A stretch of 64,000 nt of DNA from contig NZ_JAQZSM010000003.1 in the NCBI RefSeq assembly GCF_028745735.1, forward strand, positions 1-64,000. Reading direction: 5' to 3'. The notes under the pieces were generated by a model. The model saw only the letters and a list, made by a program, of their open reading frames with translations, was not told the origin of the DNA and did no database searches. The position numbers were made by a program, and so were the translations under genes. Origin of the DNA: Roseinatronobacter alkalisoli. Its GTDB lineage: Bacteria > Pseudomonadota > Alphaproteobacteria > Rhodobacterales > Rhodobacteraceae. Positions 1-64,000 of the stretch are shown one piece after another; the stretch's first letter is position 1, and each line of letters opens with the position of its first letter.

Positions 1-45
1 TGCTTGAAAACGCGCCCTGAGCGCATGCGGCAGTGCTGCTGACAT
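1..45 (-). CDS. 5' end of an unidentified gene cut by the window edge
   Basis: Reading the minus strand, an ATG at 45-43 opens a frame of 15 codons (MSAALPHALRARFQA) that runs off the left edge. An AGGAGG Shine-Dalgarno sequence lies about 7 nt upstream (complement of 53-58), which makes this a convincing translation start. Fifteen residues are too few to name the protein. The basic helical beginning could belong to a transposase or another DNA-binding protein, but that is a guess. The 99 bases between this start and the end of xthA hold no gene that I can see. Confidence 0.55.
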   Translation of the reverse strand, partial: MSAALPHALRARFQA

Positions 46-144
46 GAAACATCCTCCTGCAAAGGATGAATCACAGATCAAACCGAAAGGGAATCCACCG
101 ATTCAAGTTTCAAGTTCGCCGCTTTAAGCAGATTCCGTCATTCA

Positions 145-954
145 TTAAACCGCCAGTTCCGCCCAGATTGGTACATGGTCTGACGGTTTGTCGCCTGCGC
201 GCGCGTCCGTGTCGATCCGGCAGTCGCGCAGCAGATCGGCGGCATGGGCGTTCAGCAGGATGTGGTCAATGCGGATACCATCATTGCGGTTCCATGCCCC
301 GGCCTGATAATCCCAGAATGTGTATTGCCCCGGTGCCTGATTGATGGCGCGAAAAGCATCAGTAAACCCCAGATGCACCATGCGCCGGAACGCCATGCGC
401 GACGGCAGGCGAAACAGCGCATCATCGACCCATGCATCGGGGCGCGCAGCATCTTCGGCCTGCGGGATGATGTTGTAATCGCCCATCACCGCCAGCGGCA
501 TTTCCATCGCCAGAAGGTCACGCAGGCGGTCCTCCATACGGGCCATCCATGCCAGTTTATAGGCATATTTCCCGCCCGCCACTGGCTGGCCCTGCGGGTC
601 CAGCTCCACGGGGTTTCCATTGGGCAGATACAACCCGCACACCCGTAACGCCTGCGCGCTGCCTGTGACCGTGGCTTCGATCCAGCGCGCCTGAACATCC
701 GTGTCATCGCCGGGCAGGCCGCAGACCACATCTTCCAGCGGCAGTTTGCTGGCTATGGCCACGCCGTTGAACCCTTTTTGCCCATGCGTGTGCAGGTTAT
801 AGCCGCGATCCTCGATCAACTCGCGCGGGAATGTCTCGTCAGTGGATTTGATTTCCTGCATCACCAGCAGGTCTGGCGCGGCCTCGTCCAGCCACCGGGT
901 CAGCGCGCCCGCGCGGGCCTTGATACCATTGATGTTGAAACTGGCGATTTTCAT
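145..954 (-). CDS. xthA: Exodeoxyribonuclease III
   Basis: Apurinic/apyrimidinic endonuclease and 3'-5' exonuclease of base-excision repair, 269 aa, the normal family length. The catalytic set of the ExoIII/APE1 fold is visible: N7, E34 in MQEIK, Y109, D159 and N161 in GDYN, and the terminal D259-H260 in SDHVPIW. A longer in-frame ATG exists 40 codons upstream, but the family N-terminus MKIASFNING begins at 954 and has AAGGA about 9 nt before it, so I use this start. The gene stands alone on the minus strand, preceded by a copy of the dispersed palindromic repeat. Confidence 0.95.
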   Translation of the reverse strand: MKIASFNINGIKARAGALTRWLDEAAPDLLVMQEIKSTDETFPRELIEDRGYNLHTHGQKGFNGVAIASKLPLEDVVCGLPGDDTDVQARWIEATVTGSAQALRVCGLYLPNGNPVELDPQGQPVAGGKYAYKLAWMARMEDRLRDLLAMEMPLAVMGDYNIIPQAEDAARPDAWVDDALFRLPSRMAFRRMVHLGFTDAFRAINQAPGQYTFWDYQAGAWNRNDGIRIDHILLNAHAADLLRDCRIDTDARAGDKPSDHVPIWAELAV

Positions 955-1073
955 GATCCGGTCCTTTTGCTGGGCGCAGGGATGGGCTGCTTGTGCCAGT
1001 TCGCGCCCGTGTTGGGCAAGCGCGAAAGCGCCTGATGAGGGGAAGGAGGGGCGATTATGACCTGAAGCAGTCA

Positions 1074-1249
1074 CCCAAAGGCGCGGAGCAAGGCCGCAGG
1101 CCGCCGCACCATCGGCGGGCCGTCCCGCAGCCTGCCGATGACCCGAGGGTAGTTCAAGCCTTTGAAGTCAGGAGTATGCCGCCGGCATAAACTGCATCCC
1201 TGTAACGTGGGATCGGCAGTCCCCGGCCCACCGATAGCGCGGGCTTGAT
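1074..1249 (-). repeat. Dispersed ~178-bp palindromic element, copy 1
   Basis: Full-length copy in reverse orientation, filling most of the 303-base gap between the 3' end of the 1258-1881 gene and the start of xthA. It shows the shared blocks of the family: an AAGCCCGCGC left end, GGTGGGCCGGGG, TGCCGAT, a GCGGCAT centre, GGCAGGCTGCGGGACGG and a CTCCGCGCCTTTGGG right end. The outer arms are inverted repeats of each other. Just outside the right end it carries CCTGAAGCAGTCAC (plus strand, 1060-1073), which copy 2 also has. The rest of the gap (955-1073) is only the xthA leader. It lies downstream of the unknown minus-strand gene. Confidence 0.85.
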
Positions 1250-1257
1250 CCAGGCAC

Positions 1258-1881
1258 CTACTGGCGCGGGGGGATACGCGCTGACAGGCGTAGCGCATGG
1301 GCGGGGTTATCGGCGACAGCGGGCAAAACAGGGTCATAGGCTGCCCGGATGACATCTGCAATTTCGGGCCGCAGGATCGTCTGGTCCTGATGCACAGCCA
1401 GTGCAGATATGTCTGTGAATGCGCGTTCGGACCACAGCAGAATGACCTGCACCGCCTGTGACAGTGCCAGCACGTCCGCAGGCACGTGGGAGAGTGACTC
1501 ATCCATGCGGATAAACACGAAAGCCGCGCGAATGGCGTTCTGGTCGTCAAACCGGAACACACGGTACTGGTTCGCGCCCGCCGCCTGCAACCGCGCGACC
1601 AATGGGTCAAGCCCGTCAACAAGCTGATCCAGATTCGGCACTTCCAGCAATTCCGCCCATTCGCGAAAGACGAAGATCATCAGGTTCGCGCCAAGTTCAG
1701 GGTCCGTTTCGGCCATTTTGTGACTAGCAAGCGCAACAACGGCTTCGATTGCGCCCTTCATGGTGGCCAGCGTGGCATCATCCACGCCAAAGATGACCGG
1801 CACAATGGGCCGCCCCCAGCGCGCGCAAAGGAAGCTGCCATCGGAACGGGTGAAAAGCGGTTCAATCTGGTCTGGTGTCAT
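1258..1881 (-). CDS. Conserved protein of unknown function
   Basis: 207 aa beginning MTPDQIEPLFTRSDG. This start is chosen over one 17 codons upstream because AGGAGG sits 5 nt before the ATG. I recognise no catalytic motif, signal peptide or membrane segment. The protein appears to be a soluble mixed alpha/beta protein rich in hydrophobic helices, with a central ..FRFDDQNAIRAAFVF.. stretch. It is monocistronic, with a repeat element directly after its stop codon. I can offer no function from the context. Confidence 0.7.
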   Translation of the reverse strand: MTPDQIEPLFTRSDGSFLCARWGRPIVPVIFGVDDATLATMKGAIEAVVALASHKMAETDPELGANLMIFVFREWAELLEVPNLDQLVDGLDPLVARLQAAGANQYRVFRFDDQNAIRAAFVFIRMDESLSHVPADVLALSQAVQVILLWSERAFTDISALAVHQDQTILRPEIADVIRAAYDPVLPAVADNPAHALRLSARIPPRQ

Positions 1882-2017
1882 GGGGCCTCCTGCTGGCGGG
1901 TCTGGCATAAAGCGCGGGCCGGCCCGGCGCAAGCTGTCGCAGGGGTGTCACAAAGGCGTGACAGTGCCGCAACCCCAAAGTATAGAAGCGAAATCAGGGA
2001 AAAGGCGGGGCCGGGAC

Positions 2018-2908
2018 GTGATCCGAATCTTGTGTGTGACGCTGGCACTGGTGGCCATACCTGCAAGCGCGGATGCGCAGTTGCGCGTGGATGACGCGCT
2101 GGTCTATCTGGAGCAGGGCGAAGGCGATACAGCGGTTCAGATACTGGTTCGGCTGGCGGCGCGAGGGGATGTGCTGGCGCAGTATAATCTGGGTGTTCTG
2201 GCGCTGACGGGGCAGGGCGGCATGGACAATGAACAGGCCGCGCATTGGTTGCATCAGGCCGCGCAGGCAGGGTATCTGCGCGCGCAGACCGCGCTGGCGG
2301 ATCTGATGCTTGACCGGCAGGACTGGGCGCAGGCCGCGCATTGGTATGAACAGGCCGCGCAGGCAGGCGATGTGACCGCGCAATTCATGTCCGGTTTTTT
2401 CCATGATCAGGCGCTGGCCGGACAACAAGACCTGCATGCCGCTGCGCATTGGTATGAAATGGCCGCAACTCAAGGGCACCTTCAGGCCCAGTTCGCGCTG
2501 GCCACCCTGCTGGCGGAACAGGACAAACCTGAACAAGCCGCGCATTGGTTTGAACATGCCGCGTTGCAGGGCCATGCTGTGGCGCAGTTTGAACTGGCGC
2601 GCGCACTTGCCGCCGGTGACGGGCTGGCGCAGGACAGAAATGCTGCGCGCGGCTGGTATCTGCGTGCGGCGCGCGCGGGGTTCGGGCCTGCGATGTATAA
2701 TCTGGCGCTGATGCAGGCGCGCGGGCAGGGCGGGCACCGAAGTTACCGCGTTGCACTGGCATGGGCGTTGAACGCCCAAGCCGCAGGTCATGACCCCGCG
2801 CAGGAATTGATATACGCCCTGCGCGACGTCATGCACGCGGATGCGCAGGCAGATGCCGCAGCACTGGCGCAAAGCTGCATGGATATGCAGGCTGAAGCGT
2901 GTGACTGA
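2018..2908 (+). CDS. Exported Sel1-like repeat protein
   Basis: 296 aa. The first 22 residues form a Sec signal peptide (hydrophobic LCVTLALVAIPASA, cleavage near ADA-Q). The mature part is a chain of about six Sel1/TPR-like repeats of roughly 36 residues with the recurring pattern AAHWYEQAAQAG...AQ..L, for example around residues 65, 100, 135 and 170. Such solenoids bind partner proteins in the periplasm. The start is a GTG; an open frame continues far upstream but overlaps the preceding gene on the other strand, and the GTG gives a proper signal peptide. Partner and role are unknown. A CDS-free stretch with a terminator follows. Confidence 0.8.
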   Translation: MIRILCVTLALVAIPASADAQLRVDDALVYLEQGEGDTAVQILVRLAARGDVLAQYNLGVLALTGQGGMDNEQAAHWLHQAAQAGYLRAQTALADLMLDRQDWAQAAHWYEQAAQAGDVTAQFMSGFFHDQALAGQQDLHAAAHWYEMAATQGHLQAQFALATLLAEQDKPEQAAHWFEHAALQGHAVAQFELARALAAGDGLAQDRNAARGWYLRAARAGFGPAMYNLALMQARGQGGHRSYRVALAWALNAQAAGHDPAQELIYALRDVMHADAQADAAALAQSCMDMQAEACD

Positions 2909-3031
2909 CGGCTGCGCTGGCATGTGGTCAAGCGTTGAATGACGGTGGTTCCGGCGTTTCAGATATTGATGCATTCACCAAGCCCGCGCTTTGGGATGTG
3001 CATACAAACCGTTTCAAGCAGACCCAAGCAA

Positions 3032-3060
3032 AAAGGCCGGTGCAGATGCAACCGGCCTTT
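3032..3060 (-). terminator. Rho-independent terminator of the sdh operon
   Basis: AAAGGCCGGT and ACCGGCCTTT form a perfect 10-bp stem around a short loop. The A/T ends make it work in both directions. It lies 27 bases after the sdhB stop and also closes the convergent Sel1 gene. Confidence 0.85.
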
Positions 3061-3086
3061 CCTGTCAGATCACGCGCGCGCAGTGG

Positions 3087-3866
3087 TCAATGCGTGCGGG
3101 AAATCATCATTTTTTTGACTTCGGCAATGGCCTTGGCCGGGTTCAGCCCTTTGGGGCAGGTCTGCGCGCAGTTCATGATCGTGTGGCAGCGATACAGCTT
3201 GAACGGGTCATGCAGGTCATCCAGACGTTCACCCGTTGCTTCATCGCGGGAATCGATCAGCCAGCGATAGGCATGCAGCAACGCTGCCGGACCAAGGTAG
3301 CGGTCACCATTCCACCAATAGCTGGGGCAGGATGTCGAACAGCACGCGCACATCACGCATTCATAAAGCCCGTCCAGTTTTTCGCGGTCTTCAATCGACT
3401 GTTTCCATTCCTTGGCGGGGGTATTTGACCTGGTTTCCAGCCAAGGCTTGACCGAAGCATGCTGTGCGTAGAAATGCGTCAGGTCCGGCACCAGATCCTT
3501 GACCACCGGCATATGCGGCAGCGGGTAGATTTTGACATCCCCCTTCACGTCATCCATGCCGAAGATACAGGCCAGCCGGTTCTGCCCGTCGATATTCATC
3601 GCGCAAGACCCGCAAATCCCCTCGCGGCAGGACCGCCGGAAGGTCAGCGTGGGGTCGATTTCATTCTTGATCTTGATAAGCGCATCAAGAATCATCGGAC
3701 CGCAATTGTCCATATCGACGAAATAGGTATCAACACGCGGGTTTTCCCCGTCATCGGGGTTCCAGCGATAGATCTGGAATTTGCGCAGATTGGTGGCGCC
3801 ATCGGGCTTGGGCCAGGTCTTACCGGTGCGCATCTGGCTGTTCTTGGGCAGGGTCAGTTGGACCAT
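3087..3866 (-). CDS. sdhB: Succinate dehydrogenase iron-sulfur subunit
   Basis: 259 aa electron-transfer subunit of complex II, on the cytoplasmic face, passing electrons from SdhA to the membrane quinone site. An N-terminal plant-type ferredoxin domain carries the [2Fe-2S] ligands C80, C85, C88 and C100 (CREGICGSC). The C-terminal domain has C170/C173/C176 and C180, then C227/C233/C237, for the [4Fe-4S] and [3Fe-4S] clusters. The ATG at 3866 is preceded by AAGGAGG at ideal spacing. It is the last gene of the sdhCDA-lipoprotein-sdhB operon and is followed by a terminator. Confidence 0.98.
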
Positions 3867-3876
3867 TTTCGCCTCC

Positions 3877-4206
3877 TTAAAGCAGGAACGGGGCAAGCCC
3901 GTCTGTGGCTAGACATCTAATCGTTTCGGGTCGCGTGGCGATTTCGACCACCAGCGCGTTCGTTTGGGGGCTGATGGTGGGTTGCCCCGCTGCCAGTGCA
4001 AGCCGCGTCAATTCGCTTGCGCTGGCGTTGTTGATCACGCAATCGCTGGCAGGTTCCAACGGCACGCCGGGAAAGTTATCCGCCAGCGCAGGGCGCACGA
4101 CACTGCGCGCCGCGTCGCGCGCCAGCTGGTCTTGCATATCGGCACAGGCGGATAGTGCCAGAAGCGCAGCACAGGCCAACCCTATGTGTATTCTCAGACC
4201 AGTCAA
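3877..4206 (-). CDS. Small lipoprotein inside the sdh operon
   Basis: About 109 aa from a TTG codon at 4206 that has AGGAGA 6 nt upstream; an in-frame ATG at 4230 lacks a good ribosome site. The N-terminus is a lipoprotein signal (LALLALSAC, lipobox LSAC), so the mature protein should be lipid-anchored in the periplasm. The remainder has two more cysteines (DCVINN and IRCLA) and no domain that I know. It sits 10 bp before sdhB and shortly after sdhA in one transcript. Small genes at this place are common in Rhodobacteraceae as far as I recall, but no function is known to me. A role in complex II assembly is only inferred from position. Confidence 0.75.
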
Positions 4207-4244
4207 AACGTGTCTCCTGATGAAAGCCATCGGCGCCCGGCCCG

Positions 4245-6050
4245 TCAGAACTTGCGCTCGGCGGGGGCGATTTTCTTCAGCGAGATGCCGCCTTCGGATT
4301 CGGGCGTCAGCGGGTCGGTATGGACCGGACGGTAATCCAGCCGCACTGTCGCGCCATCCACCCAGGCCAGCGTGTGCTTGCGCCAGGTGGCGTCATCGCG
4401 GTCGGGGTAATCCTCATGCGCGTGGGCACCGCGCGATTCCTTGCGCGCCTCTGCCCCCGTGATGGTTGTCAGCGCACAGGGCATCAGGTTGTCCAGTTCC
4501 AGCGTTTCCATCAGGTCGCTGTTCCAGATCAGGCTGCGGTCCGTGACCTTCAGATCGCCCATCCTGCCCGCAATTTCCTGCATCTTGCCGCAACCTTCGG
4601 CCAGGGTCTTGTCTGTGCGGAACACCGCCGCATCCGCTTGCATCGCCTTCTGCATGTCCAGCCGCAAATCCGCAGTGGGCACTGCGCCGTTGAAATTGCG
4701 GAAATTGTCGAACCGTTCCAGCGCCTTGTCCACGCTGGCCTTGTTCAGCACCGGATTGGGTGCTTTCGGGTCCACGACCTGACCGGCGCGGATGGCCGCA
4801 GCCCGCCCGAAGACCACAAGGTCAATCAGCGAATTGGATCCAAGCCGGTTTGCGCCATGCACCGATGCACAGGCGGCTTCGCCCACGGCCATCAGGCCCG
4901 GTGCCACACGGTCGGGGTTTTCCGCATCCGCGTTCAGCACTTCGCCCCAGTAATTCGTCGGGATGCCGCCCATATTGTAATGCACGGTCGGCAGAACCGG
5001 GATCGGTTCCTTGTTCACATCCACCCCCGCAAAGACGCGCGCGGATTCGGAAATACCGGGCAAGCGCAGTTTCAGGGTTTCAGGCGGCAGGTGGTTCAGG
5101 TGCAGGTGGATATGGTCCTTGCCATCGCCCACACCGCGCCCTTCGCGGATTTCCATTGTCATGCAGCGGCTGACATAATCGCGCGGGGCCAGATCCTTGT
5201 AATGGGGCGCATAGCGTTCCATGAAACGCTCGCCCTCGGCATTGGTCAGATAACCGCCTTCGCCGCGCGCGCCTTCGGTGATCAGGCAGCCCGCGCCGTA
5301 AATGCCGGTGGGGTGGAACTGCACGAATTCCATGTCCTGAAGCGGCAGACCCGCGCGCGCAATCATCCCGTTGCCGTCGCCGGTGCAGGTATGGGCGGAT
5401 GTGGCGCTGAAATAGGCGCGGCCATAGCCGCCTGTGGCCAGCACCACCATTTTGGCGCTGAACAGATGCAACGTGCCATCATCCAGTTTCCACGCCAGAA
5501 CGCCCTGACACACGCCATCTTCGGACATGATCAGGTCAGTGGCGAAATACTCGATGAAGAATTCGGCCTTCTGCTTGACCGACTGGCCATACAGCGTGTG
5601 CAGCATGGCGTGTCCGGTGCGGTCAGCGGCAGCACAGGTGCGCTGCACGGGCGGGCCTTCGCCGAATTCGGTTGTGTGGCCGCCAAAGGGGCGCTGATAG
5701 ATCCTGCCATCCTCGGTGCGCGAAAACGGCACACCGTAATGTTCCAGCTCATACACGGCCTTGGGGGCTTCGCGCGCCAGATATTCCATGGCGTCCGTAT
5801 CGCCCAGCCAGTCCGACCCTTTTACAGTGTCATACATATGCCATTGCCAATGGTCCGGACCCATATTCGACAGGCTTGCGGCAATGCCGCCCTGAGCGGC
5901 CACAGTATGGCTACGGGTCGGGAATACCTTGGTGACACAGGCGGTTTTCAACCCCTGTTCGGCCATGCCAAGGGTTGCGCGCAACCCCGCGCCGCCCGCG
6001 CCGACCACGACCACATCATAGGTATGTTCTTCGATCTTGTAAGCAGACAT
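4245..6050 (-). CDS. sdhA: Succinate dehydrogenase flavoprotein subunit
   Basis: 601 aa catalytic subunit of complex II, oxidising succinate to fumarate. GAGGAGLRA near residue 17 is the FAD dinucleotide fold. [10 protein letters not shown] around residue 47 contains the histidine to which FAD is covalently attached. FVQFHPTG and the [11 protein letters not shown] segment near residue 395 belong to the substrate and FAD site. Length is normal. GAGGAAAAGAC precedes the ATG. It follows sdhD by 9 bp and precedes the small lipoprotein gene. Confidence 0.98.
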
Positions 6051-6059
6051 GTCTTTTCC

Positions 6060-6440
6060 TCAGGCGCTGAACAGGACGGATGCAACCGACAGGACACCGG
6101 CAACGCCGAAGGCCCAGCACAGCAATGTATTGGCCACAAGCGCCACAGTGCGCGCCGATTTGTTTGGCACATAGTCTTCCAGCACAGTTTGCAGCCCCTG
6201 CTGCAGATGCGCGAAAACAGCGATGATGAACAACACCGCGACCAATGCGTGCCACAGGTTGGAATAGGTGGCGACGAATGCGTCATACCCCGATCCCAAT
6301 GCGCGCCCGAACGGTATGATGAACAGCAATGTCAACGGAATCAGCGCAACAGAGGTGATGCGCTGTGACCACCAGTGATGCGCGCCTTCGCCTGCGGAAC
6401 CGGACCCGTGTACGCGGGCATAATCTGTCTTGAATCCCAT
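6060..6440 (-). CDS. sdhD: Succinate dehydrogenase membrane anchor subunit
   Basis: 126 aa inner-membrane protein with three hydrophobic helices, about residues 28-48, 62-85 and 97-122. The HHWWSQRITSVAL segment before helix 1 and the HLQQGLQTVLEDYV stretch after helix 2 are typical of alphaproteobacterial SdhD; the latter region holds the haem-ligand and quinone-site residues of the family. It lies between sdhC and sdhA in the conserved CDAB order. Confidence 0.95.
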   Translation of the reverse strand: MGFKTDYARVHGSGSAGEGAHHWWSQRITSVALIPLTLLFIIPFGRALGSGYDAFVATYSNLWHALVAVLFIIAVFAHLQQGLQTVLEDYVPNKSARTVALVANTLLCWAFGVAGVLSVASVLFSA

Positions 6441-6454
6441 GATCCTGCCCTTTC

Positions 6455-6838
6455 CTAGATGATGATGATCGTCAGAGCTGTCATCACGACAGTCCCTGCA
6501 AAGACGACATAGGTTGTCTTTTCAACGATCGCGACACCCATCATGCGGCCAGTGTCCCAGATCAGGTGCCGGATCGAATTCAGCATGTGGTACCAAAGTG
6601 CCGCCAGCGACCCGATCAGCACCAGATGCCCCAATATGGAAGTCAGCAGACCATCGACAAATTCGAAATATGCAGGCCCGAATGCCCCGGCGGCAAACCA
6701 CCAGATGATCAGCATTGCAGCAAATGTCATGCCGATACCGGTAATCCGGTTCAGGATAGACGAAATGGCAGCCAGTGGCAGGCGGTAGATCTGCAGATGC
6801 GGGGAAAGCGGGCGGTTGCCCCTGTTCACGTCGGCCAT
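6455..6838 (-). CDS. sdhC: Succinate dehydrogenase cytochrome b556 subunit
   Basis: 127 aa inner-membrane subunit. RPLSPHLQIYRLP near residue 7 is the family signature, followed by SILNRITGIGM (quinone site) and three membrane helices. H82 region WYHMLNSIRHLIWD contains the conserved haem-ligand histidine. The ATG at 6838 starts the family N-terminus and has AAGGGAG upstream; an ATG 24 codons earlier is rejected. First gene of the sdh operon, under the palindrome-rich region at 6914-7055. Confidence 0.95.
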   Translation of the reverse strand: MADVNRGNRPLSPHLQIYRLPLAAISSILNRITGIGMTFAAMLIIWWFAAGAFGPAYFEFVDGLLTSILGHLVLIGSLAALWYHMLNSIRHLIWDTGRMMGVAIVEKTTYVVFAGTVVMTALTIIII

Positions 6839-6913
6839 ATATGGCTCCCTTCTGTCTGGCGGGCTGCACGCGGCAGCCTGGCTCAAGTGCCTCAGCTCTG
6901 GTCCTTTCAATAG

Positions 6914-7055
6914 CGGATTTTACGCGAATGTCACGCGCCGTGGCAGGTTTGAACCGTAAAATCCGTTACGTTTGCGATAAAATCGCAGGCAAAATGAAAA
7001 ATGTGATCACACGCCGCCAGCTTGTGATCACATTTCTTGCCGCTATGTGATCACC
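6914..7055 (-). promoter_or_regulatory. Palindrome-rich regulatory region upstream of sdhC
   Basis: The 248 bases between sdhC and mch are A/T-richer than their surroundings and hold several dyads. TGTGATCACA occurs at 7002-7011 and 7023-7032, and TGTGATCACC at 7046-7055, with starts 21 and 23 bp apart, about two helix turns. GCGATaaaATCGC lies at 6974-6986. An 11-bp perfect inverted repeat, CGGATTTTACG (6914-6924) and CGTAAAATCCG (6955-6965), can form a hairpin nearer to sdhC. Since the upstream gene mch reads in the same direction, these sites most likely govern sdhCDAB. The binding protein is not identified here; the GntR gene at 49690 is a candidate because its promoter shares two of these motifs. 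Confidence 0.65.
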
Positions 7056-7086
7056 TGTCCGCAAAACCTCCGACTCGGGCCGCATT

Positions 7087-8115
7087 CTAGCGTGGGACCA
7101 GCACCCAGTAATCCAGATCCAACAGCACATCGGGATGATACTTGCCGTCCTCACCGCGCAATATGCCGGCCGCGCCCCTGGTCGCCACCAGCCGCAACCG
7201 CAGCGCGCCGACACCGGGGGCAGGGGTCTCTGCCCGGTCCAGTACTTCCGACCAGGCGCGTACAGTGTCACCCGCAAAACAGGGGTTGGCATGGGCGCCT
7301 GCATTGATCGCCACAATCATCTGCGCATTGGCCAGCCCGTTGAACGACAGCGCGCGGGCAAGCGATATGACATGCCCGCCATAGATCAGCCGCTTGCCAT
7401 CGGGGCGGAATGTGGCGTCAAAATGCACCTTGGCGGTGTTCTGCCACAGGCGCGTGGCCAGCATATGTTCTGCCTCTTCAATGGTGACGCCATCCACATG
7501 GTCAATCACCTCGCCCACAGTGTAATCGCCCCAGCGATGCGGCTCTCCCGCGGCGGCGAAATCATAGCGGGTGAAATCCAGCCCCTCTGGCAGGGTCAGA
7601 TCCTGCGCGCCCACCACCTGCGGCAGATCGGGCACGAGTGTTTCAGGGGCAGGTGCATCCGGATCGCGTTTGCGCACCATTACCCAGCGCACATAGTCCA
7701 GCACCACTTCGCCGCGCTGGTTGCGCCCGCGCGTGCGCACAAAAACGACACCGGATTTGCCGTTGGAATTCTGCTTCAGCCCGATGACTTCGGAACTGCT
7801 TGTCAATGTGTCACCGGGATAGACGGGGCGCAAAAACCGCCCCGCCGCATAGCCCAGATTGGCCACTGCGTTCAGGCTGATATCAGGCACCGATTTGCCG
7901 AATATGATGTGAAAGGCAATCAGGTCATCCACAGGGCTGCCGGGCAGGCCACAGGCGCGCGCAAATTCATCGGATGAATAAAGCGCCCCACGCGCCGGAT
8001 AAAGCGCATGATAAAGCGCGCGCTCCCCGCCCGAAACCGTGCGCGGCACAGCATGGGAAATCACCTGCCCGATCTGGTAATCCTCAAAGAAATGCCCCGC
8101 ACTGGTCTTGCTCAT
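7087..8115 (-). CDS. mch: Mesaconyl-CoA hydratase
   Basis: 342 aa, close to the 343 aa of the Rhodobacter enzyme. It interconverts mesaconyl-C1-CoA and beta-methylmalyl-CoA in the ethylmalonyl-CoA pathway for acetyl-CoA assimilation. The protein is a tandem of two MaoC-like hotdog domains: the first from FFEDYQIGQ, with SPVDDLIAFHIIFG, and the second with ..WGDYTVGE..DHVDG. and RLIYGGHVISLARALSF. The ATG at 8115 (MSKTSAGHFF) fits the family; a start nine codons upstream is possible. It follows the DUF1737, nnrU and mcl2 genes on the same strand, so two enzymes of one pathway are co-located. Confidence 0.9.
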   Translation of the reverse strand: MSKTSAGHFFEDYQIGQVISHAVPRTVSGGERALYHALYPARGALYSSDEFARACGLPGSPVDDLIAFHIIFGKSVPDISLNAVANLGYAAGRFLRPVYPGDTLTSSSEVIGLKQNSNGKSGVVFVRTRGRNQRGEVVLDYVRWVMVRKRDPDAPAPETLVPDLPQVVGAQDLTLPEGLDFTRYDFAAAGEPHRWGDYTVGEVIDHVDGVTIEEAEHMLATRLWQNTAKVHFDATFRPDGKRLIYGGHVISLARALSFNGLANAQMIVAINAGAHANPCFAGDTVRAWSEVLDRAETPAPGVGALRLRLVATRGAAGILRGEDGKYHPDVLLDLDYWVLVPR

Positions 8116-8168
8116 CCTGCCCTCTTCATCCTGGAAAAACACTTATTCTGACGGAAGCTTCGTGCCTG

Positions 8169-8372
8169 TCACAGGCTGCCAAGCCGGATTTCAGGGTCAT
8201 ACTCGCCCTCTACATCCTTTATGACGGCCTGTGCGCAGCGCATGGTTCCCGTGGCCGGGTCATGGGCATAGGCGGGGGAGCCGTGTAATTCCCAGCCCTT
8301 GGACAGGGCTTCTGTCACCTTGTGGCAAAAGGCCGCTGTGTCTTCTGCGGTCAGCAAACGATAGGCACGCAT
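8169..8372 (-). CDS. DUF1737 domain protein
   Basis: 67 aa. A single small domain with the family pattern YRLLTAEDTAAFCHKV...GWELHGSPAY and a C-terminal QAVIK segment. DUF1737 has no assigned biochemical role. GGAGG precedes the ATG, and the gene begins 3 bp after the nnrU stop, so it is translated from the mcl2-nnrU-mch transcript. Confidence 0.8.
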   Translation of the reverse strand: MRAYRLLTAEDTAAFCHKVTEALSKGWELHGSPAYAHDPATGTMRCAQAVIKDVEGEYDPEIRLGSL

Positions 8373-8375
8373 GAT

Positions 8376-8930
8376 TTATCCTCCGAACGGCCAGGGGCCA
8401 AGCCAGCCATGAATCTGGCCCACGACCAGCATGGCAAACAGCGCGCCGACAATGGCCACGCCTTCTTTCCACATTGCGGAATCCTGCGGGCGTGTCCAGT
8501 CGCGGTTGGCACGGTTGATCAGGATGACCGACACCACGGCCCAGGCCAGTAGGCCGCCGAACAGGATAACCCCCTGAAGCGTGCCTACCACCAGCAGATG
8601 CGCGACCGCCCAGGCCTTGAATCCCGACAGTTGCGGGTGGCGGATGCGCTGGTGCAGGCCGGTTTGCAGTGCCGACACTGCAAACAGATAGAACGCGATG
8701 AACACCAGCAGGTTGTTGACATGCGTCATCCATGGCGGCGACACCCATAGCCAGACCGGGTCCGCCATGCGGTAGCCGATGACCATCAGCACAATAGCGC
8801 CCAGCAATGCCAGCGCCACTGCCCCCTTGCCCTTCTCGCCCATTGCTGTGCGCTGTGCCGGTGCCAGGCGCTTGAACAGATGCGCGCCCGCCCAAAGGGC
8901 AACGCCAAGGATCAGAAGGGTGGTTCCCAT
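8376..8930 (-). CDS. NnrU family membrane protein
   Basis: 184 aa with five to six hydrophobic helices, starting at the very N-terminus. The family features are GAHLFKRLAP near residue 15, YRMADPVWLW, THVNNLLVF and ..RHPQLSGFKAWAVAHLL.. in the middle. NnrU was named from genes linked to nitrite and nitric-oxide reduction, but most members occur without denitrification genes, and none is seen in this window. It begins 5 bp after the mcl2 stop, so it is in an acyl-CoA pathway operon. Whether it supports membrane redox enzymes is unknown. Confidence 0.85.
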   Translation of the reverse strand: MGTTLLILGVALWAGAHLFKRLAPAQRTAMGEKGKGAVALALLGAIVLMVIGYRMADPVWLWVSPPWMTHVNNLLVFIAFYLFAVSALQTGLHQRIRHPQLSGFKAWAVAHLLVVGTLQGVILFGGLLAWAVVSVILINRANRDWTRPQDSAMWKEGVAIVGALFAMLVVGQIHGWLGPWPFGG

Positions 8931-8935
8931 TATGG

Positions 8936-9802
8936 CTACTCCGTCAATGATGCGATGGCATCTGCCTTCGCAAGGATTTGCTGTGCAGTCACAATATGCA
9001 GGTTTTCAACGATTTTTCCATCCACGACCGCCACCCCTTCGCCTTTTGCTGTTGCGTCTTCAAATGCTGCGATCTGGCGGCGCGCGAGGGCAATTTCGTC
9101 ACTAGACGGGGCAAAGACCTGATTGGCGATGTCCAGTTGCGCGGGGTGGATCAGCGTCTTGCCGTCAAATCCCATATCGCGGCCTTGTTCGCATTCCGCG
9201 CGCAACCCATCATCATCCTTGAAGGCATTATACACCCCGTCCACAGCCACAATCCCCGCGGCCTTGGCGGCCATCAGCGGCAGTTGCAGCGCCGACATCA
9301 GCGGCAGGCGGTCTGCGCGGAACCGGCAGCCCATATCCTTGGCCAGATCATTGGTGCCCATGATGAACCCTGCCATACGCGGGGCCTGTGCAATCTCCAG
9401 CGCGTTCAGCACCCCAAGGGGCGATTCGATCATAGCCCAGATGCGGGTGTCGGCAGTTTCCGCCCGCCCATCCAGCAGGCGGGCCAACGCATCGATATGG
9501 GCGGCGCTGTCCACTTTGGGCAGCAGGATGGCTTCTGGCCGCGCGGCAGCGATCACGTCCAGATCATCACGTCCCCATGCAGATGACAGCGCATTGATGC
9601 GCACCAGCTTTGCGCGCGTGCCATAGTTCAGGCTGCACAGCTTTTCGGCCAATAACTTGCGCGCATTGGGTTTTTCGTCAATCGCGACAGCATCTTCCAG
9701 GTCAAAGATGATGGCATCCGCTGCAAGGCCGGTTGCCTTTTCCAGCGCCCGCTCCCTGGAGCCGGGAATATACAGAACCGAACGAAAGGGGCGCGTATCC
9801 AT
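8936..9802 (-). CDS. mcl2: (3S)-malyl-CoA thioesterase (CitE-like)
   Basis: 288 aa member of the HpcH/HpaI-CitE superfamily. RSVLYIPGSRERALEKA at the N-terminus, FDLEDAVA (metal ligand), RINA near residue 69, MIESPLG with the metal-binding Glu, and GFDGKTLIHPAQ near residue 212 are all present. The start and length match the Rhodobacter Mcl2 thioesterase, which hydrolyses (3S)-malyl-CoA to malate and CoA, rather than the longer lyase Mcl1. Specificity cannot be proved from sequence. GGAGAG precedes the ATG. First gene of the operon with nnrU, DUF1737 and mch. Confidence 0.88.
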   Translation of the reverse strand: MDTRPFRSVLYIPGSRERALEKATGLAADAIIFDLEDAVAIDEKPNARKLLAEKLCSLNYGTRAKLVRINALSSAWGRDDLDVIAAARPEAILLPKVDSAAHIDALARLLDGRAETADTRIWAMIESPLGVLNALEIAQAPRMAGFIMGTNDLAKDMGCRFRADRLPLMSALQLPLMAAKAAGIVAVDGVYNAFKDDDGLRAECEQGRDMGFDGKTLIHPAQLDIANQVFAPSSDEIALARRQIAAFEDATAKGEGVAVVDGKIVENLHIVTAQQILAKADAIASLTE

Positions 9803-9823
9803 GAGTCTCTCCTCGTAATATAA

Positions 9824-9833
9824 TTGCGCGCAA
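9824..9833. promoter_or_regulatory. TTGCGCGCAA palindrome before mcl2
   Basis: A perfect 10-bp palindrome lies 22 bp upstream of the mcl2 start, inside the 175-bp divergent gap to the 9978 gene. It is placed as an operator or leader element would be. The regulator is unknown. It is not the TTTGCAAA pattern reported for acyl-CoA regulators of the PccR type. Confidence 0.35.
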
Positions 9834-9977
9834 CACAGCAGTTTCAGTCACATTTGGCAAGCCCTGTTTTGCTGCATCGCGGCGTAACTGGCGCGGGCGC
9901 GCGGTGCGTTAACCGGGTTTTGGGGCGGGCGTGGCAGGTTGGTCCTGTCCCGAAAACCCCATTTAAAGGATCATAAG

Positions 9978-10283
9978 ATGCGTCTATTTGTTTCTGCTGC
10001 TGCGCTCGCTCTCGCGGCGTCCGGTTTTGTCGCGCCGTTGCACGCGCAGGGGATGGCATGCGCACCGCGCGCCGATATGCTGAATATGCTGGCTGACAAG
10101 ACCCAGACACGCCGTGCCATCGGCTTGTCAGGGCGTGCCGTGATGGAAATGTTCGCCGCAACTGACAGCACCGACTGGACCGTCACGGTAACCTTGCCCG
10201 ATGGCCGCATGTGCCTGCTGGCACAGGGCACGGCATTTGATGCAGGCTATGAGATGTTTCCCGCGCGCAAGACGATGTTGTAG
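9978..10283 (+). CDS. Small exported protein of unknown function
   Basis: 101 aa. An N-terminal Sec signal peptide (MRLFVSAAALALAASGFVAPLHA, cleavage before QG) is followed by about 78 residues with two cysteines, one in MACAPR and one in GRMCLLAQG, which could form a periplasmic disulfide. AAAGGA sits about 8 nt before the ATG at 9978; an earlier in-frame ATG would bury the signal peptide. It is divergent from mcl2. I do not recognise the family. Confidence 0.7.
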   Translation: MRLFVSAAALALAASGFVAPLHAQGMACAPRADMLNMLADKTQTRRAIGLSGRAVMEMFAATDSTDWTVTVTLPDGRMCLLAQGTAFDAGYEMFPARKTML

Positions 10284-10322
10284 CTTCATAATATAGCTGC
10301 GACACGATAACGGCGATGCATG

Positions 10323-10380
10323 AAACAATTGTTTTATTATTTGCAATGAATGTTGCGCCAATTGCACCATGTGTTATACT
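10323..10380 (+). promoter_or_regulatory. Promoter and operator candidates of the RpiR-type regulator
   Basis: AAACAATTGTTT (10323-10334) is a perfect 12-bp palindrome. TTGCAAT and ATTGCA form a second dyad at 10341-10366. TTGCGC (10353-10358) and TATACT (10375-10380), 16 bp apart, make a good sigma-70 type promoter. The initiating ATG at 10391 is only 10 bp beyond the -10 box and has no Shine-Dalgarno sequence, so the mRNA should be leaderless or nearly so. Confidence 0.5.
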
Positions 10381-10390
10381 CTTTTGTATC

Positions 10391-11272
10391 ATGCAAAGAA
10401 TCCAGTCCCGCATAGCAGCCCATCTGCCCAACCTTCCCGGTCAATTGCGTCACGCTGCGCAATGGATTGTGGATAACCCGCGCGATGTGGCGCTTTTGTC
10501 CATGCGCGAACAGGCGCGACGTGCAGGCGTGCAGCCTGCATCCATGACACGGCTGGCGCAGGCGCTTGGCTATGAAGGATTCGACGAATTGCGCGCGCAA
10601 CATGCCGATATTCTGCGCGGTATGGGGCAGGGGCTAAGCGGGCAGGCGCAAAAACGCCTGAAACTGGATGTCAGTACACCGGCGGGTATGGCCGATGCGA
10701 TGATTGCCCATGCGGCGGCCCAGATTGCGGACCTTGCCAATTCCGATCTGCTGCATGCACTGGAACACGCGGCAGCGCAGTTGTCGCAATCGGCGCGCAT
10801 ATTCTGTCTGGGGCAGCGGTCCAGCCATGCTGTGGCATGGCATTTCTATTATGCGCTGTCGCTGGTCAGTGACCGCTCCGTGCTGCTGGACATGACAGGG
10901 GGGACCGGGTTTGACCCGCTGATGCGGGCGGGCGCGGGGGATGCGTTGTTTGTGTGCTGTGTGCAGCCCTATACCCGTGCCGTGGTCGATGCCACTGAAC
11001 AGGCCCGCCAGCGCGGGTTGCGCATCGTGGCCGTTACCGACAGCCCGTTTTCGCCACTGGTCGGGCCGGATGATACCGCGCTGGTCGTGCCCACTGCCAG
11101 TGCATCCTTTCTGCATGCCATGACCCCGGCCTTTCTGATGGCCGATATTCTGGCGGCGCTGGTCGCGCGCGCGGATGACCCCGCGACGCTGGCACGGCTG
11201 GACGGGCTGGACCGCCAGCTGGCTACGCTGAACACGTTTTTTCAATTTCCGGACGACAAGGCCGAACCATGA
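10391..11272 (+). CDS. MurR/RpiR family transcriptional regulator
   Basis: 293 aa. The N-terminal RpiR helix-turn-helix domain covers residues 1-80 (LSMREQARRAGVQPASMTRLAQALGYEGFDEL). The C-terminal half is a SIS sugar-isomerase-like sensor domain (IFCLGQRSSHAVAWHF, then a serine-rich AVTDSPFSPL loop), which in this family binds phosphosugars or related metabolites. The start at 10391 matches the usual N-terminus; there is no ribosome site. Its stop overlaps the aminotransferase start by 4 bp, so it probably controls its own operon. The ligand is unknown. Confidence 0.88.
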   Translation: MQRIQSRIAAHLPNLPGQLRHAAQWIVDNPRDVALLSMREQARRAGVQPASMTRLAQALGYEGFDELRAQHADILRGMGQGLSGQAQKRLKLDVSTPAGMADAMIAHAAAQIADLANSDLLHALEHAAAQLSQSARIFCLGQRSSHAVAWHFYYALSLVSDRSVLLDMTGGTGFDPLMRAGAGDALFVCCVQPYTRAVVDATEQARQRGLRIVAVTDSPFSPLVGPDDTALVVPTASASFLHAMTPAFLMADILAALVARADDPATLARLDGLDRQLATLNTFFQFPDDKAEP

Positions 11273-12594
11273 CCCATCTGTTGCACCGCACCATCCACAC
11301 CCCGCCCCGCAAGGCGGTTTCCGCCAGTGGCATTCATTTTACCGATGCCGCAGGCAAGCAGTATATCGATGCATCCGGCGGGGCGGCGGTGTCCTGTCTG
11401 GGGCATGCGCATCCTGATGTGCTGGCAGCGCTGCATGCGCAGCTGGACCGGCTGGCCTATGCGCATACCGGGTTCTTTACCTCTGATGTGGCTGAAGAAC
11501 TGGCCGATACGCTGATCGCCAGCGCGCCAGCTGGGTTAAGCCATGCCTATCTGGTGTCGGGCGGGTCGGAAGCGGTGGAAGCGGCGCTGAAAATGGCGCG
11601 GCAATATTTCACCGAAACCGGCCAGCCACAGCGCCGCCATATCATTGCGCGGCGTCAAAGCTACCATGGCAACACGCTCGGCGCCTTGGCAACAGGGGGC
11701 AATGAATGGCGCCGCGCGCAGTTCAGACCACTGCTGATGCAGGCCCATCACATCGCGCCCTGCTATGCTTACCGCGACCAGCGCGCGGGCGAAACGGATG
11801 CCGACTATGCCCTGCGCGCCGCAGGTGAGTTGGAAGCGAAAATACTGGAACTCGGCCCCGACACGGTTGCGGCATTCGTGGCCGAACCTGTGGTTGGCGC
11901 AACGGCGGGTGCTGTGCCTGCGGTGGGGGACTATTTCAAGCATATCCGTGCAATCTGTGACCGTTACGGGGTGTTGTTGATCCTTGATGAAGTCATGTGT
12001 GGCATGGGGCGCACTGGCAGCCTTTATGCTTGCGAACAGGACGGTATTGCGCCCGATCTGCTGACCATCGCCAAGGGTCTTGGCGGCGGGTATCAGCCCA
12101 TTGGCGCAACATTGCTAAGCCGCAAGATATATGATGCCTTCGCAAATGGATCGGGGTTCTTTCAGCATGGCCATACCTATATGGGCCACCCCATGGCTGC
12201 TGCCGCCGGTCTGGCAGTGCAGAAAGTGATCGCGCGCGACAATCTGCTGGCCAATGTGCAGGACATGGGCGCGGTGCTGCGTGAAAACCTGCAATCGGCC
12301 TTCGGGCAACACCCGCATATCGGGGATATTCGCGGGCGCGGGCTGTTTCAGGCGATTGAACTTGTGGCCGACCGTGACAGCAAAGCGCCCTTTGACCCGG
12401 CGCGCAAAATCCATGCCCATATCAAGCGCGAAGCGATGGAACGCGGGCTTATGGTCTATCCGATGGGGGGTACGATTGACGGGGTGCAGGGCGATCATGT
12501 GCTGCTGGCCCCGCCTTTCATCGTGACGAAGGCCGATCTGGCGGACATAACGCAGCGCCTGTCAGATGCGGTCAAGGCCGCGCTGGCCGCATGA
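11269..12594 (+). CDS. Class III aminotransferase, substrate unknown
   Basis: 441 aa PLP enzyme of the omega-aminotransferase fold. SGGSEAVEAALK near residue 97 binds the cofactor phosphate, ILDEV near 238 holds the PLP-ring aspartate, and K269 in TIAKGLGGGYQPIGA is the Schiff-base lysine. GHTYMGHP near residue 304 is also typical. The start overlaps the regulator's stop (ATGA). Related enzymes use omega-amino acids, taurine-like amines or polyamines; none can be chosen from sequence. Neighbours suggest an inducible catabolic step. Confidence 0.88.
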   Translation: MTHLLHRTIHTPPRKAVSASGIHFTDAAGKQYIDASGGAAVSCLGHAHPDVLAALHAQLDRLAYAHTGFFTSDVAEELADTLIASAPAGLSHAYLVSGGSEAVEAALKMARQYFTETGQPQRRHIIARRQSYHGNTLGALATGGNEWRRAQFRPLLMQAHHIAPCYAYRDQRAGETDADYALRAAGELEAKILELGPDTVAAFVAEPVVGATAGAVPAVGDYFKHIRAICDRYGVLLILDEVMCGMGRTGSLYACEQDGIAPDLLTIAKGLGGGYQPIGATLLSRKIYDAFANGSGFFQHGHTYMGHPMAAAAGLAVQKVIARDNLLANVQDMGAVLRENLQSAFGQHPHIGDIRGRGLFQAIELVADRDSKAPFDPARKIHAHIKREAMERGLMVYPMGGTIDGVQGDHVLLAPPFIVTKADLADITQRLSDAVKAALAA

Positions 12595-13148
12595 GTCCGG
12601 CTGGTTTTGCCCCGCGACAGGACAGCGACTGGCCCGACATGGTGGCGGACATGCGCGCAGGGTTTGCGGGCCAGCTGAATGTTTACCGCATCATGGCGCA
12701 TCATCCGGCGTTATTGCGGGCATGGGGTGATCTGCGTACTCATATCGTGCAGAACACAGCGCTTGGTCCACAACGCGCAGAGGTGGTGATTCTGCGGCTC
12801 GCGCATCGGCTGGACTGTGCCTATGAATGGAACCAGCATGTGGTCCGGGCACTGGCGGCCGGGCTGGACAAAGGGCGCATCGCGAGCCTGCGCGGATCAC
12901 TGGCGCAAATGACTGCGCCGGATGCAACGCTGGCCGGGGCCGTTGATGCGCTGGTGGATCATAAACGCCTTGCCCCCGCGCAGCTGGATGATGTGGTGGC
13001 GATGGTGGGCAAAACCGGCGCGCTGGACCTGATGGCGACAGTGGGCATGTATATGACGCTGGGGTTCATCCTGAACACGGCACCCCCGGACCTGGAACCT
13101 GCTATTGCACAGGCTTTGGCCCAGCAGGCCCCGGAACTGGCGGTCTGA
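12591..13148 (+). CDS. Carboxymuconolactone decarboxylase-like protein
   Basis: 185 aa helical AhpD-like protein of the CMD family. The core is around residues 60-90 (RAEVVILRLAHRLDCAYEWNQHV), which has the family histidine and one cysteine; the CxxC pair of peroxidase-type AhpD proteins is absent, so a redox role is less likely than a decarboxylase or unknown role. Its ATG overlaps the aminotransferase stop by 4 bp. It ends the three-gene cassette and no terminator hairpin with a U-tract follows, only a copy of the palindromic repeat. Confidence 0.82.
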   Translation: MSPAGFAPRQDSDWPDMVADMRAGFAGQLNVYRIMAHHPALLRAWGDLRTHIVQNTALGPQRAEVVILRLAHRLDCAYEWNQHVVRALAAGLDKGRIASLRGSLAQMTAPDATLAGAVDALVDHKRLAPAQLDDVVAMVGKTGALDLMATVGMYMTLGFILNTAPPDLEPAIAQALAQQAPELAV

Positions 13149-13213
13149 CCCCTGTCCTCTGATCATATTGGTTTCAGCCGCAGGCGCTGTTCAAATCTGG
13201 CCTGAAGCAGTCA

Positions 13214-13394
13214 CTCAAAGGTGCGGAATCAAGGCCGCAGGCTGGCCCACGCCATAGGTCTGGCCGTTCCGCGGCCTGCCGATCCCGCCCGCGTCATGCC
13301 AAGCCTTGGATGTCGGAGTATGCCGCCTGCATAAAGTGAACTTCTCCTACGTGGGACCGGCAGTCCCCGGCCCGACCTGTGGCGCGGGCTTTGT
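13214..13394 (-). repeat. Dispersed ~178-bp palindromic element, copy 2
   Basis: Full-length copy in reverse orientation in the 375-base gap between the convergent CMD-like gene and infC. ACAAAGCCCGCGC marks its left end (13394 inward), then GGGCCGGGGACTGCCGGT, AAGTTCACTTTATGC, GGCAGGCCGCGG and CCTTGATTCCGC. The right-hand GGTGG palindrome is degraded (AGACCTATGG). It shares 14 extra flanking bases with copy 1 (CCTGAAGCAGTCAC, 13201-13214). The rest of the gap holds the infC terminator and nothing else that I can see. Confidence 0.85.
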
Positions 13395-13470
13395 GCATAG
13401 GTCAACGTCCGCTTCAGGTCAGAACAGAACCGCCAATGGGCGCGTCCAACGGAAAGCGCCAGCGCATAAC

Positions 13471-13500
13471 AAAAGGCCCGCTGTAGAATGCAGCGGGCCA
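13471..13500 (-). terminator. Rho-independent terminator of infC
   Basis: On the minus strand GGCCCGCTG and CAGCGGGCC form a perfect 9-bp stem followed by TTTTG. It begins 24 bases after the infC stop codon. Confidence 0.85.
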
Positions 13501-13523
13501 TTGTCTGAAAAATTCGGAAGCTG

Positions 13524-14063
13524 TCAGCGCGGCGCGATCATCATGATCATTTGCCGACCTTCCATCTTGGGCATGCTTTCGACCTTGCCAAGCTCTTCTA
13601 TATCGCCCGCGACACGGTGCAGCAATTCGGCGCCGATACTCTGATGTGCCATTTCGCGGCCGCGGAAACGCAGGGTAACCTTGACCTTGTCGCCGGCTTC
13701 CAGAAAACGGATGACATTGCGCATCTTGACGTCATAGTCATGCGTGTCGGTATTGGGGCGGAATTTTACTTCCTTGATCTCAATGATGTGCTGCTTCTTG
13801 CGCGCTTCGGCCTCGCGCTTTTGCAGTTCGTATTTGTATTTGCCGAAATCCATGATTTTGCAGACCGGCGGGGTCGCATTGGGAGATATCTCGACAAGGT
13901 CCAGGCCGGCCTCTTCGGCCAGCATCATCGCCTGAGAGGGTTTCACCACTCCCAGATTTTCACCTTCGGCCCCGATCAGGCGAATTTCCGGTGCGCGGAT
14001 ACGGTCGTTGACGCGCGGTCCAGTGTCGCGTTGCGGCGGGGCATTATGCGGTCTGCGGGCTAT
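13524..14063 (-). CDS. infC: Translation initiation factor IF-3 with an AUA start codon
   Basis: 179 aa. IF-3 binds the 30S subunit and proofreads start-codon choice. Residues 2-40 ([12 protein letters not shown], then [15 protein letters not shown]) are the family N-terminus, yet no ATG, GTG or TTG precedes them. The codon at 14063-14061 is ATA, with AAGGA about 8 nt upstream. Rare start codons are a known feature of infC and let IF-3 repress its own synthesis. The first ordinary start, at 13949, would delete much of the N-terminal domain. FGKYKYE and [12 protein letters not shown] near the end are typical. Confidence 0.93.
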
Positions 14064-14255
14064 GGTAGGATTCCTTCTTACATTTCATTGATGGCGCAAG
14101 ATAAAGCCGCAAGTCATGTGATTCAAGCGCGAAGATTCAGGTCTATGGGCAGTAACATGCTTGTTTGAAGATTGTTGTCGATCAATGCTTTGCAAGCACA
14201 ACAAACTCTGCGATAAACCGGCGCCAGTTTGGTATCATGGTAAAGGAAACCACAT

Positions 14256-14843
14256 ATGAACAAATCCGTGTTGATCGCTATTGCCGCCGCAGCGGTTGTG
14301 GTGGCCATTTGGCTGGGTGTACAGTCGCGCGAAACCGCAGAACCGGTGCCGGCACCTGAACCCGAAACCGTTGTCGAAGACCCGATCGCGGAACCCGCCC
14401 CGATGGAGCCGGTTGTCGAAGAAGAACCGACCGTCGAGGACCTGTCCGAAGAAGTGGCCGAAGAAGCTGACGAAACCGTGGATGCAGCTGTCGAAGGGTC
14501 CGTAGACGCAGAATCGCAAAGCGTTGAAGATGCTGTCGAAGACATCATCGGTGACGAAGATGCAGGCACCGACCCGGCAACAGTTGATGCAGCTGTCGAG
14601 GATGCCGCCGAAGACCTGACGCAAGACGCGGCCGAAACCACAGCGGACGTGATCGAAGATGCAGTTGATGCGCAGGAACTGGGGCTGGACCTGTCCGCTG
14701 ACGCCATTCGTGCGCAGCTTGAAGCCGCCGGTCTGAGCATGACAGATCGTGTGACCGTTGAAGGTCTGCTGCAAGCTGCGGGTGACAACCCCGAATTGCT
14801 GCAACAGGTAGTGGACCGTCTGCGCGAACTGACCGGCAACTGA
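14256..14843 (+). CDS. Acidic membrane-anchored protein of unknown function
   Basis: 195 aa. One N-terminal membrane segment (residues 4-22, VLIAIAAAAVVVAIWLGV) is followed by about 110 residues made largely of E, D, A, V, P and T, with repeats of the type VE(D/E)AVED and a first part rich in proline. The last 50 residues (LDLSADAIRAQLEAAG to the end) are more ordinary and helical. It should be tethered in the inner membrane with a disordered, highly negative stalk. AAAGGA precedes the ATG. It stands alone and has its own terminator. No homologous family comes to mind. Confidence 0.75.
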   Translation: MNKSVLIAIAAAAVVVAIWLGVQSRETAEPVPAPEPETVVEDPIAEPAPMEPVVEEEPTVEDLSEEVAEEADETVDAAVEGSVDAESQSVEDAVEDIIGDEDAGTDPATVDAAVEDAAEDLTQDAAETTADVIEDAVDAQELGLDLSADAIRAQLEAAGLSMTDRVTVEGLLQAAGDNPELLQQVVDRLRELTGN

Positions 14844-14865
14844 TTTGACTATATTATAAAAAAAC

Positions 14866-14898
14866 AAAGCCCGGATGCATGCGCATCCGGGCTTTTTT
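14866..14898. terminator. Bidirectional terminator between convergent genes
   Basis: AAAGCCCGGATGC and GCATCCGGGCTTT form a 13-bp stem with an ATGC loop, flanked by A and T runs on both sides. It ends both the acidic protein gene (+) and the corrinoid-activator gene (-). Confidence 0.9.
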
Positions 14899-14917
14899 AT
14901 TGCACAAGGGCGGATAA

Positions 14918-16957
14918 TTATCCGCGCTTGCGGCGGCGGCGTCCGCCATCCCCGTCACCACCGCCCGTGTTGAAACTGACATCGGGCAAGGTGACGATCC
15001 GCGCCAGTTCGGGAAATGTATCCACGGCATGGGGCAGGGCGCTGGCATTGACGAAATGTTCCTGAAAGCGCGGCTCAATGGCGGTTTCCACCTTGTGGAT
15101 GCGCCGCACTGTCGCTTCAATCGCCGCGCGCGCCGACACGCTGCACAATGCGATCCGCGCGCCATGCCCCGCGGCATTGCCCGCACTTGTCACCTTGTCC
15201 AGATGCGCATCGGGGATCATGCCCAGAACCATGGCATGTCTGGGGCTGATATGCGCGCCGAACGCACCTGCCAGCACCACGCGGTCCACATGGTCAGTGC
15301 CGATTTCGTCCATCAGCAGGCGGGCCCCGGCATATAGCGCGGATTTCGCCAGTTGAATGGCGCGGATATCGCCCTGGGTCACGGTAATGCGCGGCCCGCC
15401 GGTCGCGCTGGCATCATGGATCAGATAGGCATGTGTGCGCCCTTCGGCCTGACAACGCCAGGTGCCTGTCTGCTCTGCCGAGCCGATCAGGCCCGATGCA
15501 TCGACCAGCCCGGCCATGCGCATTTCGGCCACCGCCTCGATGATGCCGGAGCCGCAGATACCGGTTACACCGGTCGCGGACGTCGCCTGTGCGAAACCCG
15601 GATCGTCGGACCATAGGTCACAGCCGATGACGCGGAAGCGCGGCTCTCGTGTTTGCGGGTCAATGCGAATCGCCTCGATCGCGCCGGGGGCGGCGCGCTG
15701 GCCGGATGAAATCTGCGCCCCCTCAAACGCTGGTCCGGTGGGCGATGAACATGCCAGAACGCGGCGCTTGTCGCCCAGCAGGATTTCGGCATTCGTGCCC
15801 ACATCAACAATCAGCACCAGATCATCGGATGATTCGGGGCTTTCCGACAGGGCTACGGCTGCCGCATCCGCGCCGACATGCCCGGCAATGCAGGGCAGCA
15901 GATAGGCGCGCGCAGCCGGGTTCAGTGCGTGCAGATCAAGTGCACGTGCATCCAGCGACAGCGAATCGGACATGGCGAGTGCAAACGGCGCCTGACCAAG
16001 TTCGACCGGATCAATGCCCAGAAACAGATGATGCATGACCGGGTTGCACACAATCACCGCTTCCATGATGTCGCGCGCCGTTATGCCCGCTTCGTCGCTC
16101 AGCGCCGCGATAAGGGTGTTCATGCCTTCGCGGACAGTGCGTGTCATTTCGACATCGCCGCCGGGGTTCATCATGGCATAGCTGACGCGGCTCATCAGAT
16201 CTTCGCCAAAGCGGATCTGCGGGTTCATGATGCCCGAAGACGCGACAACCTCGCCTGTGCGCAGATCACACAGATGCGCGGCGATGGTGGTGGAACCAAG
16301 GTCAATGGCCAGCCCGTAAAGCCCGGATTCATTCAGCCCCGGCCAGATGTCCAGCACCCGGTACGGCCCGGCCAGATGGTCCTTGTGCAGGGCGACCGTG
16401 ACCTGCCACGCGCCCTGTCGCAGCACTGGTTGCAAGCGGCGCAATACATCAAGGGACGCGGTGATGTCATCAATTTGCCACTGTTCACGCAGCGCGCGCG
16501 CCAGACGTTCAAAATCCCCGGAGGGTTCGTGCATATCCGGTTCCGCCACATCCACCAGATACAGCCGCGTTGCGGGGTCCATGGTGATGGGGCGTGCGCT
16601 GGCGGCCTTGCGCACCACCTGCCGGTGAACCTGACTTTCGGCAGGCACGTCGATAACCACATCGCCCATGACCTGCGCCTGACAGCCCAGACGGCGCCCG
16701 TCTTTCAGCCCGCGTTTTTCATGGTAGCGTTGTTCAACCGCGTTCCATTCCGACAGGGCATCAGGGGCAACGGTGACACCATGTTTGGAAAATTCGCCAT
16801 ATCCCGGTGAAATCTGGCATTTGGAACATATACCGCGCCCGCCGCAGACCGAATCCAGATCCACGCCCAACTGCCGTGCCGCTGTCAGAACAGGGGTTCC
16901 CACAGGAAAACGCCCCCGCTTGCCCGAGGGCGTGAAAATAACCAACGCGTCTGACAT
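14918..16957 (-). CDS. Reductive activator of corrinoid proteins (ferredoxin-ASKHA, DUF4445)
   Basis: 679 aa. Residues 1-100 form a plant-type [2Fe-2S] ferredoxin with ligands C38, C44, C47 (CGGRGICSKC) and C92. From about residue 210 there is an ASKHA ATPase core: AIDLGSTTIAAHL, VDVGTNAEILLG, SSPTGPAFEGAQIS and GICGSGIIEA, then VVLAGAFGAHI. Such RACo/RamA-like proteins use ATP to reduce inactive Co(II) corrinoid on methyltransferases. The tail is Gly/Asp-rich and ends in RRRRKRG. No corrinoid protein or methyltransferase gene is visible in the window, so its partner must be elsewhere. It is transcribed away from infC's side and precedes a usp cluster. Confidence 0.88.
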   Translation of the reverse strand: MSDALVIFTPSGKRGRFPVGTPVLTAARQLGVDLDSVCGGRGICSKCQISPGYGEFSKHGVTVAPDALSEWNAVEQRYHEKRGLKDGRRLGCQAQVMGDVVIDVPAESQVHRQVVRKAASARPITMDPATRLYLVDVAEPDMHEPSGDFERLARALREQWQIDDITASLDVLRRLQPVLRQGAWQVTVALHKDHLAGPYRVLDIWPGLNESGLYGLAIDLGSTTIAAHLCDLRTGEVVASSGIMNPQIRFGEDLMSRVSYAMMNPGGDVEMTRTVREGMNTLIAALSDEAGITARDIMEAVIVCNPVMHHLFLGIDPVELGQAPFALAMSDSLSLDARALDLHALNPAARAYLLPCIAGHVGADAAAVALSESPESSDDLVLIVDVGTNAEILLGDKRRVLACSSPTGPAFEGAQISSGQRAAPGAIEAIRIDPQTREPRFRVIGCDLWSDDPGFAQATSATGVTGICGSGIIEAVAEMRMAGLVDASGLIGSAEQTGTWRCQAEGRTHAYLIHDASATGGPRITVTQGDIRAIQLAKSALYAGARLLMDEIGTDHVDRVVLAGAFGAHISPRHAMVLGMIPDAHLDKVTSAGNAAGHGARIALCSVSARAAIEATVRRIHKVETAIEPRFQEHFVNASALPHAVDTFPELARIVTLPDVSFNTGGGDGDGGRRRRKRG

Positions 16958-17043
16958 CTGCCGCCTCCTGTCTGGTTCCTTTCAGATAACGGCTTCTGCG
17001 CGACATGAAAGGCCGGAACGCGGCATGCGGACAGAAAAAACCG

Positions 17044-17460
17044 TCAGCGGGCAATCAGAACCGAAATCGGGGAATGCCGGACGACGCGCGCAGCAGTGGA
17101 GCCGATGAAATAATCGCTCATCCCCGGTTTATGGCTGGCAATCATGATCAGGTCTGCGTTGCAGTCCTTCGCGCATTTCAGAATGTTTTCAGACGGACGC
17201 CCACCGCGCAGGTCGATATCCACATTCTTTGCCTTTACCCGTGCGGCCAGCGATTCCAGTTGCGCACGAATGGACTTGCGGTGATTCAGAAGTTGTTCCT
17301 TGGACACCGCAGCCGTCAGATAGGCCGGAATTTCGTCCATGACATGAACCAGCGTGACGGAACCACCTGCATCGACAAGTTTGTTCGCCTTCTCGATCAT
17401 GCCGCGACTCGTGGCACCTTTATTAAATAGCGCCACGGCAACGACGATGGACTGATACAT
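17044..17460 (-). CDS. Universal stress protein
   Basis: 138 aa UspA-fold protein. VVAVALF opens strand 1, LVHVMDE follows near residue 38, and the C-terminal IMIASHKPG...GSTAARVVRHSPISVLI contains the ATP-binding G-x2-G-x9-GST type motif. The start MYQSIVV at 17460 has GGGAGGAA upstream and matches its two neighbours. Last of three usp paralogues; separated from the middle one by a terminator. Confidence 0.88.
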   Translation of the reverse strand: MYQSIVVAVALFNKGATSRGMIEKANKLVDAGGSVTLVHVMDEIPAYLTAAVSKEQLLNHRKSIRAQLESLAARVKAKNVDIDLRGGRPSENILKCAKDCNADLIMIASHKPGMSDYFIGSTAARVVRHSPISVLIAR

Positions 17461-17520
17461 GCGGTTCCTCCCTGAGTGGTGGTTTCGTGAAGGATGGCAC
17501 AGCCGGTCGCGCAAAGCAAA

Positions 17521-17554
17521 CCCCCCGCATTGTCACCAGTGACCGCGCGGGGGG
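17521..17554 (-). terminator. Terminator after the middle usp gene
   Basis: CCCCCCGC and GCGGGGGG pair around an inner GTCAC/GTGAC stem. On the minus strand the hairpin is followed by TTTGCTTT, a modest U-tract. It separates the 17564 and 17044 stress genes. Confidence 0.65.
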
Positions 17555-17563
17555 CGCAGGGGT

Positions 17564-17980
17564 TCAGCGTGTTACCAGAACGGACACTTGCGCATGCCGG
17601 ACAATGCGCGCGGCGGTAGAGCCGATGAAATAATCGCTTAGCCCCGGTTTATGGCTGGCAATCATGATAAGGTCCGCGCCCGCTTCCTGCGCGCATCCCA
17701 GAATAGACGCCGAGGGTTGGCCCTGACGGATAACAGGTTCGACAGGTATATCGGAAAATTCTGCCGCGATTGCTGCAAGCTGATCCTGAACATCCTTTCT
17801 GCGCGCCGAAATATGGGATTGCGGGATCGCTGCGGCAACATAGCCGGGAACTTCGTCAATCACATGAACCAGCGTAATCTTGCCGCCGGGGGAAAGCAGC
17901 TTGCGTGCCTTTTCCAGTGCGGCGCGGGTGGTCGCGCCTTCGTTGAATAATGCCGCAGCGATGACAATAGTTGAATACAT
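17564..17980 (-). CDS. Universal stress protein
   Basis: 138 aa UspA-fold protein, clearly a paralogue of the genes on both sides. It shares TIVIAAALFNEGATTRA with the 17044 protein and ends in IMIASHKPG..DYFIGSTAARIVRH, the nucleotide-binding part. The two flanking paralogues are ATP-binding by the same motif. Position between them suggests tandem duplication. Confidence 0.88.
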   Translation of the reverse strand: MYSTIVIAAALFNEGATTRAALEKARKLLSPGGKITLVHVIDEVPGYVAAAIPQSHISARRKDVQDQLAAIAAEFSDIPVEPVIRQGQPSASILGCAQEAGADLIMIASHKPGLSDYFIGSTAARIVRHAQVSVLVTR

Positions 17981-18016
17981 GAGTCAGGTTTCCTTTTTAG
18001 GGTCTGGTTATCGGGT

Positions 18017-18430
18017 CTAGCGCTGAATCAGCACTGAACAGGTTGCATGACGTACCACGCGCGCAGCGGTGGAACCGATGAAATAATCACGCAGGCCGGG
18101 TTTATGACTGGCAATCATGATCAGGTCGGCATTGCTGTCTTCTGCGGCTTTCATGATCTGGCCTGATGCGGCGCCATGGCGCAGATCAGGAACCACGCGC
18201 AATCCCGACGCGGGGTCGGTCAATGCCTTCAGCTCTACCATGGCTTCGGCCTTGCGGCGTGTTTCCACATCATGCGGCAGTTCCGCAGCAATGAAGCCCG
18301 GCAATTCTTCCAGCACATGGACAAGGCGGATTTCACCGCCCGCATCCAGCAGGGACTGGGCACGTTTGAACAGCGCTTTCGCCTGATCAATATGTTCCAG
18401 ATCCACAGCAACGATTATTCGTCCATACAT
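18017..18430 (-). CDS. Universal stress protein
   Basis: 137 aa UspA-fold protein, the most divergent of the three in its middle part (EHIDQAKALFKRAQSLLDAGG) but with the same ADLIMIASHKPG..DYFIGSTAARVVRH ending. AAGGACC about 8 nt before the ATG at 18430 selects MYGRIIVAVD as the start; an ATG 5 codons upstream has its ribosome site too close. It is first in the cluster and divergent from glmU across a 208-bp gap. Confidence 0.88.
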   Translation of the reverse strand: MYGRIIVAVDLEHIDQAKALFKRAQSLLDAGGEIRLVHVLEELPGFIAAELPHDVETRRKAEAMVELKALTDPASGLRVVPDLRHGAASGQIMKAAEDSNADLIMIASHKPGLRDYFIGSTAARVVRHATCSVLIQR

Positions 18431-18638
18431 GTTCAGGTCCTTCATTGTCCTGTTGCGCTGGTCATAGTGTGGCACCCAGCATCACCCATGACGTTGATTT
18501 CTGTCAAACTGGAAAATGATACATACCATTTTATCCCTGTTTCAGACTGAAATCAGAAGTGAAGCTTGGGTGGCTTGCACCCGGTTGGGTAACTGGGGCA
18601 GAACGGCGCAAAGAATAATGACAGAAAGAGTGGGCAGT

Positions 18639-19988
18639 ATGTCGGTTTCATTGATCATTCTTGCCGCCGGTCAGGGCAGTCGCATGCAATCGGATATGCC
18701 GAAGGTGCTGCATCCTTTGGCGCAGGTGCCGCTGGTGGTGCATGCCATGCGTGCCGGGCGTGCGCTGGACCCGGATCATGTGGTCGTTGTCGTGGGGCAT
18801 GGGGCTGCGCAGGTGGCCGCTGTTGTGCAGGCCGAAGATGACCGCGCGCAGGTCGTGACCCAGGACCAGCAGCTTGGAACCGCACATGCCGTAGCTCAGG
18901 CGCGCCCGGCACTGGAAGGCGTGGGCGGGGATGTGGTTGTCCTTTATGGCGACACACCTTTTATCAGCGAAGACACCCTGCACGCGCTTCGCGATGCGCG
19001 CGCCACGCATGATGTTGTCGTGCTGGGGTTCCATGCCGATGATCCGGGGCGCTACGGGCGGTTGATCACGCAAGGCGACCAGCTGGAACGGATTGTCGAA
19101 TTCAAGGATGCAACGGATAAAGAACGCGATATAACGCTTTGTAACAGTGGTGTTATATGCGCCGGTCGTGCGCAGATATTCGAGCTTGTGGAAAAGATTG
19201 GTAATGACAATGCCGCAGGGGAATATTACCTGACGGATATTGTCGCGCGGGCCCGTGCCGCCGGGCTGTCGGCCGGTGTCGTCATCTGCCCCGAAGGCGA
19301 AACGCTGGGCATCAACACCCGCGCCGAACTGGCCGCAGCGGAATCCGCCTTTCAGGCGCGTGCCCGTGCGCAAGCGCTGGAAAACGGCGTGGCGATGCAG
19401 GCCCCGGACACGGTTATTTTCGCGCAGGACACAGTGATCGGCTGCGACAGTATCATTGAACCCTATGTCGTGTTTGGTCCCGGTGTCAGTGTCGAAGGGG
19501 GCGCAACAATCCGCGCATTCAGCCATCTGGAAGGCGCGCATGTCAGCCGTGGCGCGGTGGTCGGCCCCTATGCACGGCTGCGTCCGGGCGCGGAACTGGC
19601 CGAAGATGTGCGCGTGGGCAATTTCGTCGAAATCAAGAATGCCACGCTGGATGAAGGCGCGAAGGTCAACCACCTCAGCTATGTGGGTGACGCACATGTG
19701 GGCGCACGCGCCAATCTGGGCGCGGGCACGGTGACTTGCAATTATGACGGGGTGTTCAAGCACCACACCAATATCGGCGAAGGGGCATTCATCGGGTCCA
19801 GCACCATGCTGGTTGCCCCTGTCAGCGTGGGCGCGCATGCCATGACGGGGTCGGGCTCGGTTATCACCAGCGACGTGCCGGACGGGGCGCTGGCGCTGGG
19901 GCGGGCGCGGCAGGACACCAAACCGGGACTGGGTAAACGCCTGATGGACCGGTTGCGCGCGGCCAAAGCCGCCGGCGTGAAAGGATAA
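18639..19988 (+). CDS. glmU: Bifunctional GlmU: glucosamine-1-phosphate acetyltransferase / UTP transferase
   Basis: 449 aa. Makes UDP-N-acetylglucosamine for peptidoglycan and lipopolysaccharide. The N-terminal pyrophosphorylase domain begins LILAAGQGSRM (nucleotide loop) with PKVLHPL next. The C-terminal half is a left-handed beta helix of hexapeptide repeats (for example RPGAELAEDVRVGNFVEIK), with KVNHLSYVGDAHVG and GAGTVTCNYDG at the acetyl-CoA site. The start at 18639 fits the family; the long open frame upstream is non-coding. glmS follows 5 bp later, so two steps of one pathway are coupled. Confidence 0.96.
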   Translation: MSVSLIILAAGQGSRMQSDMPKVLHPLAQVPLVVHAMRAGRALDPDHVVVVVGHGAAQVAAVVQAEDDRAQVVTQDQQLGTAHAVAQARPALEGVGGDVVVLYGDTPFISEDTLHALRDARATHDVVVLGFHADDPGRYGRLITQGDQLERIVEFKDATDKERDITLCNSGVICAGRAQIFELVEKIGNDNAAGEYYLTDIVARARAAGLSAGVVICPEGETLGINTRAELAAAESAFQARARAQALENGVAMQAPDTVIFAQDTVIGCDSIIEPYVVFGPGVSVEGGATIRAFSHLEGAHVSRGAVVGPYARLRPGAELAEDVRVGNFVEIKNATLDEGAKVNHLSYVGDAHVGARANLGAGTVTCNYDGVFKHHTNIGEGAFIGSSTMLVAPVSVGAHAMTGSGSVITSDVPDGALALGRARQDTKPGLGKRLMDRLRAAKAAGVKG

Positions 19989-19993
19989 GTGCG

Positions 19994-21805
19994 ATGTGTG
20001 GTATTGTTGGTGTTCTGGGCAATCATGAAGTGTCGCCGCTGATTCTGGACGCGCTGAAGCGGCTGGAATATCGCGGCTATGACAGTGCGGGTATTGCAAC
20101 GGTCAATCGCGGGCATCTGGACCGCCGCCGCGCCGTTGGCAAGCTGATAAACCTGTCCGATGTGATGGTGCATGACACGCTGCCGGGGCGGTCGGGGATC
20201 GGCCATACCCGCTGGGCCACTCATGGTGCCGCCACGGTTGAAAATGCCCATCCGCATCAGGTGGGGCGGGTTGCTGTGGTCCATAACGGCATTATTGAAA
20301 ATTACCGCGCGCTGCGCGACGAACTGGGCACGGCCGGCGCGCAGTTCAGCAGTGAAACCGACACTGAAACCATTGTGCAACTGACAAGCAGCTATCTGGA
20401 TCAGGGCATGACCCCGGTTCAGGCCGCGCGCGCCACATTGAAACGGCTGGAAGGCGCGTTTGCACTGGCCTTCTTGTTTGAAGGCGAGGATGACCTGATG
20501 ATCGGCGCGCGGCGCGGCTCGCCGCTGGCCATCGGGCATGGGGACGGCGAAATGTTCCTTGGGTCTGACGCCATTGCGCTGGCGCCGATGACAGACCGCA
20601 TCACCTATCTGGAAGACGGGGATTGGGCGGTCATTACCCGCGCGGGTGCGCAGATTTTCGATGCCGATGACCGCCAGACCAACCGCCGCCTGCAACATAT
20701 CAATGTCGAAGCGGCGCGCGTGGACAAATCCGGCCACCGCCATTTCATGGCCAAGGAAATCGCCGAACAACCTGCGGTGTTGCGCGCCGCGCTGGAACAA
20801 TATGCGGGGCCTGCGGGAATCGCGCTTCCTGAAGGGCTGGAATTCGCGCGCGCTGACCGGCTGATCATGGTGGCCTGTGGCACGGCGTTCTATGCCTGTC
20901 AGGTGGCGAAATACTGGTTCGAGAAATACGCGGGCCTGTCGGTCGAACTGGATATCGCATCCGAATTCCGCTACCGCGAACCGGTGTTGGGGCCGGATAA
21001 TCTGGCGTTATTTGTCAGCCAGTCGGGCGAAACCGCCGACACATTGGCCGCGCTGCGCCACGTGCAGGGGCGTGTCGCGCAGGTTATGTCGGTGGTGAAT
21101 GTGCCGACATCGTCCATTGCGCGCGAAAGCGACATTGCGCTGCCCATTCATGCGGGTCCGGAAATCGGCGTTGCCTCGACCAAGGCGTTTACCGCGCAGC
21201 TTCAGGTTCTGGCCTTGCTGGCGCTGCATGCCGGGCTGGCACGCGGGCATATCACTGCGGCAGAACATGCTGAACTGGTTGCGCAATTGCGCAGTGCCCC
21301 CGGATTTGTTGCCAAGGCGCTGGACCGGGAGGATGAAATACGCCGCATCACCGAAACCCTGTCCAGGGCGCGCGATGTGCTGTTTCTGGGGCGTGGGGTC
21401 ATGTACCCCATTGCACTTGAAGGTGCGCTTAAACTAAAAGAAATCAGCTATATACACGCCGAAGCTTATGCAGCAGGTGAGCTGAAGCATGGCCCCATCG
21501 CCTTGATCGATGAAGATCTGCCTGTCATCGTTTTTGCCCGCCATGATGATCTGTTTGAAAAGACCATCTCAAACATGCAGGAAGTGATGGCGCGTCAGGG
21601 GCAGGTGTTGCTGATATCCGATGCACCGGGGCTGGCCGCTGCCGGGACTGTGCCGCGCAGCCTGCAAATGCCCACTGTGCCGGAACTGATTGCGCCGATC
21701 GTCTATGCGGTGCCTGCGCAACTGATCGCCTATCACACGGCGCTGCATCTGGGCACGGATGTGGACCAGCCGCGCAATCTGGCCAAATCGGTGACCGTCG
21801 AATGA
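19994..21805 (+). CDS. glmS: Glutamine-fructose-6-phosphate aminotransferase
   Basis: 603 aa. Converts fructose 6-phosphate and glutamine to glucosamine 6-phosphate, the first step towards UDP-GlcNAc. C2 in MCGIVGVLG is the glutaminase nucleophile; GIGHTRWATHG near residue 70 is in the same domain. Two SIS domains follow (MVACGTAFYAC, FVSQSGETADTLAAL; then FLGRGVMYPIALEGALKLKEISY), and the terminus DQPRNLAKSVTVE is invariant. It lies between glmU and an alkD-like gene whose start overlaps its stop by 4 bp. Confidence 0.97.
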   Translation: MCGIVGVLGNHEVSPLILDALKRLEYRGYDSAGIATVNRGHLDRRRAVGKLINLSDVMVHDTLPGRSGIGHTRWATHGAATVENAHPHQVGRVAVVHNGIIENYRALRDELGTAGAQFSSETDTETIVQLTSSYLDQGMTPVQAARATLKRLEGAFALAFLFEGEDDLMIGARRGSPLAIGHGDGEMFLGSDAIALAPMTDRITYLEDGDWAVITRAGAQIFDADDRQTNRRLQHINVEAARVDKSGHRHFMAKEIAEQPAVLRAALEQYAGPAGIALPEGLEFARADRLIMVACGTAFYACQVAKYWFEKYAGLSVELDIASEFRYREPVLGPDNLALFVSQSGETADTLAALRHVQGRVAQVMSVVNVPTSSIARESDIALPIHAGPEIGVASTKAFTAQLQVLALLALHAGLARGHITAAEHAELVAQLRSAPGFVAKALDREDEIRRITETLSRARDVLFLGRGVMYPIALEGALKLKEISYIHAEAYAAGELKHGPIALIDEDLPVIVFARHDDLFEKTISNMQEVMARQGQVLLISDAPGLAAAGTVPRSLQMPTVPELIAPIVYAVPAQLIAYHTALHLGTDVDQPRNLAKSVTVE

Positions 21806-22497
21806 CTGAAACAGCAGCGCAACTTCTGGCGCATCTGCGCACGCTATCCGACCCGGCCAAAGCCGCGGAAATGGCCGATTATCACAAGACCACGCGCGAA
21901 TTCCTTGGTATTTCCGCGCAGGTTCTGGATGAGCTGGCGCGCGATATGCGCCGCGACCATGATGTGGCCGAACGCTGCGCCATGGCGCGCGCATTATGGG
22001 ACAGCGACATTCATGAGGCGCGCATTCTGGCCGCCAAATTGCTGACGCAGGCGCGCATGCGCCCGGATGACAGGGTTGCGTGGGATTTGATTGCCGCCTG
22101 GGCACAGGATTTTGACAGCTGGGCCTTGGCCGATCATGCCGCAATCGCCGGTGCCAAACGGTTGCAGGCGGATCCCGCCAGGCTGGCGCAAGTGGCGGAA
22201 TGGATCACACACCCGAATATGTGGACGCGCCGCGCAGCATTGGTCATGACATTGCCATGGACGCGGCTGCCGCACCCGAAGCCCGAAGATATTGCGGTGC
22301 GCGAACAGGTGCTGGGCTGGGCAGAACAGCTTGTGCCCGACCGCGACCGCTTCATCCAGAAGGCGGTCGCGTGGTGGCTGCGCGACCTGTCGCGGCGCAA
22401 CCCCGACCGCGTGCGCCAGTTTCTGGCAGGGCCGGGGGCGGCGCTCAGCCGGCCCGCGCAGCGCGAGGCCGCGCGCAACATGCCGCCGGAAGCATAA
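21802..22497 (+). CDS. AlkD-like DNA glycosylase (HEAT repeats)
   Basis: 231 aa all-helical protein of the DNA alkylation repair (AlkC/AlkD) family, whose members remove bulky or charged alkylated bases. FLGISAQVLDELARD near residue 34 and the WDLIAAWAQDFDSWALADH stretch followed by HPNMWTRRAAL are the characteristic segments; the Trp and Asp side chains there line the lesion site in AlkD. FIQKAVAWWLRDLSRRNP closes the fold. It overlaps glmS by 4 bp, so it is co-translated with a cell-wall gene, which is unexpected. Confidence 0.85.
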   Translation: MTETAAQLLAHLRTLSDPAKAAEMADYHKTTREFLGISAQVLDELARDMRRDHDVAERCAMARALWDSDIHEARILAAKLLTQARMRPDDRVAWDLIAAWAQDFDSWALADHAAIAGAKRLQADPARLAQVAEWITHPNMWTRRAALVMTLPWTRLPHPKPEDIAVREQVLGWAEQLVPDRDRFIQKAVAWWLRDLSRRNPDRVRQFLAGPGAALSRPAQREAARNMPPEA

Positions 22498-22502
22498 CCG
22501 GG

Positions 22503-23225
22503 CTAGGCTTTCAGAACCGCCAATGCCTGCGCCAGATCCAGCTTGCCATCATACAGTGCGCGCCCGGAAATCGCCCCGTCCAGCGCCGCGCCACAATCGC
22601 GCAGGGCAATCAGGTCTTCCAGCCGTGACACACCGCCCGATGCGATAACCGGAATCCCCGTGGCGCGGGCCAGTGCAGCCGTTGCCGCGACATTCGGCCC
22701 CTGCATGGCCCCGTCGCGGTTGATGTCGGTATAGATAATGGCCGCAACGCCCGCATCCTCGAACTGGCGGGCCAGGTCTGTCACCTCGACATCGGTTTCG
22801 GTGGCCCAGCCCTTGGTGGCCACGCGCCCGTCGCGTGCGTCAATGCCCACCGCCACTTGCCCGGGAAAGGCCGCGGCCGCCTGCCGCACCAGATCGGGGT
22901 TTTCAACAGCCACAGTGCCAAGGATGACGCGGCGCAATCCCTTTTTCAGCCACGTTTCGATTGTCGCCATATCACGAATGCCGCCACCCAGCTGGCAGGG
23001 AATATCGACCGCCGCCAGAATGGATTCAACTGCGGCGGCATTGACTGGGGTGCCCGCAAACGCGCCGTTCAGGTCCACCAGATGCAGCCATTCCGCCCCC
23101 TGCGCCGCGAAGGCGCGCGCCTGCGCGGCAGGGTCGTCATTGAACACGGTCGCCTGATCCATTTCGCCTTTATACAGGCGCACACATTGCCCGTCTTTCA
23201 GATCAATTGCCGGATAAAGGATCAT
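22503..23225 (-). CDS. hisA: ProFAR isomerase of histidine biosynthesis
   Basis: 240 aa TIM barrel catalysing the Amadori rearrangement of ProFAR to [24 protein letters not shown] starts the barrel with catalytic D8; [14 protein letters not shown] holds the second catalytic Asp; QLGGGIRD and VIASGGVS bind the phosphates. The start at 23225 is the family one. Rhodobacterales usually keep hisA near hisF/hisH, but here its neighbours are alkD and holC. Confidence 0.95.
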
Positions 23226-23345
23226 GCGCTGCGCCTCTCGAAGTTGTGCCATTTCGCCGCCTTCTAGCCTGCAGCTATCGGCACGGAAACCGGATTTGGC
23301 TTCATCTTGCCAAAAATACTCAAAAAAAGCCCAAGGACTGGCGCA

Positions 23346-23810
23346 TCAGCTGCCTGATTGCGCCTTCATCTGCCATCGGCCGCTTTCTTCAGACCAGTAT
23401 TCCGCTGGCATGCCTGCGGCTTTCACCGCTTTCCACTGCGCGCGCGCGTGGTCTGTGGCCGCCGCATCATTGCCGTCAAACAATATCCACAACCGTTCCA
23501 GCCCGTCGGCGTCCTGCGGGGTGGCGTCGGCCATGTCAATGACCATCAGGCAGGCGGGGTTGTTGGGGCAGGCATGGTCCTGTGTCAGCAGGATGGGCTG
23601 GTCGGCATCATGCGCGCCACCTGCCAGCCCATGGGGCAGAAAACCGGCCTTGTCGCCCAGCCACAGCGTTTCATCCAGCCGCGCCAGTACCGCCGGGTCG
23701 CGCCCGCGCACTGTGACACGCCATCCCGCCTGATGGGCGCGGTCAAGCAGCATATGCGCGGTCACTTCCAGCGGATTGCGGGTCAGATGATAGAAGATGA
23801 CCTTGCCCAT
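23346..23810 (-). CDS. holC: DNA polymerase III chi subunit
   Basis: 154 aa. Chi links the clamp loader to single-stranded DNA-binding protein. KVIFYHLTRNPLEVTAHMLLDRA at the N-terminus and ..GRDPAVLARLDETLWL.. near residue 38, then ILFDGND near residue 107, fit the family. It begins 3 bp after the pepA stop; this pepA-holC arrangement is conserved in many Gram-negative bacteria. Confidence 0.9.
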   Translation of the reverse strand: MGKVIFYHLTRNPLEVTAHMLLDRAHQAGWRVTVRGRDPAVLARLDETLWLGDKAGFLPHGLAGGAHDADQPILLTQDHACPNNPACLMVIDMADATPQDADGLERLWILFDGNDAAATDHARAQWKAVKAAGMPAEYWSEESGRWQMKAQSGS

Positions 23811-23813
23811 GGC

Positions 23814-25313
23814 TTAACCATCCTCGAATGTCGCGCGGATCAGCGCATCCAGCGCCAGCACCCCCCAGCCAGATGCGCCTTTGGGGGCATGCGCGCTTTC
23901 GGTTTTCGGCAGTGCGACACCGGCAATGTCCAGATGCATCCAGGGTGTGCCGGGTTTGATGAAACGTTGCAGGAACTGCGCCGCCGTGATCGACCCTGCC
24001 GCCCGCCCGCCGGAGTTTTTCACATCCCCGATCCGCGAGGAGATGAGTTTGTCATAGCAAGGGTCCAGCGGCATGCGCCACGCGCCTTCGCCCATATGGT
24101 CTGCCGCTTTCAGAAAGGCATTGGCAAGCGCATCATCATTGGCGAAAACCCCGGCCTTGTCATGCCCGAGTGCGACAATGATGGCCCCGGTCAATGTGGC
24201 CAGGTCAATGACAGCGCGCGGCGCGAAACGGTCCTGCGCATACCAGAGCACATCGGCCAGCACCATCCGCCCTTCGGCATCGGTATTGATGACCTCGATC
24301 ATGTCACCCTTCATGGACTGCACCACATCACCGGGGCGTTGGGCGCGGCCATCGGGCATGTTTTCCGCCAGCCCGACCAGCCCCACGACATTGGCGCGCG
24401 CCTTGCGTTCGGCCAGCGCCTGCATCAGCCCGACAGTGACAGCCGCGCCGCCCATGTCCATGGTCATTTCTTCCATGCCTGCGCCAGGTTTGATGGAAAT
24501 GCCGCCAGTGTCGAACATCACCCCCTTGCCGACAATTGCCAGCGGGGCGCCTTGCGCACCCTGCCAATGCAGGATTGCCAGTTTCGACGGGCTGTCAGAC
24601 CCTTGCCCGACCGCCAGCATGGCGCGCAAGCCAAGGCGGTTCAGGTCATCTTCATCCAGAATTTCCACTTTCAGGCCCAATGCCTGCATGTCGTTAATCT
24701 GGTTGGCGAAGCTGGTTGTGGTCAGCACATTAGCCGGTGCGTTTACCAGATCACGGGTCAGGTGAACTGCGCGCGCCAGTGCCAGCGCATCGGCGCAATC
24801 TGCGGCCTTGTCCAAATCGCGGACCATGACCGACAGCGGGCCTAAATCCGGTTTCGGGGCGGATTTCTGTGCCTGATACTGATAGGCGCGCAGCGCTGCG
24901 GCCTGCAGCATGTCGGGCAGGGGCATGGAATCCGCGCAGATCAGCGCGGGGGATTTCGACAGGGCTTTGCCAATGCTCAGCCCGGCCTTGCGCAGCGCAG
25001 CGCGGTCCGCGCGCCTGTTAAGACGGATAATCTGCAAGGCTTCCGCCTGCATGCCTGTGGGCCATTTCAGTACCAGCCCGCTGCCCGGTTCCAGTGCCGC
25101 GAAATCCGCGCTGCCAACCGCACGCGATACTGCCCCCCGCGTCAGTTTGTCAGCGCGGCGCGCGGCGCGCGGCAGACGGGCGTCGATATCGGCGAACACG
25201 GTGACATGGCCGGAATGGGCCACGATATCGTCCAGATCGAAGGGCAGGAATTCAGGCGACAGCGGGCCGGTTGCAGGGCGGGACGCCGGGCCTGGCGATT
25301 CTGGGGTGGGCAT
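23814..25313 (-). CDS. pepA: Leucyl aminopeptidase (M17 family)
   Basis: 499 aa two-metal aminopeptidase. The catalytic domain has VGKGVMFDTGGISIKP near residue 270 (Lys and Asp metal ligands), MDMGGAA, and NTDAEGRMVLADVL near residue 355, the family signature, here with Met where Leu is usual. The less conserved first 170 residues are the N-terminal domain. GGAG 5 nt before the ATG at 25313 (MPTPESPG) selects the start over a TTG ten codons upstream. Co-transcribed with holC. Confidence 0.94.
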   Translation of the reverse strand: MPTPESPGPASRPATGPLSPEFLPFDLDDIVAHSGHVTVFADIDARLPRAARRADKLTRGAVSRAVGSADFAALEPGSGLVLKWPTGMQAEALQIIRLNRRADRAALRKAGLSIGKALSKSPALICADSMPLPDMLQAAALRAYQYQAQKSAPKPDLGPLSVMVRDLDKAADCADALALARAVHLTRDLVNAPANVLTTTSFANQINDMQALGLKVEILDEDDLNRLGLRAMLAVGQGSDSPSKLAILHWQGAQGAPLAIVGKGVMFDTGGISIKPGAGMEEMTMDMGGAAVTVGLMQALAERKARANVVGLVGLAENMPDGRAQRPGDVVQSMKGDMIEVINTDAEGRMVLADVLWYAQDRFAPRAVIDLATLTGAIIVALGHDKAGVFANDDALANAFLKAADHMGEGAWRMPLDPCYDKLISSRIGDVKNSGGRAAGSITAAQFLQRFIKPGTPWMHLDIAGVALPKTESAHAPKGASGWGVLALDALIRATFEDG

Positions 25314-25462
25314 GGGCACTCCGATTCGGTTGCTTTGGTCCAAGACCTAGCGCGGTGCCGGGGTAAATGCCACCATCAGAAGGTGTATCACTGCGCGCCC
25401 CGGACCGCAGCCTGATCAGATGGCGGCATCCTGTTCGCGGGTGGTTCTGGTTTGGCGTATTC

Positions 25463-25515
25463 ACAAAGCCCGCGCCAGCGGTGGGCCGGGCTACGCCCTT
25501 GATTCCGTGCCTTTC
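25463..25515 (+). repeat. Dispersed palindromic element, copy with internal deletion
   Basis: Only the two ends of the element remain: ACAAAGCCCGCGC..GGTGGGCCGGG joined directly to CTACGCCCTTGATTCCG. Compared with copy 3, about 125 bases are missing, and the junction falls in a CGGG that occurs on both sides of the lost segment. It lies 48 bases beyond the mipA stop, in the 249-base gap to pepA, which holds nothing else that I recognise. Confidence 0.75.
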
Positions 25516-25562
25516 GAATGTCCAACGCCGGATCTGGCCGACCTCAATCCCAGCCGCGACCG

Positions 25563-26339
25563 TCAGAAACGGAAGTTGAAATGCCGCGTAATCCCGATGG
25601 ACGCGCCGAACTGGTCGCGGCTGCCTTGCTGCACAATCGGGGAACTGGCAGCATCGCCGCGCAGGCGATCATAGCGTAGCGCACCGGTAATACCCCAATC
25701 GTCCGACAGCGGCTGATAGACGCCCAGTTCCACCCCCACCGAATGGACCCCGCCGGAAGGGGTATAGGCAGCAAGGCCGGAAGTAACGGATTCAGCCGCA
25801 CTTACCCCGAAATAGCTGCGCGCAAAGCGGGAATTGCCGGATCCGGCGCGTGGGCCGGCATGCACCACCAGACCATCAGCGCCACGATAGATCGCATTCG
25901 CGCCGATTTCGCCAGTCACGCCTTTATGCCCGATCACGCCATAGCGCAGATCAGCAAAGACCTGCCAGAATTCGGTTGTGTGATGTACGCCCGCCCCGAT
26001 TTCAAGCGCGGCTTTCACGTCATCCATCCCGGCCAGTTCGTTTTCGCCCTTGCGCTTGGGGATATAGCGCAACGACCCGCGCAGCCCGGTGCCAGTGGCA
26101 AATTGTGTCGGCCCGTCAGGGTCGCCAAGCTGCGCACTGCCAAAACGCAGCCCCGTGAACCCGAAGGCACCGCCCGGCGCAATGCGGTTGCTGTCCGCCC
26201 CGAAATATTTGGGCGCGGTCGCGACCCCACCTGTCACTGAAAATGCCAGCGCGCGGTCCTGCGCAAGCGCAGATGTTGTGGTCATGCTGAGCGCGGCAAT
26301 CAGAAACGGGGCGAGGAATTTGCGGGTATTGGGGGACAT
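25563..26339 (-). CDS. MipA/OmpV family outer membrane protein
   Basis: 258 aa. A Sec signal peptide (FLAPFLIAALSMTTTSALAQ, residues 7-27) precedes a predicted beta barrel with alternating aromatic strands and a terminal phenylalanine (HFNFRF), the mark of an outer-membrane barrel. GGVATAPKYFGADSNR near the start of the mature protein and the short strands SLRYIPKRKG and GALRYDRL fit the MipA/OmpV family, linked to murein scaffolding or as a general porin. It is monocistronic. The start at 26339 gives a clean signal peptide. Confidence 0.85.
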   Translation of the reverse strand: MSPNTRKFLAPFLIAALSMTTTSALAQDRALAFSVTGGVATAPKYFGADSNRIAPGGAFGFTGLRFGSAQLGDPDGPTQFATGTGLRGSLRYIPKRKGENELAGMDDVKAALEIGAGVHHTTEFWQVFADLRYGVIGHKGVTGEIGANAIYRGADGLVVHAGPRAGSGNSRFARSYFGVSAAESVTSGLAAYTPSGGVHSVGVELGVYQPLSDDWGITGALRYDRLRGDAASSPIVQQGSRDQFGASIGITRHFNFRF

Positions 26340-26505
26340 GGGCAGTGATCTTTCATGCAAAGCGGCGCTACAGGGACACAAGACCTGATATAGCGCTGAA
26401 TCCCGCGCTTTCCATGACGGCTTTTTTGCATCCGCAGAATTCGGCAAAACCGTTGCAGTTGCGTGACAATACAGGCAAGAGGGCATAGTACTTCAGGAGG
26501 GGATG

Positions 26506-27123
26506 ATGCAGTTCACAGTTGCCATTGATGGTCCCGCCGCCGCAGGCAAAGGCACGATCAGCCGCGCGATTGCCCGCGAATTCGGGTTCGCTCATCTGGA
26601 TACGGGCCTGTTATACCGGGCCGTCGGGGCAAAGGGGGGAAACCCCGTTCTGGCCGCACAAGAACTGACGCCTGATGATCTTGCGCGCGCGGATCTGCGT
26701 AGTCTTGAAGCCGGCGAAGCGGCCAGCCGTGTGGCGGCGATTCCCGAAGTGCGTGCAGCACTTGTGGCGTTCCAGCGTGATTTCGCGCGCCGCGAAGGTG
26801 GCGCGGTGCTGGACGGGCGCGATATCGGCACTGTGATTTTTCCCATGGCCGAAGTGAAGCTGTTCGTCACCGCCACCCCCGAAACCCGCGCCCGCCGCCG
26901 TTGGCTGGAAGCCGACGAAAAATCCGCAAGCTATGAAGATGTGCTCAATCAGGTACGAGAGCGTGACGCGCGGGATATGGGGCGCGCCGATGCGCCGTTG
27001 CGCCCTGCCGATGATGCCGTTCTGCTTGACACAACGGAAATGAGCATTGCGCAGGCCGTTGACGCGGCCAAGGCCAGTATCGCGCGTAAACTGGCGCAGG
27101 TGCAGGCGCAGAAACAGCCCTGA
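26506..27123 (+). CDS. cmk: (d)CMP kinase
   Basis: 205 aa P-loop kinase phosphorylating CMP and d[22 protein letters not shown] is the Walker A region; [11 protein letters not shown] and [12 protein letters not shown] are the substrate-binding segments; [10 protein letters not shown] is the lid. Two ATGs are adjacent; AGGAGG lies 5 nt from the second (26506) and only 2 nt from the first (26503), so I choose the second. Divergent from mipA. It precedes the copper ATPase, but that gene has its own metal-responsive promoter. Confidence 0.95.
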
Positions 27124-27167
27124 CCACCGAAGACGCGGTTTTTTTCGCAGGTCTTGTTCAAAGGGCC

Positions 27168-27200
27168 TTGACCCTCCATCTACTGGAAGGGCCATGTGGT
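27168..27200 (+). promoter_or_regulatory. CueR-type copper-responsive promoter of copA
   Basis: TTGACC at 27168-27173 serves as a -35 box. It overlaps the dyad CCCTCCA (27172-27178) and TGGAAGGG (27184-27191), closely matching operators of CueR, such as the one of Escherichia coli copA. The -10 region near 27193-27198 (CATGTG) is weak, as expected for MerR-family promoters with a 19-bp spacer. This fixes the copA start downstream of about 27204. Confidence 0.75.
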
Positions 27201-27234
27201 GTGGCAGATGCCTTGCCTGACGGAGTTGCCGCTG

Positions 27235-29694
27235 ATGAACGTTCACCCTGCCACTATGACCGAAAGCCGGTCTTTTCATCTTGATGGCCTGTCCTGCGCG
27301 GGCTGCGTGCGACGGGCGGAAACCGCCCTGAACGCAATTGACGGGGTGCAGGATGCAAGTGTCAATCTGGCGCTTGCGCAGGCGAGTGTTCAGGCACGCC
27401 CGGATGTGGCGCTGGACGACATGCAAAAGGCGCTGCGCAAGGCGGGCTATCCGATGCGCGTTGCGCAGATTGATCTGGAACTGGACAATATGACCTGTGC
27501 ATCCTGTGTTGCACGGGTTGAAAGCGCGCTGGCGGCTGACCCGGCGGTGCTGCGCGCCAGTGTTAACCTGAATACCGGGCGCGCGCAGGTGGATGTGCTG
27601 GACGGGCAGGGCGACAGCGCGGCATTGGTGCGCTTACTGGAAAAGGCGGGTTATCCTGCGCGGGTTATATCCGGTGCGGACAGCACGGACCCGCGCGCGC
27701 GCCAGCAGCTTGAAGCCGCAGCAATGCGCCTGAAATTCCTGACAGCAGCGGTACTGACCCTGCCGGTATTCGTGCTGGAAATGGGCGGGCATGCCTTTCC
27801 ACCCTTTCACCACTGGTTGCATCATACCATTGGCATGCAGGCGCTGTGGGTGGTGCAGTTTCTGTTGGCCACTGCCGTTCTGGCGGGGCCGGGGCGGGTG
27901 TTTTTTCTGCGCGGTGTACCTGCATTATGGCGTGGTGTACCGGATATGAACAGCCTGGTTGCCGTGGGCACGGCGGCGGCATGGGGCTTTTCGGTCATTG
28001 CGACATTCGCGCCCGCATTGCTGCCCGAAGGTACGCGCGCGGTTTATTTTGAGGCCGCGGCAGTGATCGTCACGCTCATCCTGCTGGGGCGCTGGCTGGA
28101 AGCGCGCGCCAAGGGGCGCACAGGGGCCGCGATTGCGCGGCTGGTGGGGATGCAGCCCAAAACCGCACGGGTTCTGCGTGATGGCGTGGAGCACGATATT
28201 GCAACCGCGGAACTGGAACCCGGCGATCTGGTGCTGGTGCGCCCCGGTGAACGTATTCCGGGTGATGGCGCGTTGACAGAAGGCGAAGCGCTGATCGATG
28301 AAGCCATGATCACCGGGGAACCCCTGCCAGTGTCCAAAGGGCCGGGGGACAAGCTGGTGGGCGGCACAGTCAATGGTGCCGGGGCCTTTCGTATGACCAT
28401 TACCCGCACGGGTGCCGACACGGTTCTGGCGCAGATTATCCGTATGGTCGAAGGGGCGCAGGGCGCGAAACTGCCGGTGCAGGCGCTGGTGGATAAGGTG
28501 ACGATGTATTTCGTCCCTGTCGTTATCGGGCTTGCGGTTCTGACAGTGCTGGTCTGGCTGGCCTTTGGGCCGGATCTGACATTCGCACTGGTGGCGGGGG
28601 TGTCGGTGCTGATCATTGCCTGCCCCTGCGCGATGGGGCTGGCCACGCCCACATCCGTTATGGTGGGCACCGGGCGCGCGGCAGAACTGGGGGTTTTGTT
28701 TCGTAAGGGCAGCGCGCTGCAACTGATGGATGGGGTGCGGGGCGTGGCGTTTGACAAGACCGGCACCCTGACCGAAGGCCGCCCCGTCCTGACCGCGCTG
28801 GAGGCTTTGGGTGATGCAGATCACGCACTTGCGCTGGCAGCCGCGCTTGAATCGCAATCCGAACATCCGATCGGGCGCGCGATTGTGGCGGCAGCACAGG
28901 ATAAGGGCCTGACGCTTCCTGCGGTCAGCGGGTTCAAATCGCTGACGGGTCTGGGGCTGCGCGCGGTTGTGGACGGGCGCAACGTGGTTCTGGGCGCCGA
29001 GCGGTTGATGGTGCAGGAGGGCATTGATCCGGGCGCGTTGCGGGACAAGGCGCAGGAACTGGCCGGGCAGGGGCACACACCGCTGTATCTGGCGCGCGAC
29101 GGGCAGGTGCTGGCCATGATTGCCGTGGCCGATCAGCCCAAGGCGGGCGCGCGGCAGATGGTTGCAGCCCTTCGGGAGCGTGGCTTGCATGTGGCGATGA
29201 TTTCGGGCGATGCCCGCGCGACCGCCGAAGCGATTGCCCGCGATCTGGGCATTGATCATGTCGTGGCCGATGTGATGCCCAAGGGCAAGGTAGACGCACT
29301 GGAAAAACTGCGCGCGGACTGGGGCAGCGTGGCATTTGTGGGCGATGGCATTAATGATGCCCCCGCGCTGGCTGAAGCCGATATTGGCATTGCCATCGGC
29401 ACCGGAACCGATGTCGCAGTAGAAACTGCGGATGTGGTGCTGGCGTCCGGCGATCTGCGCGGCGTGGTGCAGGCGCTGGATGTGTCGCGCCGCACCATGC
29501 GCAATATCCGTCAGAACCTGTTCTGGGCGTTTGCCTATAACACAGCGCTGATTCCGGTTGCCGCAGGGGTGTTATACCCGGCCATGGGAGTGCTGCTCTC
29601 GCCCATGCTGGCGGCGGGGGCCATGGCGCTGAGTTCGGTTTTCGTGCTGTCCAATGCGCTGCGGTTGCGGTTCATGCCTGCGGTGGCGGGGTGA
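27235..29694 (+). CDS. copA: Copper-exporting P1B-type ATPase
   Basis: 819 aa Cu(I) export pump of the inner membrane. Two N-terminal HMA metal-binding domains have GLSCAGC and NMTCASC. Eight membrane helices surround the CPC motif ([15 protein letters not shown]). DKTGTLTEG holds the phosphorylated Asp, TGEP the actuator, SEHPIG the nucleotide-binding His, and [20 protein letters not shown] the hinge. GGAG 9 nt before the ATG at 27235, and the transcription start implied by the CueR operator, exclude the earlier ATG at 27196. cueR follows after a repeat element. Confidence 0.95.
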
Positions 29695-29726
29695 TGGTAC
29701 TGGTCTTAAGTAACTGTTGGGCAAAC

Positions 29727-29904
29727 ACAAAGCCCGCGCTATAGGTGGGCCGGGGTCTGCCGGTTCCACGCTGGATGAGTTCACTTTATGCGGGTAGCAT
29801 TACCCCGCCATTTAAGGCTTGGCCACACGCCAGCGTATCTGGCAGGCTGCGGGACGGCCCACCGGTGGCGCGGCGGGCTACGCCCTTGATTCCGCGCTTT
29901 TGGG
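29727..29904 (+). repeat. Dispersed ~178-bp palindromic element, copy 3
   Basis: Full-length copy in forward orientation between copA and cueR, filling most of the 302-base gap. It starts ACAAAGCCCGCGC, contains GGTGGGCCGGGGTCTGCCGGT early and GGGACGGCCCACCGGTGGCG late, GAGTTCACTTTATGC in the centre, and ends TTGATTCCGCGCTTTTGGG. One frame is open through the whole element and into cueR's reading frame, but translation there is not supported by a start site. The remaining 92 bases before cueR are its promoter and ribosome site. Confidence 0.88.
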
Positions 29905-29996
29905 AAGGCTCTATAGCGTGTCCGAGAAGCGCAAAACCGGTTCAAACACTATCCCGCCACATGCTTTACGATGCTGATATCACGACAGGAGGATGC

Positions 29997-30392
29997 ATGA
30001 ATATTTCCGAAGTCGGGCGCAAGGCAGGGCTGCCGCCCAAAACCATCCGCTTTTATGAAGACATCGGGCTGATCCGGCCTGCGCGCATGGATAACGGCTA
30101 TCGTGACTTCAGCGAGGAAGACCTGCACAGGCTGGCATTCCTGCGCCGTGCGCGCGCGCTTGGTTTCTCGGTCGAGGAATGCCGCCAGCTACTCGGCCTT
30201 TATCATGACAAGACCCGTTCCAGCGCGGATGTGAAACAGCTTGCGCGGGAACATCTGCAACGTGTGGATGACCAACTGGCAGAATTGCAGCAGATGCGCG
30301 CGACACTCGCGCATCTAATTGATGCCTGCGCGGGCGACCATAGCCCTGATTGCCCGATTCTGGCCGATCTGGCCCAAACCACCAAGGGGTGA
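29997..30392 (+). CDS. cueR: CueR-type copper-sensing regulator
   Basis: 131 aa MerR-family activator. The winged HTH covers residues 1-70 (MNISEVGRKAGLPPKTIRFYEDIGLIRPAR). A dimerisation helix follows, and the metal loop has C111 and C119 spaced C-x7-C, with S76/S77 at the start of the helix, the pattern of monovalent-metal sensors for Cu, Ag or Au. AGGAGG selects the ATG at 29997. The matching operator lies in front of copA. Unusually, a repeat element separates the two genes. Confidence 0.92.
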   Translation: MNISEVGRKAGLPPKTIRFYEDIGLIRPARMDNGYRDFSEEDLHRLAFLRRARALGFSVEECRQLLGLYHDKTRSSADVKQLAREHLQRVDDQLAELQQMRATLAHLIDACAGDHSPDCPILADLAQTTKG

Positions 30393-30439
30393 CACGGCGC
30401 GTGCGCCGGTTGGTCGGGCATCAGTCAGACGGGCATTGG

Positions 30440-30694
30440 TCAGACGGGTACGGAAGCTTTCGTTACCCGTGGCGCCAGTTTCGGAACCGGCCTTTTGGCC
30501 TGCGTGCTGCTGCGTGACGCTGGCCGCAGCGTGTTTTTCAGCGACTCTGCCTCTGCCCCGATTTCCGCGGCACTTTCGCGCGGCATGCTGCGCGACATGC
30601 TGCACAGCATTCGCAAACAGGTTTCCTGCTGATTCTGATACATTCTGATCCAGAAAACATTTGCCTTCATCCAGAATGAAATGGGGTCCATCAT
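30440..30694 (-). CDS. Small protein of unknown function
   Basis: 84 aa (or 85 from the adjacent ATG). The first 35 residues (MDPISFWMKANVFWIRMYQN) are aromatic and amphipathic; the remainder is a basic tail rich in K, R, P and A. AGGAGGAGG precedes the double ATG. Phasin-like small proteins have this plan of a surface-binding helix and a basic tail, but I cannot assign it. Convergent with cueR and divergent from the DUF1330 gene, with a 208-bp A/T-rich promoter gap between. Confidence 0.65.
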   Translation of the reverse strand: MMDPISFWMKANVFWIRMYQNQQETCLRMLCSMSRSMPRESAAEIGAEAESLKNTLRPASRSSTQAKRPVPKLAPRVTKASVPV

Positions 30695-30902
30695 TGGTGT
30701 TCCTCCTCCTTGGTCGGGGATTCGCGCACTGGCGACCGATGGCGCTGGTACATCGCAAGATACCATTATTGCGTGAACGCCTTGTAATTTTCTATCGTAT
30801 ACGCGTGTATCACACAAAATTATAACGAGACCTTGACCTGGCGCAAATACCAGCCAGCTGGTGCATAGTAGCGTCTGCCGTCCTGGACAAAGGAAAAAAC
30901 GA

Positions 30903-31196
30903 ATGCCCAAAGCATACTGGGTGGCCCATGTCGATGTCAAAGATATCGACGCCTATGCAGCATATATCCGCGCGAATGCGGCTGTGTTTGACGAATTCGG
31001 TGCGAAATTCATCATTCGCGGTGGCCGACAATACCAAATGGAAGGCACAACCCGTGCGCGAACAGTTGTGATCGAATTCAAGAATATGGCGATGGCGCGG
31101 GCGTGCTATGAAAGTGCCGGATATCAGGCGGCAAAGGCGCTGCGCGCGCCCTGTTCCTTTGCTGATCTTGTTATCGTGGAAGGATATGACGACTGA
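30903..31196 (+). CDS. DUF1330 family protein
   Basis: 97 aa ferredoxin-like alpha/beta-barrel protein. AYWVAHVDVKDIDAYAAYIRA and FGAKFIIRGGRQYQMEG, then RTVVIEFKNMAMARACYES near residue 60, are the DUF1330 pattern. No enzymatic role is established for the family. AAAGGA precedes the ATG at 30903; the 14 residues upstream in frame are not part of the family. Monocistronic; convergent with ftsB. Confidence 0.85.
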   Translation: MPKAYWVAHVDVKDIDAYAAYIRANAAVFDEFGAKFIIRGGRQYQMEGTTRARTVVIEFKNMAMARACYESAGYQAAKALRAPCSFADLVIVEGYDD

Positions 31197-31226
31197 CGCG
31201 ATGTCGTCGGCACCCGCGCCGGAATG

Positions 31227-31523
31227 TCAGCGAATCACGATTTCATCGGGGCGCATCAGGCCCAGCACATCGCGCGCGCGTTCATCCAGCAGGTCCAGAT
31301 CCAGATAGGCATCGGACATGCGGCGGGTGCGGTTTTCCAGCTCGGTCAGTTCAATGGCCAGCCTGTCGCGGGTGACTTGCAGATCGGCAATTTCGGCTTC
31401 GATCTGAACACGGTTGAACAGGCCAAAGGCCCCTTGCACTGCCGCGAAGGTAAAATAGATCGCCAGCACACTGGCGGTGCCAAAGTAGAAAAATGCACCA
31501 ATCGCGGGGCGGGGGTTTTTCAT
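31227..31523 (-). CDS. ftsB: FtsB/DivIC-type septum formation initiator
   Basis: 98 aa bitopic protein. One membrane helix (residues 9-32, AFFYFGTASVLAIYF) is followed by a heptad-patterned coiled coil (IEAEIADLQVTRDRLAIELTELENR), and then ARDVLGLMRPDEIVI, the typical end. FtsB-like proteins bridge FtsL and FtsQ in the divisome. In Rhodobacteraceae it often lies near glycolytic genes, as here near pgk. Confidence 0.8.
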   Translation of the reverse strand: MKNPRPAIGAFFYFGTASVLAIYFTFAAVQGAFGLFNRVQIEAEIADLQVTRDRLAIELTELENRTRRMSDAYLDLDLLDERARDVLGLMRPDEIVIR

Positions 31524-31616
31524 CTGTTGTCTGCCTGCACTGGATGGGGTGTTTTTTGTCCCTTGCGCAGAACAATGCCACAGCGCGCGGGCTTTGTGAA
31601 TCCCCTTCCGCAGGGG

Positions 31617-31832
31617 TCAGGCCAGAAATACCCCCAGAACCACCATCATCAGGCCCAGTGTCGACACGGCAAGGGCGGCGAAATTGATCAACACCGCCTT
31701 TTGCATGCGCGCGCGCATGGCATTGTCATCCAGCCCCGATTTGCGCAGCTTCATGACATACACAATACACCAGAGCAGCCCGGCAATGCCCGCGACTGAT
31801 ATCAGCGCCCCTGTCCAGATCAGATATTCCAT
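31617..31832 (-). CDS. Small membrane protein of unknown function
   Basis: 71 aa with two membrane helices, residues 4-27 and 47-69, joined by a basic amphipathic loop ([21 protein letters not shown]). Its start overlaps the 3' end of pgk by 13 bp, which implies translational coupling. I know no function. The short conserved loop with RARMQK suggests a cytoplasmic contact site. Confidence 0.7.
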
Positions 31833-33046
31833 TCCTTGTCCTTGTTTGACGCCTGTTCACTGTCCAGCGCTGCCACGCCCGGAAGAGTCTTGCCTTCCAT
31901 CCATTCCAGAAACGCGCCGCCAGCGGTGGAGATATAGGTGAAATCATCCGCCACGCCGGCCTTGTTCAGTGCCGACACTGTGTCGCCGCCACCGGCCACG
32001 GAAATCAGCGACCCCGCAGCGGTCAGGCGGGCGGCTTCCTGTGCGCAGGCGTTGGTCGCCGTATCGAAAGGCGCGATTTCAAATGCGCCCAGCGGGCCGT
32101 TCCAGACCAATGTCCGGCAATCCGCAAACAGTGCGGATATGGCGGCAATCGTTTCCGGCCCTGCATCCAGGATCATCGCGTCATCGGGGCATTGATCGAC
32201 GGGCAGGGTTTCATGCGCCGCACCGGCGGCAAATTCGCGCGCAATGACAATATCGCGGGGCAGGTGAATGGTGCAGCCCGCTTCCTCGGCGTTGGCAAGG
32301 ATGTCGCGCGCGGTATCAGCCATGTCACGTTCCGCCAATGACGTGCCGATCGCCAGCCCTTGCGCCACCAGAAAGGTATTGGCCATACCACCGCCGATGA
32401 CCAGATGGTCAACCCTGGTGATCAGGTTCGACAACAGGTCCAGCTTGGTGGACACTTTGGCCCCGCCAACGATTGCCGCAACCGGGCGTTCGGGCGTGCC
32501 AAGGGCTGCGTCCAGTGCTTTCAGTTCCGCTTCCATCAGGCGGCCCGCACAGGATGGCAGCAATTGCGCCAGCCCTTCGGTGGATGCATGCGCGCGATGC
32601 GCAGCGGAAAAGGCGTCATTCACGTAAATGTCGCCCAATGCGGCCATTCCGGCGACCAGCATGCGGTCATTGGTTTCCTCGCCCGCGTGGAAACGGGTGT
32701 TTTCCAGCAGCAGAACACCACCATCCTGCAATTCGGAAACCGCTTTCTTGGCGGGAATACCGATGCAGTTTTCGGCAAATGCAACAGGCTGGCCAAGGGC
32801 CGCTTCAAGCGCGGGCCGCACCAGCGACAGGGACATGTCGGGGTCCGGCTTGCCCTTTGGGCGGCCGAAATGGGCCAGCAGCACAACCTTGCCGCCTGCT
32901 TCCGTTATGTGCCTGATCGTGGGCAGGATCCGCTCAATGCGGGTGGCGTCGGTCACGCGCCCGTCTTTCAGGGGGACATTGATATCCACCCGCACCAGCG
33001 CGGTCTTGCCTGCAAAATCCATGTCGTCAAGTGTTTTGAAAGCCAT
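31820..33046 (-). CDS. pgk: Phosphoglycerate kinase
   Basis: 408 aa glycolytic enzyme transferring phosphate between 1,3-bisphosphoglycerate and [24 protein letters not shown] is the substrate-binding N-lobe signature; AHFGRPKG and [13 protein letters not shown] follow; the nucleotide lobe has [17 protein letters not shown] and the glycine-rich [12 protein letters not shown]. The family start [10 protein letters not shown] is at 33046. Overlaps the small membrane protein gene downstream. Confidence 0.97.
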
Positions 33047-33214
33047 TACTGCGCATCCCATGTTCGTTCAACTTGCCGCTATCTGGCGTGAAAGGGGGGG
33101 CAGGGTCAATGCCAAGTCGTGCCTGCCTGCGACAAGACAGGTATAAGGCGGGGCTTTTCCTTGGGGCCAAGACGCATTAGGTTGCGCGCCAGACCAGATC
33201 AGAAGGAGCGCCAG

Positions 33215-33721
33215 ATGGCCGAGATCAAAGACCCCGAAAACACCATCCTGATGGAGTTGAAAACCGGCACTGTCACAATCGAGTTGCTGCCGGATGTGGC
33301 CCCGGGCCATTGCGCACGCATGAAAGAACTGGCGCGGGCAGGGGCTTATGACAATGTTGTGTTCCACCGTGTCATCGAAGGCTTCATGGCCCAGACCGGC
33401 GATGTGGCCAATGGCAATACCGAAAAGGAATTTGACCTGCGCCGCGCCGGCACCGGCGGTTCCGACCTGCCGGACCTGAAGGCGGAATTTTCCGGCGTAC
33501 CCCATGACCGCGGCACGCTGGGGGCGGCGCGTTCGCAAAACCCCGACAGCGCCAACAGCCAGTTTTTCATCAATTTCGGGGATAACCATTTCCTGAACCG
33601 GCAATACACGGTTTATGGCCGTGTCATCGCGGGGATGGACCATGTTGATGCCATCACCCGTGGCGAGCCGCCGGCGAATCCCGACAAGATGATCAGCGTG
33701 AAGGTGGCCGCCGATGCGTGA
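33215..33721 (+). CDS. ppiB: Cytoplasmic peptidyl-prolyl cis-trans isomerase (cyclophilin)
   Basis: 168 aa single cyclophilin domain without a signal peptide. NVVFHRVIEGFMAQTGDV contains the catalytic Arg-Phe region, and NSQFFINFGDN.FLN.QYTVYGRV is the second signature. AAGGAG precedes the ATG at 33215. Its stop is overlapped by 8 bp by the next gene, a secreted paralogue, so one transcript makes a cytoplasmic and a periplasmic version. Confidence 0.93.
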   Translation: MAEIKDPENTILMELKTGTVTIELLPDVAPGHCARMKELARAGAYDNVVFHRVIEGFMAQTGDVANGNTEKEFDLRRAGTGGSDLPDLKAEFSGVPHDRGTLGAARSQNPDSANSQFFINFGDNHFLNRQYTVYGRVIAGMDHVDAITRGEPPANPDKMISVKVAADA

Positions 33722-34328
33722 TAAACTGCTGTTTGCAGGGCTGTTTGCGGTTGGTCTTGGGATTCTGGGCGCGTCCTGGCACAGTATCACGCAGGCCAAT
33801 GCCGACACATCCGTGCCTGCGGACCATTCCGGCCCGGTGATGGTGATCGATGTGGCGGGCGAAGCGAATGGTGTAATCCGCGTCGCGCTGCGCGACGATC
33901 TGGCACCAGACCATGTGGACCGCATTGTGACACTGGCCGAACGCGGCGATTATGACGGTGTGGTCTTTCACCGGGTGATTGACGGGTTCATGGCGCAAAC
34001 GGGCGATGTGGAACACGGCAAGGAAGACGGCAATGCGCGCCGCTGGGGCACCGGGGCGTCTGACCTGCCTGATCTGCGCGCCGAATTCACCAGCCAGCCG
34101 TTTGAACGCGGTGTTCTGGGCATGGCACGTTCGCAAAGCCCGGACAGCGCCAATAGCCAGTTTTTCATCATGTTCGCACCTGCGCCGCACCTGAACGGGC
34201 AATATACCGTTGTAGGCCAGATGATTGACGGGTTCGACGTGCTGGATGCCATCAAGCGCGGCACTGGCGGAAACGGCGCCGTGGTTGGCACACCTGACCG
34301 AATGGCGCGCGTGACGATCGAACGCTAG
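33714..34328 (+). CDS. Periplasmic peptidyl-prolyl cis-trans isomerase (cyclophilin)
   Basis: 204 aa. An N-terminal hydrophobic segment (LLFAGLFAVGLGILGAS, residues 5-22) acts as a signal peptide or anchor. The cyclophilin domain runs from about residue 45, with GVVFHRVIDGFMAQTGDV and DSANSQFFIMFAPAPHLNGQYTVVGQMI, closely parallel to the upstream gene. The 8-bp overlap and strong similarity indicate duplication followed by change of compartment. Ends at a terminator. Confidence 0.9.
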   Translation: MRDKLLFAGLFAVGLGILGASWHSITQANADTSVPADHSGPVMVIDVAGEANGVIRVALRDDLAPDHVDRIVTLAERGDYDGVVFHRVIDGFMAQTGDVEHGKEDGNARRWGTGASDLPDLRAEFTSQPFERGVLGMARSQSPDSANSQFFIMFAPAPHLNGQYTVVGQMIDGFDVLDAIKRGTGGNGAVVGTPDRMARVTIER

Positions 34329-34350
34329 GTTCTGCGTTAAATTCAAAAAT

Positions 34351-34394
34351 ACGGGCGGGGAACATCTGGGTATGTCCCCGCCCGTTTTCATTTC
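34351..34394 (+). terminator. Terminator of the cyclophilin pair
   Basis: ACGGGCGGGG..ACA and TGTCCCCGCCCGT form a strong stem with one bulge, followed by TTTTCATTT. It lies 23 bases after the stop codon and could also act on the convergent DUF4168 gene. Confidence 0.85.
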
Positions 34395-34412
34395 AGTGCA
34401 TCTTGCAGCGTG

Positions 34413-34808
34413 TCAGCCGCCCATATGCGCTTCGGTAAAGCGGGCATCGATGCGGGCGGCAAGTTCAGGGTCTTCTGCTGCGGCATTTGCGATGGCGATA
34501 TATTCGTCCAGTGTAATGCCGGGCGTTTCCTCCACTGCTTCCAGCATGGCGGCATCAGCGGCTTCCAGTATTTCCATCTGGGCGTTCTGGTCTGCTTCGG
34601 CCTCGATCTGGGCCATATAACCTTCGCGGACCTCGTTCACAGCCAGCGCGGCCGCGATAAAGGCGTCAACCATGTCGGAATCGGCGGCAATGGCGGCACC
34701 GTCAATCTGGCCCTGCTGATCCTGCGCCACGGCCATCGGGGCAAGAAGGGGCGCAGTTGCCATGGTGGCGGCCAGCGCGGTCGTGGCGAGGAATTGTTTC
34801 AGACTCAT
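34413..34808 (-). CDS. Exported DUF4168 protein
   Basis: 131 aa. A signal peptide (FLATTALAATMATAPLLAPMAVAQ) leads into an all-helical DUF4168 domain rich in A, E and D: VDAFIAAALAVNEVREGYMAQIE and GITLDEYIAIANAAAEDPELAARI. GGAGA precedes the ATG at 34808. The family is found in the periplasm of many alphaproteobacteria and has no known function. Monocistronic. Confidence 0.8.
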   Translation of the reverse strand: MSLKQFLATTALAATMATAPLLAPMAVAQDQQGQIDGAAIAADSDMVDAFIAAALAVNEVREGYMAQIEAEADQNAQMEILEAADAAMLEAVEETPGITLDEYIAIANAAAEDPELAARIDARFTEAHMGG

Positions 34809-34984
34809 TGCAATCTCCTGTGTCATGGACAGTGCGCGGCAGGTTTGCCGTGCGCTGGCCATTAGCTAGGGATCATGCTGCAACCATGCAAATCGCCCGG
34901 CGGAAATATGCTTGGATTATGTTTAATGCGGTGACTCCCACTATGGCATGTCCAGATGGAACGAAAACGGCCATGTTTGTGGGT

Positions 34985-35024
34985 GGGGCGTGACGCGGCG
35001 GGTGTGGCCTTGATTCCGCGCCTT
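34985..35024 (+). repeat. Fragment of the dispersed palindromic element
   Basis: About 40 bases resemble the right end of the element: GCGGCGGG..GTGGCCTTGATTCCGCGCCTTT. The left arm and centre are missing. It lies 56 bases after the stop of the VWA-domain gene, in the 271-base gap that otherwise contains only the DUF4168 promoter region. Confidence 0.55.
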
Positions 35025-35079
35025 TCCGCCCGCTTCACGCCGGATGCCACCAGCCCTTGTGCGTCCCGTCGAAGGGGCG

Positions 35080-36264
35080 TTAGCGGCCCAGTTCCCTGAT
35101 CCCGCGTGTAATGCCGTCAAGGGTCATGGGCACCATGCGCCCTTCAAATATTCTATCAATCATACCAATGGATTGCGTATGACGCCAATGGTTTTCCGGG
35201 GTCGGGTTGATCCACAGATTATCCGGCCATTGCACACGCGCACGGTTCAGCCAGACCTGACCGGTTTCTTCATTCCAATGTTCATTCGCGCCGCCCGGAT
35301 ACATGATTTCATAGGGCGACATCGCCGCATCGCCCACGAAAATGCATTTCCAGTCACTGCCATAGCTGCGCAGCAAATCATGGGTCGCGATGCGGTCACT
35401 CCAGCGGCGGGAATTGTCACGCCAGACAAATTCATACAGGCAGTTGTGGAAATAATAATGTTCCAGATGCTTGAATTCGGCGCGTGCGGCGCTGAACAAT
35501 TCCTCGACCACGCGGACATGGTCATCCATAGATCCGCCAATATCAAGTAAAAGCAATATCTTGACGGCGTTTCTTCGTTCTGGCCGTGTCCTGACATCCA
35601 GCCAGCCCTGTTCGGCTGTGGCACGGATTGTACCATCGAGATCCAGTTCATCCACGGCCCCGTCACGCGCCCATTTGCGCAGCCGTTTCAGTGCGACCTT
35701 GATATTGCGCGTGCCCAGTTCCACGCTGTCATCCAGATTGCGGAATTCGCGCTTGTCCCAGACCTTAACCGCGCGCCGGTGGCGCGATGTGTCCTGCCCG
35801 ATGCGCACCCCTTCGGGGTTATAGCCATAGGCCCCGAAGGGCGAGGTTCCGGCCGTGCCGATCCATTTATTGCCGCCCTGATGGCGTTCCTTCTGGTCCT
35901 TCAGGCGTTGCTTCAAGGTCTCCATCAGCTTGTCAAAGCCGCCAAGCGCGTCAATCTGCGCGCGGTCTTCGGCGCTTAAATGTTTCTCCGTCAGCTTTTC
36001 CAGCCAGTCACGCGGCAGATCAACCGCTTCCAGAACCTGATCAAGGCTGATATTTTCCAAGCCCTTGAAGCTTGCAGAAAACGCGCGGTCGAAACGGTCC
36101 AGATGGCGTTCATCCTTCACCATGGCCAGGCGGGCCAGGTAATAGAACCCCTCGATATCATAGGTGACCAGACCGGCCTGCATCCCTTCCAGAAAGGCCA
36201 GGAATTCGCGCAGGGATACCGGCACGCCATGGTCACGCAGGTTCTGGAAAAACGGCAGAAACAT
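35080..36264 (-). CDS. VWA-domain protein of the CoxE-like family
   Basis: 394 aa. The first 200 residues are helical (MFLPFFQNLRDHGVPVSLREFL). A von Willebrand A domain follows with LLLLDIGGSMDDHV near residue 245, a MIDAS variant in which DxSxS is D-x-G-x-S. The linker ARDGAVDELDLDGTIRATA is typical of the CoxE-like group that works with a MoxR AAA+ ATPase as a metal-insertion or chaperone pair. The MoxR partner is four genes upstream in the same operon. The start at 36264 lies 5 bp after the previous stop with no clear ribosome site, so it is probably coupled. Confidence 0.88.
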   Translation of the reverse strand: MFLPFFQNLRDHGVPVSLREFLAFLEGMQAGLVTYDIEGFYYLARLAMVKDERHLDRFDRAFSASFKGLENISLDQVLEAVDLPRDWLEKLTEKHLSAEDRAQIDALGGFDKLMETLKQRLKDQKERHQGGNKWIGTAGTSPFGAYGYNPEGVRIGQDTSRHRRAVKVWDKREFRNLDDSVELGTRNIKVALKRLRKWARDGAVDELDLDGTIRATAEQGWLDVRTRPERRNAVKILLLLDIGGSMDDHVRVVEELFSAARAEFKHLEHYYFHNCLYEFVWRDNSRRWSDRIATHDLLRSYGSDWKCIFVGDAAMSPYEIMYPGGANEHWNEETGQVWLNRARVQWPDNLWINPTPENHWRHTQSIGMIDRIFEGRMVPMTLDGITRGIRELGR

Positions 36265-36268
36265 GGGG

Positions 36269-36433
36269 TTACAACAGTTTTTCCAGCCCGATCGTGGCAA
36301 ACAGGCCCAGCAACGCGCCGATAATGCCGCCCACGGCGGCATATTGGGCCTTGTCCAGCCGGTTGCCGCCGCGCTGATGCGCGCTGCGCAGCCCCAGAAT
36401 TGCGCCTGCTATCAATCCGAAAATGACGATCAT
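36269..36433 (-). CDS. Small glycine-rich membrane protein
   Basis: 54 aa with two short membrane helices (MIVIFGLIAGAILGLRSA and AAVGGIIGALLGLFATIGL), glycine-zipper in character, with a basic loop between. AGGAAG precedes the ATG at 36433. It lies between the DUF2927 lipoprotein and the VWA gene and probably belongs to their membrane-linked function, which is not known. Confidence 0.7.
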   Translation of the reverse strand: MIVIFGLIAGAILGLRSAHQRGGNRLDKAQYAAVGGIIGALLGLFATIGLEKLL

Positions 36434-36449
36434 TGTTCTTCCTCTTCCT

Positions 36450-37814
36450 TCAGTTCCGCTGCGCAAGGGCTGCGATTTCCTCGCGGCGGCTGTCAACGGC
36501 ACGTTCCGACCCGAAACCGAAAAGCGCGAAAGGCACGGCGTCACGGCGCAGGTTTTCAGCCTGATCGCGGCGGCCCTGGTGTTCCAGTGATTGCGCGCGC
36601 AGCAACATCAGTGACGCGAGCAACGCGCCGTTTTCCGTGCGCCGCGCTGCGGACATGGCAGTGTCGGTCAGGTGCAGCACCAGATTATGCTGGCCGCTGG
36701 CCAGCGCCTGCGCGGACAGATGCAAATAGATATGCGCGCGATGCGCTTCGGTGCCGGGGCGGTCGTTATAGATGCGCGCAGCAAGAAGCATGGCATCCAG
36801 CGCCTGCGCGCCATCTTCGCGGGGGGCAAAGCGGGCCGACAGGAACAGGCTGAATGCTAGGCGTTCGTCCTTCCAACCCTGTTCCAGCGCGATGGCCAAT
36901 GCGCGCTGCGCCGCGCGGAAACTGGCCCGCGATGTGCGCCCACCCAGTGCGGATTCAATTGCTTCGGTCCAGGCGCGGGGGGTGGGAACCCGGTCCAGCG
37001 GCAGCGCCGCGCTTGCGCCACCGGGATTGTGCCGCGCCAGCAGCGCGGGCAAGCGTTCGGCCACCTGTGCGCGGGTCATTCCGGGCTGAAGGGCCGGGTC
37101 GTTCCAGACGCGCAGTACCAGCATGTCAAACCCGGTCAGAACAGTCTGAAGATTGTCGTCATTCCACACGGTTTCTCCTATGCGGAACAGGTCGTTCAAC
37201 GGGCCAAGGGCCTGCGCGATTTCTTCATGCAGGCAATCGCGCATATCCTGCACAGTGCTGTCTGCAGGGGCAATGACAAGCGCACGGGTGCGGCGTGCAA
37301 TGCGTGTCCAGTCCAGTGCGGGCGCGCGCGGATCGGCGCGGAATGCGTCCCAGCTGGCGACATTGGGCAGCACGAAACAGGCCGCATCCGGCACTACGCG
37401 GCGCAGCGTGGCGCGGGGCACGAATTCAACCACGATCTGGCCCTGTTCGGGTACGCGGCGGATATCCAACCCCGCTTCGCGTTGCAGCCGTGTTATCAGC
37501 CGGTCGGTTTCGATAACGCCAAGCGGTGGTATCTGCCCTTGAAGTGACAACGTGACAGGCCCGTCAAAGCGCGAAAACTGTGGGATTTCGCGCCCGGATT
37601 CCAGCCGGAACCCAAGTTCAAGAATGTCCTGCGCAATCTGGGCGTTGCTGCGCGCGGGTGCAAAGGGGCGTGGCGGGCCGAACAGGGCCTGCGAACTGAT
37701 TGCGCGGGTCTGCAGCGACAGGTCCGTCGGTGGCTCTGCCGGCGCGGGTGGCCCCATTCCGCAACCCGCCAGAAAATACCCTGCACAGGCAAGGGCGAAT
37801 GCAGCCCGCATCAT
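36450..37814 (-). CDS. DUF2927 lipoprotein
   Basis: 454 aa. A lipoprotein signal (YFLAGCG, lipobox LAGC at residues 15-18) anchors it outside the inner membrane. The DUF2927 domain spans roughly residues 60-270 and has DCLHEEIAQALGPLNDLF, which recalls the HExxH-like helix of metallopeptidases but reads HEEIAQ, not HExxH. The C-terminal 180 residues are helical and TPR-like. Its ATG overlaps the GNAT gene stop (ATGA). No function is established. Confidence 0.82.
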   Translation of the reverse strand: MMRAAFALACAGYFLAGCGMGPPAPAEPPTDLSLQTRAISSQALFGPPRPFAPARSNAQIAQDILELGFRLESGREIPQFSRFDGPVTLSLQGQIPPLGVIETDRLITRLQREAGLDIRRVPEQGQIVVEFVPRATLRRVVPDAACFVLPNVASWDAFRADPRAPALDWTRIARRTRALVIAPADSTVQDMRDCLHEEIAQALGPLNDLFRIGETVWNDDNLQTVLTGFDMLVLRVWNDPALQPGMTRAQVAERLPALLARHNPGGASAALPLDRVPTPRAWTEAIESALGGRTSRASFRAAQRALAIALEQGWKDERLAFSLFLSARFAPREDGAQALDAMLLAARIYNDRPGTEAHRAHIYLHLSAQALASGQHNLVLHLTDTAMSAARRTENGALLASLMLLRAQSLEHQGRRDQAENLRRDAVPFALFGFGSERAVDSRREEIAALAQRN

Positions 37815-38257
37815 GAGGGGCGTTTGTATTTGATGAAAGGGGTCACTTCGCCCACCTTGTCATAGAGTTTGCGGGCCGTGGCGTTGAAATCCTGTGTCAT
37901 CCAGTAAACGCTTTTCACGCCGCGCGCATCCGCTGCGCCATAGACCGCCGAAATAAGCGCGCGCCCCACCCCCATGCCGCGCGTTTCGGGGGTGGTGAAC
38001 AGGTCTTGCAGGTAACACACCCCTTCGGGTTGCCAGCAATGGGCGTGAAACAGGTAATGCGCCAGCCCTGTCGCCTGATCATCCTGCCATGCCATATAGC
38101 CGCAAGGGCTGTGCGGGTCATCCGACAACAGCGCGGCAAAGGTCGCGTCATACACATCCAGCGGCAGGGATGTGTCATAAAAATCCAGATAGGCATACCA
38201 AAGCTGCGCCCATTGGGGTTTGTCCTGTGCGCTGACGGGTCTGATGTCGAGTACCAT
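37811..38257 (-). CDS. GNAT family N-acetyltransferase
   Basis: 148 aa acetyl-CoA dependent transferase. ..YLQDLFTTPETRGMGVGRALISAVYG.. near residue 88 is motif A with the pyrophosphate-binding R-x-x-G-x-G/A; the MTQDFNATARKLYDKVG ending is motif B. The substrate is unknown. It begins 1 bp after the MoxR gene and overlaps the DUF2927 gene by 4 bp, so it is a true member of the operon. Confidence 0.88.
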   Translation of the reverse strand: MVLDIRPVSAQDKPQWAQLWYAYLDFYDTSLPLDVYDATFAALLSDDPHSPCGYMAWQDDQATGLAHYLFHAHCWQPEGVCYLQDLFTTPETRGMGVGRALISAVYGAADARGVKSVYWMTQDFNATARKLYDKVGEVTPFIKYKRPS

Positions 38258-38258
38258 G

Positions 38259-39101
38259 TCAGCGCCCCTGCCTGCGTGCCATGAAGGCAAGCCGTTCGAA
38301 CAGATGCACATCCTGTTCGTTTTTCAGCAATGCGCCATGCAGTTTCGGAAGCGCATCCTGCCCGTTGCGTTTCAGATCTTCAGGCGACAGGTCTTCGGCC
38401 AGCAGTAATTTCAGCCAGTCCAGCACTTCCGATGTGGAGGGTTTCTTCTTCAGGCCGGGCGTTTCGCGCACTTCCAGAAACTGGGTCAGCGCGGTGGTCA
38501 GAAGGGCGGGTTTGATGTCGGGGAAATGCACCGCGACAATGGCTTTCAGAGTATCAAGATCAGGGAACCGGATATAGTGGAAAAAGCAGCGCCGCAGGAA
38601 CGCGTCGGGCAGGTCTTTTTCATTATTCGACGTGATGATGACAATCGGGCGATGCCGGGCGCGGATCATCTCGCCGGTTTCATAGACGAAAAACTCCATC
38701 CGGTCGAGTTCCTGCAACAGATCATTGGGAAACTCGATATCGGCCTTGTCGATTTCGTCAATCAGCAGAACCACGCGCCCCTCCGCCTCGAATGCCTGCC
38801 ATAATTTACCCTTGCGGATATAGTTATTCACATCACCGACGCGCGCATCGCCCAGCTGGCTGTCGCGCAGGCGCGACACGGCGTCATATTCATAAAGCCC
38901 CTGTTGCGCGCGGGTGGTCGATTTGATGGACCATTCGATCATCGGCATATCCAGCGCCGCGGCAATCTGGCGGGCCAGTTCGGTCTTGCCGGTGCCCGGT
39001 TCGCCCTTGACCAGAAGCGGGCGTTCCAGCGTGATGGCGGCATTGACCGCGATGCGCAGATCGTCGCTGGCAATATAGGATTCGGTGGACGTGAAGCGCA
39101 T
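38259..39101 (-). CDS. MoxR-type AAA+ ATPase
   Basis: 280 aa. LLVKGEPGTGKTELARQ near residue 29 is Walker A, VVLLIDEIDKADIEFPNDLL near 108 is Walker B, ITSNNEKDLPDAFLRRC holds sensor 1 and the arginine finger. MoxR ATPases act with VWA proteins as chaperones for enzyme activation. The family start MRFTSTESYIASDD is at 39101; an ATG 11 codons earlier is possible. First gene of the operon that ends with the VWA gene; divergent from dksA. Confidence 0.92.
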   Translation of the reverse strand: MRFTSTESYIASDDLRIAVNAAITLERPLLVKGEPGTGKTELARQIAAALDMPMIEWSIKSTTRAQQGLYEYDAVSRLRDSQLGDARVGDVNNYIRKGKLWQAFEAEGRVVLLIDEIDKADIEFPNDLLQELDRMEFFVYETGEMIRARHRPIVIITSNNEKDLPDAFLRRCFFHYIRFPDLDTLKAIVAVHFPDIKPALLTTALTQFLEVRETPGLKKKPSTSEVLDWLKLLLAEDLSPEDLKRNGQDALPKLHGALLKNEQDVHLFERLAFMARRQGR

Positions 39102-39312
39102 GTGACTGATGTTTTCCCTGAACTGTGCGGCCATGACCGAAACCGAACCTAGCTTGCCCTGACAGGCGCGGCAAGGCGGGTTTAAGAAACCGTGCGAAAG
39201 GGCGTGACATTCCTTGGCCCATCAGCTATTTGCCCGTCAGACCGCCGAATATGGGTGCGCGATGGAAGAAGACCTCAAAACCTATCATTCTGCACAGACA
39301 GGGGAACGGGGC

Positions 39313-39735
39313 ATGAAGCCAGAATCATTCCTGCCGGATGACTACAGACCGGCCGAAGACGAGCCTTTTATGAATGACCGTCAGGTGGAATATTTCCGTA
39401 GAAAACTGATGGTCTGGAAAGAAGATATCCTGAAGGGATCACAGGAAACGCTGGCCGATCTGGCCAATAGCAGCCGTAATATTCCTGACATTGCAGACCG
39501 GGCATCGGAAGAAACCGACCGCGCGCTGGAATTGCGCACGCGCGACCGGCAGCGCAAACTGATTTCCAAGATCGATGCGGCCCTGCGCCGGATCGACAAT
39601 GGCGAGTTCGGCTATTGCGAAGTCACGGGCGAGCGGATTTCCCTGAAGCGTCTGGATGCGCGACCAATCGCGACCATGACATTGCAGGCGCAGGAAGCGC
39701 ATGAACGCAAGGAACGTGTGCATCGCGACGATTGA
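39313..39735 (+). CDS. dksA: DksA-type RNA polymerase-binding regulator
   Basis: 140 aa. A long coiled coil (EYFRRKLMVWKEDILKGSQETLADLAN) is followed by DRASEETDRALELRTRDRQRKLI, which contains the DxxDxA-type tip. The C-terminal globule has GYCEVTGERI and TMTLQAQEAHE, so only one of the four zinc cysteines is present, as in other alphaproteobacterial DksA proteins. These bind RNA polymerase without needing zinc and act with ppGpp. Starts at 39262 or further upstream are possible; MKPESFLPDDYRP is the family start. Confidence 0.9.
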   Translation: MKPESFLPDDYRPAEDEPFMNDRQVEYFRRKLMVWKEDILKGSQETLADLANSSRNIPDIADRASEETDRALELRTRDRQRKLISKIDAALRRIDNGEFGYCEVTGERISLKRLDARPIATMTLQAQEAHERKERVHRDD

Positions 39736-39760
39736 TCGCGCGCGATGCGGCTGAACTGCG

Positions 39761-39792
39761 ACACCGGGTTCCCTTATGGGCCCGGTGTTTTT
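39761..39792 (+). terminator. Terminator of dksA
   Basis: ACACCGGG and CCCGGTGT form an 8-bp stem with a 12-base loop, followed by TTTTT. It begins 26 bases after the dksA stop. Confidence 0.85.
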
Positions 39793-39864
39793 ATGTTACG
39801 CCCCCGCGCAGACAGTATTGCCAGTTGATTTGCCCTGTCACCGGGGCGCAGACAGGGGGATGGC

Positions 39865-41028
39865 GTGGCGCTTGCAGGTCTGGAAGTCATCATCATCGGC
39901 GGCGGTATTGCCGGGCTTTGCGCAGCGGCGGCCTTGCGCCAGCATGGTGCGCAGGTGCTGGTTCTGGAACAGGCCGGCGGGTTCCGCGAGGTTGGCGCGG
40001 GTTTGCAGATCAGCCCCAACGGCGCGCGCGTGCTGGGTGCGTTGGGGCTTGCGGACGGGCTGGCGCAATGCGCCATGCGCAGCAAAGCGGTTGTGCTGCG
40101 CGCCGGTGCGACCGGGCGTCAGGTCATGCGGCTGGATTTGCCGGATGACGGGGCAGGGTTCCATCTTGTCCACCGCGCGGATCTGATTGCATTGCTGGCG
40201 GGCGCGCTGGACGGGGTTGAAACCCGTTTCGTGGCGCAGGTGGCGCAGGTCAGTCCTGATGGCCCGCGCCCCAGTGTGACCTTGCAGGGCGGCGAAACCC
40301 TTGCTGCGGATCTGGTACTGGGGGCGGATGGGTTGCATTCGGTCTTGCGGCCCGCGCTGCAAACCGGCGCGGTGGAGGCGCCGTTTTTCACCGGGCAGGT
40401 GGCATGGCGCGCGCTTATCCCCGAGCAGCCCGATTGCCCGGCCGAGGCGCAGGTCTTCATGGGGCCGGGGCGGCATCTGGTCAGCTATCCGCTGCATGAC
40501 GGGCGCCTGCGCAACATTGTCGCGGTGCAAACGCGCCGCGACTGGGTGGCCGAAGGGTGGAATCACCCTGATAACCCTGCGAATCTGCGCGCAGCTTTTG
40601 CCGGGTTTGATGGCCCCGTGCCGGGCTGGCTGGCGCAGGTAGAACACGTTTTCCTGTGGGGGTTGTTTCGCCACAAGGTCGCGCGGAACTGGCATAAGGG
40701 CCATGCCGCGATTCTGGGTGATGCGGCGCATCCGACGCTGCCATTCATGGCGCAGGGGGCGAATATGGCGCTGGAAGATGCATGGCAACTGGTGCGGTGC
40801 CTGCAACAGGCACCGATTCCCGCAGCGCTTGCGCAGTATCAGACAGCGCGGCATGCCCGCGTCGCAAAGGTGATTGACGCGGCCAATCGCAATGCCCGCA
40901 ATTACCATCTGCGCCAGCCATTGGCACAGATTGCACATGCGGGCTTGCGGCTGGCATCCCGGCTGCGCCCCGATGCGCCATTGCGCCGGTTTTCTTGGAT
41001 CTACGATTTTGATGTCACGCACCGGTGA
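39865..41028 (+). CDS. FAD-dependent monooxygenase (salicylate hydroxylase-like)
   Basis: 387 aa class A flavoprotein hydroxylase. VIIIGGGIAGLCAAAALRQHG is the FAD fold, LGADGLHSVLRPAL near residue 150 is the DG motif that contacts FAD and NAD(P)H, and ILGDAAHPTLPFMAQGANMALED near residue 283 is the GD motif. The substrate, probably an aromatic acid, cannot be told. The start is a GTG with GGGGGA upstream; the ATG at 39860 is in another frame. Monocistronic. Confidence 0.88.
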   Translation: MALAGLEVIIIGGGIAGLCAAAALRQHGAQVLVLEQAGGFREVGAGLQISPNGARVLGALGLADGLAQCAMRSKAVVLRAGATGRQVMRLDLPDDGAGFHLVHRADLIALLAGALDGVETRFVAQVAQVSPDGPRPSVTLQGGETLAADLVLGADGLHSVLRPALQTGAVEAPFFTGQVAWRALIPEQPDCPAEAQVFMGPGRHLVSYPLHDGRLRNIVAVQTRRDWVAEGWNHPDNPANLRAAFAGFDGPVPGWLAQVEHVFLWGLFRHKVARNWHKGHAAILGDAAHPTLPFMAQGANMALEDAWQLVRCLQQAPIPAALAQYQTARHARVAKVIDAANRNARNYHLRQPLAQIAHAGLRLASRLRPDAPLRRFSWIYDFDVTHR

Positions 41029-41090
41029 AAACTGCTGGTTTTCAGCGCCACCGCCCCCAATTATAAGGGTCATGCGCAAAGAGGGGCATT

Positions 41091-41675
41091 ATGGACAGTG
41101 ATCAGGTTGCACGGCTGGTCTATCTTGGGGTCTGGGGCACGGTTCTGATCAGTTATTTCCTGATCGCGCGCCAGCAGAATATCGGACAGACGCTGCGGCA
41201 TGCATTGCTGTGGGGCCTTATTTTCGTGGGTGTGGCCGCAGGTTACGGGTTGTGGCAGGATGTGACGCAGTCAAACCGCGTATCCGTGACCGGTGACGGT
41301 GCGATTGTGCTGCGCGCAGCGCGGGACGGGCATTTCCATCTGGATCTGCAGATAAATTCCGAACCTGTGCGTTTCATCATCGATACTGGCGCATCTGATC
41401 TGGTCTTGTCACGCGCTGATGCAGAGCGGGTCGGGCTGGACCCTGATACGCTGGCCTATCTGGGGCAGGCGCGCACGGCCAATGGCATTGTCGGGCTGGC
41501 GCGGGTCAGTCTGGACGACGTGATTCTTGCGCATGGCGATCTGGAAATCCATGATACAAACGTGCCCGCTTTCGTAAACGAAGGCCAGTTGGATGTGTCG
41601 CTTCTGGGAATGGGGTATTTACGCCGCTATGCGCGCATTTCCATCGAAGGCGAGCGGCTGATTCTGGAAAGATAG
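41091..41675 (+). CDS. Membrane-anchored retropepsin-like aspartic protease (TIGR02281)
   Basis: 194 aa. Two membrane helices (residues 8-26 and 37-55) anchor a periplasmic single-lobed protease domain. RFIIDTGASDLVLS has the active-site DTG, and GMGYLRRYA is the flap-side conserved segment. Such clan AA proteases need to dimerise to be active. Substrates are unknown. It lies 70 bp before trpB and has no functional link to tryptophan synthesis that I can see. Confidence 0.87.
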   Translation: MDSDQVARLVYLGVWGTVLISYFLIARQQNIGQTLRHALLWGLIFVGVAAGYGLWQDVTQSNRVSVTGDGAIVLRAARDGHFHLDLQINSEPVRFIIDTGASDLVLSRADAERVGLDPDTLAYLGQARTANGIVGLARVSLDDVILAHGDLEIHDTNVPAFVNEGQLDVSLLGMGYLRRYARISIEGERLILER

Positions 41676-41745
41676 GCGGGATATGCTTGTCTGACAGGGC
41701 GCGCGGCGCTAGGAGTCGCATCAACAACCGTTTGAGGAAACGCGC

Positions 41746-42972
41746 ATGCCTGATGATCTGATCAACTCTTTCATGACCGGCCCTGATGAACAGGGACGGT
41801 TCGGCATTTATGGCGGACGTTTCGTGTCGGAAACGCTGATGCCGCTGATCCTGGAACTGGAAGCCGAATATGAACGCGCCAAGACGGATGCCAGTTTCTG
41901 GGCGCAGATGGATGACCTGTGGACGCATTATGTGGGCCGCCCGTCGCCGCTGTATTATGCCGAACGCCTGACGGAACATTGCGGCGGTGCGAAAATCTAT
42001 CTGAAACGCGATGAGCTGAACCATACGGGCGCGCATAAGATCAACAATGTTCTGGGGCAGATTCTGCTGGCCATGCGTATGGGCAAATCCCGCATCATTG
42101 CGGAAACGGGTGCCGGCCAGCATGGCGTGGCAACGGCCACGGTCTGTGCGCGGTTCGGGCTGAAATGCGTGGTCTATATGGGCGCGCATGACGTGGAACG
42201 TCAGGCCCCGAACGTGTTCCGCATGAAATTGCTGGGCGCCGAAGTCGTGGCCGTGCGGTCCGGTCGCGGCACATTGAAAGATGCGATGAATGATGCGCTG
42301 CGCGACTGGGTGACCAATGTGCATGACACGTTTTATTGCATCGGCACGGTTGCAGGGCCGCACCCCTATCCGGCGATGGTGCGCGATTTCCAATCCATCA
42401 TCGGCAAGGAAACCCGTGAACAGCTGATGGCCCGCGAAGGGCGTCTGCCCGATACGATTATTGCTGCCATTGGCGGCGGATCAAACGCGATGGGGCTGTT
42501 CTATCCGTTTCTGGACGATAAATCCGTCAATATCATCGGGGTAGAAGCAGGCGGGCGTGGTGTTGACGACCGGATGGAACATTGCGCCAGCCTGACAGGC
42601 GGGCGTGCGGGCGTGCTGCATGGCAACCGCACCTATCTTCTGCAGGATGAACATGGCCAGATTCTGGAAGGGCATTCCATTTCGGCAGGGCTGGATTATC
42701 CGGGAATCGGGCCGGAACATGCCTGGCTGAAGGATATGGGCCGCGCGCAATATGTCTCCATCACCGATGACGAGGCTTTGGCCGCATTCCAGACCTGTTG
42801 TGCGCTGGAAGGAATCATCCCGGCGCTGGAACCAAGCCACGCATTGGCCCATGTCCTGAAAATTGCACCGGACCTGCCGCAGGACCATCTTCTGGTGATG
42901 AATATGTGCGGGCGGGGCGATAAGGACATTTTCACTGTGGCTAAGCATCTTGGCGTGGAAATCAGCGCGTAA
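41746..42972 (+). CDS. trpB: Tryptophan synthase beta chain
   Basis: 408 aa PLP enzyme joining indole and serine. [20 protein letters not shown] contains the Schiff-base lysine, [13 protein letters not shown] is the substrate loop, and [13 protein letters not shown] binds the cofactor phosphate. [10 protein letters not shown]-like ending is present as [11 protein letters not shown]. trpA and trpF are not in the window, so the trp genes are split. GAGGAAA precedes the ATG. Confidence 0.97.
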
Positions 42973-43373
42973 ACTTAGGTTTATAGGCCGAAAATAAACC
43001 CTTTCTTAATAGATTCGTCCACTCAGCGGCGCTAGCTAGGCCGTGCTGAAAGCGAGATATTTTATATCACTTTCAGCACATCGTTGTCTGTGTGTGCTTC
43101 CAATTCAGCCGCAGGGCCAAAAGGCGTTTGCGTCAGTTTTATGTGCCAGTTTGTATCAGTGCCTGTGTGTATGAGTATGCGTAAATTGTGGGCTGACGCC
43201 GAACGCCGATGGTGTGCCTTGGACTGGGAATCAGGACATCGCATTTATTTGCTGCTGGCTTTTGCATGTGTAATCAGTATCAAGCGTATCGCCGCATCCC
43301 GTGAGTATTACACGGGGTGCGGTCGTTCTTTTCGCCCGGTCAGTTGCACCGGGCATGCCATGGAGAATGCGCC
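42973..43373. other. A/T-rich non-coding stretch with two hairpins
   Basis: The 401 bases between trpB and the PepSY-like gene are clearly richer in A and T than the coding DNA around them. GTGCTGAAAG (43043-43052) and CTTTCAGCAC (43070-43079) form a perfect 10-bp stem around an A/T loop; no U-tract follows. GCCCGGT (43334-43340) and ACCGGGC (43348-43354) form a 7-bp stem ending 7 bp before the ribosome site of the next gene. Short open frames exist on both strands, including one of 60 codons at 43062-43244 (-), but none has a convincing start. The stretch is most likely a regulatory leader. Confidence 0.5.
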
Positions 43374-43736
43374 ATGCTGCGTGGAATCGGGATCATCTGC
43401 CTTGCGCTTTCTTTCACCATGTCCCCGGTACATGCACAGCACGAAGACTCGCAGCCCCGTATCACACCCGAAATGGTCAGTGGTGCGCTGCGGGATCAGG
43501 GCTATACGATCGAATCCGTCACCCGGACCATGTTGGGCCGTGTTCGCGTTGTCGCGTCTTCAGGGCATATCTGGCGCGAGGTGGTGCTGGATCTGTCCGC
43601 AGGGCAGATCCTGCGTGATTATGCCGTGGAATTTGCCCCGGATAAAATCCCGCCCCGCATAAGCGGTGAAATGCCGCGCGGTGGCACAGTGCTTGATGAC
43701 GGCGTGCTGCCTGGAATCAGGAAAAATATTGAATGA
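43374..43736 (+). CDS. Secreted PepSY-like protein
   Basis: 120 aa. A signal peptide (MLRGIGIICLALSFTMSPVHA, cleavage before QH) is followed by one PepSY-like domain: ITPEMVSGALRDQGYTIESV and GHIWREVVLDLSAGQILRDY. PepSY domains inhibit proteases or sense periplasmic conditions. GGAGAA 9 nt before the ATG at 43374 selects the start. The membrane LuxR-type regulator starts 55 bp downstream in the same direction, so the two may form a sensing pair. The domain call is from pattern only. Confidence 0.65.
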   Translation: MLRGIGIICLALSFTMSPVHAQHEDSQPRITPEMVSGALRDQGYTIESVTRTMLGRVRVVASSGHIWREVVLDLSAGQILRDYAVEFAPDKIPPRISGEMPRGGTVLDDGVLPGIRKNIE

Positions 43737-43791
43737 CCTGTCTTTCTTGCCAATCCCGACTTCTTGCTGCCCCCCCTGGACGAGGTGCGCG

Positions 43792-44310
43792 GTGAAGCTG
43801 AAATTTATAATCCTTTTTATGGTTTTGATTCAGGCAATAGGGGCGCTGTTCTTCATCAGCGAGATTGTGATGTCGCTTCTGGGAATTGAGCGCCAGCCCA
43901 TCGACTGGCAATTGCGCGAGATGATGGAAATCGGCGCTGCGGTCGCCTTGATCATCGGGTTGGTCATGTCGGCGGTGCTGCTGATGCAGTCCCAGATCAG
44001 GCTTGGCCGTGCCGAGGCAAAACTTGAACGCGCGTCCAGTGCGTTTCTGGACCTGATGGACCAGCGCTTTACCGGCTGGGGCCTGACACCTGCGGAACGT
44101 GATGTTGCGTTTTTTGTGCTGAAAGGGTTCAGCATTCAGGAAATCGCATCATTTCGCACCACGTCTGAAGGAACGGTCAAGGCGCAGACAAACGCGATTT
44201 ACCGCAAGGCAGAGGTCAACGGGCGCGGTCAGTTAATGAGCCTGTTCATCGATGATCTGATCATGGACGCCGCGCCGTTGCGCCCTGATGCCAAGACCGC
44301 AAAACCCTGA
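43792..44310 (+). CDS. Membrane-tethered LuxR-type HTH regulator
   Basis: 172 aa. Two membrane helices (residues 3-27 and 45-65) place a short loop in the periplasm. A coiled segment follows and then a LuxR-type HTH at residues 100-160: LTPAERDVAFFVLKGFSIQEIA, TSEGTVKAQTNAIYRKAEV. There is no receiver or autoinducer domain. GAGG before the GTG at 43792 marks the start. Membrane-bound regulators of this plan are known in Rhodobacterales; the signal is unknown. The secreted PepSY-like protein upstream is a candidate partner. Confidence 0.82.
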   Translation: MKLKFIILFMVLIQAIGALFFISEIVMSLLGIERQPIDWQLREMMEIGAAVALIIGLVMSAVLLMQSQIRLGRAEAKLERASSAFLDLMDQRFTGWGLTPAERDVAFFVLKGFSIQEIASFRTTSEGTVKAQTNAIYRKAEVNGRGQLMSLFIDDLIMDAAPLRPDAKTAKP

Positions 44311-44347
44311 ATGATGTTGCCTTCAGCTGCGCGCAGCTTGTCGCTGT

Positions 44348-44731
44348 TCATTCCGGATCGCGCGCATAGTGTTTCAATATGGCAAGCGGCACAATGTCCA
44401 GAGCGCGCTGATGGGTGGAACGCAGGCGTACCAGCGGGGCGACATTTTCGTCATGCGCCTGCAAAAACCGTGCGGCGCACAGGCACCAGTAATCCCCCGG
44501 TTGCAGCCCGGGAAAACCATATTCGGGCCGGGGCGTTGACAGATCATTCCCCAGATATTTGGAATAAGCCAGAAATTCCGCAGTCATCCTGACGCAGACA
44601 GTGTGGCTGCCCTGATCCTGGGCGCAGGTGTCGCAAGACCCGTTTCTGAAGAACCCCGTCATCGGATCGTGCGAGCAGTTCTCCAATGTGCCGCCCAGAA
44701 CATTCACGGATGGTGCCATATTCAGACTCAT
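44348..44731 (-). CDS. DUF2237 family protein
   Basis: 127 aa. NVLGGTLENCSHDPMTGFFRNGSC and CDTCAQDQGSHTVCVRMTAEFL are the DUF2237 signature, with conserved cysteines at C19, C33, C36 and C46, then GDYWCLCAARFLQA. The cysteines suggest metal binding, but no function is established. Convergent with the LuxR-type gene. Confidence 0.88.
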   Translation of the reverse strand: MSLNMAPSVNVLGGTLENCSHDPMTGFFRNGSCDTCAQDQGSHTVCVRMTAEFLAYSKYLGNDLSTPRPEYGFPGLQPGDYWCLCAARFLQAHDENVAPLVRLRSTHQRALDIVPLAILKHYARDPE

Positions 44732-44809
44732 GCGTTTACTCCTGCTTCCTGTGGCCTGCGTTGGTCAGCGTGACAGAAAATCGGCCAAGGGCAAGGCAAA
44801 GCGACAATT

Positions 44810-45853
44810 TCAGGCAGGAAGTGTGGGTGCGCGCCAATCCACCCAGGCGCCATGAAAATCCACGCGCCCGAAATCCAGACATTCGCCGCCAGGCCACAGG
44901 GTCAGCGTCAGTTTCGCGCCTGGTTGCTGGCCGTCATCTTCCATGGACAGATGTGCCATCGGCTCATCCGGGCGCAGCCGCGCCCCGGCACGCGCCAGTG
45001 CCGCAGTGCCCCGCTCTTGCAGGTCGGGGTCCAGATATTGCCAGACGATGGTGTGATAAACCAGATGCAGCGCCTGTGGCAGGGGACGCGACAGGCGTTG
45101 TTCCAGCCAGTCAATCGCGCAACCGCGCGTAATTTCGGGCCGCAACGTCGCGGCCAGTTCCAGCGCCTGCGTTGTCCGGTTCAGCCGGTCACGCTGATCC
45201 GCCCAGATATAGCTAAGCAACCGCAGCCTGTCGGTTTCAGGGTCCAGCGGGTTCAGGTCAACGCCCGCACGCGCGCGGATGATGGGCTTCGCCATCGGCG
45301 GTGGTGCGCCGTGCCATTTCGGTGTCAGGGTCAGTGCGGCATCATCCGGCCCGTAATCGGCGCCATCCACCTGCAGGGCATAGCGATCCCATATCAGGTT
45401 CAGCCCGGCGCTGCTGCCGAGTTCCGACAGCACCAGCGGGCGGTTGAAGGCCGCAGTCAACCAATGTGCAGCGGCAATGACAACACTTGAACGCCGCAAT
45501 TCATTGGTCTGGGGGGCGTGGTCCAAAGTGGCAAGGATGGTGCTTTCATGCAGGCGCAGCAGCGCGTCAATCGCGCGCCACAGTTGAAGATCGGGCACAG
45601 TGTCCGGCGCGGAATACAGCCTTGCCAGAATGGGGGCCTGCCCGCGCAGCACCAGATAATGCAACGCACCGGCAAGGCGCAGCGCCACAGCATCAGGTCT
45701 CAGGCGGTTCTGCGGCCAGTACAGCAACCGGTCGGCAACTGCGCGCCCCGGTGCCAGCCGGTCGGCAATAAGTGTCAGAACGCGCGCTGTCAGCGGCGAT
45801 CCGAGGGCGGCACAGGCGGCTGCCTGCTGGCGCGCATGTTCCCGGAATGTCAT
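44810..45853 (-). CDS. DUF2332 family protein
   Basis: 347 aa. [16 protein letters not shown] near residue 143 resembles motif I of SAM-dependent methyltransferases (glycine-rich loop after an acidic residue), and [10 protein letters not shown] near residue 218 is typical of DUF2332. A methyltransferase role is inferred only. Its ATG overlaps the stop of pth by 4 bp, so both are read from one transcript. Confidence 0.82.
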
Positions 45854-46530
45854 TTGAAGCGATCCATCAGCCGTTGCAGCGGGCTTCGCATATCGGCTGG
45901 GGCGGCGTCGGGCTGCTGGGGGGTATGCTTTGGCGCATCAGGTTTCGGGGTGGGTTTGCGCGCAGGGGTAGTGCGCAGCGCCACAAGATTGGCGAATCGC
46001 GGGCCATCGCCGGTGGCCAGTGCCGCAGCCCCGTCCGCGATACCCTGCAACAGAAGATCCAGCCATTCCTGATCGGATTTTGCGAAATCCGACAATACAT
46101 AGGCCGACACCCGGTCTTTGTGCCCGGGGTGGCCAATGCCCAGGCGCACACGCGCGTAATCTGCGCCGAGATGCGCGTGAATTGACCGCAACCCGTTGTG
46201 CCCCGCATGGCCGCCACCTTGTTTCAGGCGCATCTTGCCGGGGGCAAGGTCCAGTTCGTCGTGGAACACCACCAGATCAGACAGGTCCAGCTTGTAGAAC
46301 CGCATCGCCTCGCCGACGGATTGCCCTGACAGGTTCATGAATGTTCCGGGCTTCAGCAGGACCAGTTTCTCCGCGCCCAGCTTGCCTTCGCTTACCTCTG
46401 CCTGAAACTTCGATCGCCACGGCGAAAAACCGTGTTCCGCCGCGATGCGGTCAACGGCCATGAAGCCGATATTATGCCTGTTGGCGGCGTATTTCGCCCC
46501 CGGATTGCCCAGACCGACAAATAGTTTCAT
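45850..46530 (-). CDS. pth: Peptidyl-tRNA hydrolase
   Basis: 226 aa. Releases tRNA from stalled peptidyl-tRNA. [22 protein letters not shown] has N10 and the catalytic H20-region; [12 protein letters not shown] and [30 protein letters not shown] are the other two signatures. About 40 extra C-terminal residues, rich in K, P and A, extend beyond the usual fold. The start at 46530 is the family one. rplY lies upstream on the same strand, a common pairing, but a terminator and a repeat separate them here. Confidence 0.95.
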
Positions 46531-46672
46531 ATGACATATCCCCTGTCTGCGCCGCAGCATAAAGGTGCAGCGCAGGCGTGAAAAGCGCCGAACGTGCATT
46601 ACCCCATTCCCGTTACAGGCAATAGCGGTAATCGGCTTGGGAGTCCGTGAAACGACAGGTGCCGAATTATAG

Positions 46673-46850
46673 ACAAAGCCCGCGCCAGCGGTGGGCCGGG
46701 GTCTGCCGGTCCGACGTTATAGAAGTTCACTTTATGCAGGCGGCATGCTCCTAAGCTCAACGGCCTGGCATGACGCCAGCAAAACCGGCAGGCCGCGGGA
46801 CGGCCCACCGGTGGCGCGGCGGCCTGTCGGCCTTGTTCCGCGCTTTGGGG
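46673..46850 (+). repeat. Dispersed ~178-bp palindromic element, copy 5
   Basis: Full-length forward copy in the 430-base gap between rplY and pth. The left arm (GCCCGCGCCAGCGGTGGGCC..TGCCGGT) and the right arm (ACCGGCAGGCCGCGG..GGCCCACCGGTGGCGCGG) pair over some 30 positions. GAAGTTCACTTTATGC and GGCGGCATGCTCC fill the centre. It sits 50 bases beyond the rplY terminator and 143 bases before pth. Same length (178 bp) as copy 3. Nothing else is visible in the gap. Confidence 0.9.
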
Positions 46851-46900
46851 TGGGCGATGGCGCGCGTCGCGCCCTTACACCCCTGCGACCTGAGCCGCAC

Positions 46901-46936
46901 AAAAAAAACGAGGCACCCCGAAAGGTGCCTCGTAAT
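46901..46936 (-). terminator. Rho-independent terminator of rplY
   Basis: On the minus strand ACGAGGCACC and GGTGCCTCGT form a 10-bp stem with a CCGAAA-type loop, followed by eight T residues. It begins 25 bases after the rplY stop. Confidence 0.93.
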
Positions 46937-46960
46937 ATAACCGGGAATGTCGAAACGGCC

Positions 46961-47578
46961 TTATTCTTCGGCGGTTTCTTCCTCTTCTTCGTTGTCGGAT
47001 GCAACCAGCGCGCGCGGCGCGGCAATATTTGCGATCACGAAGTCACGGTCGATTGTCGATTTGGTGCCTTCGGGCAGGTCGATGGCCGAAATCGTGATTG
47101 TGTCGCCGATTTTCAGACCTTCCAGATCGAAAACCAGTTTCTCGGGGATTTCGCCAGCCAGCACGTTCAGTTCCACCTCGGGGCGGACAACTGTCAGCAT
47201 GCCACCGCGTTTCAGACCGACGCATTTTTCATGGTTGATGAATTCAACCGGAATAAACAGGTTGATCCGGCTGGTGCGGCGCAGGCGCATCAGGTCAACA
47301 TGTTCGGGCAGGCCATTCACGACATGGCGCTGAATACCGCGACAGATCACGCGCACATCTTCCTGACCTTCGACCTTCAGGTTGAACAACCGTGACAGGA
47401 AGCGACCAGCCTTCAGCTGCTTGATCAGGTAGTGATAGTTGAAATTCACAGCCAACGGTTCTGCACCGCCACCGTAAACAATACCGGGTACTTTATGCTC
47501 ACGACGAGCTTGACGAGCGGCCCCCTTGCCTGTCCCCGTCCGTACCTCGGCCAAAAGATCCGGGATCTCACCAGCCAT
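46961..47578 (-). CDS. rplY: 50S ribosomal protein L25/Ctc
   Basis: 205 aa. The N-terminal L25 domain ([30 protein letters not shown]) binds 5S rRNA; the C-terminal TL5/Ctc extension ([15 protein letters not shown], then [23 protein letters not shown]) is normal for this group. The acidic tail EEEEETAEE is common in alphaproteobacteria. Gene order rplY-pth is conserved. Confidence 0.95.
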
Positions 47579-47724
47579 TGGAATTCTCCATATGTTACAA
47601 GTTTAAATGCCCGCCTCCAAGGGTGCGGGCTGTAAGTCAGGCGGCTATAGGGCAGATTCGGTGGGTTGAAAAGGAAAAAAGGGTTTTCCCGCCCCTTACG
47701 CGCGCCTGAGCGGTCAGGATGACA

Positions 47725-48894
47725 TCACAATGGCACTGTCGGGTCGCCAAAGCCCTGCGGGACATACAGGTTATGCGGCCCAAGGTTACGGATATCGGTT
47801 TCCCCGCACAGCGCCATGGTGATGTCCAGTTCCTTATGGATGATTTCCAGCGCTTTGGTGACACCGGCCTGACCCATCGCGCCAAGACCATAGGTAAAGG
47901 CCCGCCCGATATAGGTGCCGGTCGCGCCCAGTGCCAGCGCTTTCAGGACATCCTGCCCCGACCGTATGCCGCTATCAAGATGCACTTCCACCTTGTCGCC
48001 CACCGCATCCATAATTGCAGGCAACATGCGGATGGAACTGACCGCACCATCAAGCTGGCGCCCGCCATGGTTGGACACAATGATCGCATCCGCGCCGATT
48101 TCAACTGCGCGGCGCGCGTCTTCCGGTTCCATGATGCCTTTGACGATCAGCTTGCCGCCCCACCATTCCTTGAATTGCGCGATGCGTTTCCAGTCAAGCG
48201 CGACATCGAACGCTTCCGCTGTCCATGTGGACAGTGATGACGGGTCAGTGACCCCCTTGGCATGGCCTACGATATTGCCGAAGAACCGCCGCTTCGTGCC
48301 CAGCATTTCCAGCCCCCACGGGACTTTTGTCATCATGTTGGAAATGGATTTCAGGGTCAGTTTGGGCGGGGCCGACAGGCCATTTTTCAGATCCTTGTGG
48401 CGTTGGCCCAGAACCTGCAGATCCACCGTAACAACGACGGCCGAACATTGCGCTGCACGCGCCCGCTCAAACAGGCGGCGCATGAAATCATCATCCTTCA
48501 GCGTATAGACCTGAAACCAGAAAGGTTTTGTCGTGTGTTCCGCAACATCCTCGATGGAACAGATCGACATCGTTGACAGGGTGAAGGGCACACCGAAAGC
48601 TTCGGCGGCGCGGGCGGCCTTGATTTCGCCATCGGCTGATTGCATTCCCGTCAGCCCGACCGGGGCAAGGGCCACGGGCATGGCAACATCCTGCCCGATC
48701 ATGCGTGACGCGGTGCTGCGCCCCGACATATCAACCGCTACGCGCTGCTTCAGCCGGATATGGCTGAAATCGCGGATGTTTTCGCGGAATGTCTGCTCGG
48801 TCCAACTGCCTGATTCCGCGTAATCATAGAACATGCGCGGGGTGCGCCGTTCATAAATACGGCGCAGATCCTCGATATTGGTGATGACTGGCAT
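47725..48894 (-). CDS. lldD: FMN-dependent L-lactate dehydrogenase
   Basis: 389 aa alpha-hydroxy acid dehydrogenase, oxidising L-lactate to pyruvate at the inner membrane. A TIM barrel with APVGLTGMQSADGE, FWFQVYTLKD, GKLIVKGIM near residue 250 and VSNHGGRQLDGA near residue 275, where His and Arg bind the substrate. Length is normal. The dyad at 48933-48957 lies 40 bp upstream and is a likely operator. Other 2-hydroxy acids are possible substrates. Confidence 0.92.
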   Translation of the reverse strand: MPVITNIEDLRRIYERRTPRMFYDYAESGSWTEQTFRENIRDFSHIRLKQRVAVDMSGRSTASRMIGQDVAMPVALAPVGLTGMQSADGEIKAARAAEAFGVPFTLSTMSICSIEDVAEHTTKPFWFQVYTLKDDDFMRRLFERARAAQCSAVVVTVDLQVLGQRHKDLKNGLSAPPKLTLKSISNMMTKVPWGLEMLGTKRRFFGNIVGHAKGVTDPSSLSTWTAEAFDVALDWKRIAQFKEWWGGKLIVKGIMEPEDARRAVEIGADAIIVSNHGGRQLDGAVSSIRMLPAIMDAVGDKVEVHLDSGIRSGQDVLKALALGATGTYIGRAFTYGLGAMGQAGVTKALEIIHKELDITMALCGETDIRNLGPHNLYVPQGFGDPTVPL

Positions 48895-48932
48895 GATGTC
48901 CCCCCGCCTGAAATCGCGAACAACCCGAAATT

Positions 48933-48957
48933 GGTAAAAAATTATTACCTGATCAGG
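48933..48957. promoter_or_regulatory. Overlapping palindromes upstream of lldD
   Basis: GGTAA (48933-48937) and TTACC (48945-48949) make a dyad, and CCTGATCAGG (48948-48957) is a perfect palindrome overlapping its end. They lie 39-63 bp before the lldD start. The GntR gene at 49690 is a plausible binder, since lactate operons are often under GntR-FCD proteins. Confidence 0.45.
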
Positions 48958-48998
48958 ATGGAACGCGCAAGCCAGTCTCTGCGCAGGCTTCGCGCCAA

Positions 48999-49535
48999 TT
49001 ATCTGCCAAGAATGCGACTGGTCCAGGATTTTGGTTTTTCAGGCGCTTCTTCAGGCGGTGTTTCAGCGTCGTCATCAGGGGCGGGGTCTTCCGGTCCCTC
49101 CAGCTGTGCCTGAAAGCGGGTGAAGAATTCCGTTGCCATGCGGCGTGCAAAGCCATCGACAACCCGGCTGCCCAACTGGGCAAGCTTGCCCCCGACAGAG
49201 GCATCAACACCATAGTGCAGTATGGTGCCGCCATCATCTGTCGGTTCCAGCCGCAGCTGCGCCTGCCCCTTGGCGAAACCTGCAACGCCGCCCTTTCCCT
49301 CGCCGATCAGGGTGCAGCTTTCGCCCGTGACCACATCTGCCATAGTGACCATGCCTTTGAATGTCGCTTTCACCGGGCCTACTTTCTGAACCACCACGGC
49401 TTCATAGCCTTGATCAGGGGTGCCGGATAATTCCTGACACCCCGGCACGCAGGCTTTCAGCACATCTGCATCGAATAACGCATTCCAGACCTGCTGCGGC
49501 GAGGCTGCGATCTTGCAAGTATCGTTCATCTGCAT
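48999..49535 (-). CDS. CoxG-like SRPBCC family protein
   Basis: 178 aa. Residues 1-145 form an SRPBCC/START fold of the carbon monoxide dehydrogenase subunit G type: IAASPQQVWNALFDADVLKACVPGC, GFAKGQAQLRL and VGGKLAQLGSRVVDGFARRMATEFF. CoxG recruits molybdenum hydroxylase to the membrane in CO oxidisers, but no cox genes are in the window. The last 35 residues are acidic and proline-rich, then basic. Starts at 49535 or 49529 are both possible. Divergent from the GntR gene. Confidence 0.83.
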   Translation of the reverse strand: MQMNDTCKIAASPQQVWNALFDADVLKACVPGCQELSGTPDQGYEAVVVQKVGPVKATFKGMVTMADVVTGESCTLIGEGKGGVAGFAKGQAQLRLEPTDDGGTILHYGVDASVGGKLAQLGSRVVDGFARRMATEFFTRFQAQLEGPEDPAPDDDAETPPEEAPEKPKSWTSRILGR

Positions 49536-49587
49536 CGGGGGAGTCCCTGTCTTTGCCAAACCATAGCCGCAAGCCTAGGGTATTTGC

Positions 49588-49682
49588 CGCGATCTGAAAA
49601 TCGCGCTTTGGTCGTAGCAGGTTGCGGGCAGGGATGCCCATGTCAGGACGCGCATTGACGCGACGCTGATTTCGTGATCACA
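49588..49682. promoter_or_regulatory. Palindromes in the divergent CoxG/GntR promoter gap
   Basis: CGCGATctgaaaATCGCG (49588-49605) and CGTGATCACA (49673-49682) resemble the GCGATaaaATCGC and TGTGATCACA elements upstream of sdhC. The second lies 8 bp before the GntR start codon, well placed for autoregulation. I noticed no other GTGATCAC in an intergenic region of the window. Confidence 0.5.
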
Positions 49683-49689
49683 ATTTTCC

Positions 49690-50355
49690 ATGCCAAAATC
49701 CGTCCTGCGCCCCACTGTTCCCGCCGAATCCGCGCCCTTGTCTGCACATGACAGGGTGTATCGCGGCCTGCGCCAGCAAATCATGCATGGGGAATTGCCG
49801 CCCGGACATGCGCTGACCCTGCGCGGGATCGGCAAATCCTTCGGGGTCAGTATGACGCCTGCACGGGAATCCGTGCGCCGCCTGTCGGCGGAAGGAGCGC
49901 TGACACTCTCGGCGTCGGGGCGTGTGACCACACCGGAACTCAGCAATGAACGCATTGAGGAGCTGGCCTCGATCCGTGCGCTGCTGGAACCGGAACTTGG
50001 CAGCCGCGCCTTGCGGCGGGCGCATCTGGCCTTGATTGACCGGATGGATATCATCAATGATGCCAATGCCCGTGCGGTGAACCAACAAAACCCTGTGGAA
50101 TATATCCGCACCAATCTGGAATTTCACCGCACCTTGTATCTGCGCGCGCAAAGCCCGGCCATGCTGGGGCTTCTGGAAACAGTGTGGTTGCAGCTTGGTC
50201 CGACCATGCGCGCGCTTTACACGCGCTTGCGCCGCACGACAGCACCGCCGCATCACCGCCTGATCCTGGAAGCGTTGCGCGCGGGCGATGATGCCGCGCT
50301 GCGCCTGGCCCTGCGCACCGATGTAACCCAGGGGCTGCGGCATCTTCAGGCGTGA
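49690..50355 (+). CDS. GntR/FCD family transcriptional regulator
   Basis: 221 aa. The winged HTH (residues 18-80) has HDRVYRGLRQQIMHGELPPGHALTLRGIG and MTPARESVRRLSAEG. The C-terminal FCD domain (RIEELASIRALLEPELGSRAL, then EFHRTLYLRAQSP and HHRLILEALRAGD) is an all-helical metal-dependent ligand pocket for carboxylic acids. Neighbouring lldD suggests lactate or a related acid as ligand. The palindromes before its start are also seen before sdhC. Confidence 0.9.
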   Translation: MPKSVLRPTVPAESAPLSAHDRVYRGLRQQIMHGELPPGHALTLRGIGKSFGVSMTPARESVRRLSAEGALTLSASGRVTTPELSNERIEELASIRALLEPELGSRALRRAHLALIDRMDIINDANARAVNQQNPVEYIRTNLEFHRTLYLRAQSPAMLGLLETVWLQLGPTMRALYTRLRRTTAPPHHRLILEALRAGDDAALRLALRTDVTQGLRHLQA

Positions 50356-50421
50356 TTTGACTGCCCGGCGCGGGTTCAACGCCGTTTGCGTGCGGGCGGC
50401 GCAAGCGCGTAGCGGGGAATT

Positions 50422-50600
50422 CCCAAAGGCGCGGAGCAAAGGCCGATAGGCCGCCGCACCACCGGTGGGCCGTCCCGCGGCCTGCCGATACCGCCAGCGT
50501 CAATTCAAGCCTTTGATGCCGGAGTTATGCAGCCAGCATAAAGCGCATCCCTATAACGCCGGACCGGCAGACCCCGGCCCACCGGTGGCGCGGGCTTCGT
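50422..50600 (-). repeat. Dispersed ~178-bp palindromic element, copy 6
   Basis: Full-length copy in reverse orientation in the 361-base gap between the convergent GntR and ftsH genes. Both CCACCGGTGG palindromes are intact (50459-50468 and 50579-50588), one in each arm. TATGCAGCCAGCATAAAGC marks the centre. It begins 67 bases after the GntR stop and ends 71 bases before the ftsH terminator. The rest of the gap shows nothing more. Confidence 0.88.
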
Positions 50601-50670
50601 CCGCCACGCGCTGTTTCAGCACTGCTTCGATCCGTTCCATATTTCCACCGGACAGGGCAAGGCGCCAGCA

Positions 50671-50700
50671 AAAAGCCCCGGCACATGGCCGGGGCTTTTG
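50671..50700 (-). terminator. Rho-independent terminator of ftsH
   Basis: AAAAGCCCCGGC and GCCGGGGCTTTT pair around a short CATG-containing loop with A and T runs on both sides. It starts 17 bases after the ftsH stop and may act in both directions. Confidence 0.9.
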
Positions 50701-50716
50701 TTTGTATCTCAGTCCC

Positions 50717-52639
50717 TTACGCCGAGGGTTCGGGTTCCAGACCGTCACCGCCTTCGTCGTCGCGTTTGCGGCCACGGGTTTTGGGGATTGCCGCAACTGA
50801 CGGGGTGCCGTTGCTGGGGGTGTCAGCATCATCATCGCCGCGGTTCAGCGGCTCACCACGCATGACACGCGCGATTTCCGGCCCGGTCAGGGTTTCATAT
50901 TCCAGCAAGCCCTGCGCAAGGTTTTCCAGATCATTGGCATGTTCGGTCAGGATTTGCTTGGCAGTATCATAGCCTTCCTGCACCAGTTCGCGCACCTTGT
51001 CGTCGATCATTTTCTGGGTCATGCCGGAATGGTTGGACCCACCGCCATAATTGCCAAGATAGCTTTGCTGTTCATTGGCATAATCGACATAGCCCAGTTC
51101 GGGGTCAAAGCCGAATTGCGTGACCATGGCGCGCGCGATCTTGGTGACCTGCTGGATGTCACTTGCCGCACCAGAGGTAACGGCATCCGGGCCGAATATC
51201 AGTTCTTCGGCCACGCGCCCGCCCATCGCCATGGCGATCTTGGACTTGTATTTGCGATAGCTTACCGACAACTGGTCGCGTTCGGGCAGGGACAGCACCA
51301 GACCCAGCGCGCGCCCGCGCGGGATGATCGTCGCCTTATGGATCGGGTCATGTTCCGGCACATGCAGGCCGACCACAGCGTGGCCAGCTTCGTGATAGGC
51401 GGTCAGTTTCTTTTCGTCCTCGGTCATGACCATGGACCGGCGTTCCGCGCCCATCATGACCTTGTCCTTGGCGTTTTCGAAATCTTCCATCGTGACAAAG
51501 CGACGGTTGGAACGTGCGGCCATCAGCGCGGCTTCGTTCACAAGGTTCGCCAGATCAGCGCCCGAGAAGCCGGGCGTGCCGCGTGCGATGATACGCAGAT
51601 CAACATTCGGCCCCAACGGCACCTTGCGCGCATGCACGCCAAGAATACGCTCGCGGCCCTTGATATCGGGATTGGGCACCTGCACCTGGCGGTCGAACCG
51701 GCCCGGGCGCAGCAGGGCAGGGTCCAGCACATCGGGGCGGTTGGTGGCCGCGACGATGATGACGCCTTCATTCGCTTCGAACCCGTCCATTTCAACAAGC
51801 AACTGGTTCAGCGTCTGTTCGCGTTCGTCATTGCCACCGCCGTAACCCACGCCACGCGACCGGCCCACGGCGTCAATCTCGTCAATAAAAACGATGCAGG
51901 GCGCGTTTTTCTTGGCCTGCTCGAACATGTCGCGCACGCGGCTGGCACCGACACCCACGAACATTTCTACGAAATCGGACCCCGAAATGGTGAAGAAGGG
52001 CACGCCCGCTTCGCCTGCAATCGCGCGGGCCAGCAGCGTTTTACCCGTACCGGGAGGACCGACCAGAAGCGCGCCCTTAGGGATTTTCCCGCCCAGACGG
52101 CTGAATTTCTGCGGGTTGCGCAGGAATTCGACGATTTCTTCCAGCTCGTCCTTGGCTTCGTCAATGCCCGCAACATCATCAAAGGTCACGCGGCCATGCT
52201 TTTCCGTCAGCAGTTTCGCCTTGGACTTACCAAAGCCCATTGCGCCGCCGCGCCCGCCACCCTGCATGCGGTTCATGAAATAGATCCAGACACCGATCAG
52301 AAGCAGGAAGGGCAGCCACAGCATCAGCGTGGACAGGAAGCCCGATTGTTGCTGCGGACGCGCCTCCACCGGGATTCCGGCATCCAGCAGGCGTTCGGTC
52401 AGGCCTGCGTCATCTGGTCGCACTGTCGAATATTGCTGACCGTCACTGCCGACAAACACAATGCGTTCGCCATCAATCGTGACACGGCTGACGGCGCCCG
52501 AATCAACCCGCTGCACGAAATCCGAATAATTCACGCTGCGCGCCGATGATGTGCCCTGACCATTGCTGAACATGTTAAAAAGCATGATCATCAGCAAGAA
52601 CAGCACGATCCAGAAAGCAAAATTCCGTGCGTTACCCAC
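50717..52639 (-). CDS. ftsH: ATP-dependent membrane metalloprotease FtsH
   Basis: 640 aa hexameric AAA+ protease of the inner membrane. Two membrane helices ([16 protein letters not shown] near the N-terminus and [17 protein letters not shown] near residue 110) flank a periplasmic domain. GPPGTGKT is Walker [13 protein letters not shown] Walker B, and HEAGHAV the zinc site. The acidic tail is variable. The start is GTG at 52639 with AAAGGAG 6 nt upstream; the longer ATG frame begins 29 codons earlier in the leader. It follows tilS after 211 bases that contain a CCGCACC/GGTGCGG hairpin. Confidence 0.95.
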
Positions 52640-52850
52640 GCGCGTCTCCTTTGTATTGAAAAGTGTGCGGGTCCAGTCCGGCCCAAAAGCACGCAATGCC
52701 GCCCACAATTCGCGTTTTTGCCGCACCTGGGGTGCGGATTTACCTGTTTTCGCGCCATCTGGCGCGGTCTGGAATTCTGTCGCACCCCGAAGATGCGCTT
52801 ATACCCTTGTTACATAGCTATTAGTCTTGTGCAATCAATCCACGATCTGC

Positions 52851-54122
52851 TCAAATATGCGCATTCAGCCCGTCATGACATGGTTTTGCCTGCCATCCGC
52901 AGGCGGTCATGGCCAGTGGCGCGGCAACAAGCGTGGTGTCGCGCCAGATGGCGGGACTGGCCAGCAGCGACGCATAGGGCAGGCGCCACGCGCTGCGCGG
53001 GCGGCATTGATCTGCGCCCTCTGGCCCCAGTGCGGCAATATGCAGGTTCTGCATATCATCGGGCGGGGCGGTGACAGGCAGCACGCGCCAGCGCCCGTCC
53101 CATGGCGCGCCAAGCGGTGCGCGCAACGTCGCAACGGCGCTGTATTCGCGGGTGATACGCAGCTTGCCCTTGCTGCGTGTCAGGATGCAGCCATGAAGCG
53201 TGGCCCGCGTCTTGCAGGCAAGCGCCGCGTTCAACGCATCCAGACGCGGGCGATAGGGATTACCGGAAATGGTCTGCAAGGCCCGCGCGACAAGCCTTGT
53301 GCGCGTATCGCGGGGCAGGGCCGCCAATGCTTCCGCGTCGAAAATGAAATCGCCATGATCCTGTGTCAGAATGGTCTGCGCCTGTGTATCGGCCAGGAAA
53401 TCAAGGCTTTCGCGGGCGGCCTGCATGCGTTCTGCCGTTGCCGCCAGCCGCGCAGCGTCCAGTCCCAGCACGGCCAGATGCTGCAATGCCTGCCGCGCCT
53501 TGATCCGGTCAAAGCCGGTATCAAGATTGGACGGGTCTTCGGCCCAGTCCTGTTGCAAAGCGCGCAGATAGTCGCGCAATTCCGCCCGGGCCATGGCCAG
53601 CAACGGGCGCAGCCATCTGGTGCCGTGCGACTGGTCCTGCGCAGCAATGCCGGTCAACCCTTCGACCCCGGACCCGCGCGTAAGGCGCATCAGCAATGTT
53701 TCGGCCTGATCATCGCGCGTGTGGCCCAGTGCCACGCCGTCCAGCGCGTTGGCCTGCGCCCATTCTGCCAGCAAATGTTTACGAGCCTGCCGTGCCATGT
53801 CCTGCAGGTTGCCGCGCCGGTCCCAGCCGCGCCATGCAAGCGTCTGATGGGGCAGGCCGAGAGCAGTTGCGCTGCGTGCGACCATCGCAGCCTCGGCGGC
53901 GGAGCCGTCACGCAAGCCGTGATCGACGGTTGCCACAAACAGTTCGCAGCCCTGCGCGGTCGCCCAATCTTGCGCCAGCCGCATCAGGGCCATCGAATCG
54001 CCCCCGCCCGAAACCGCCAGACCCAGACGCCGGAGGGGGGCGTTTTGGTACGCCCGCGCCATTTCGGCGGCGAATGCGTTTTGCAGCCTGTTCCGACCGG
54101 TATCTGCCCGCGTCAGGGGCAT
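52851..54122 (-). CDS. tilS: tRNA(Ile)-lysidine synthetase
   Basis: 423 aa. Converts C34 of the AUA-decoding tRNA-Ile to lysidine. LAVSGGGDSMALM near residue 36 is the PP-loop, VATVDHGLRDGSAAE and GHTRDDQAETLLMRLTRGSGVEGLTGI follow. The C-terminal 150 residues are less conserved and contact the tRNA. Its start overlaps the end of cpoB by 10 bp. The tol-pal-cpoB-tilS-ftsH order is typical of Rhodobacteraceae. Confidence 0.93.
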   Translation of the reverse strand: MPLTRADTGRNRLQNAFAAEMARAYQNAPLRRLGLAVSGGGDSMALMRLAQDWATAQGCELFVATVDHGLRDGSAAEAAMVARSATALGLPHQTLAWRGWDRRGNLQDMARQARKHLLAEWAQANALDGVALGHTRDDQAETLLMRLTRGSGVEGLTGIAAQDQSHGTRWLRPLLAMARAELRDYLRALQQDWAEDPSNLDTGFDRIKARQALQHLAVLGLDAARLAATAERMQAARESLDFLADTQAQTILTQDHGDFIFDAEALAALPRDTRTRLVARALQTISGNPYRPRLDALNAALACKTRATLHGCILTRSKGKLRITREYSAVATLRAPLGAPWDGRWRVLPVTAPPDDMQNLHIAALGPEGADQCRPRSAWRLPYASLLASPAIWRDTTLVAAPLAMTACGWQAKPCHDGLNAHI

Positions 54123-54967
54123 GCGTTCCGGCCATGGGCCTCGCGGGCATCAACGGCCTGTGCGGCATCCGGGAAACGGGTAAACAGTTCCTCGAACATC
54201 ACGCAGGATTCGGCCATTTGTCCCAGCCGCGCCAGACTGTTGCCCAGTTCCAGAAGTGCGGGCGGGGCGTCCGGCCCTTCGGGATTGGCCAGATACAGGT
54301 TCAGCCATGTGCGCGCCGCATCGGATTCCGCGCCGCTGTCGCGCTGCGCTTGTGCCAGCAGCGCACTTGCCTGCGCGCCAAGCGGACTGCCGGGATAGGT
54401 TTCCAGAAAGACCGACAGCGCGGATTTGGCTGCATCGGTATCGCCTTCGTCGATCAGTGCTTGCGCGGCATCAAAGGCCGCGCGTTCGCCTGCGGCAAGC
54501 TGCGGCGCGGCTTCGGGATCGCTGACCCCATTGCCCGTAGCGGCGGCGGCACCGGTTCCACCGCCAAGCGGGCGCGTGGGCGGCAGGGCGGATGTATCCC
54601 CGCCTTCCAGTTCGGTCAGGCGGAATTCCATATCCCCGATCCGGTTGGATGCATCATCCACGACCTGACGTATGCGGTGTTCCAATGCCTCGGCCCGCGC
54701 GGTCAGACTGGCCAGTTCCTGACGGGTGCGTTCGATCTGGTCAATCACGCTGCCGTCGAACCCCTGCAGGTTTTCCGGACTGCCCGCACCAGAGGACAAT
54801 TCCGCCGCCAACCCCGCCACAAGCGCACTCAGGGCGCTGATTTCGCTGCGCAACTGGGCAACGCTGTCGCCCTGTTGCGCCGCAGGGGGCGTTTGCTGCG
54901 CGAATGCCGGGGCCGAAACCGGCCCCAGCATCAGAATGGCGATGGTCGTGATCCGCAGCATGCGCAT
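54113..54967 (-). CDS. cpoB: Tol-Pal cell division coordinator CpoB (YbgF)
   Basis: 284 aa periplasmic protein. A signal peptide (ITTIAILMLGPVSAPAFA) precedes a coiled coil (residues 38-125, SVAQLRSEISALSALVAG to RIGDMEFRLTELEGG), a Gly/Ala linker, and three TPR repeats (AAFDAAQALIDEGDTDAAKSALSVFLETYPGS and so on). CpoB links Tol-Pal constriction with peptidoglycan synthesis. It follows pal by 4 bp. Confidence 0.92.
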   Translation of the reverse strand: MRMLRITTIAILMLGPVSAPAFAQQTPPAAQQGDSVAQLRSEISALSALVAGLAAELSSGAGSPENLQGFDGSVIDQIERTRQELASLTARAEALEHRIRQVVDDASNRIGDMEFRLTELEGGDTSALPPTRPLGGGTGAAAATGNGVSDPEAAPQLAAGERAAFDAAQALIDEGDTDAAKSALSVFLETYPGSPLGAQASALLAQAQRDSGAESDAARTWLNLYLANPEGPDAPPALLELGNSLARLGQMAESCVMFEELFTRFPDAAQAVDAREAHGRNACP

Positions 54968-54971
54968 GATG

Positions 54972-55511
54972 TTACCCCGTCAGACCGCCGGAAATGACCG
55001 TGACCGAACGGCGGTTGATGTCCCAGCAGCGTTGTGCAGCGCAGGCTTCAACAGGGCGTTCCTTGCCATAGCTGACGGTGCGCATACGCCCGGCGCTGAC
55101 CCCCTGGCTGACCAGATATTGCAGCACGGCATTCGCGCGGCGTTCACCAAGTGCCACGTTATATTCGCGGGTGCCGCGTTCATCCGCATGACCTTCGACA
55201 ATGATGGCGTATTGCGGGTTGGAATTCAGCCAGCGCGCCTGAGCGTTCAGCGTTTCGCGCCCTTCCGTGGTCAGGCTGGAGCTGTCGACAGTAAAGAACA
55301 CGCGATCCCCGATGCGCTGGTTGAAATGCGCGATCGAGCGGGGGTCATTGGGGTCTCCCAACTCGCCTGTGCTGATGCCGGTGCCGTAGCCGCTGTCATT
55401 GCCGAAGCCATCGGCCCCGCCACCGCCGAACGTGCCGCCCGCGCGGGGGTTGTTACAGGCTGCCAGCGCCAGTGCGCCCAGCAGAAGCAGTGATTTCGTT
55501 GTCAGGTTCAT
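54972..55511 (-). CDS. pal: Peptidoglycan-associated lipoprotein
   Basis: 179 aa outer-membrane lipoprotein. LALAAC is the lipobox. A Gly/Asp-rich linker leads to an OmpA-like domain: VFFTVDSSSLTTEGRETLNAQARWL, then GHADERGTREYNVALGERRANAV, which binds diaminopimelate in peptidoglycan. Pal is the outer-membrane anchor of the Tol-Pal machine. Confidence 0.97.
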   Translation of the reverse strand: MNLTTKSLLLLGALALAACNNPRAGGTFGGGGADGFGNDSGYGTGISTGELGDPNDPRSIAHFNQRIGDRVFFTVDSSSLTTEGRETLNAQARWLNSNPQYAIIVEGHADERGTREYNVALGERRANAVLQYLVSQGVSAGRMRTVSYGKERPVEACAAQRCWDINRRSVTVISGGLTG

Positions 55512-55569
55512 GATCTATTCCTTGGTCTTGAGTGTTGTATGTGCTGGTTGTGTGGTTCAGGGGGCGCGA

Positions 55570-56895
55570 TTATGGTCGCAATGGTCCCCATGCCGGGTCA
55601 GAGGCAGGGCCTTGTGTCGGCACGCGGCGCAAGTTGCGCCCCGTAATATCGACCGAGTAAATTGCCGGGTCGCCGCCCTGCGCTTCGCGGGTAAACATGA
55701 CTACGCGACCATTGGGCGCCCATGTCGGCCCTTCGTCAAGATACGACGCCGTGAGCAGCCGTTCTTCCGACCCGTCCGTGCGCATGACCCCGATATGGAA
55801 ACGCCCGGCATTCGATTTGGTGAAGGCAATCAGATCACCGCGCGGCGACCATACCGGTGTCGAATACCGCCCCTGACCGAAACTGATACGCCGGGCCTCG
55901 CCGCCGCTGGCGGGCATGACATAGATCTGGCTGGTGCCGGAACGGTCGGATTCAAACGCGATAAACCGCCCGTCCGGTGAAAAGCTGGGGGCAGTTGCGA
56001 TGGATGGCGAATTGGTCAGTTGCGTTTGCTGACCACTGCGCAGGTCGATGCGGTACAGGTCGGTATTGCCGCCGCGCGCCAGCGAATAAACCAGCGATTG
56101 CCCGTCAGGCGCAAAACGCGGCGAGAAGGTCATTGCGCCCTGCTGATCCCCGAGCATCTGGCGCTGCCCGCCGGGCAGGGTCAGCAATGCAATGCGCGGG
56201 CTGCCGGAATCATAGCTGGTATACACTACCCGGTCGCCAGTAGGTGACATGCGTGGCGCGATGGCAAGCGTGCGCCCGTCGGTCAGGTATTGCACATTCT
56301 CGCCATCCTGATCCATGACAGCCAGACGTTTGCTGCGGTTGTCACGTGACCCGGATTCCGCAATGAACACAACGCGGCTGTCGAAATAGCCATCTTCGCC
56401 CGTAATCCGGTTATAGACCGCATCCGACACTTTATGTGCCATGCGCCGCCAGTCGTTTTCCGTGCCTGCAAATTGCAGCCCCTGGCCCAGTTGCTGGCCC
56501 GACACCACGTCATAGACGCGGAATTTCACATTCATCCGGTTGCCGGACACCGACACGGCCCCGGTAATCAGCGCCTGAACATTGACCGCGCGCCAATCAG
56601 CAAAGCCGATGCCAGCATCAAAGCTGGTGATCCGCGCGATATGGGCCTGCGGCGGGACTTCGCGGAACAATCCGGTACCGGTCAGGTTTGCGACCACCAC
56701 ACGCGCCAGCGCATCCGTGTAGCGTGCGCCGGCGCTGTCTTCGGCAACAAAGGCGGGCACGGCAATCGGCATCGGGTCTATGACCCCTTCGGTGATCTGA
56801 AGCCGCAGGGGCTGCGCCTGTGCAGTTATGGGGGTCATACCCACCGATGCCAAAGCAAGGGCAAGCGCTGGCAGAATCTGGAAAATCCGTTTCAT
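55570..56895 (-). CDS. tolB: Tol-Pal system protein TolB
   Basis: 441 aa periplasmic protein. A signal peptide ([19 protein letters not shown], ending ITAQA-Q) is followed by the N-terminal domain ([18 protein letters not shown]) and a six-bladed WD40-like propeller with repeats such as [17 protein letters not shown] and [13 protein letters not shown]. It binds Pal and TolA. The ATG overlaps the tolA stop by 4 bp. Confidence 0.97.
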
Positions 56896-58118
56896 CTGAG
56901 TCTCATGCCTTCAGGGTTGAATGTTATCTCTATATCACGCCAAGCATCATATTGCGCGGGGGGAAGGCCATAGCCGTCCCCTGCACAGCGGATGATTGCG
57001 CGTCGCGCCACTTCGAATGCCTGATTCACCGCCGCTTCGGACCCGCCGGATGAACCGACGACGCGAATCGTACCTTGTTCGGGCATGGCCGAAGGCGTCA
57101 TCGAAAACCCGACTGTGACAGTGACCTGCAGCGCCTCTGTCGACAGTGACACGATGTTCCAGCATTGCTGGATCGCCAGCCGCAGCGCATCTGCCTGGCT
57201 GGCTGACAACCCTGCGCTGACAGGTGCGGGCGTACTTTCTGCCAGCGCCGCGGCCAGCGCATCATTGATGGCATCCGCGGGCGGTGCTGCGGGTTCAGGT
57301 TCGGGGTCTGGTTGCGGTGCGGGGGCAGGCGTGGGTGTCGGCTGCGGTGTTGGCGTTGGTGTGGGGGCGGGTGCCGCAGCGGTTTGCGCGGGTTCCGGGG
57401 CGGGCGCAGGGCGGTCCGGCCGGGGGCGCGGACGCTGGCTGATATTGGGGGCCGCCGCCGCGCGTTCGGTTGAACTGTCGTCCGTTTCGGTTGCTTCGGT
57501 CACGATTTCGGTCGTGGCTTCGGGCGGGGCGGTTTCGGGCTGCTCCTGTTCGGGCACAGGCTGTTCCTCACCCGGGTCAGGGGTTGTTGCCGGTTGCGCG
57601 GCGATGTCGGTCTGCGCGTCTTCGGGCGGGGTTTCACTGGGGACCGGGGCCACGCGGTCAACAGGGCGCGGGCGGGGGCGCTGGCTGGCCCCCGGTGTGG
57701 TTTGCGGTGAAAAGATCACCCCTGTTGACGGTGCCGCCGGTTCCGGCTGCGGTGCAGGTTCGGGGGCGGGCTGTGGCGTTGGTTCCGGCGCGGGGGCAGG
57801 TTCGGGTTCCGGCACCGGGGGTGGTGTCGGTGCAATCGGTTCCGGCGCAGTGATTTCCGGCTGCGGTGCGGGTTCCGGCTGCGGCTGGGGCGCTGGTACC
57901 GGCTGCGGTGCAGGCGGTGGCGCGCTTGCAGGCGCGGAAAGGGCGGCGAATTCCTCGGATGATATCAGCGCGACATCGGTCACAGGAATGCTGGCCGCAT
58001 TGTCAGGGGCCTGAAACAGGTCAAACAGCATGACCCAGGCGATCAGCGCAATATGCGCCACGCCCGAGACTTTCTGCCCCGTATCCAGACGTGATATGAT
58101 GTCTACAGCGACTGCCAT
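56892..58118 (-). CDS. tolA: TolA-like protein with a Pro/Glu/Ala-rich stalk
   Basis: About 408 aa. One N-terminal membrane helix ([19 protein letters not shown]) anchors it. Residues 60-290 are a very low-complexity stalk of P, A, E, Q and T, with SQRPRPRP occurring twice. The C-terminal 115 residues ([16 protein letters not shown] to the end) form the TolA III/TonB-like domain with two cysteines. The stalk replaces the long helix of enterobacterial TolA. The start is placed at the ATG 58118; a GTG at 58139 is an alternative. Position between tolR and tolB secures the call. Confidence 0.88.
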
Positions 58119-58140
58119 GTGCCAGACCGGCTCTCTCACA

Positions 58141-58611
58141 TCAGTTCAGCTGCCCGTCGAAGCGCGGGCCGCCTTGTTCGGTCACCAGACCGATATTGTT
58201 GAATCCCCCCGAATTCAGCGCGCCCATCACCTGAACAACCCGTTCATAAGGAATGGCCCCGTCCGCACGCAGATACACACGGTTGTCGCGCCGTTCGGCT
58301 GCGATGGCGCGCAATTGCGGGATCAGGTCGTTCAGGCTGACTTCGGATGACATGATCATGACTGTCCCGTCGGTGCTGAGGGTGACCGAAAGCGGTTCTT
58401 CCTGCTCAGCGGGCAAGGCCCCGGCGGATGTACGCGGCAGTTCCACCGGCACACCGACGGTCAGCATGGGGGCGGCCACCATGAAGATGATCAGCAATAC
58501 CAGCATCACATCAACAAAGGGCGTGACGTTGATTTCGGACATGCGCGCAGCCCCGCCACGGCGCCTGCGCCGCCCGGTTCCGCCACCCTTCTTCAGGAAT
58601 TGCGCACCCAT
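58141..58611 (-). CDS. tolR: Tol-Pal system protein TolR
   Basis: 156 aa. A basic N-terminus (KKGGGTGRRRRRGG) precedes one membrane helix with the proton-channel aspartate in NVTPFVDVMLVLLIIFMV. The periplasmic domain has VYLRADGAIPYERVVQVM. Together with TolQ it forms the proton-driven motor. 3 bp after tolQ. Confidence 0.95.
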   Translation of the reverse strand: MGAQFLKKGGGTGRRRRRGGAARMSEINVTPFVDVMLVLLIIFMVAAPMLTVGVPVELPRTSAGALPAEQEEPLSVTLSTDGTVMIMSSEVSLNDLIPQLRAIAAERRDNRVYLRADGAIPYERVVQVMGALNSGGFNNIGLVTEQGGPRFDGQLN

Positions 58612-58614
58612 GGA

Positions 58615-59313
58615 TCAGGTCGCGTCCAACTGGCGCGACAGGATGGTGTTGAATTCATCCGCAAACGCTTCGTAGCCGGAAATGATCTCGTCGGAATCAT
58701 CGGTCAGCTTGTTGTAGAAAATCGTGGCAGGAATAGCGGCCAGCAGGCCCAGTCCCGTGGCCAGCAGCGCCTCGGCAATGCCGGGGGCGACAACGGCCAG
58801 ATTGGTGGATTGCGCCAGTGCGATTTCCTCAAACGCGTGTTTGATCCCCCAGACCGTCCCGAACAGCCCGATAAAGGGCGATGCCGACCCGACAGAGGCC
58901 AGAAAGGTCAGGCCTTGCGTCAGATCGCGGGATTCCTTGCCGATGGCCACATCCATGGACCGGTCGATCCGTGCCACCGCGCCCGGAATAAGATTTCCGT
59001 CCGCGCGGTGCGACCGGCGCCATTCGGTCATGCCCGCAGCAAAAACCCGCTGCGGCGATGTTGCGGGCGCCGGGCCGATCTGGTCATAAAGCTCGTCCAG
59101 CGGCTCACCTGACCAGAAGGCGGATTCGAAATGTTCGGCTTCCGCGCGGGCACGCCGGTAGCGGATATGCTTCTGCACGATGATACCCCATGACCAGAAA
59201 GAGGCGAGGATCAGGCTGATCATCACCAATTGCACGGTCAATGTGGCGCGCGCGAATAACGCAACCAGAGAGAAGTCGATCTCCTGCGTCATGCTCAGAG
59301 TTTGTGGGTCCAT
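58615..59313 (-). CDS. tolQ: Tol-Pal system protein TolQ
   Basis: 232 aa with three membrane helices (residues 16-45, about 130-155, about 170-195). FLASVGSASPFIGLFGTVWGI is the ExbB/TolQ signature, and GIAEALLATGLGLLAAIPATIFYN contains the channel-lining Thr/Ala positions. First of the tolQRAB-pal-cpoB genes; ybgC lies 103 bp upstream. Confidence 0.96.
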   Translation of the reverse strand: MDPQTLSMTQEIDFSLVALFARATLTVQLVMISLILASFWSWGIIVQKHIRYRRARAEAEHFESAFWSGEPLDELYDQIGPAPATSPQRVFAAGMTEWRRSHRADGNLIPGAVARIDRSMDVAIGKESRDLTQGLTFLASVGSASPFIGLFGTVWGIKHAFEEIALAQSTNLAVVAPGIAEALLATGLGLLAAIPATIFYNKLTDDSDEIISGYEAFADEFNTILSRQLDAT

Positions 59314-59416
59314 GGTCTGCTCACTCGAAATGTGCCGCTTCTCGGGCGGCTTGCTTTGACGCAGAGCATACAGGAATAAAAGCGCCTTACCAACACAAGC
59401 GCGTTATACCTTGGGT

Positions 59417-59821
59417 TTAAATTGTAATATTTTCGTTCAAACCGGCAATCAAACCCGCTGGTAGCGGTTGCGGGCGACCGGACCCGGCCAGACAGACCAG
59501 CGTGACCCGCGCTTCAAACAGCAGTTTGCCGCCCCGCAACACGCATTGGCGCAATTCCAGCCGCGCGCCGGTATGCGACTGGTATTCTGTGGTGACATCC
59601 AGCAGGTCATCGAAACGGGCAGGGGCGCGGTAATCGGCCACCACCCGGCGCACGGCGAAAACGCCGCCGCCTTCGGCCTTCAGTTTCGCCTGATCAATGC
59701 CCAGATCGCGCACCCATTCCGACCGGCCGCGTTCGATGAATTTCAGGTAATTCGCGTAATAGACAATGCCCGCAAGGTCAGTGTCTTCATAATAGACGCG
59801 AATCGTAATCCTGTGCGGCAT
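59417..59821 (-). CDS. ybgC: Acyl-CoA thioesterase YbgC
   Basis: 134 aa hotdog-fold thioesterase. RVYYEDTDLAGIVYYANYLKFIERGRSEW contains the catalytic Asp (D15) region. It acts on short-chain or malonyl-type acyl-CoA and is conserved at the head of tol operons. The 103-base gap to tolQ probably holds a secondary promoter. Confidence 0.95.
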   Translation of the reverse strand: MPHRITIRVYYEDTDLAGIVYYANYLKFIERGRSEWVRDLGIDQAKLKAEGGGVFAVRRVVADYRAPARFDDLLDVTTEYQSHTGARLELRQCVLRGGKLLFEARVTLVCLAGSGRPQPLPAGLIAGLNENITI

Positions 59822-59848
59822 GGGACAGTCCCTTTCTGGCCTGCGGGG

Positions 59849-60517
59849 TTAACCCGCTGTCCAGTCGCGCGGTGCGCGCAGGAACCCTTCAACCGCGTCC
59901 AGTGTTTCGGTGTCGAAATCCCCGCCGCGGCGCGCTTCTGCCAGGACATCCCACCATGTACACAGGTAATGCAGCTTCACACCATGTTCCGCAAGGCGGG
60001 GTTCGGTTTCGGGGAAAATGCCGTAATAGAAGATCACCGCCGTATGCGCGCAATCCGCGCCGGTGTCGCGGATGGCATCCACGAAACTTAGTTTCGATCC
60101 GCCATCGGTGGTCAGGTCTTCGACCAGCAGCACGCGCTGCCCCTCGGTCATGGCGCCTTCAATGCGGGCATTGCGCCCGTAACCTTTGGGCTTCTTGCGC
60201 ACATAGGTCATGGGCAGGGCCATGCGTTCGGCCACCAGCGCGGCAAAGGGAATGCCCGCAGTTTCGCCGCCCGCGATATTGTCAAACGCTTCGAACCCTG
60301 CATCCTCCATGACGCGGCAGGTCAGGAAATCCATCAGCGCGCTACGGATGCGCGGAAAGCTGATCAGCTTGCGGCAGTCAATATAGGTGGGGGCCTGCAA
60401 CCCGCTGGCAAAGGTGAAGGGTTCGCGCGCGTTGAAATGCACGGCCTTGATGTCCAGCAACATGCGTGCAGTCAGTCGGGCAACGGTCTGGCGGTCGGGA
60501 AAACTGGTCGGGATCAT
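59849..60517 (-). CDS. pyrE: Orotate phosphoribosyltransferase
   Basis: 222 aa. Makes OMP from orotate and [25 protein letters not shown] near residue 128 is the PRPP-binding motif; [20 protein letters not shown] near residue 35 and [14 protein letters not shown] near 108 are substrate loops. It follows pyrC by 12 bp, so two pyrimidine steps are coupled. Confidence 0.96.
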
Positions 60518-60529
60518 GATGGGCGTGCC

Positions 60530-61567
60530 TTATTCTGCGACCCGCCAGAACAGCGGGAAACCGGGGTCAAAGACCGTGACCGGCCCGGCGCCGGTTTCGA
60601 TCCTGGTGGGATAGGTGACAGGGGTGTCGCTGCGTTCCAGTGTCAGCGTGCCGTCATTCACCGGCAGGCCATAAAACGCCGGACCATTGCGCGACACAAA
60701 ACCTTCCAGCTTATCCAACGCGCCTGCATCTTCGAATATATGGGCCAGAATGGACATGGTATTCGTGGCCGTGAAACAGCCCGCGCAGCCACAGGCGGAT
60801 TCCTTGGCGTCATCCGTATGGGGGGCGCTGTCGGTGCCAAGGAAGAACCGCGCATCGCCTGATGTTGCGGCCCCCACAAGTGCCAGACGGTGGCTTTCGC
60901 GTTTGGCCACCGGCAGGCAATAGTAATGCGGCTTGATTCCGCCCACCAGAATATGATTGCGGTTGATCACCAGATGATGGGTTGTGATCGTCGCGCCCAG
61001 TCCTTCAGGCTGGCTTTGGACATAAGCCACGGCATCGGCGGTGGTGATATGTTCCATGACCACGCGCAGGTCAGGGTTCGCGCGGCGGATCGGGTCCAGA
61101 ACACGGTCAATGAACACGGCTTCGCGGTCGAAAATGTCAATCGCGGGGTCTGTCACCTCGCCATGGGTCAGCAGTGGAATTCCGGCCTGCGCCATCGCGT
61201 CCAGCACCGGGCGCACGCGGTCAAAATTCTGCACGCCGGATGCGGAATTCGTCGTGGCCCCGGCGGGATACAGTTTCACCGCTGTGATGATGCCTGCTGC
61301 ATGCGCGGCGAGCACATCGGCCGGATCGGTTTCTTCCGTCAGATAAAGGGTCATCAACGGGGTGAAGCCATGGCCTGTGACATCCGCAATACGGGTCCGG
61401 TAGGCGCGCGCCTGCGCGCCGGTGACCACAGGCGGCACCAGATTGGGCATGATGATGGCGCGCGCAAAATGGCGTGCGGTTTCGGGGGCCACGGCCTGCA
61501 ACATCGCGCCATCGCGCAAATGCAGATGCCAGTCATCAGGGCGGGGTATGGTCAGGGTCTGCTGCAT
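60530..61567 (-). CDS. pyrC: Dihydroorotase (class II)
   Basis: 345 aa zinc amidohydrolase closing carbamoyl aspartate to dihydroorotate. [10 protein letters not shown] has the first two histidine ligands; [11 protein letters not shown] contains the carbamylated lysine; LLTHGEV and VMEHITT hold further ligands; GTDSAPH has the catalytic Asp. Length matches the homodimeric type II enzyme. Confidence 0.96.
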
Positions 61568-61771
61568 GGGTGTTCCCTAGCCAAAACCCGCCCGCAATTC
61601 CAGCCCGAATACGCGGGAAATGCCGGGATTCTTATGCGTGGTCGGCACCAGCCCCGCGCGGCGTCCGGCAGCGGAAACGCCCCGTGCGGCGCAGTCACTT
61701 GACTGACACGCGCGATCAGGCGACTTTAATCCTTGCGCGGCAGGCCATCCGGGGAATGTCGGCAGGGCATC

Positions 61772-62185
61772 ATGGGGCAAGGTCGTATGGAACGGCTGGG
61801 CAGGCCTGTCTGGTATGGGTTATTTCTTCTGCACGCGGGCCTTGGGGTCTGGGCGGTGCTGGGGCTGATCGAATTCCTGACACCGGCCCCGGTCGGATTC
61901 GGGCTGGCCAACCGCCATTTTCCCGACTGGATGCAATTGCTGCACTGGCTGGCCATCGGCGCGGGCGCATCCGCCTTCATGCTGACCTGGCGGCGCTTTC
62001 CGCAGGCCCGGCTGGCGGCAATGGCCGCGGCTTACGGGGTCATGGCCGTGGTCTGCCTGATCCAGACACTTCTGTTTTTGCAGCACCCTGGCAAATGGCG
62101 CGATATGGGGCTGGAATACGCGGCCTATCTGGCGATCCTGTGGTTGCTGGCACATCTGCCCCCGGCACCGGGATCGCGCGTCTGA
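61772..62185 (+). CDS. Four-helix membrane protein of unknown function
   Basis: 137 aa. Four hydrophobic helices, around residues 12-35, 51-70, 76-98 and 110-130, with charged turns such as TWRRFPQARLA between. No motif is recognised. Starts at 61772 (GCAGGG upstream) and 61787 are possible. It is divergent from pyrC and followed by 381 bases with a repeat copy. Confidence 0.6.
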   Translation: MGQGRMERLGRPVWYGLFLLHAGLGVWAVLGLIEFLTPAPVGFGLANRHFPDWMQLLHWLAIGAGASAFMLTWRRFPQARLAAMAAAYGVMAVVCLIQTLLFLQHPGKWRDMGLEYAAYLAILWLLAHLPPAPGSRV

Positions 62186-62351
62186 GGCGCGTGGGGCGCT
62201 GAAACCACTGGCTCCGTCCCCCGCCAGATTTTTGGACAGCTCCGATACCCGATTCACACTGCCCCCATGGCCTGGATGCTCTGCCCCGATCCGGCGCAAT
62301 CCCCTGTCCGGCGGAGTTGCGACGGTTGACCGAGGCCCGCTTGCGTCATGC

Positions 62352-62528
62352 ACCAAGCCCGCGTCACCGGTGGGCCGGGGTCTGCCGGTCGCACATTGAA
62401 GAAGTTCACTTTATGCAAGCGTCACAACTCCGACCTTCAAAGCGTGAGTCAACGCCAGCCAAACCGGCAGGCCGCGGGACGGCCCACCGGTGGCGCGGCG
62501 GCCTGCGGCCTTGACTCCGCGCCTTTGG
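62352..62528 (+). repeat. Dispersed ~178-bp palindromic element, copy 7
   Basis: Full-length forward copy in the 381-base gap between two convergent genes. CCACCGGTGG-type palindromes are present in both arms (TCACCGGTGGG on the left, CCACCGGTGGCG on the right). AAGAAGTTCACTTTATGC is in the centre and GCGGCCTTGACTCCGCGCC at the right end. It ends 38 bases before the stop of the 62567 gene. The remaining 166 bases after the membrane protein stop show no feature. Confidence 0.9.
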
Positions 62529-62566
62529 CAATTTCCAGCAGTTGTTTCAGCCCCGCAAACGCAGCG

Positions 62567-63571
62567 CTACCGCGACAATTGCTTCTCAGCCTTGCTCTGG
62601 CATTTGCGCAGCTTGCGGCTGTCGGATCGCGCCAGCGCGTGATGCGCGGCAGCAAGTGTCAGCGCGGGATGGCGGCTAAGTCTGGCGCAGCGCCGGGTCA
62701 GGCGTTCCAGATATGGCGCATCCTCGCGCCGCGCGCGCATCAGCCGATGGAACAACAGCGGTGTCAGCTTCCCTTCGGCGGCGGCGTCAATCATAGGTGC
62801 CAGTGCCCCCAGACGCGCTAAAGCCACTGCCGTATCCCGGCCAAGATCGGGGCTGCGCAACAGGGTCACGAAGGGGCGGCGAAACAGGGTTGCATGCATC
62901 AGATCCAGCTTGCGCGCGGGATCATGCACAATAAAGGCATTCCGCCCGCCATCCAGCATGGCAGGGGCAAATCCGAAACGGCTGCGGAAATCCAGCCGCC
63001 GCGCATCCATGAAGCGGCGGTCCCAACCTGCAATCGCGGGATCAAGCGTTGCCTGCGGGGCAATGGCCAGCACCGTGGCCCCGGCTGCGGCCAGACTATA
63101 GGCGCAGGCGGCATAACCACACATGCCTTCGCCGTAGAACAGCACCCGACGGAACCCGTCGAAAAAGCCTGCATCAATCTGGGCGTCGAAATAGTCGCAT
63201 ATTTCCGTGTCGCGGAACCAGCGCGGCTGCCGCGCCACGACCGACAGGCTTGACCAGCCCCGCGCCCGCGCATGCGTGAACCCCATGGGCCGGTGATCGG
63301 GCTGGCGTTCGCGAATGGTGGCGATACTTTCAAAGCTGACCAGAAGGGTATCGCTTCCGTCACTATACAAGGCCGCATGGTGCTGCCCCAAAGGGGTGAA
63401 TCCGCCTGCGTCCGGGTCCAGTTCATCCCCCAGTTCATCCAGCCGGGCCAACCATTCGGAGTCGGTTTTCGCGCTGGCAAGGTTAATTTCCGGGGCCAGC
63501 GGTTCCTGCGGCATAACCCGGTCAGCCGGTGCGTCCAGAAGTTGCACATCGTCGTGATCGTGATCGGACAT
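62567..63571 (-). CDS. Conserved protein of unknown function (alpha/beta-hydrolase-like)
   Basis: 334 aa. The N-terminal 60 residues are acidic (MSDHDHDDVQLLDAPADR). The central part has a Rossmann or hydrolase-like pattern: VLFYGEGMCGYAACAYSLAAAGATVLAIAP, with G-E-G-x-C-G where alpha/beta hydrolases have G-x-S-x-G. The C-terminal 90 residues are basic and helical. Similar proteins in Rhodobacteraceae have been labelled phosphoadenosine phosphosulfate reductase, but I see no PAPS-reductase motif. GGAGAA precedes the ATG. Confidence 0.7.
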   Translation of the reverse strand: MSDHDHDDVQLLDAPADRVMPQEPLAPEINLASAKTDSEWLARLDELGDELDPDAGGFTPLGQHHAALYSDGSDTLLVSFESIATIRERQPDHRPMGFTHARARGWSSLSVVARQPRWFRDTEICDYFDAQIDAGFFDGFRRVLFYGEGMCGYAACAYSLAAAGATVLAIAPQATLDPAIAGWDRRFMDARRLDFRSRFGFAPAMLDGGRNAFIVHDPARKLDLMHATLFRRPFVTLLRSPDLGRDTAVALARLGALAPMIDAAAEGKLTPLLFHRLMRARREDAPYLERLTRRCARLSRHPALTLAAAHHALARSDSRKLRKCQSKAEKQLSR

Positions 63572-63853
63572 GGCTGCTTCTCCTGCGACAAAAATTCATC
63601 AGACACTGGCAGAACGATAGGCGAAAACCACCATGGCCAAAAGCCCTTGCAGGGCGGGAACGGGCGCGCTGCGCGTGGTTTTGCCGCGGATCAGCTTGGT
63701 AAATACGACAATGCAGACCATATGCGCTGATTGCACAAAAACAAGAAACAAGCGGTTCACCCCAAACAGAACTTTCGCTATGACTATGTGCAGCGGGGAC
63801 CGGACGACGCTGGTCTGTAGCCTGTCGTATCGCGGCAATTTGCGACTTGTGGT

Positions 63854-64000
63854 TCATGTAGTGGCCTCGACCGGGGCGGTTTTGTGTTGATTCCATTCTG
63901 AAAATGCGAATTGTTGCACCAACGGCAGGGCAGGCCGGACAGTTTTCGCGCTGTAGCGGAATGACATTACGACCGGACGCGGCGCGGGGCCGGACGAGGG
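63854..64000 (-). CDS. Possible 3' end of a gene entering from the right
   Basis: Forty-eight sense codons without a stop run from the right edge to a TGA at 63856-63854 on the minus strand, with a protein-like composition in the last 37 (MSFRYSAKTVRPALPLVQQF and on). It is too short to identify and may be chance. The 282 bases between it and the 62567 gene contain short frames only, one with a hydrophobic stretch (63599-63838) but no ribosome site. Confidence 0.3.
   Translation of the reverse strand, partial: PSSGPAPRPVVMSFRYSAKTVRPALPLVQQFAFSEWNQHKTAPVEATT

Follow-up and report, generated by a model that had tools for sequence, protein, structure and literature searches.

Which of the described intergenic repeats of bacteria come closest to the element reported here? 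In enterobacteria, ERIC (also IRU or RU-1) is presented as an intergenic imperfect palindrome of 100-200 bp with a species-dependent copy number (PMC10969869, PMC2229807), and the table of the latter source gives it a length of 127 bp, 7-bp terminal repeats, TA termini and a target duplication. The entries of the same source describe YPAL (RU-2) of Yersinia, which is about 168 bp long, has internal inverted repeats, is not A+T-rich, is mobile as judged by empty and filled sites and makes target duplications of 3-26 bp, as well as CIR, an alphaproteobacterial intergenic repeat of about 110 bp with two hairpins, one of which holds a conserved GANTC (PMC2229807). REPINs are characterized as extragenic inverted units that form a single-stranded hairpin with compensatory changes and are linked to the Y1 transposase RAYT (PMC3116915), while Br-REP1 of Bradyrhizobium is reported from the overlapping 3' UTRs of convergent genes at about 200 intergenic sites (PMC5082802). 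In the open-licence literature, no description of the present repeat was found, and the main text of PMC3733652 mentions neither Rhodobacter nor Paracoccus, Roseobacter or Ruegeria.

Judged by these descriptions, the repeat of Roseinatronobacter alkalisoli resembles ERIC in being an intergenic, multi-copy, imperfect palindrome with a high copy number in some genomes and a low one in others, and in having both empty and filled orthologous sites (unpolarised), but it is about 170 nt long, has two hairpins and occurs in another bacterial class. The likeness to REPINs lies in two folded inverted units that form a hairpin with compensatory changes; the difference is that no match to the Y1 transposase family (PF01797) was found in the own genome. 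In this search there were no candidates in the own genome, none of 15 genomes over the cut-off and two of the 15 with a weak match, while the controls were positive in 5/14, and a REPIN/RAYT origin was accordingly set aside. The element is longer than CIR, and a GANTC in stem B is found in 14/54 own copies, 3/10 copies of Roseinatronobacter sp. S2 (hereafter S2) and 0/2 copies of the genome G012, which sets it apart from CIR as that repeat is described. Br-REP1 is given a 20-nt core palindrome, CCGGAATCTCGAGATTCCGG, and belongs to another genus with another anatomy, and target duplications as listed for YPAL are not readable here. As for Rfam, no match at the curated thresholds occurs in the window, and around the copy c4 (see below) a search at E <= 10 gave only sub-threshold matches, the best at 0.028 and outside the core. 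The statement of the preliminary description that no named element has this sequence thus agrees with Rfam and the open-licence literature. The repeat is real, family-wide, structured and apparently unnamed within these two sources. By analogy it resembles non-autonomous elements of the ERIC/REPIN type, but neither a RAYT nor the conserved GANTC of CIR was found. Our preferred reading, for which we have slightly better than even confidence, is that these small dispersed repeats of Rhodobacteraceae form one ERIC/REPIN-like family, non-autonomous and dependent on their structure.

The window, that is, the whole stretch of 64,000 nucleotides analysed, is positions 1-64000 of the contig C54 in a genome of 4.84 Mb and 130 contigs. 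Six full-length copies had been noted in it, and a profile built from them recovers all six within the window at the same places (E 1e-55 to 3e-59), with a mean column identity of 82%. According to the loop motif, c3, c4 and c6 are on the + strand and c1, c2 and c5 on the - strand. The cores, each composed of stem A, loop and stem B, are located at 1080..1246 (c1, in a tandem gap between two - strand genes), 13220..13391 (c2, in the convergent gap between a CMD-domain gene on + and the IF3 gene on -), 29730..29898 (c3, in a tandem gap 3' of a heavy-metal P-type ATPase gene on the same strand), 46676..46844 (c4), 50428..50597 (c5, in the convergent gap between a GntR/FCD gene on + and an FtsH-type gene on -) and 62355..62523 (c6, in a convergent gap). 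The c4 copy lies in a tandem gap, antisense to both of its neighbours, a ribosomal L25-type gene (46961-47578, -) and a peptidyl-tRNA hydrolase gene (45850-46599, -). The deleted copy and the fragment that had also been reported were located as well: the former, a 5' arm fused to the end of stem B, at about 25466..25511 on + (profile match 25452-25519), and the latter, stem B only, at 34990..35025 on +. All six full-length copies are 3' of at least one gene and none is in a divergent gap, as had been claimed, but c1, c3 and c4, being in tandem gaps, are also upstream of the next gene.

The anatomy differs from the single symmetric palindrome that was first proposed. The core unit of about 170 nt is asymmetric: stem A, which spans about 24 bp and contains an asymmetric internal loop, is directly adjoined by a short second hairpin, stem B, whose consensus reads GCGCGG-[GGCC TGC GGCC]-TTGATT-CCGCGC. 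In the 63 non-redundant cross-genus copies that a script picked from 104 (alignment A4), the loop of stem A measures 70-74 nt (median 73), and within the loop, conservation across the family is highest in TTTAT; it should be noted that for 44 of these 63 copies, CTTTAT and stem B were preset in the search pattern. In c4, the 5' arm of stem A lies at 46680..46710, the loop motif CTTTAT at 46730..46735, the 3' arm at 46784..46819 and stem B, GCGCGG...CCGCGC closing the hairpin GGCC-TGTC-GGCC, at 46814..46843, all on +. Two folds compete, in which GCGCGG pairs either within stem B or with GCCGCGC at the 5' end of the element; in the single-sequence fold of c4 this alternative partner is GCCCGCGC. 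The stability of the c4 fold is z -3.1 on the + strand and -3.0 on the - strand. Of the motifs in the preliminary description, the core CCACCGGTGG, said to be in each arm, is present in both arms of c5 only, in the 3' arm of 4/6 copies (c3-c6) and in the 5' arm of 1/6, and the conserved centre AAGTTCACTTTATGC is exact in c2, c4 and c6, one base off in c3 and more divergent in c1 and c5. In the own genus, the unit reaches about 35-40 bp further on each side, to about 245 bp, and includes an outer inverted repeat, GGCCTGAA...TTCAGGCC, of weak conservation. It is readable in c2 as GACCTGAAGCGG...TGACTGCTTCAGGCC, and c1 has one half, TGACTGCTTCAGGTCA, on its 3' side. As a general terminal repeat it is doubtful, since it is readable only in a subset of the own genus: runs of at least 9 occur in 8/74 copies versus 4.6 with shuffled partners, and across genera in 3/77 versus 2.3. 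Neither stem is followed by a long T run as in an intrinsic terminator, and a CTTTGGG-type sequence comes after stem B. Deletion derivatives occur in the own genome (for example C54:182958 and C38:76410), and there are several in S2 (for example C1:1837233 and C1:1891013); those examined are fusions of the outer 5' arm with the inner 3' arm that retain the hairpin, and the inner part of one S2 derivative is flipped.

Compensatory changes in the arms were found, which had been suggested as a check. In stems A and B of A4, 94.8% of the cells pair, compared with 83.5% after shuffling, both sides change in 20/33 pairs versus 11.2, and the covariation score is 0.284 versus 0.089, a value reached in 0/500 shuffles; when the partners are slid, the pairing drops to 34-44%. 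An alternative model with the pairing between the 5' end and the middle performs nearly equally (93.8% paired, 19/35 pairs, score 0.273). The variation of A4 in CTTTAT and stem B comes from 19 rows, both being fixed in the 44 pattern-fetched rows, and the double changes in stem B concern 3 pairs with 1-2 sequences each. Within the own genome there is little variation, with double changes in 5/29 pairs. The pairing is thus maintained by compensatory change, and the folded shape is kept while the letters change, so that this is a real element rather than chance. In addition, G-U cells exceed A-C cells in the stems: A4 has 71 of the former and 24 of the latter, and the alignment of 36 own copies (A3) has 33 and 14. 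This speaks for folding of the strand in the orientation used here; the A4 excess is uneven, two columns contributing 36 of the 71 and G-U prevailing in 14 columns, A-C in 8, and cells are non-independent.

How far does the family extend? The covariance-model search that had been advised gave matches in the own genome far beyond chance. The model from the 36 own copies (R1, 150 candidates scored) gave 139 rows at E <= 0.001 in the own genome, or 137 places after removal of 2 opposite-strand echoes, 12 of which are deletion derivatives of 61-75 bp. In the complete genome of S2, 136 rows less 17 echoes leave 119 places, with a match on the plasmid NZ_CP121115.1. A scan of 40 genomes, the own included, found matches in 17/24 genomes of the genus (1 to at least 71 each) and in 0/16 genomes from other families of the class. 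Over 295 genomes of the family, R1 matched 86, in 85/294 genera, with copy counts that are lower bounds at 9 candidates scored per genome. With the cross-genus model from the 63 copies (R2), 220/390 genomes and 87/139 genera of an order sample match, and every match is in one family, f1; in a class sample, the 4/385 matching genomes all belong to f1 as well, and a fifth listed f1 genome is without a match. From its named members, we infer that f1 is GTDB's Rhodobacteraceae, which NCBI splits into Paracoccaceae and Roseobacteraceae. The named carriers include marine Roseovarius, Sulfitobacter, Ruegeria and Phaeobacter as well as bins that bear the names Paracoccus and Rhodobacter. When named genomes were scanned with a DNA pattern, at least 115 stretches matched, whose names we take to be all of Rhodobacterales among the matches listed; 80 of them (L200-L279) were analysed and the other 35 considered by taxon name only, and no copy was extracted from L254 and L274, where the match is too close to the end of the stretch. 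The stretches of genome G007 hold 8 copies. No match was obtained in phage records.

The sample for placement relative to genes was 846,839 bases from the own genome, namely four whole contigs and 80 kb of contig C1 picked for its copies. Among the 66 copies scoring at least 75, 41 are between convergent genes, 24 in tandem gaps (9 on the same strand as the genes, 15 antisense), 1 in a divergent gap and 0 inside predicted genes, while the adjacent gene pairs of the same sample are 118 convergent, 554 tandem and 117 divergent (copies versus pairs, p 1e-20). Two convergent gaps even hold two copies each. The gene-end placement noted in the window therefore extends beyond it. The lengths of element-free gaps lead to an expectation of about 14% of copies in convergent gaps, compared with 41/66 observed, and consequently promoter avoidance alone is an insufficient explanation. 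A 360-kb stretch of S2 has 7 convergent and 4 tandem copies, and 99 copies across genera, for which the counts outside the own genus are approximate because the codon-model gene caller misses low-GC cargo genes, divide into 42 convergent, 36 tandem (16 same strand, 20 antisense), 8 divergent, 1 in a gene and 12 at a locus edge. On annotated plasmids, taking the best place of each of four, the S2 copy and two Salipiger copies are between convergent genes, and the Pseudosulfitobacter copy is in a tandem gap of 552 bp. As to the replication strand, 61-62 of the 105 copies on the S2 chromosome are lagging and 43-44 leading (p 0.08-0.12), a split that varies with the placement of ori and ter from GC skew.

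Comparison of orthologous sites revealed that the occupation is variable. Between the own genome and S2, whose syntenic blocks are mostly 78-86% identical, c4, c6 and the copies at C54:172418 and C120:63998, plus a fragment at C54:220398, are absent from the orthologous site in S2, and four S2 copies and one fragment are absent from the own genome; these differences are unpolarised, and some may be losses. The c4 site is empty in G012 as well. At C54:172418, the genes of S2 almost abut, with a difference of 240 bp. At c6, a neighbouring stretch of about 0.6 kb with a predicted gene is also missing in S2; a cassette of gene plus element was considered here and dropped, since the missing neighbour scores as an ordinary gene and a plain deletion in S2 fits equally. 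The exact boundary, or a target duplication, is unreadable because the flanks of the empty sites differ. Four sites are common to both genomes (c5, C54:147785, C54:182959, which is a deletion derivative in the own genome, and C98:107694), and the orientation is opposite in 3/4 after the direction of synteny was accounted for; c5, in identical orientation, is common to S2 and G012. The closer pair, G012 and S2, is 95.3% identical over 189 kb. Of 8 G012 copies in 260 kb, six are at sites with a full S2 copy and two at sites with a partial one; the orientation is opposite in 2/6 of the former, with collinear flanks, and in one of the two latter, the other being the same. At the six sites, the core identity is 84.0-94.0% and that of the 400-bp flanks 87.0-98.2%, all 80 core pairs of G012 with S2, the six site pairs among them, have a median of 86.5%, and in 5/6 sites another of the 10 S2 copies is a better match. 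These results fit frequent replacement or flipping in place. For the loci L344, L349 and L350, no shared site was found.

How might such a pattern arise? A putative trans-acting factor would recognise the single strand in its folded form and copy or replace the unit, and copies would accumulate where promoter, reading frame and operon all stay unbroken. Recombination, both between the inverted arms and with other members of the family, would overwrite or flip existing copies, whereby the site would persist and its occupant change. The points in favour of such mobility, which had been proposed as one of the alternatives for the repeat and is supported by its lineage-specific copy number, are the copy number, the spread, the presence or absence at orthologous sites, the turnover and orientation reversal in place, the arm covariation, the G-U excess and the convergent placement. 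The points against it are that the tested class of mover, the Y1 transposase, is without a candidate in the own genome, and that in a low-copy genus, g60, a copy stays beside pheS in 16/18 genomes. Differences in orientation at fixed sites and the position beside swapped cargo genes are, in the descriptions of ERIC and REP elements cited here, without a counterpart. Covariance models, copy lists and genome pairs are now at hand for testing movement, in-place flipping and a function at convergent gene ends.

The genus g60, which is probably Ruegeria as inferred from named loci that share its sites, has 18 genomes, each with 1-3 copies. Removal of 7 echoes from 34 rows gives 27 copies, of which 24 border two variable cargo-gene slots. 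At the first slot, all 16 copies beside pheS are antisense to it (pheT is visible in 12/16 loci), and the order is pheS, a low-GC stretch of 295-715 bp (GC 0.41-0.52), and the element. This stretch is one ORF on the pheS strand in 13/16 loci, the exceptions being L407, L418 and L415, and these ORFs start at most 66 bp from the pheS stop and end 0-92 bp ahead of the element. Merely two pairs of the stretches are homologous over more than 100 bp, and several of the proteins have a weak N-terminal similarity, while pheS itself is about 90% identical at the DNA level across the genus. It can also be observed that in the slot after the pheS stop (L335-L337, L339, L340, L399-L423) almost every genome has a different ORF. 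That the pheS 3' end is replaced along with the cargo was rejected, as there is only a mild drop to 0.83 in the last 30 bp from 0.87-0.94 before. In five genomes compared, the element is 82-91% identical and the flank on the stem-B side (left) is unalignable, so the retention at pheS, going by these alignments, looks like constraint and not like mere transposition. The stem-B end is changed or incomplete in at least five pheS copies (L415, L416, L420, L422, L423). Of these, L422, L415 and L423 share a substitute for this end that has a hairpin of its own (CCATTGGTTCAAGCCCAATGG), next to which 55-60 bp are nearly identical. In two genomes of the genus g48, the copy follows 11-15 bp after pheS with no ORF between. 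Among further PheS loci (the best 30 of 115 genomes), five match, L354 with 141 bits, L353 with 82, L378 with 47 (on the other strand), L358 with 34 and L357 with 26; the remaining 25/30, including one g60 (L351) and one g48 (L352) genome, are without a match.

At the second slot, the element stands upstream of rplB, next to low-GC DNA, in 8/18 g60 genomes, and the full rplW is visible in six loci. The 3' end of rplW (residues ~67-98) is partially duplicated in L430, L432, L435 and L437, and doubtfully in L429. The cargo between rplW and rplB (L429-L435, L437) includes a desaturase, a match to TIR-TM, which is a defence candidate by its sequence, and proteins without assignment; the S10 operon is interrupted here, as if units had integrated successively at the rplW end. 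The named loci with the same sites are Ruegeria sp. HKCCD8929 (rplW-rplB), R. atlantica (upstream of rplB), Phaeobacter marinintestinus (rplW-rplB, in the other orientation) and Roseovarius aestuarii (pheS-pheT, in an orientation other than that of g60). Another site, beside parE, is common to two genera (L341, L348). Behind the fixed sites of g60 there may be a constraint or a cassette border, or they may simply lie close to exchange hotspots.

Could the folded unit then act in RNA, terminating, separating or stabilising transcripts at gene ends, chiefly convergent ones? Between convergent genes the folding strand is always read by one of the two, and the strong convergent enrichment, both in the own genome and across genera, the RNA-like covariation with G-U above A-C, the stable fold of c4 on either strand and the retention next to pheS in g60 would all suit such a device. 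However, tandem copies are on the same strand in 26 and antisense in 38 cases (p 0.17), and the absence of a strand bias speaks against a device in the 3' UTR of sense RNA, which was set aside as the main role on these counts; the proposal that the repeat terminates or stabilises the mRNA of the upstream gene finds no support here. Moreover, all of the g60 pheS copies are antisense, a long T run is seen after neither stem, and fixed sites differ in orientation between species. Predicted intrinsic terminators are about equally frequent in convergent gaps with the element (13/46) and without it (35/94), although the sequence searched is shorter beside elements (185 versus 241 bp on average), and hence a replacement of intrinsic terminators was also discarded for want of a clear difference. 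At c4, the L25 gene already has a canonical terminator ahead of the element and outside it, GAGGCACC..GGTGCCTC with a T run, at 46901..46933 on -. On balance we hold a transcript-level role to be unlikely, but not negligible. A duplex or cruciform palindrome bound as a site of DNA architecture, by a nucleoid protein, a topoisomerase or as a CcrM/GANTC mark, would account for gene-end placement without strand bias and for the GATTC, a GANTC site, in the stem B consensus, which is present in 11/18 cross-genus copies not selected for it. It is nonetheless very unlikely in view of the few own, S2 and G012 copies with GANTC in stem B, the 1-3 copies per g60 genome and arms that are conserved by compensation, not by sequence. 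Template switching between the arms of a quasi-palindrome corrects mismatches and yields changes that look compensatory, so the covariation might be unselected. That the arms interact is indicated by the deletion derivatives and the one inner flip in S2. Yet the separate hairpin stem B also has double changes, if few, TTTAT and the 70-74-nt loop are kept in A4 (with the fetching pattern stated above), and the G-U over A-C asymmetry is strand-specific, so that we rate this explanation, too, as very unlikely.

The variable slots invite yet another comparison. Integron attC sites carry the core sites RYYYAAC...GTTRRRY and are served by an integrase. An attC-like or att-like folded site that exchanges single-gene cargo, with high-copy genomes holding mostly empty units, would agree with the g60 order at pheS and its nearly always different single ORFs, with the low-GC DNA at rplB and the duplicated rplW 3' ends in 4/8 loci (a fifth being doubtful), with the TIR-TM match among the cargo, with the two g48 genomes where the element directly follows pheS, and with the folding strand at pheS being the complement of the cargo coding strand. 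However, attC core sites such as GTTRRRY were not seen by eye at the element ends of the A4 consensus, the copies in the window have ordinary genes as neighbours, the low-GC gap at parE adjoins the opposite end of the element, several cargo proteins share the weak N-terminal similarity, and homologous recombination in the conserved flanks alone could swap cargo. Such a site is in our estimation improbable. Much the same doubt, perhaps a shade less, attaches to a bolder version, in which the unit would serve, as a folded and strand-specific border, a system that exchanges genes at the 3' ends of housekeeping genes and is parallel to attC but has an unrelated site, with its cargo swapped at pheS and rplW-rplB in the Ruegeria-like genus and its borders multiplied without cargo in Roseinatronobacter.

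Some further observations concern individual carriers. The own contig C98 has the highest copy density among the fetched contigs (24 hits in 179 kb) and the lowest predicted coding density (0.82), as if it were plasmid- or island-like. In Salipiger abyssi (L073:2868-3110), another, REP-like inverted repeat, GTAGGGTGGGCAATCTGCCCACC, stands on either side of the element. In two Sulfitobacter loci (L234, L249), there is what looks like a palindromic insertion of about 24 nt (TCATGTCGCAGACATGC...) within the 3' arm of stem A.
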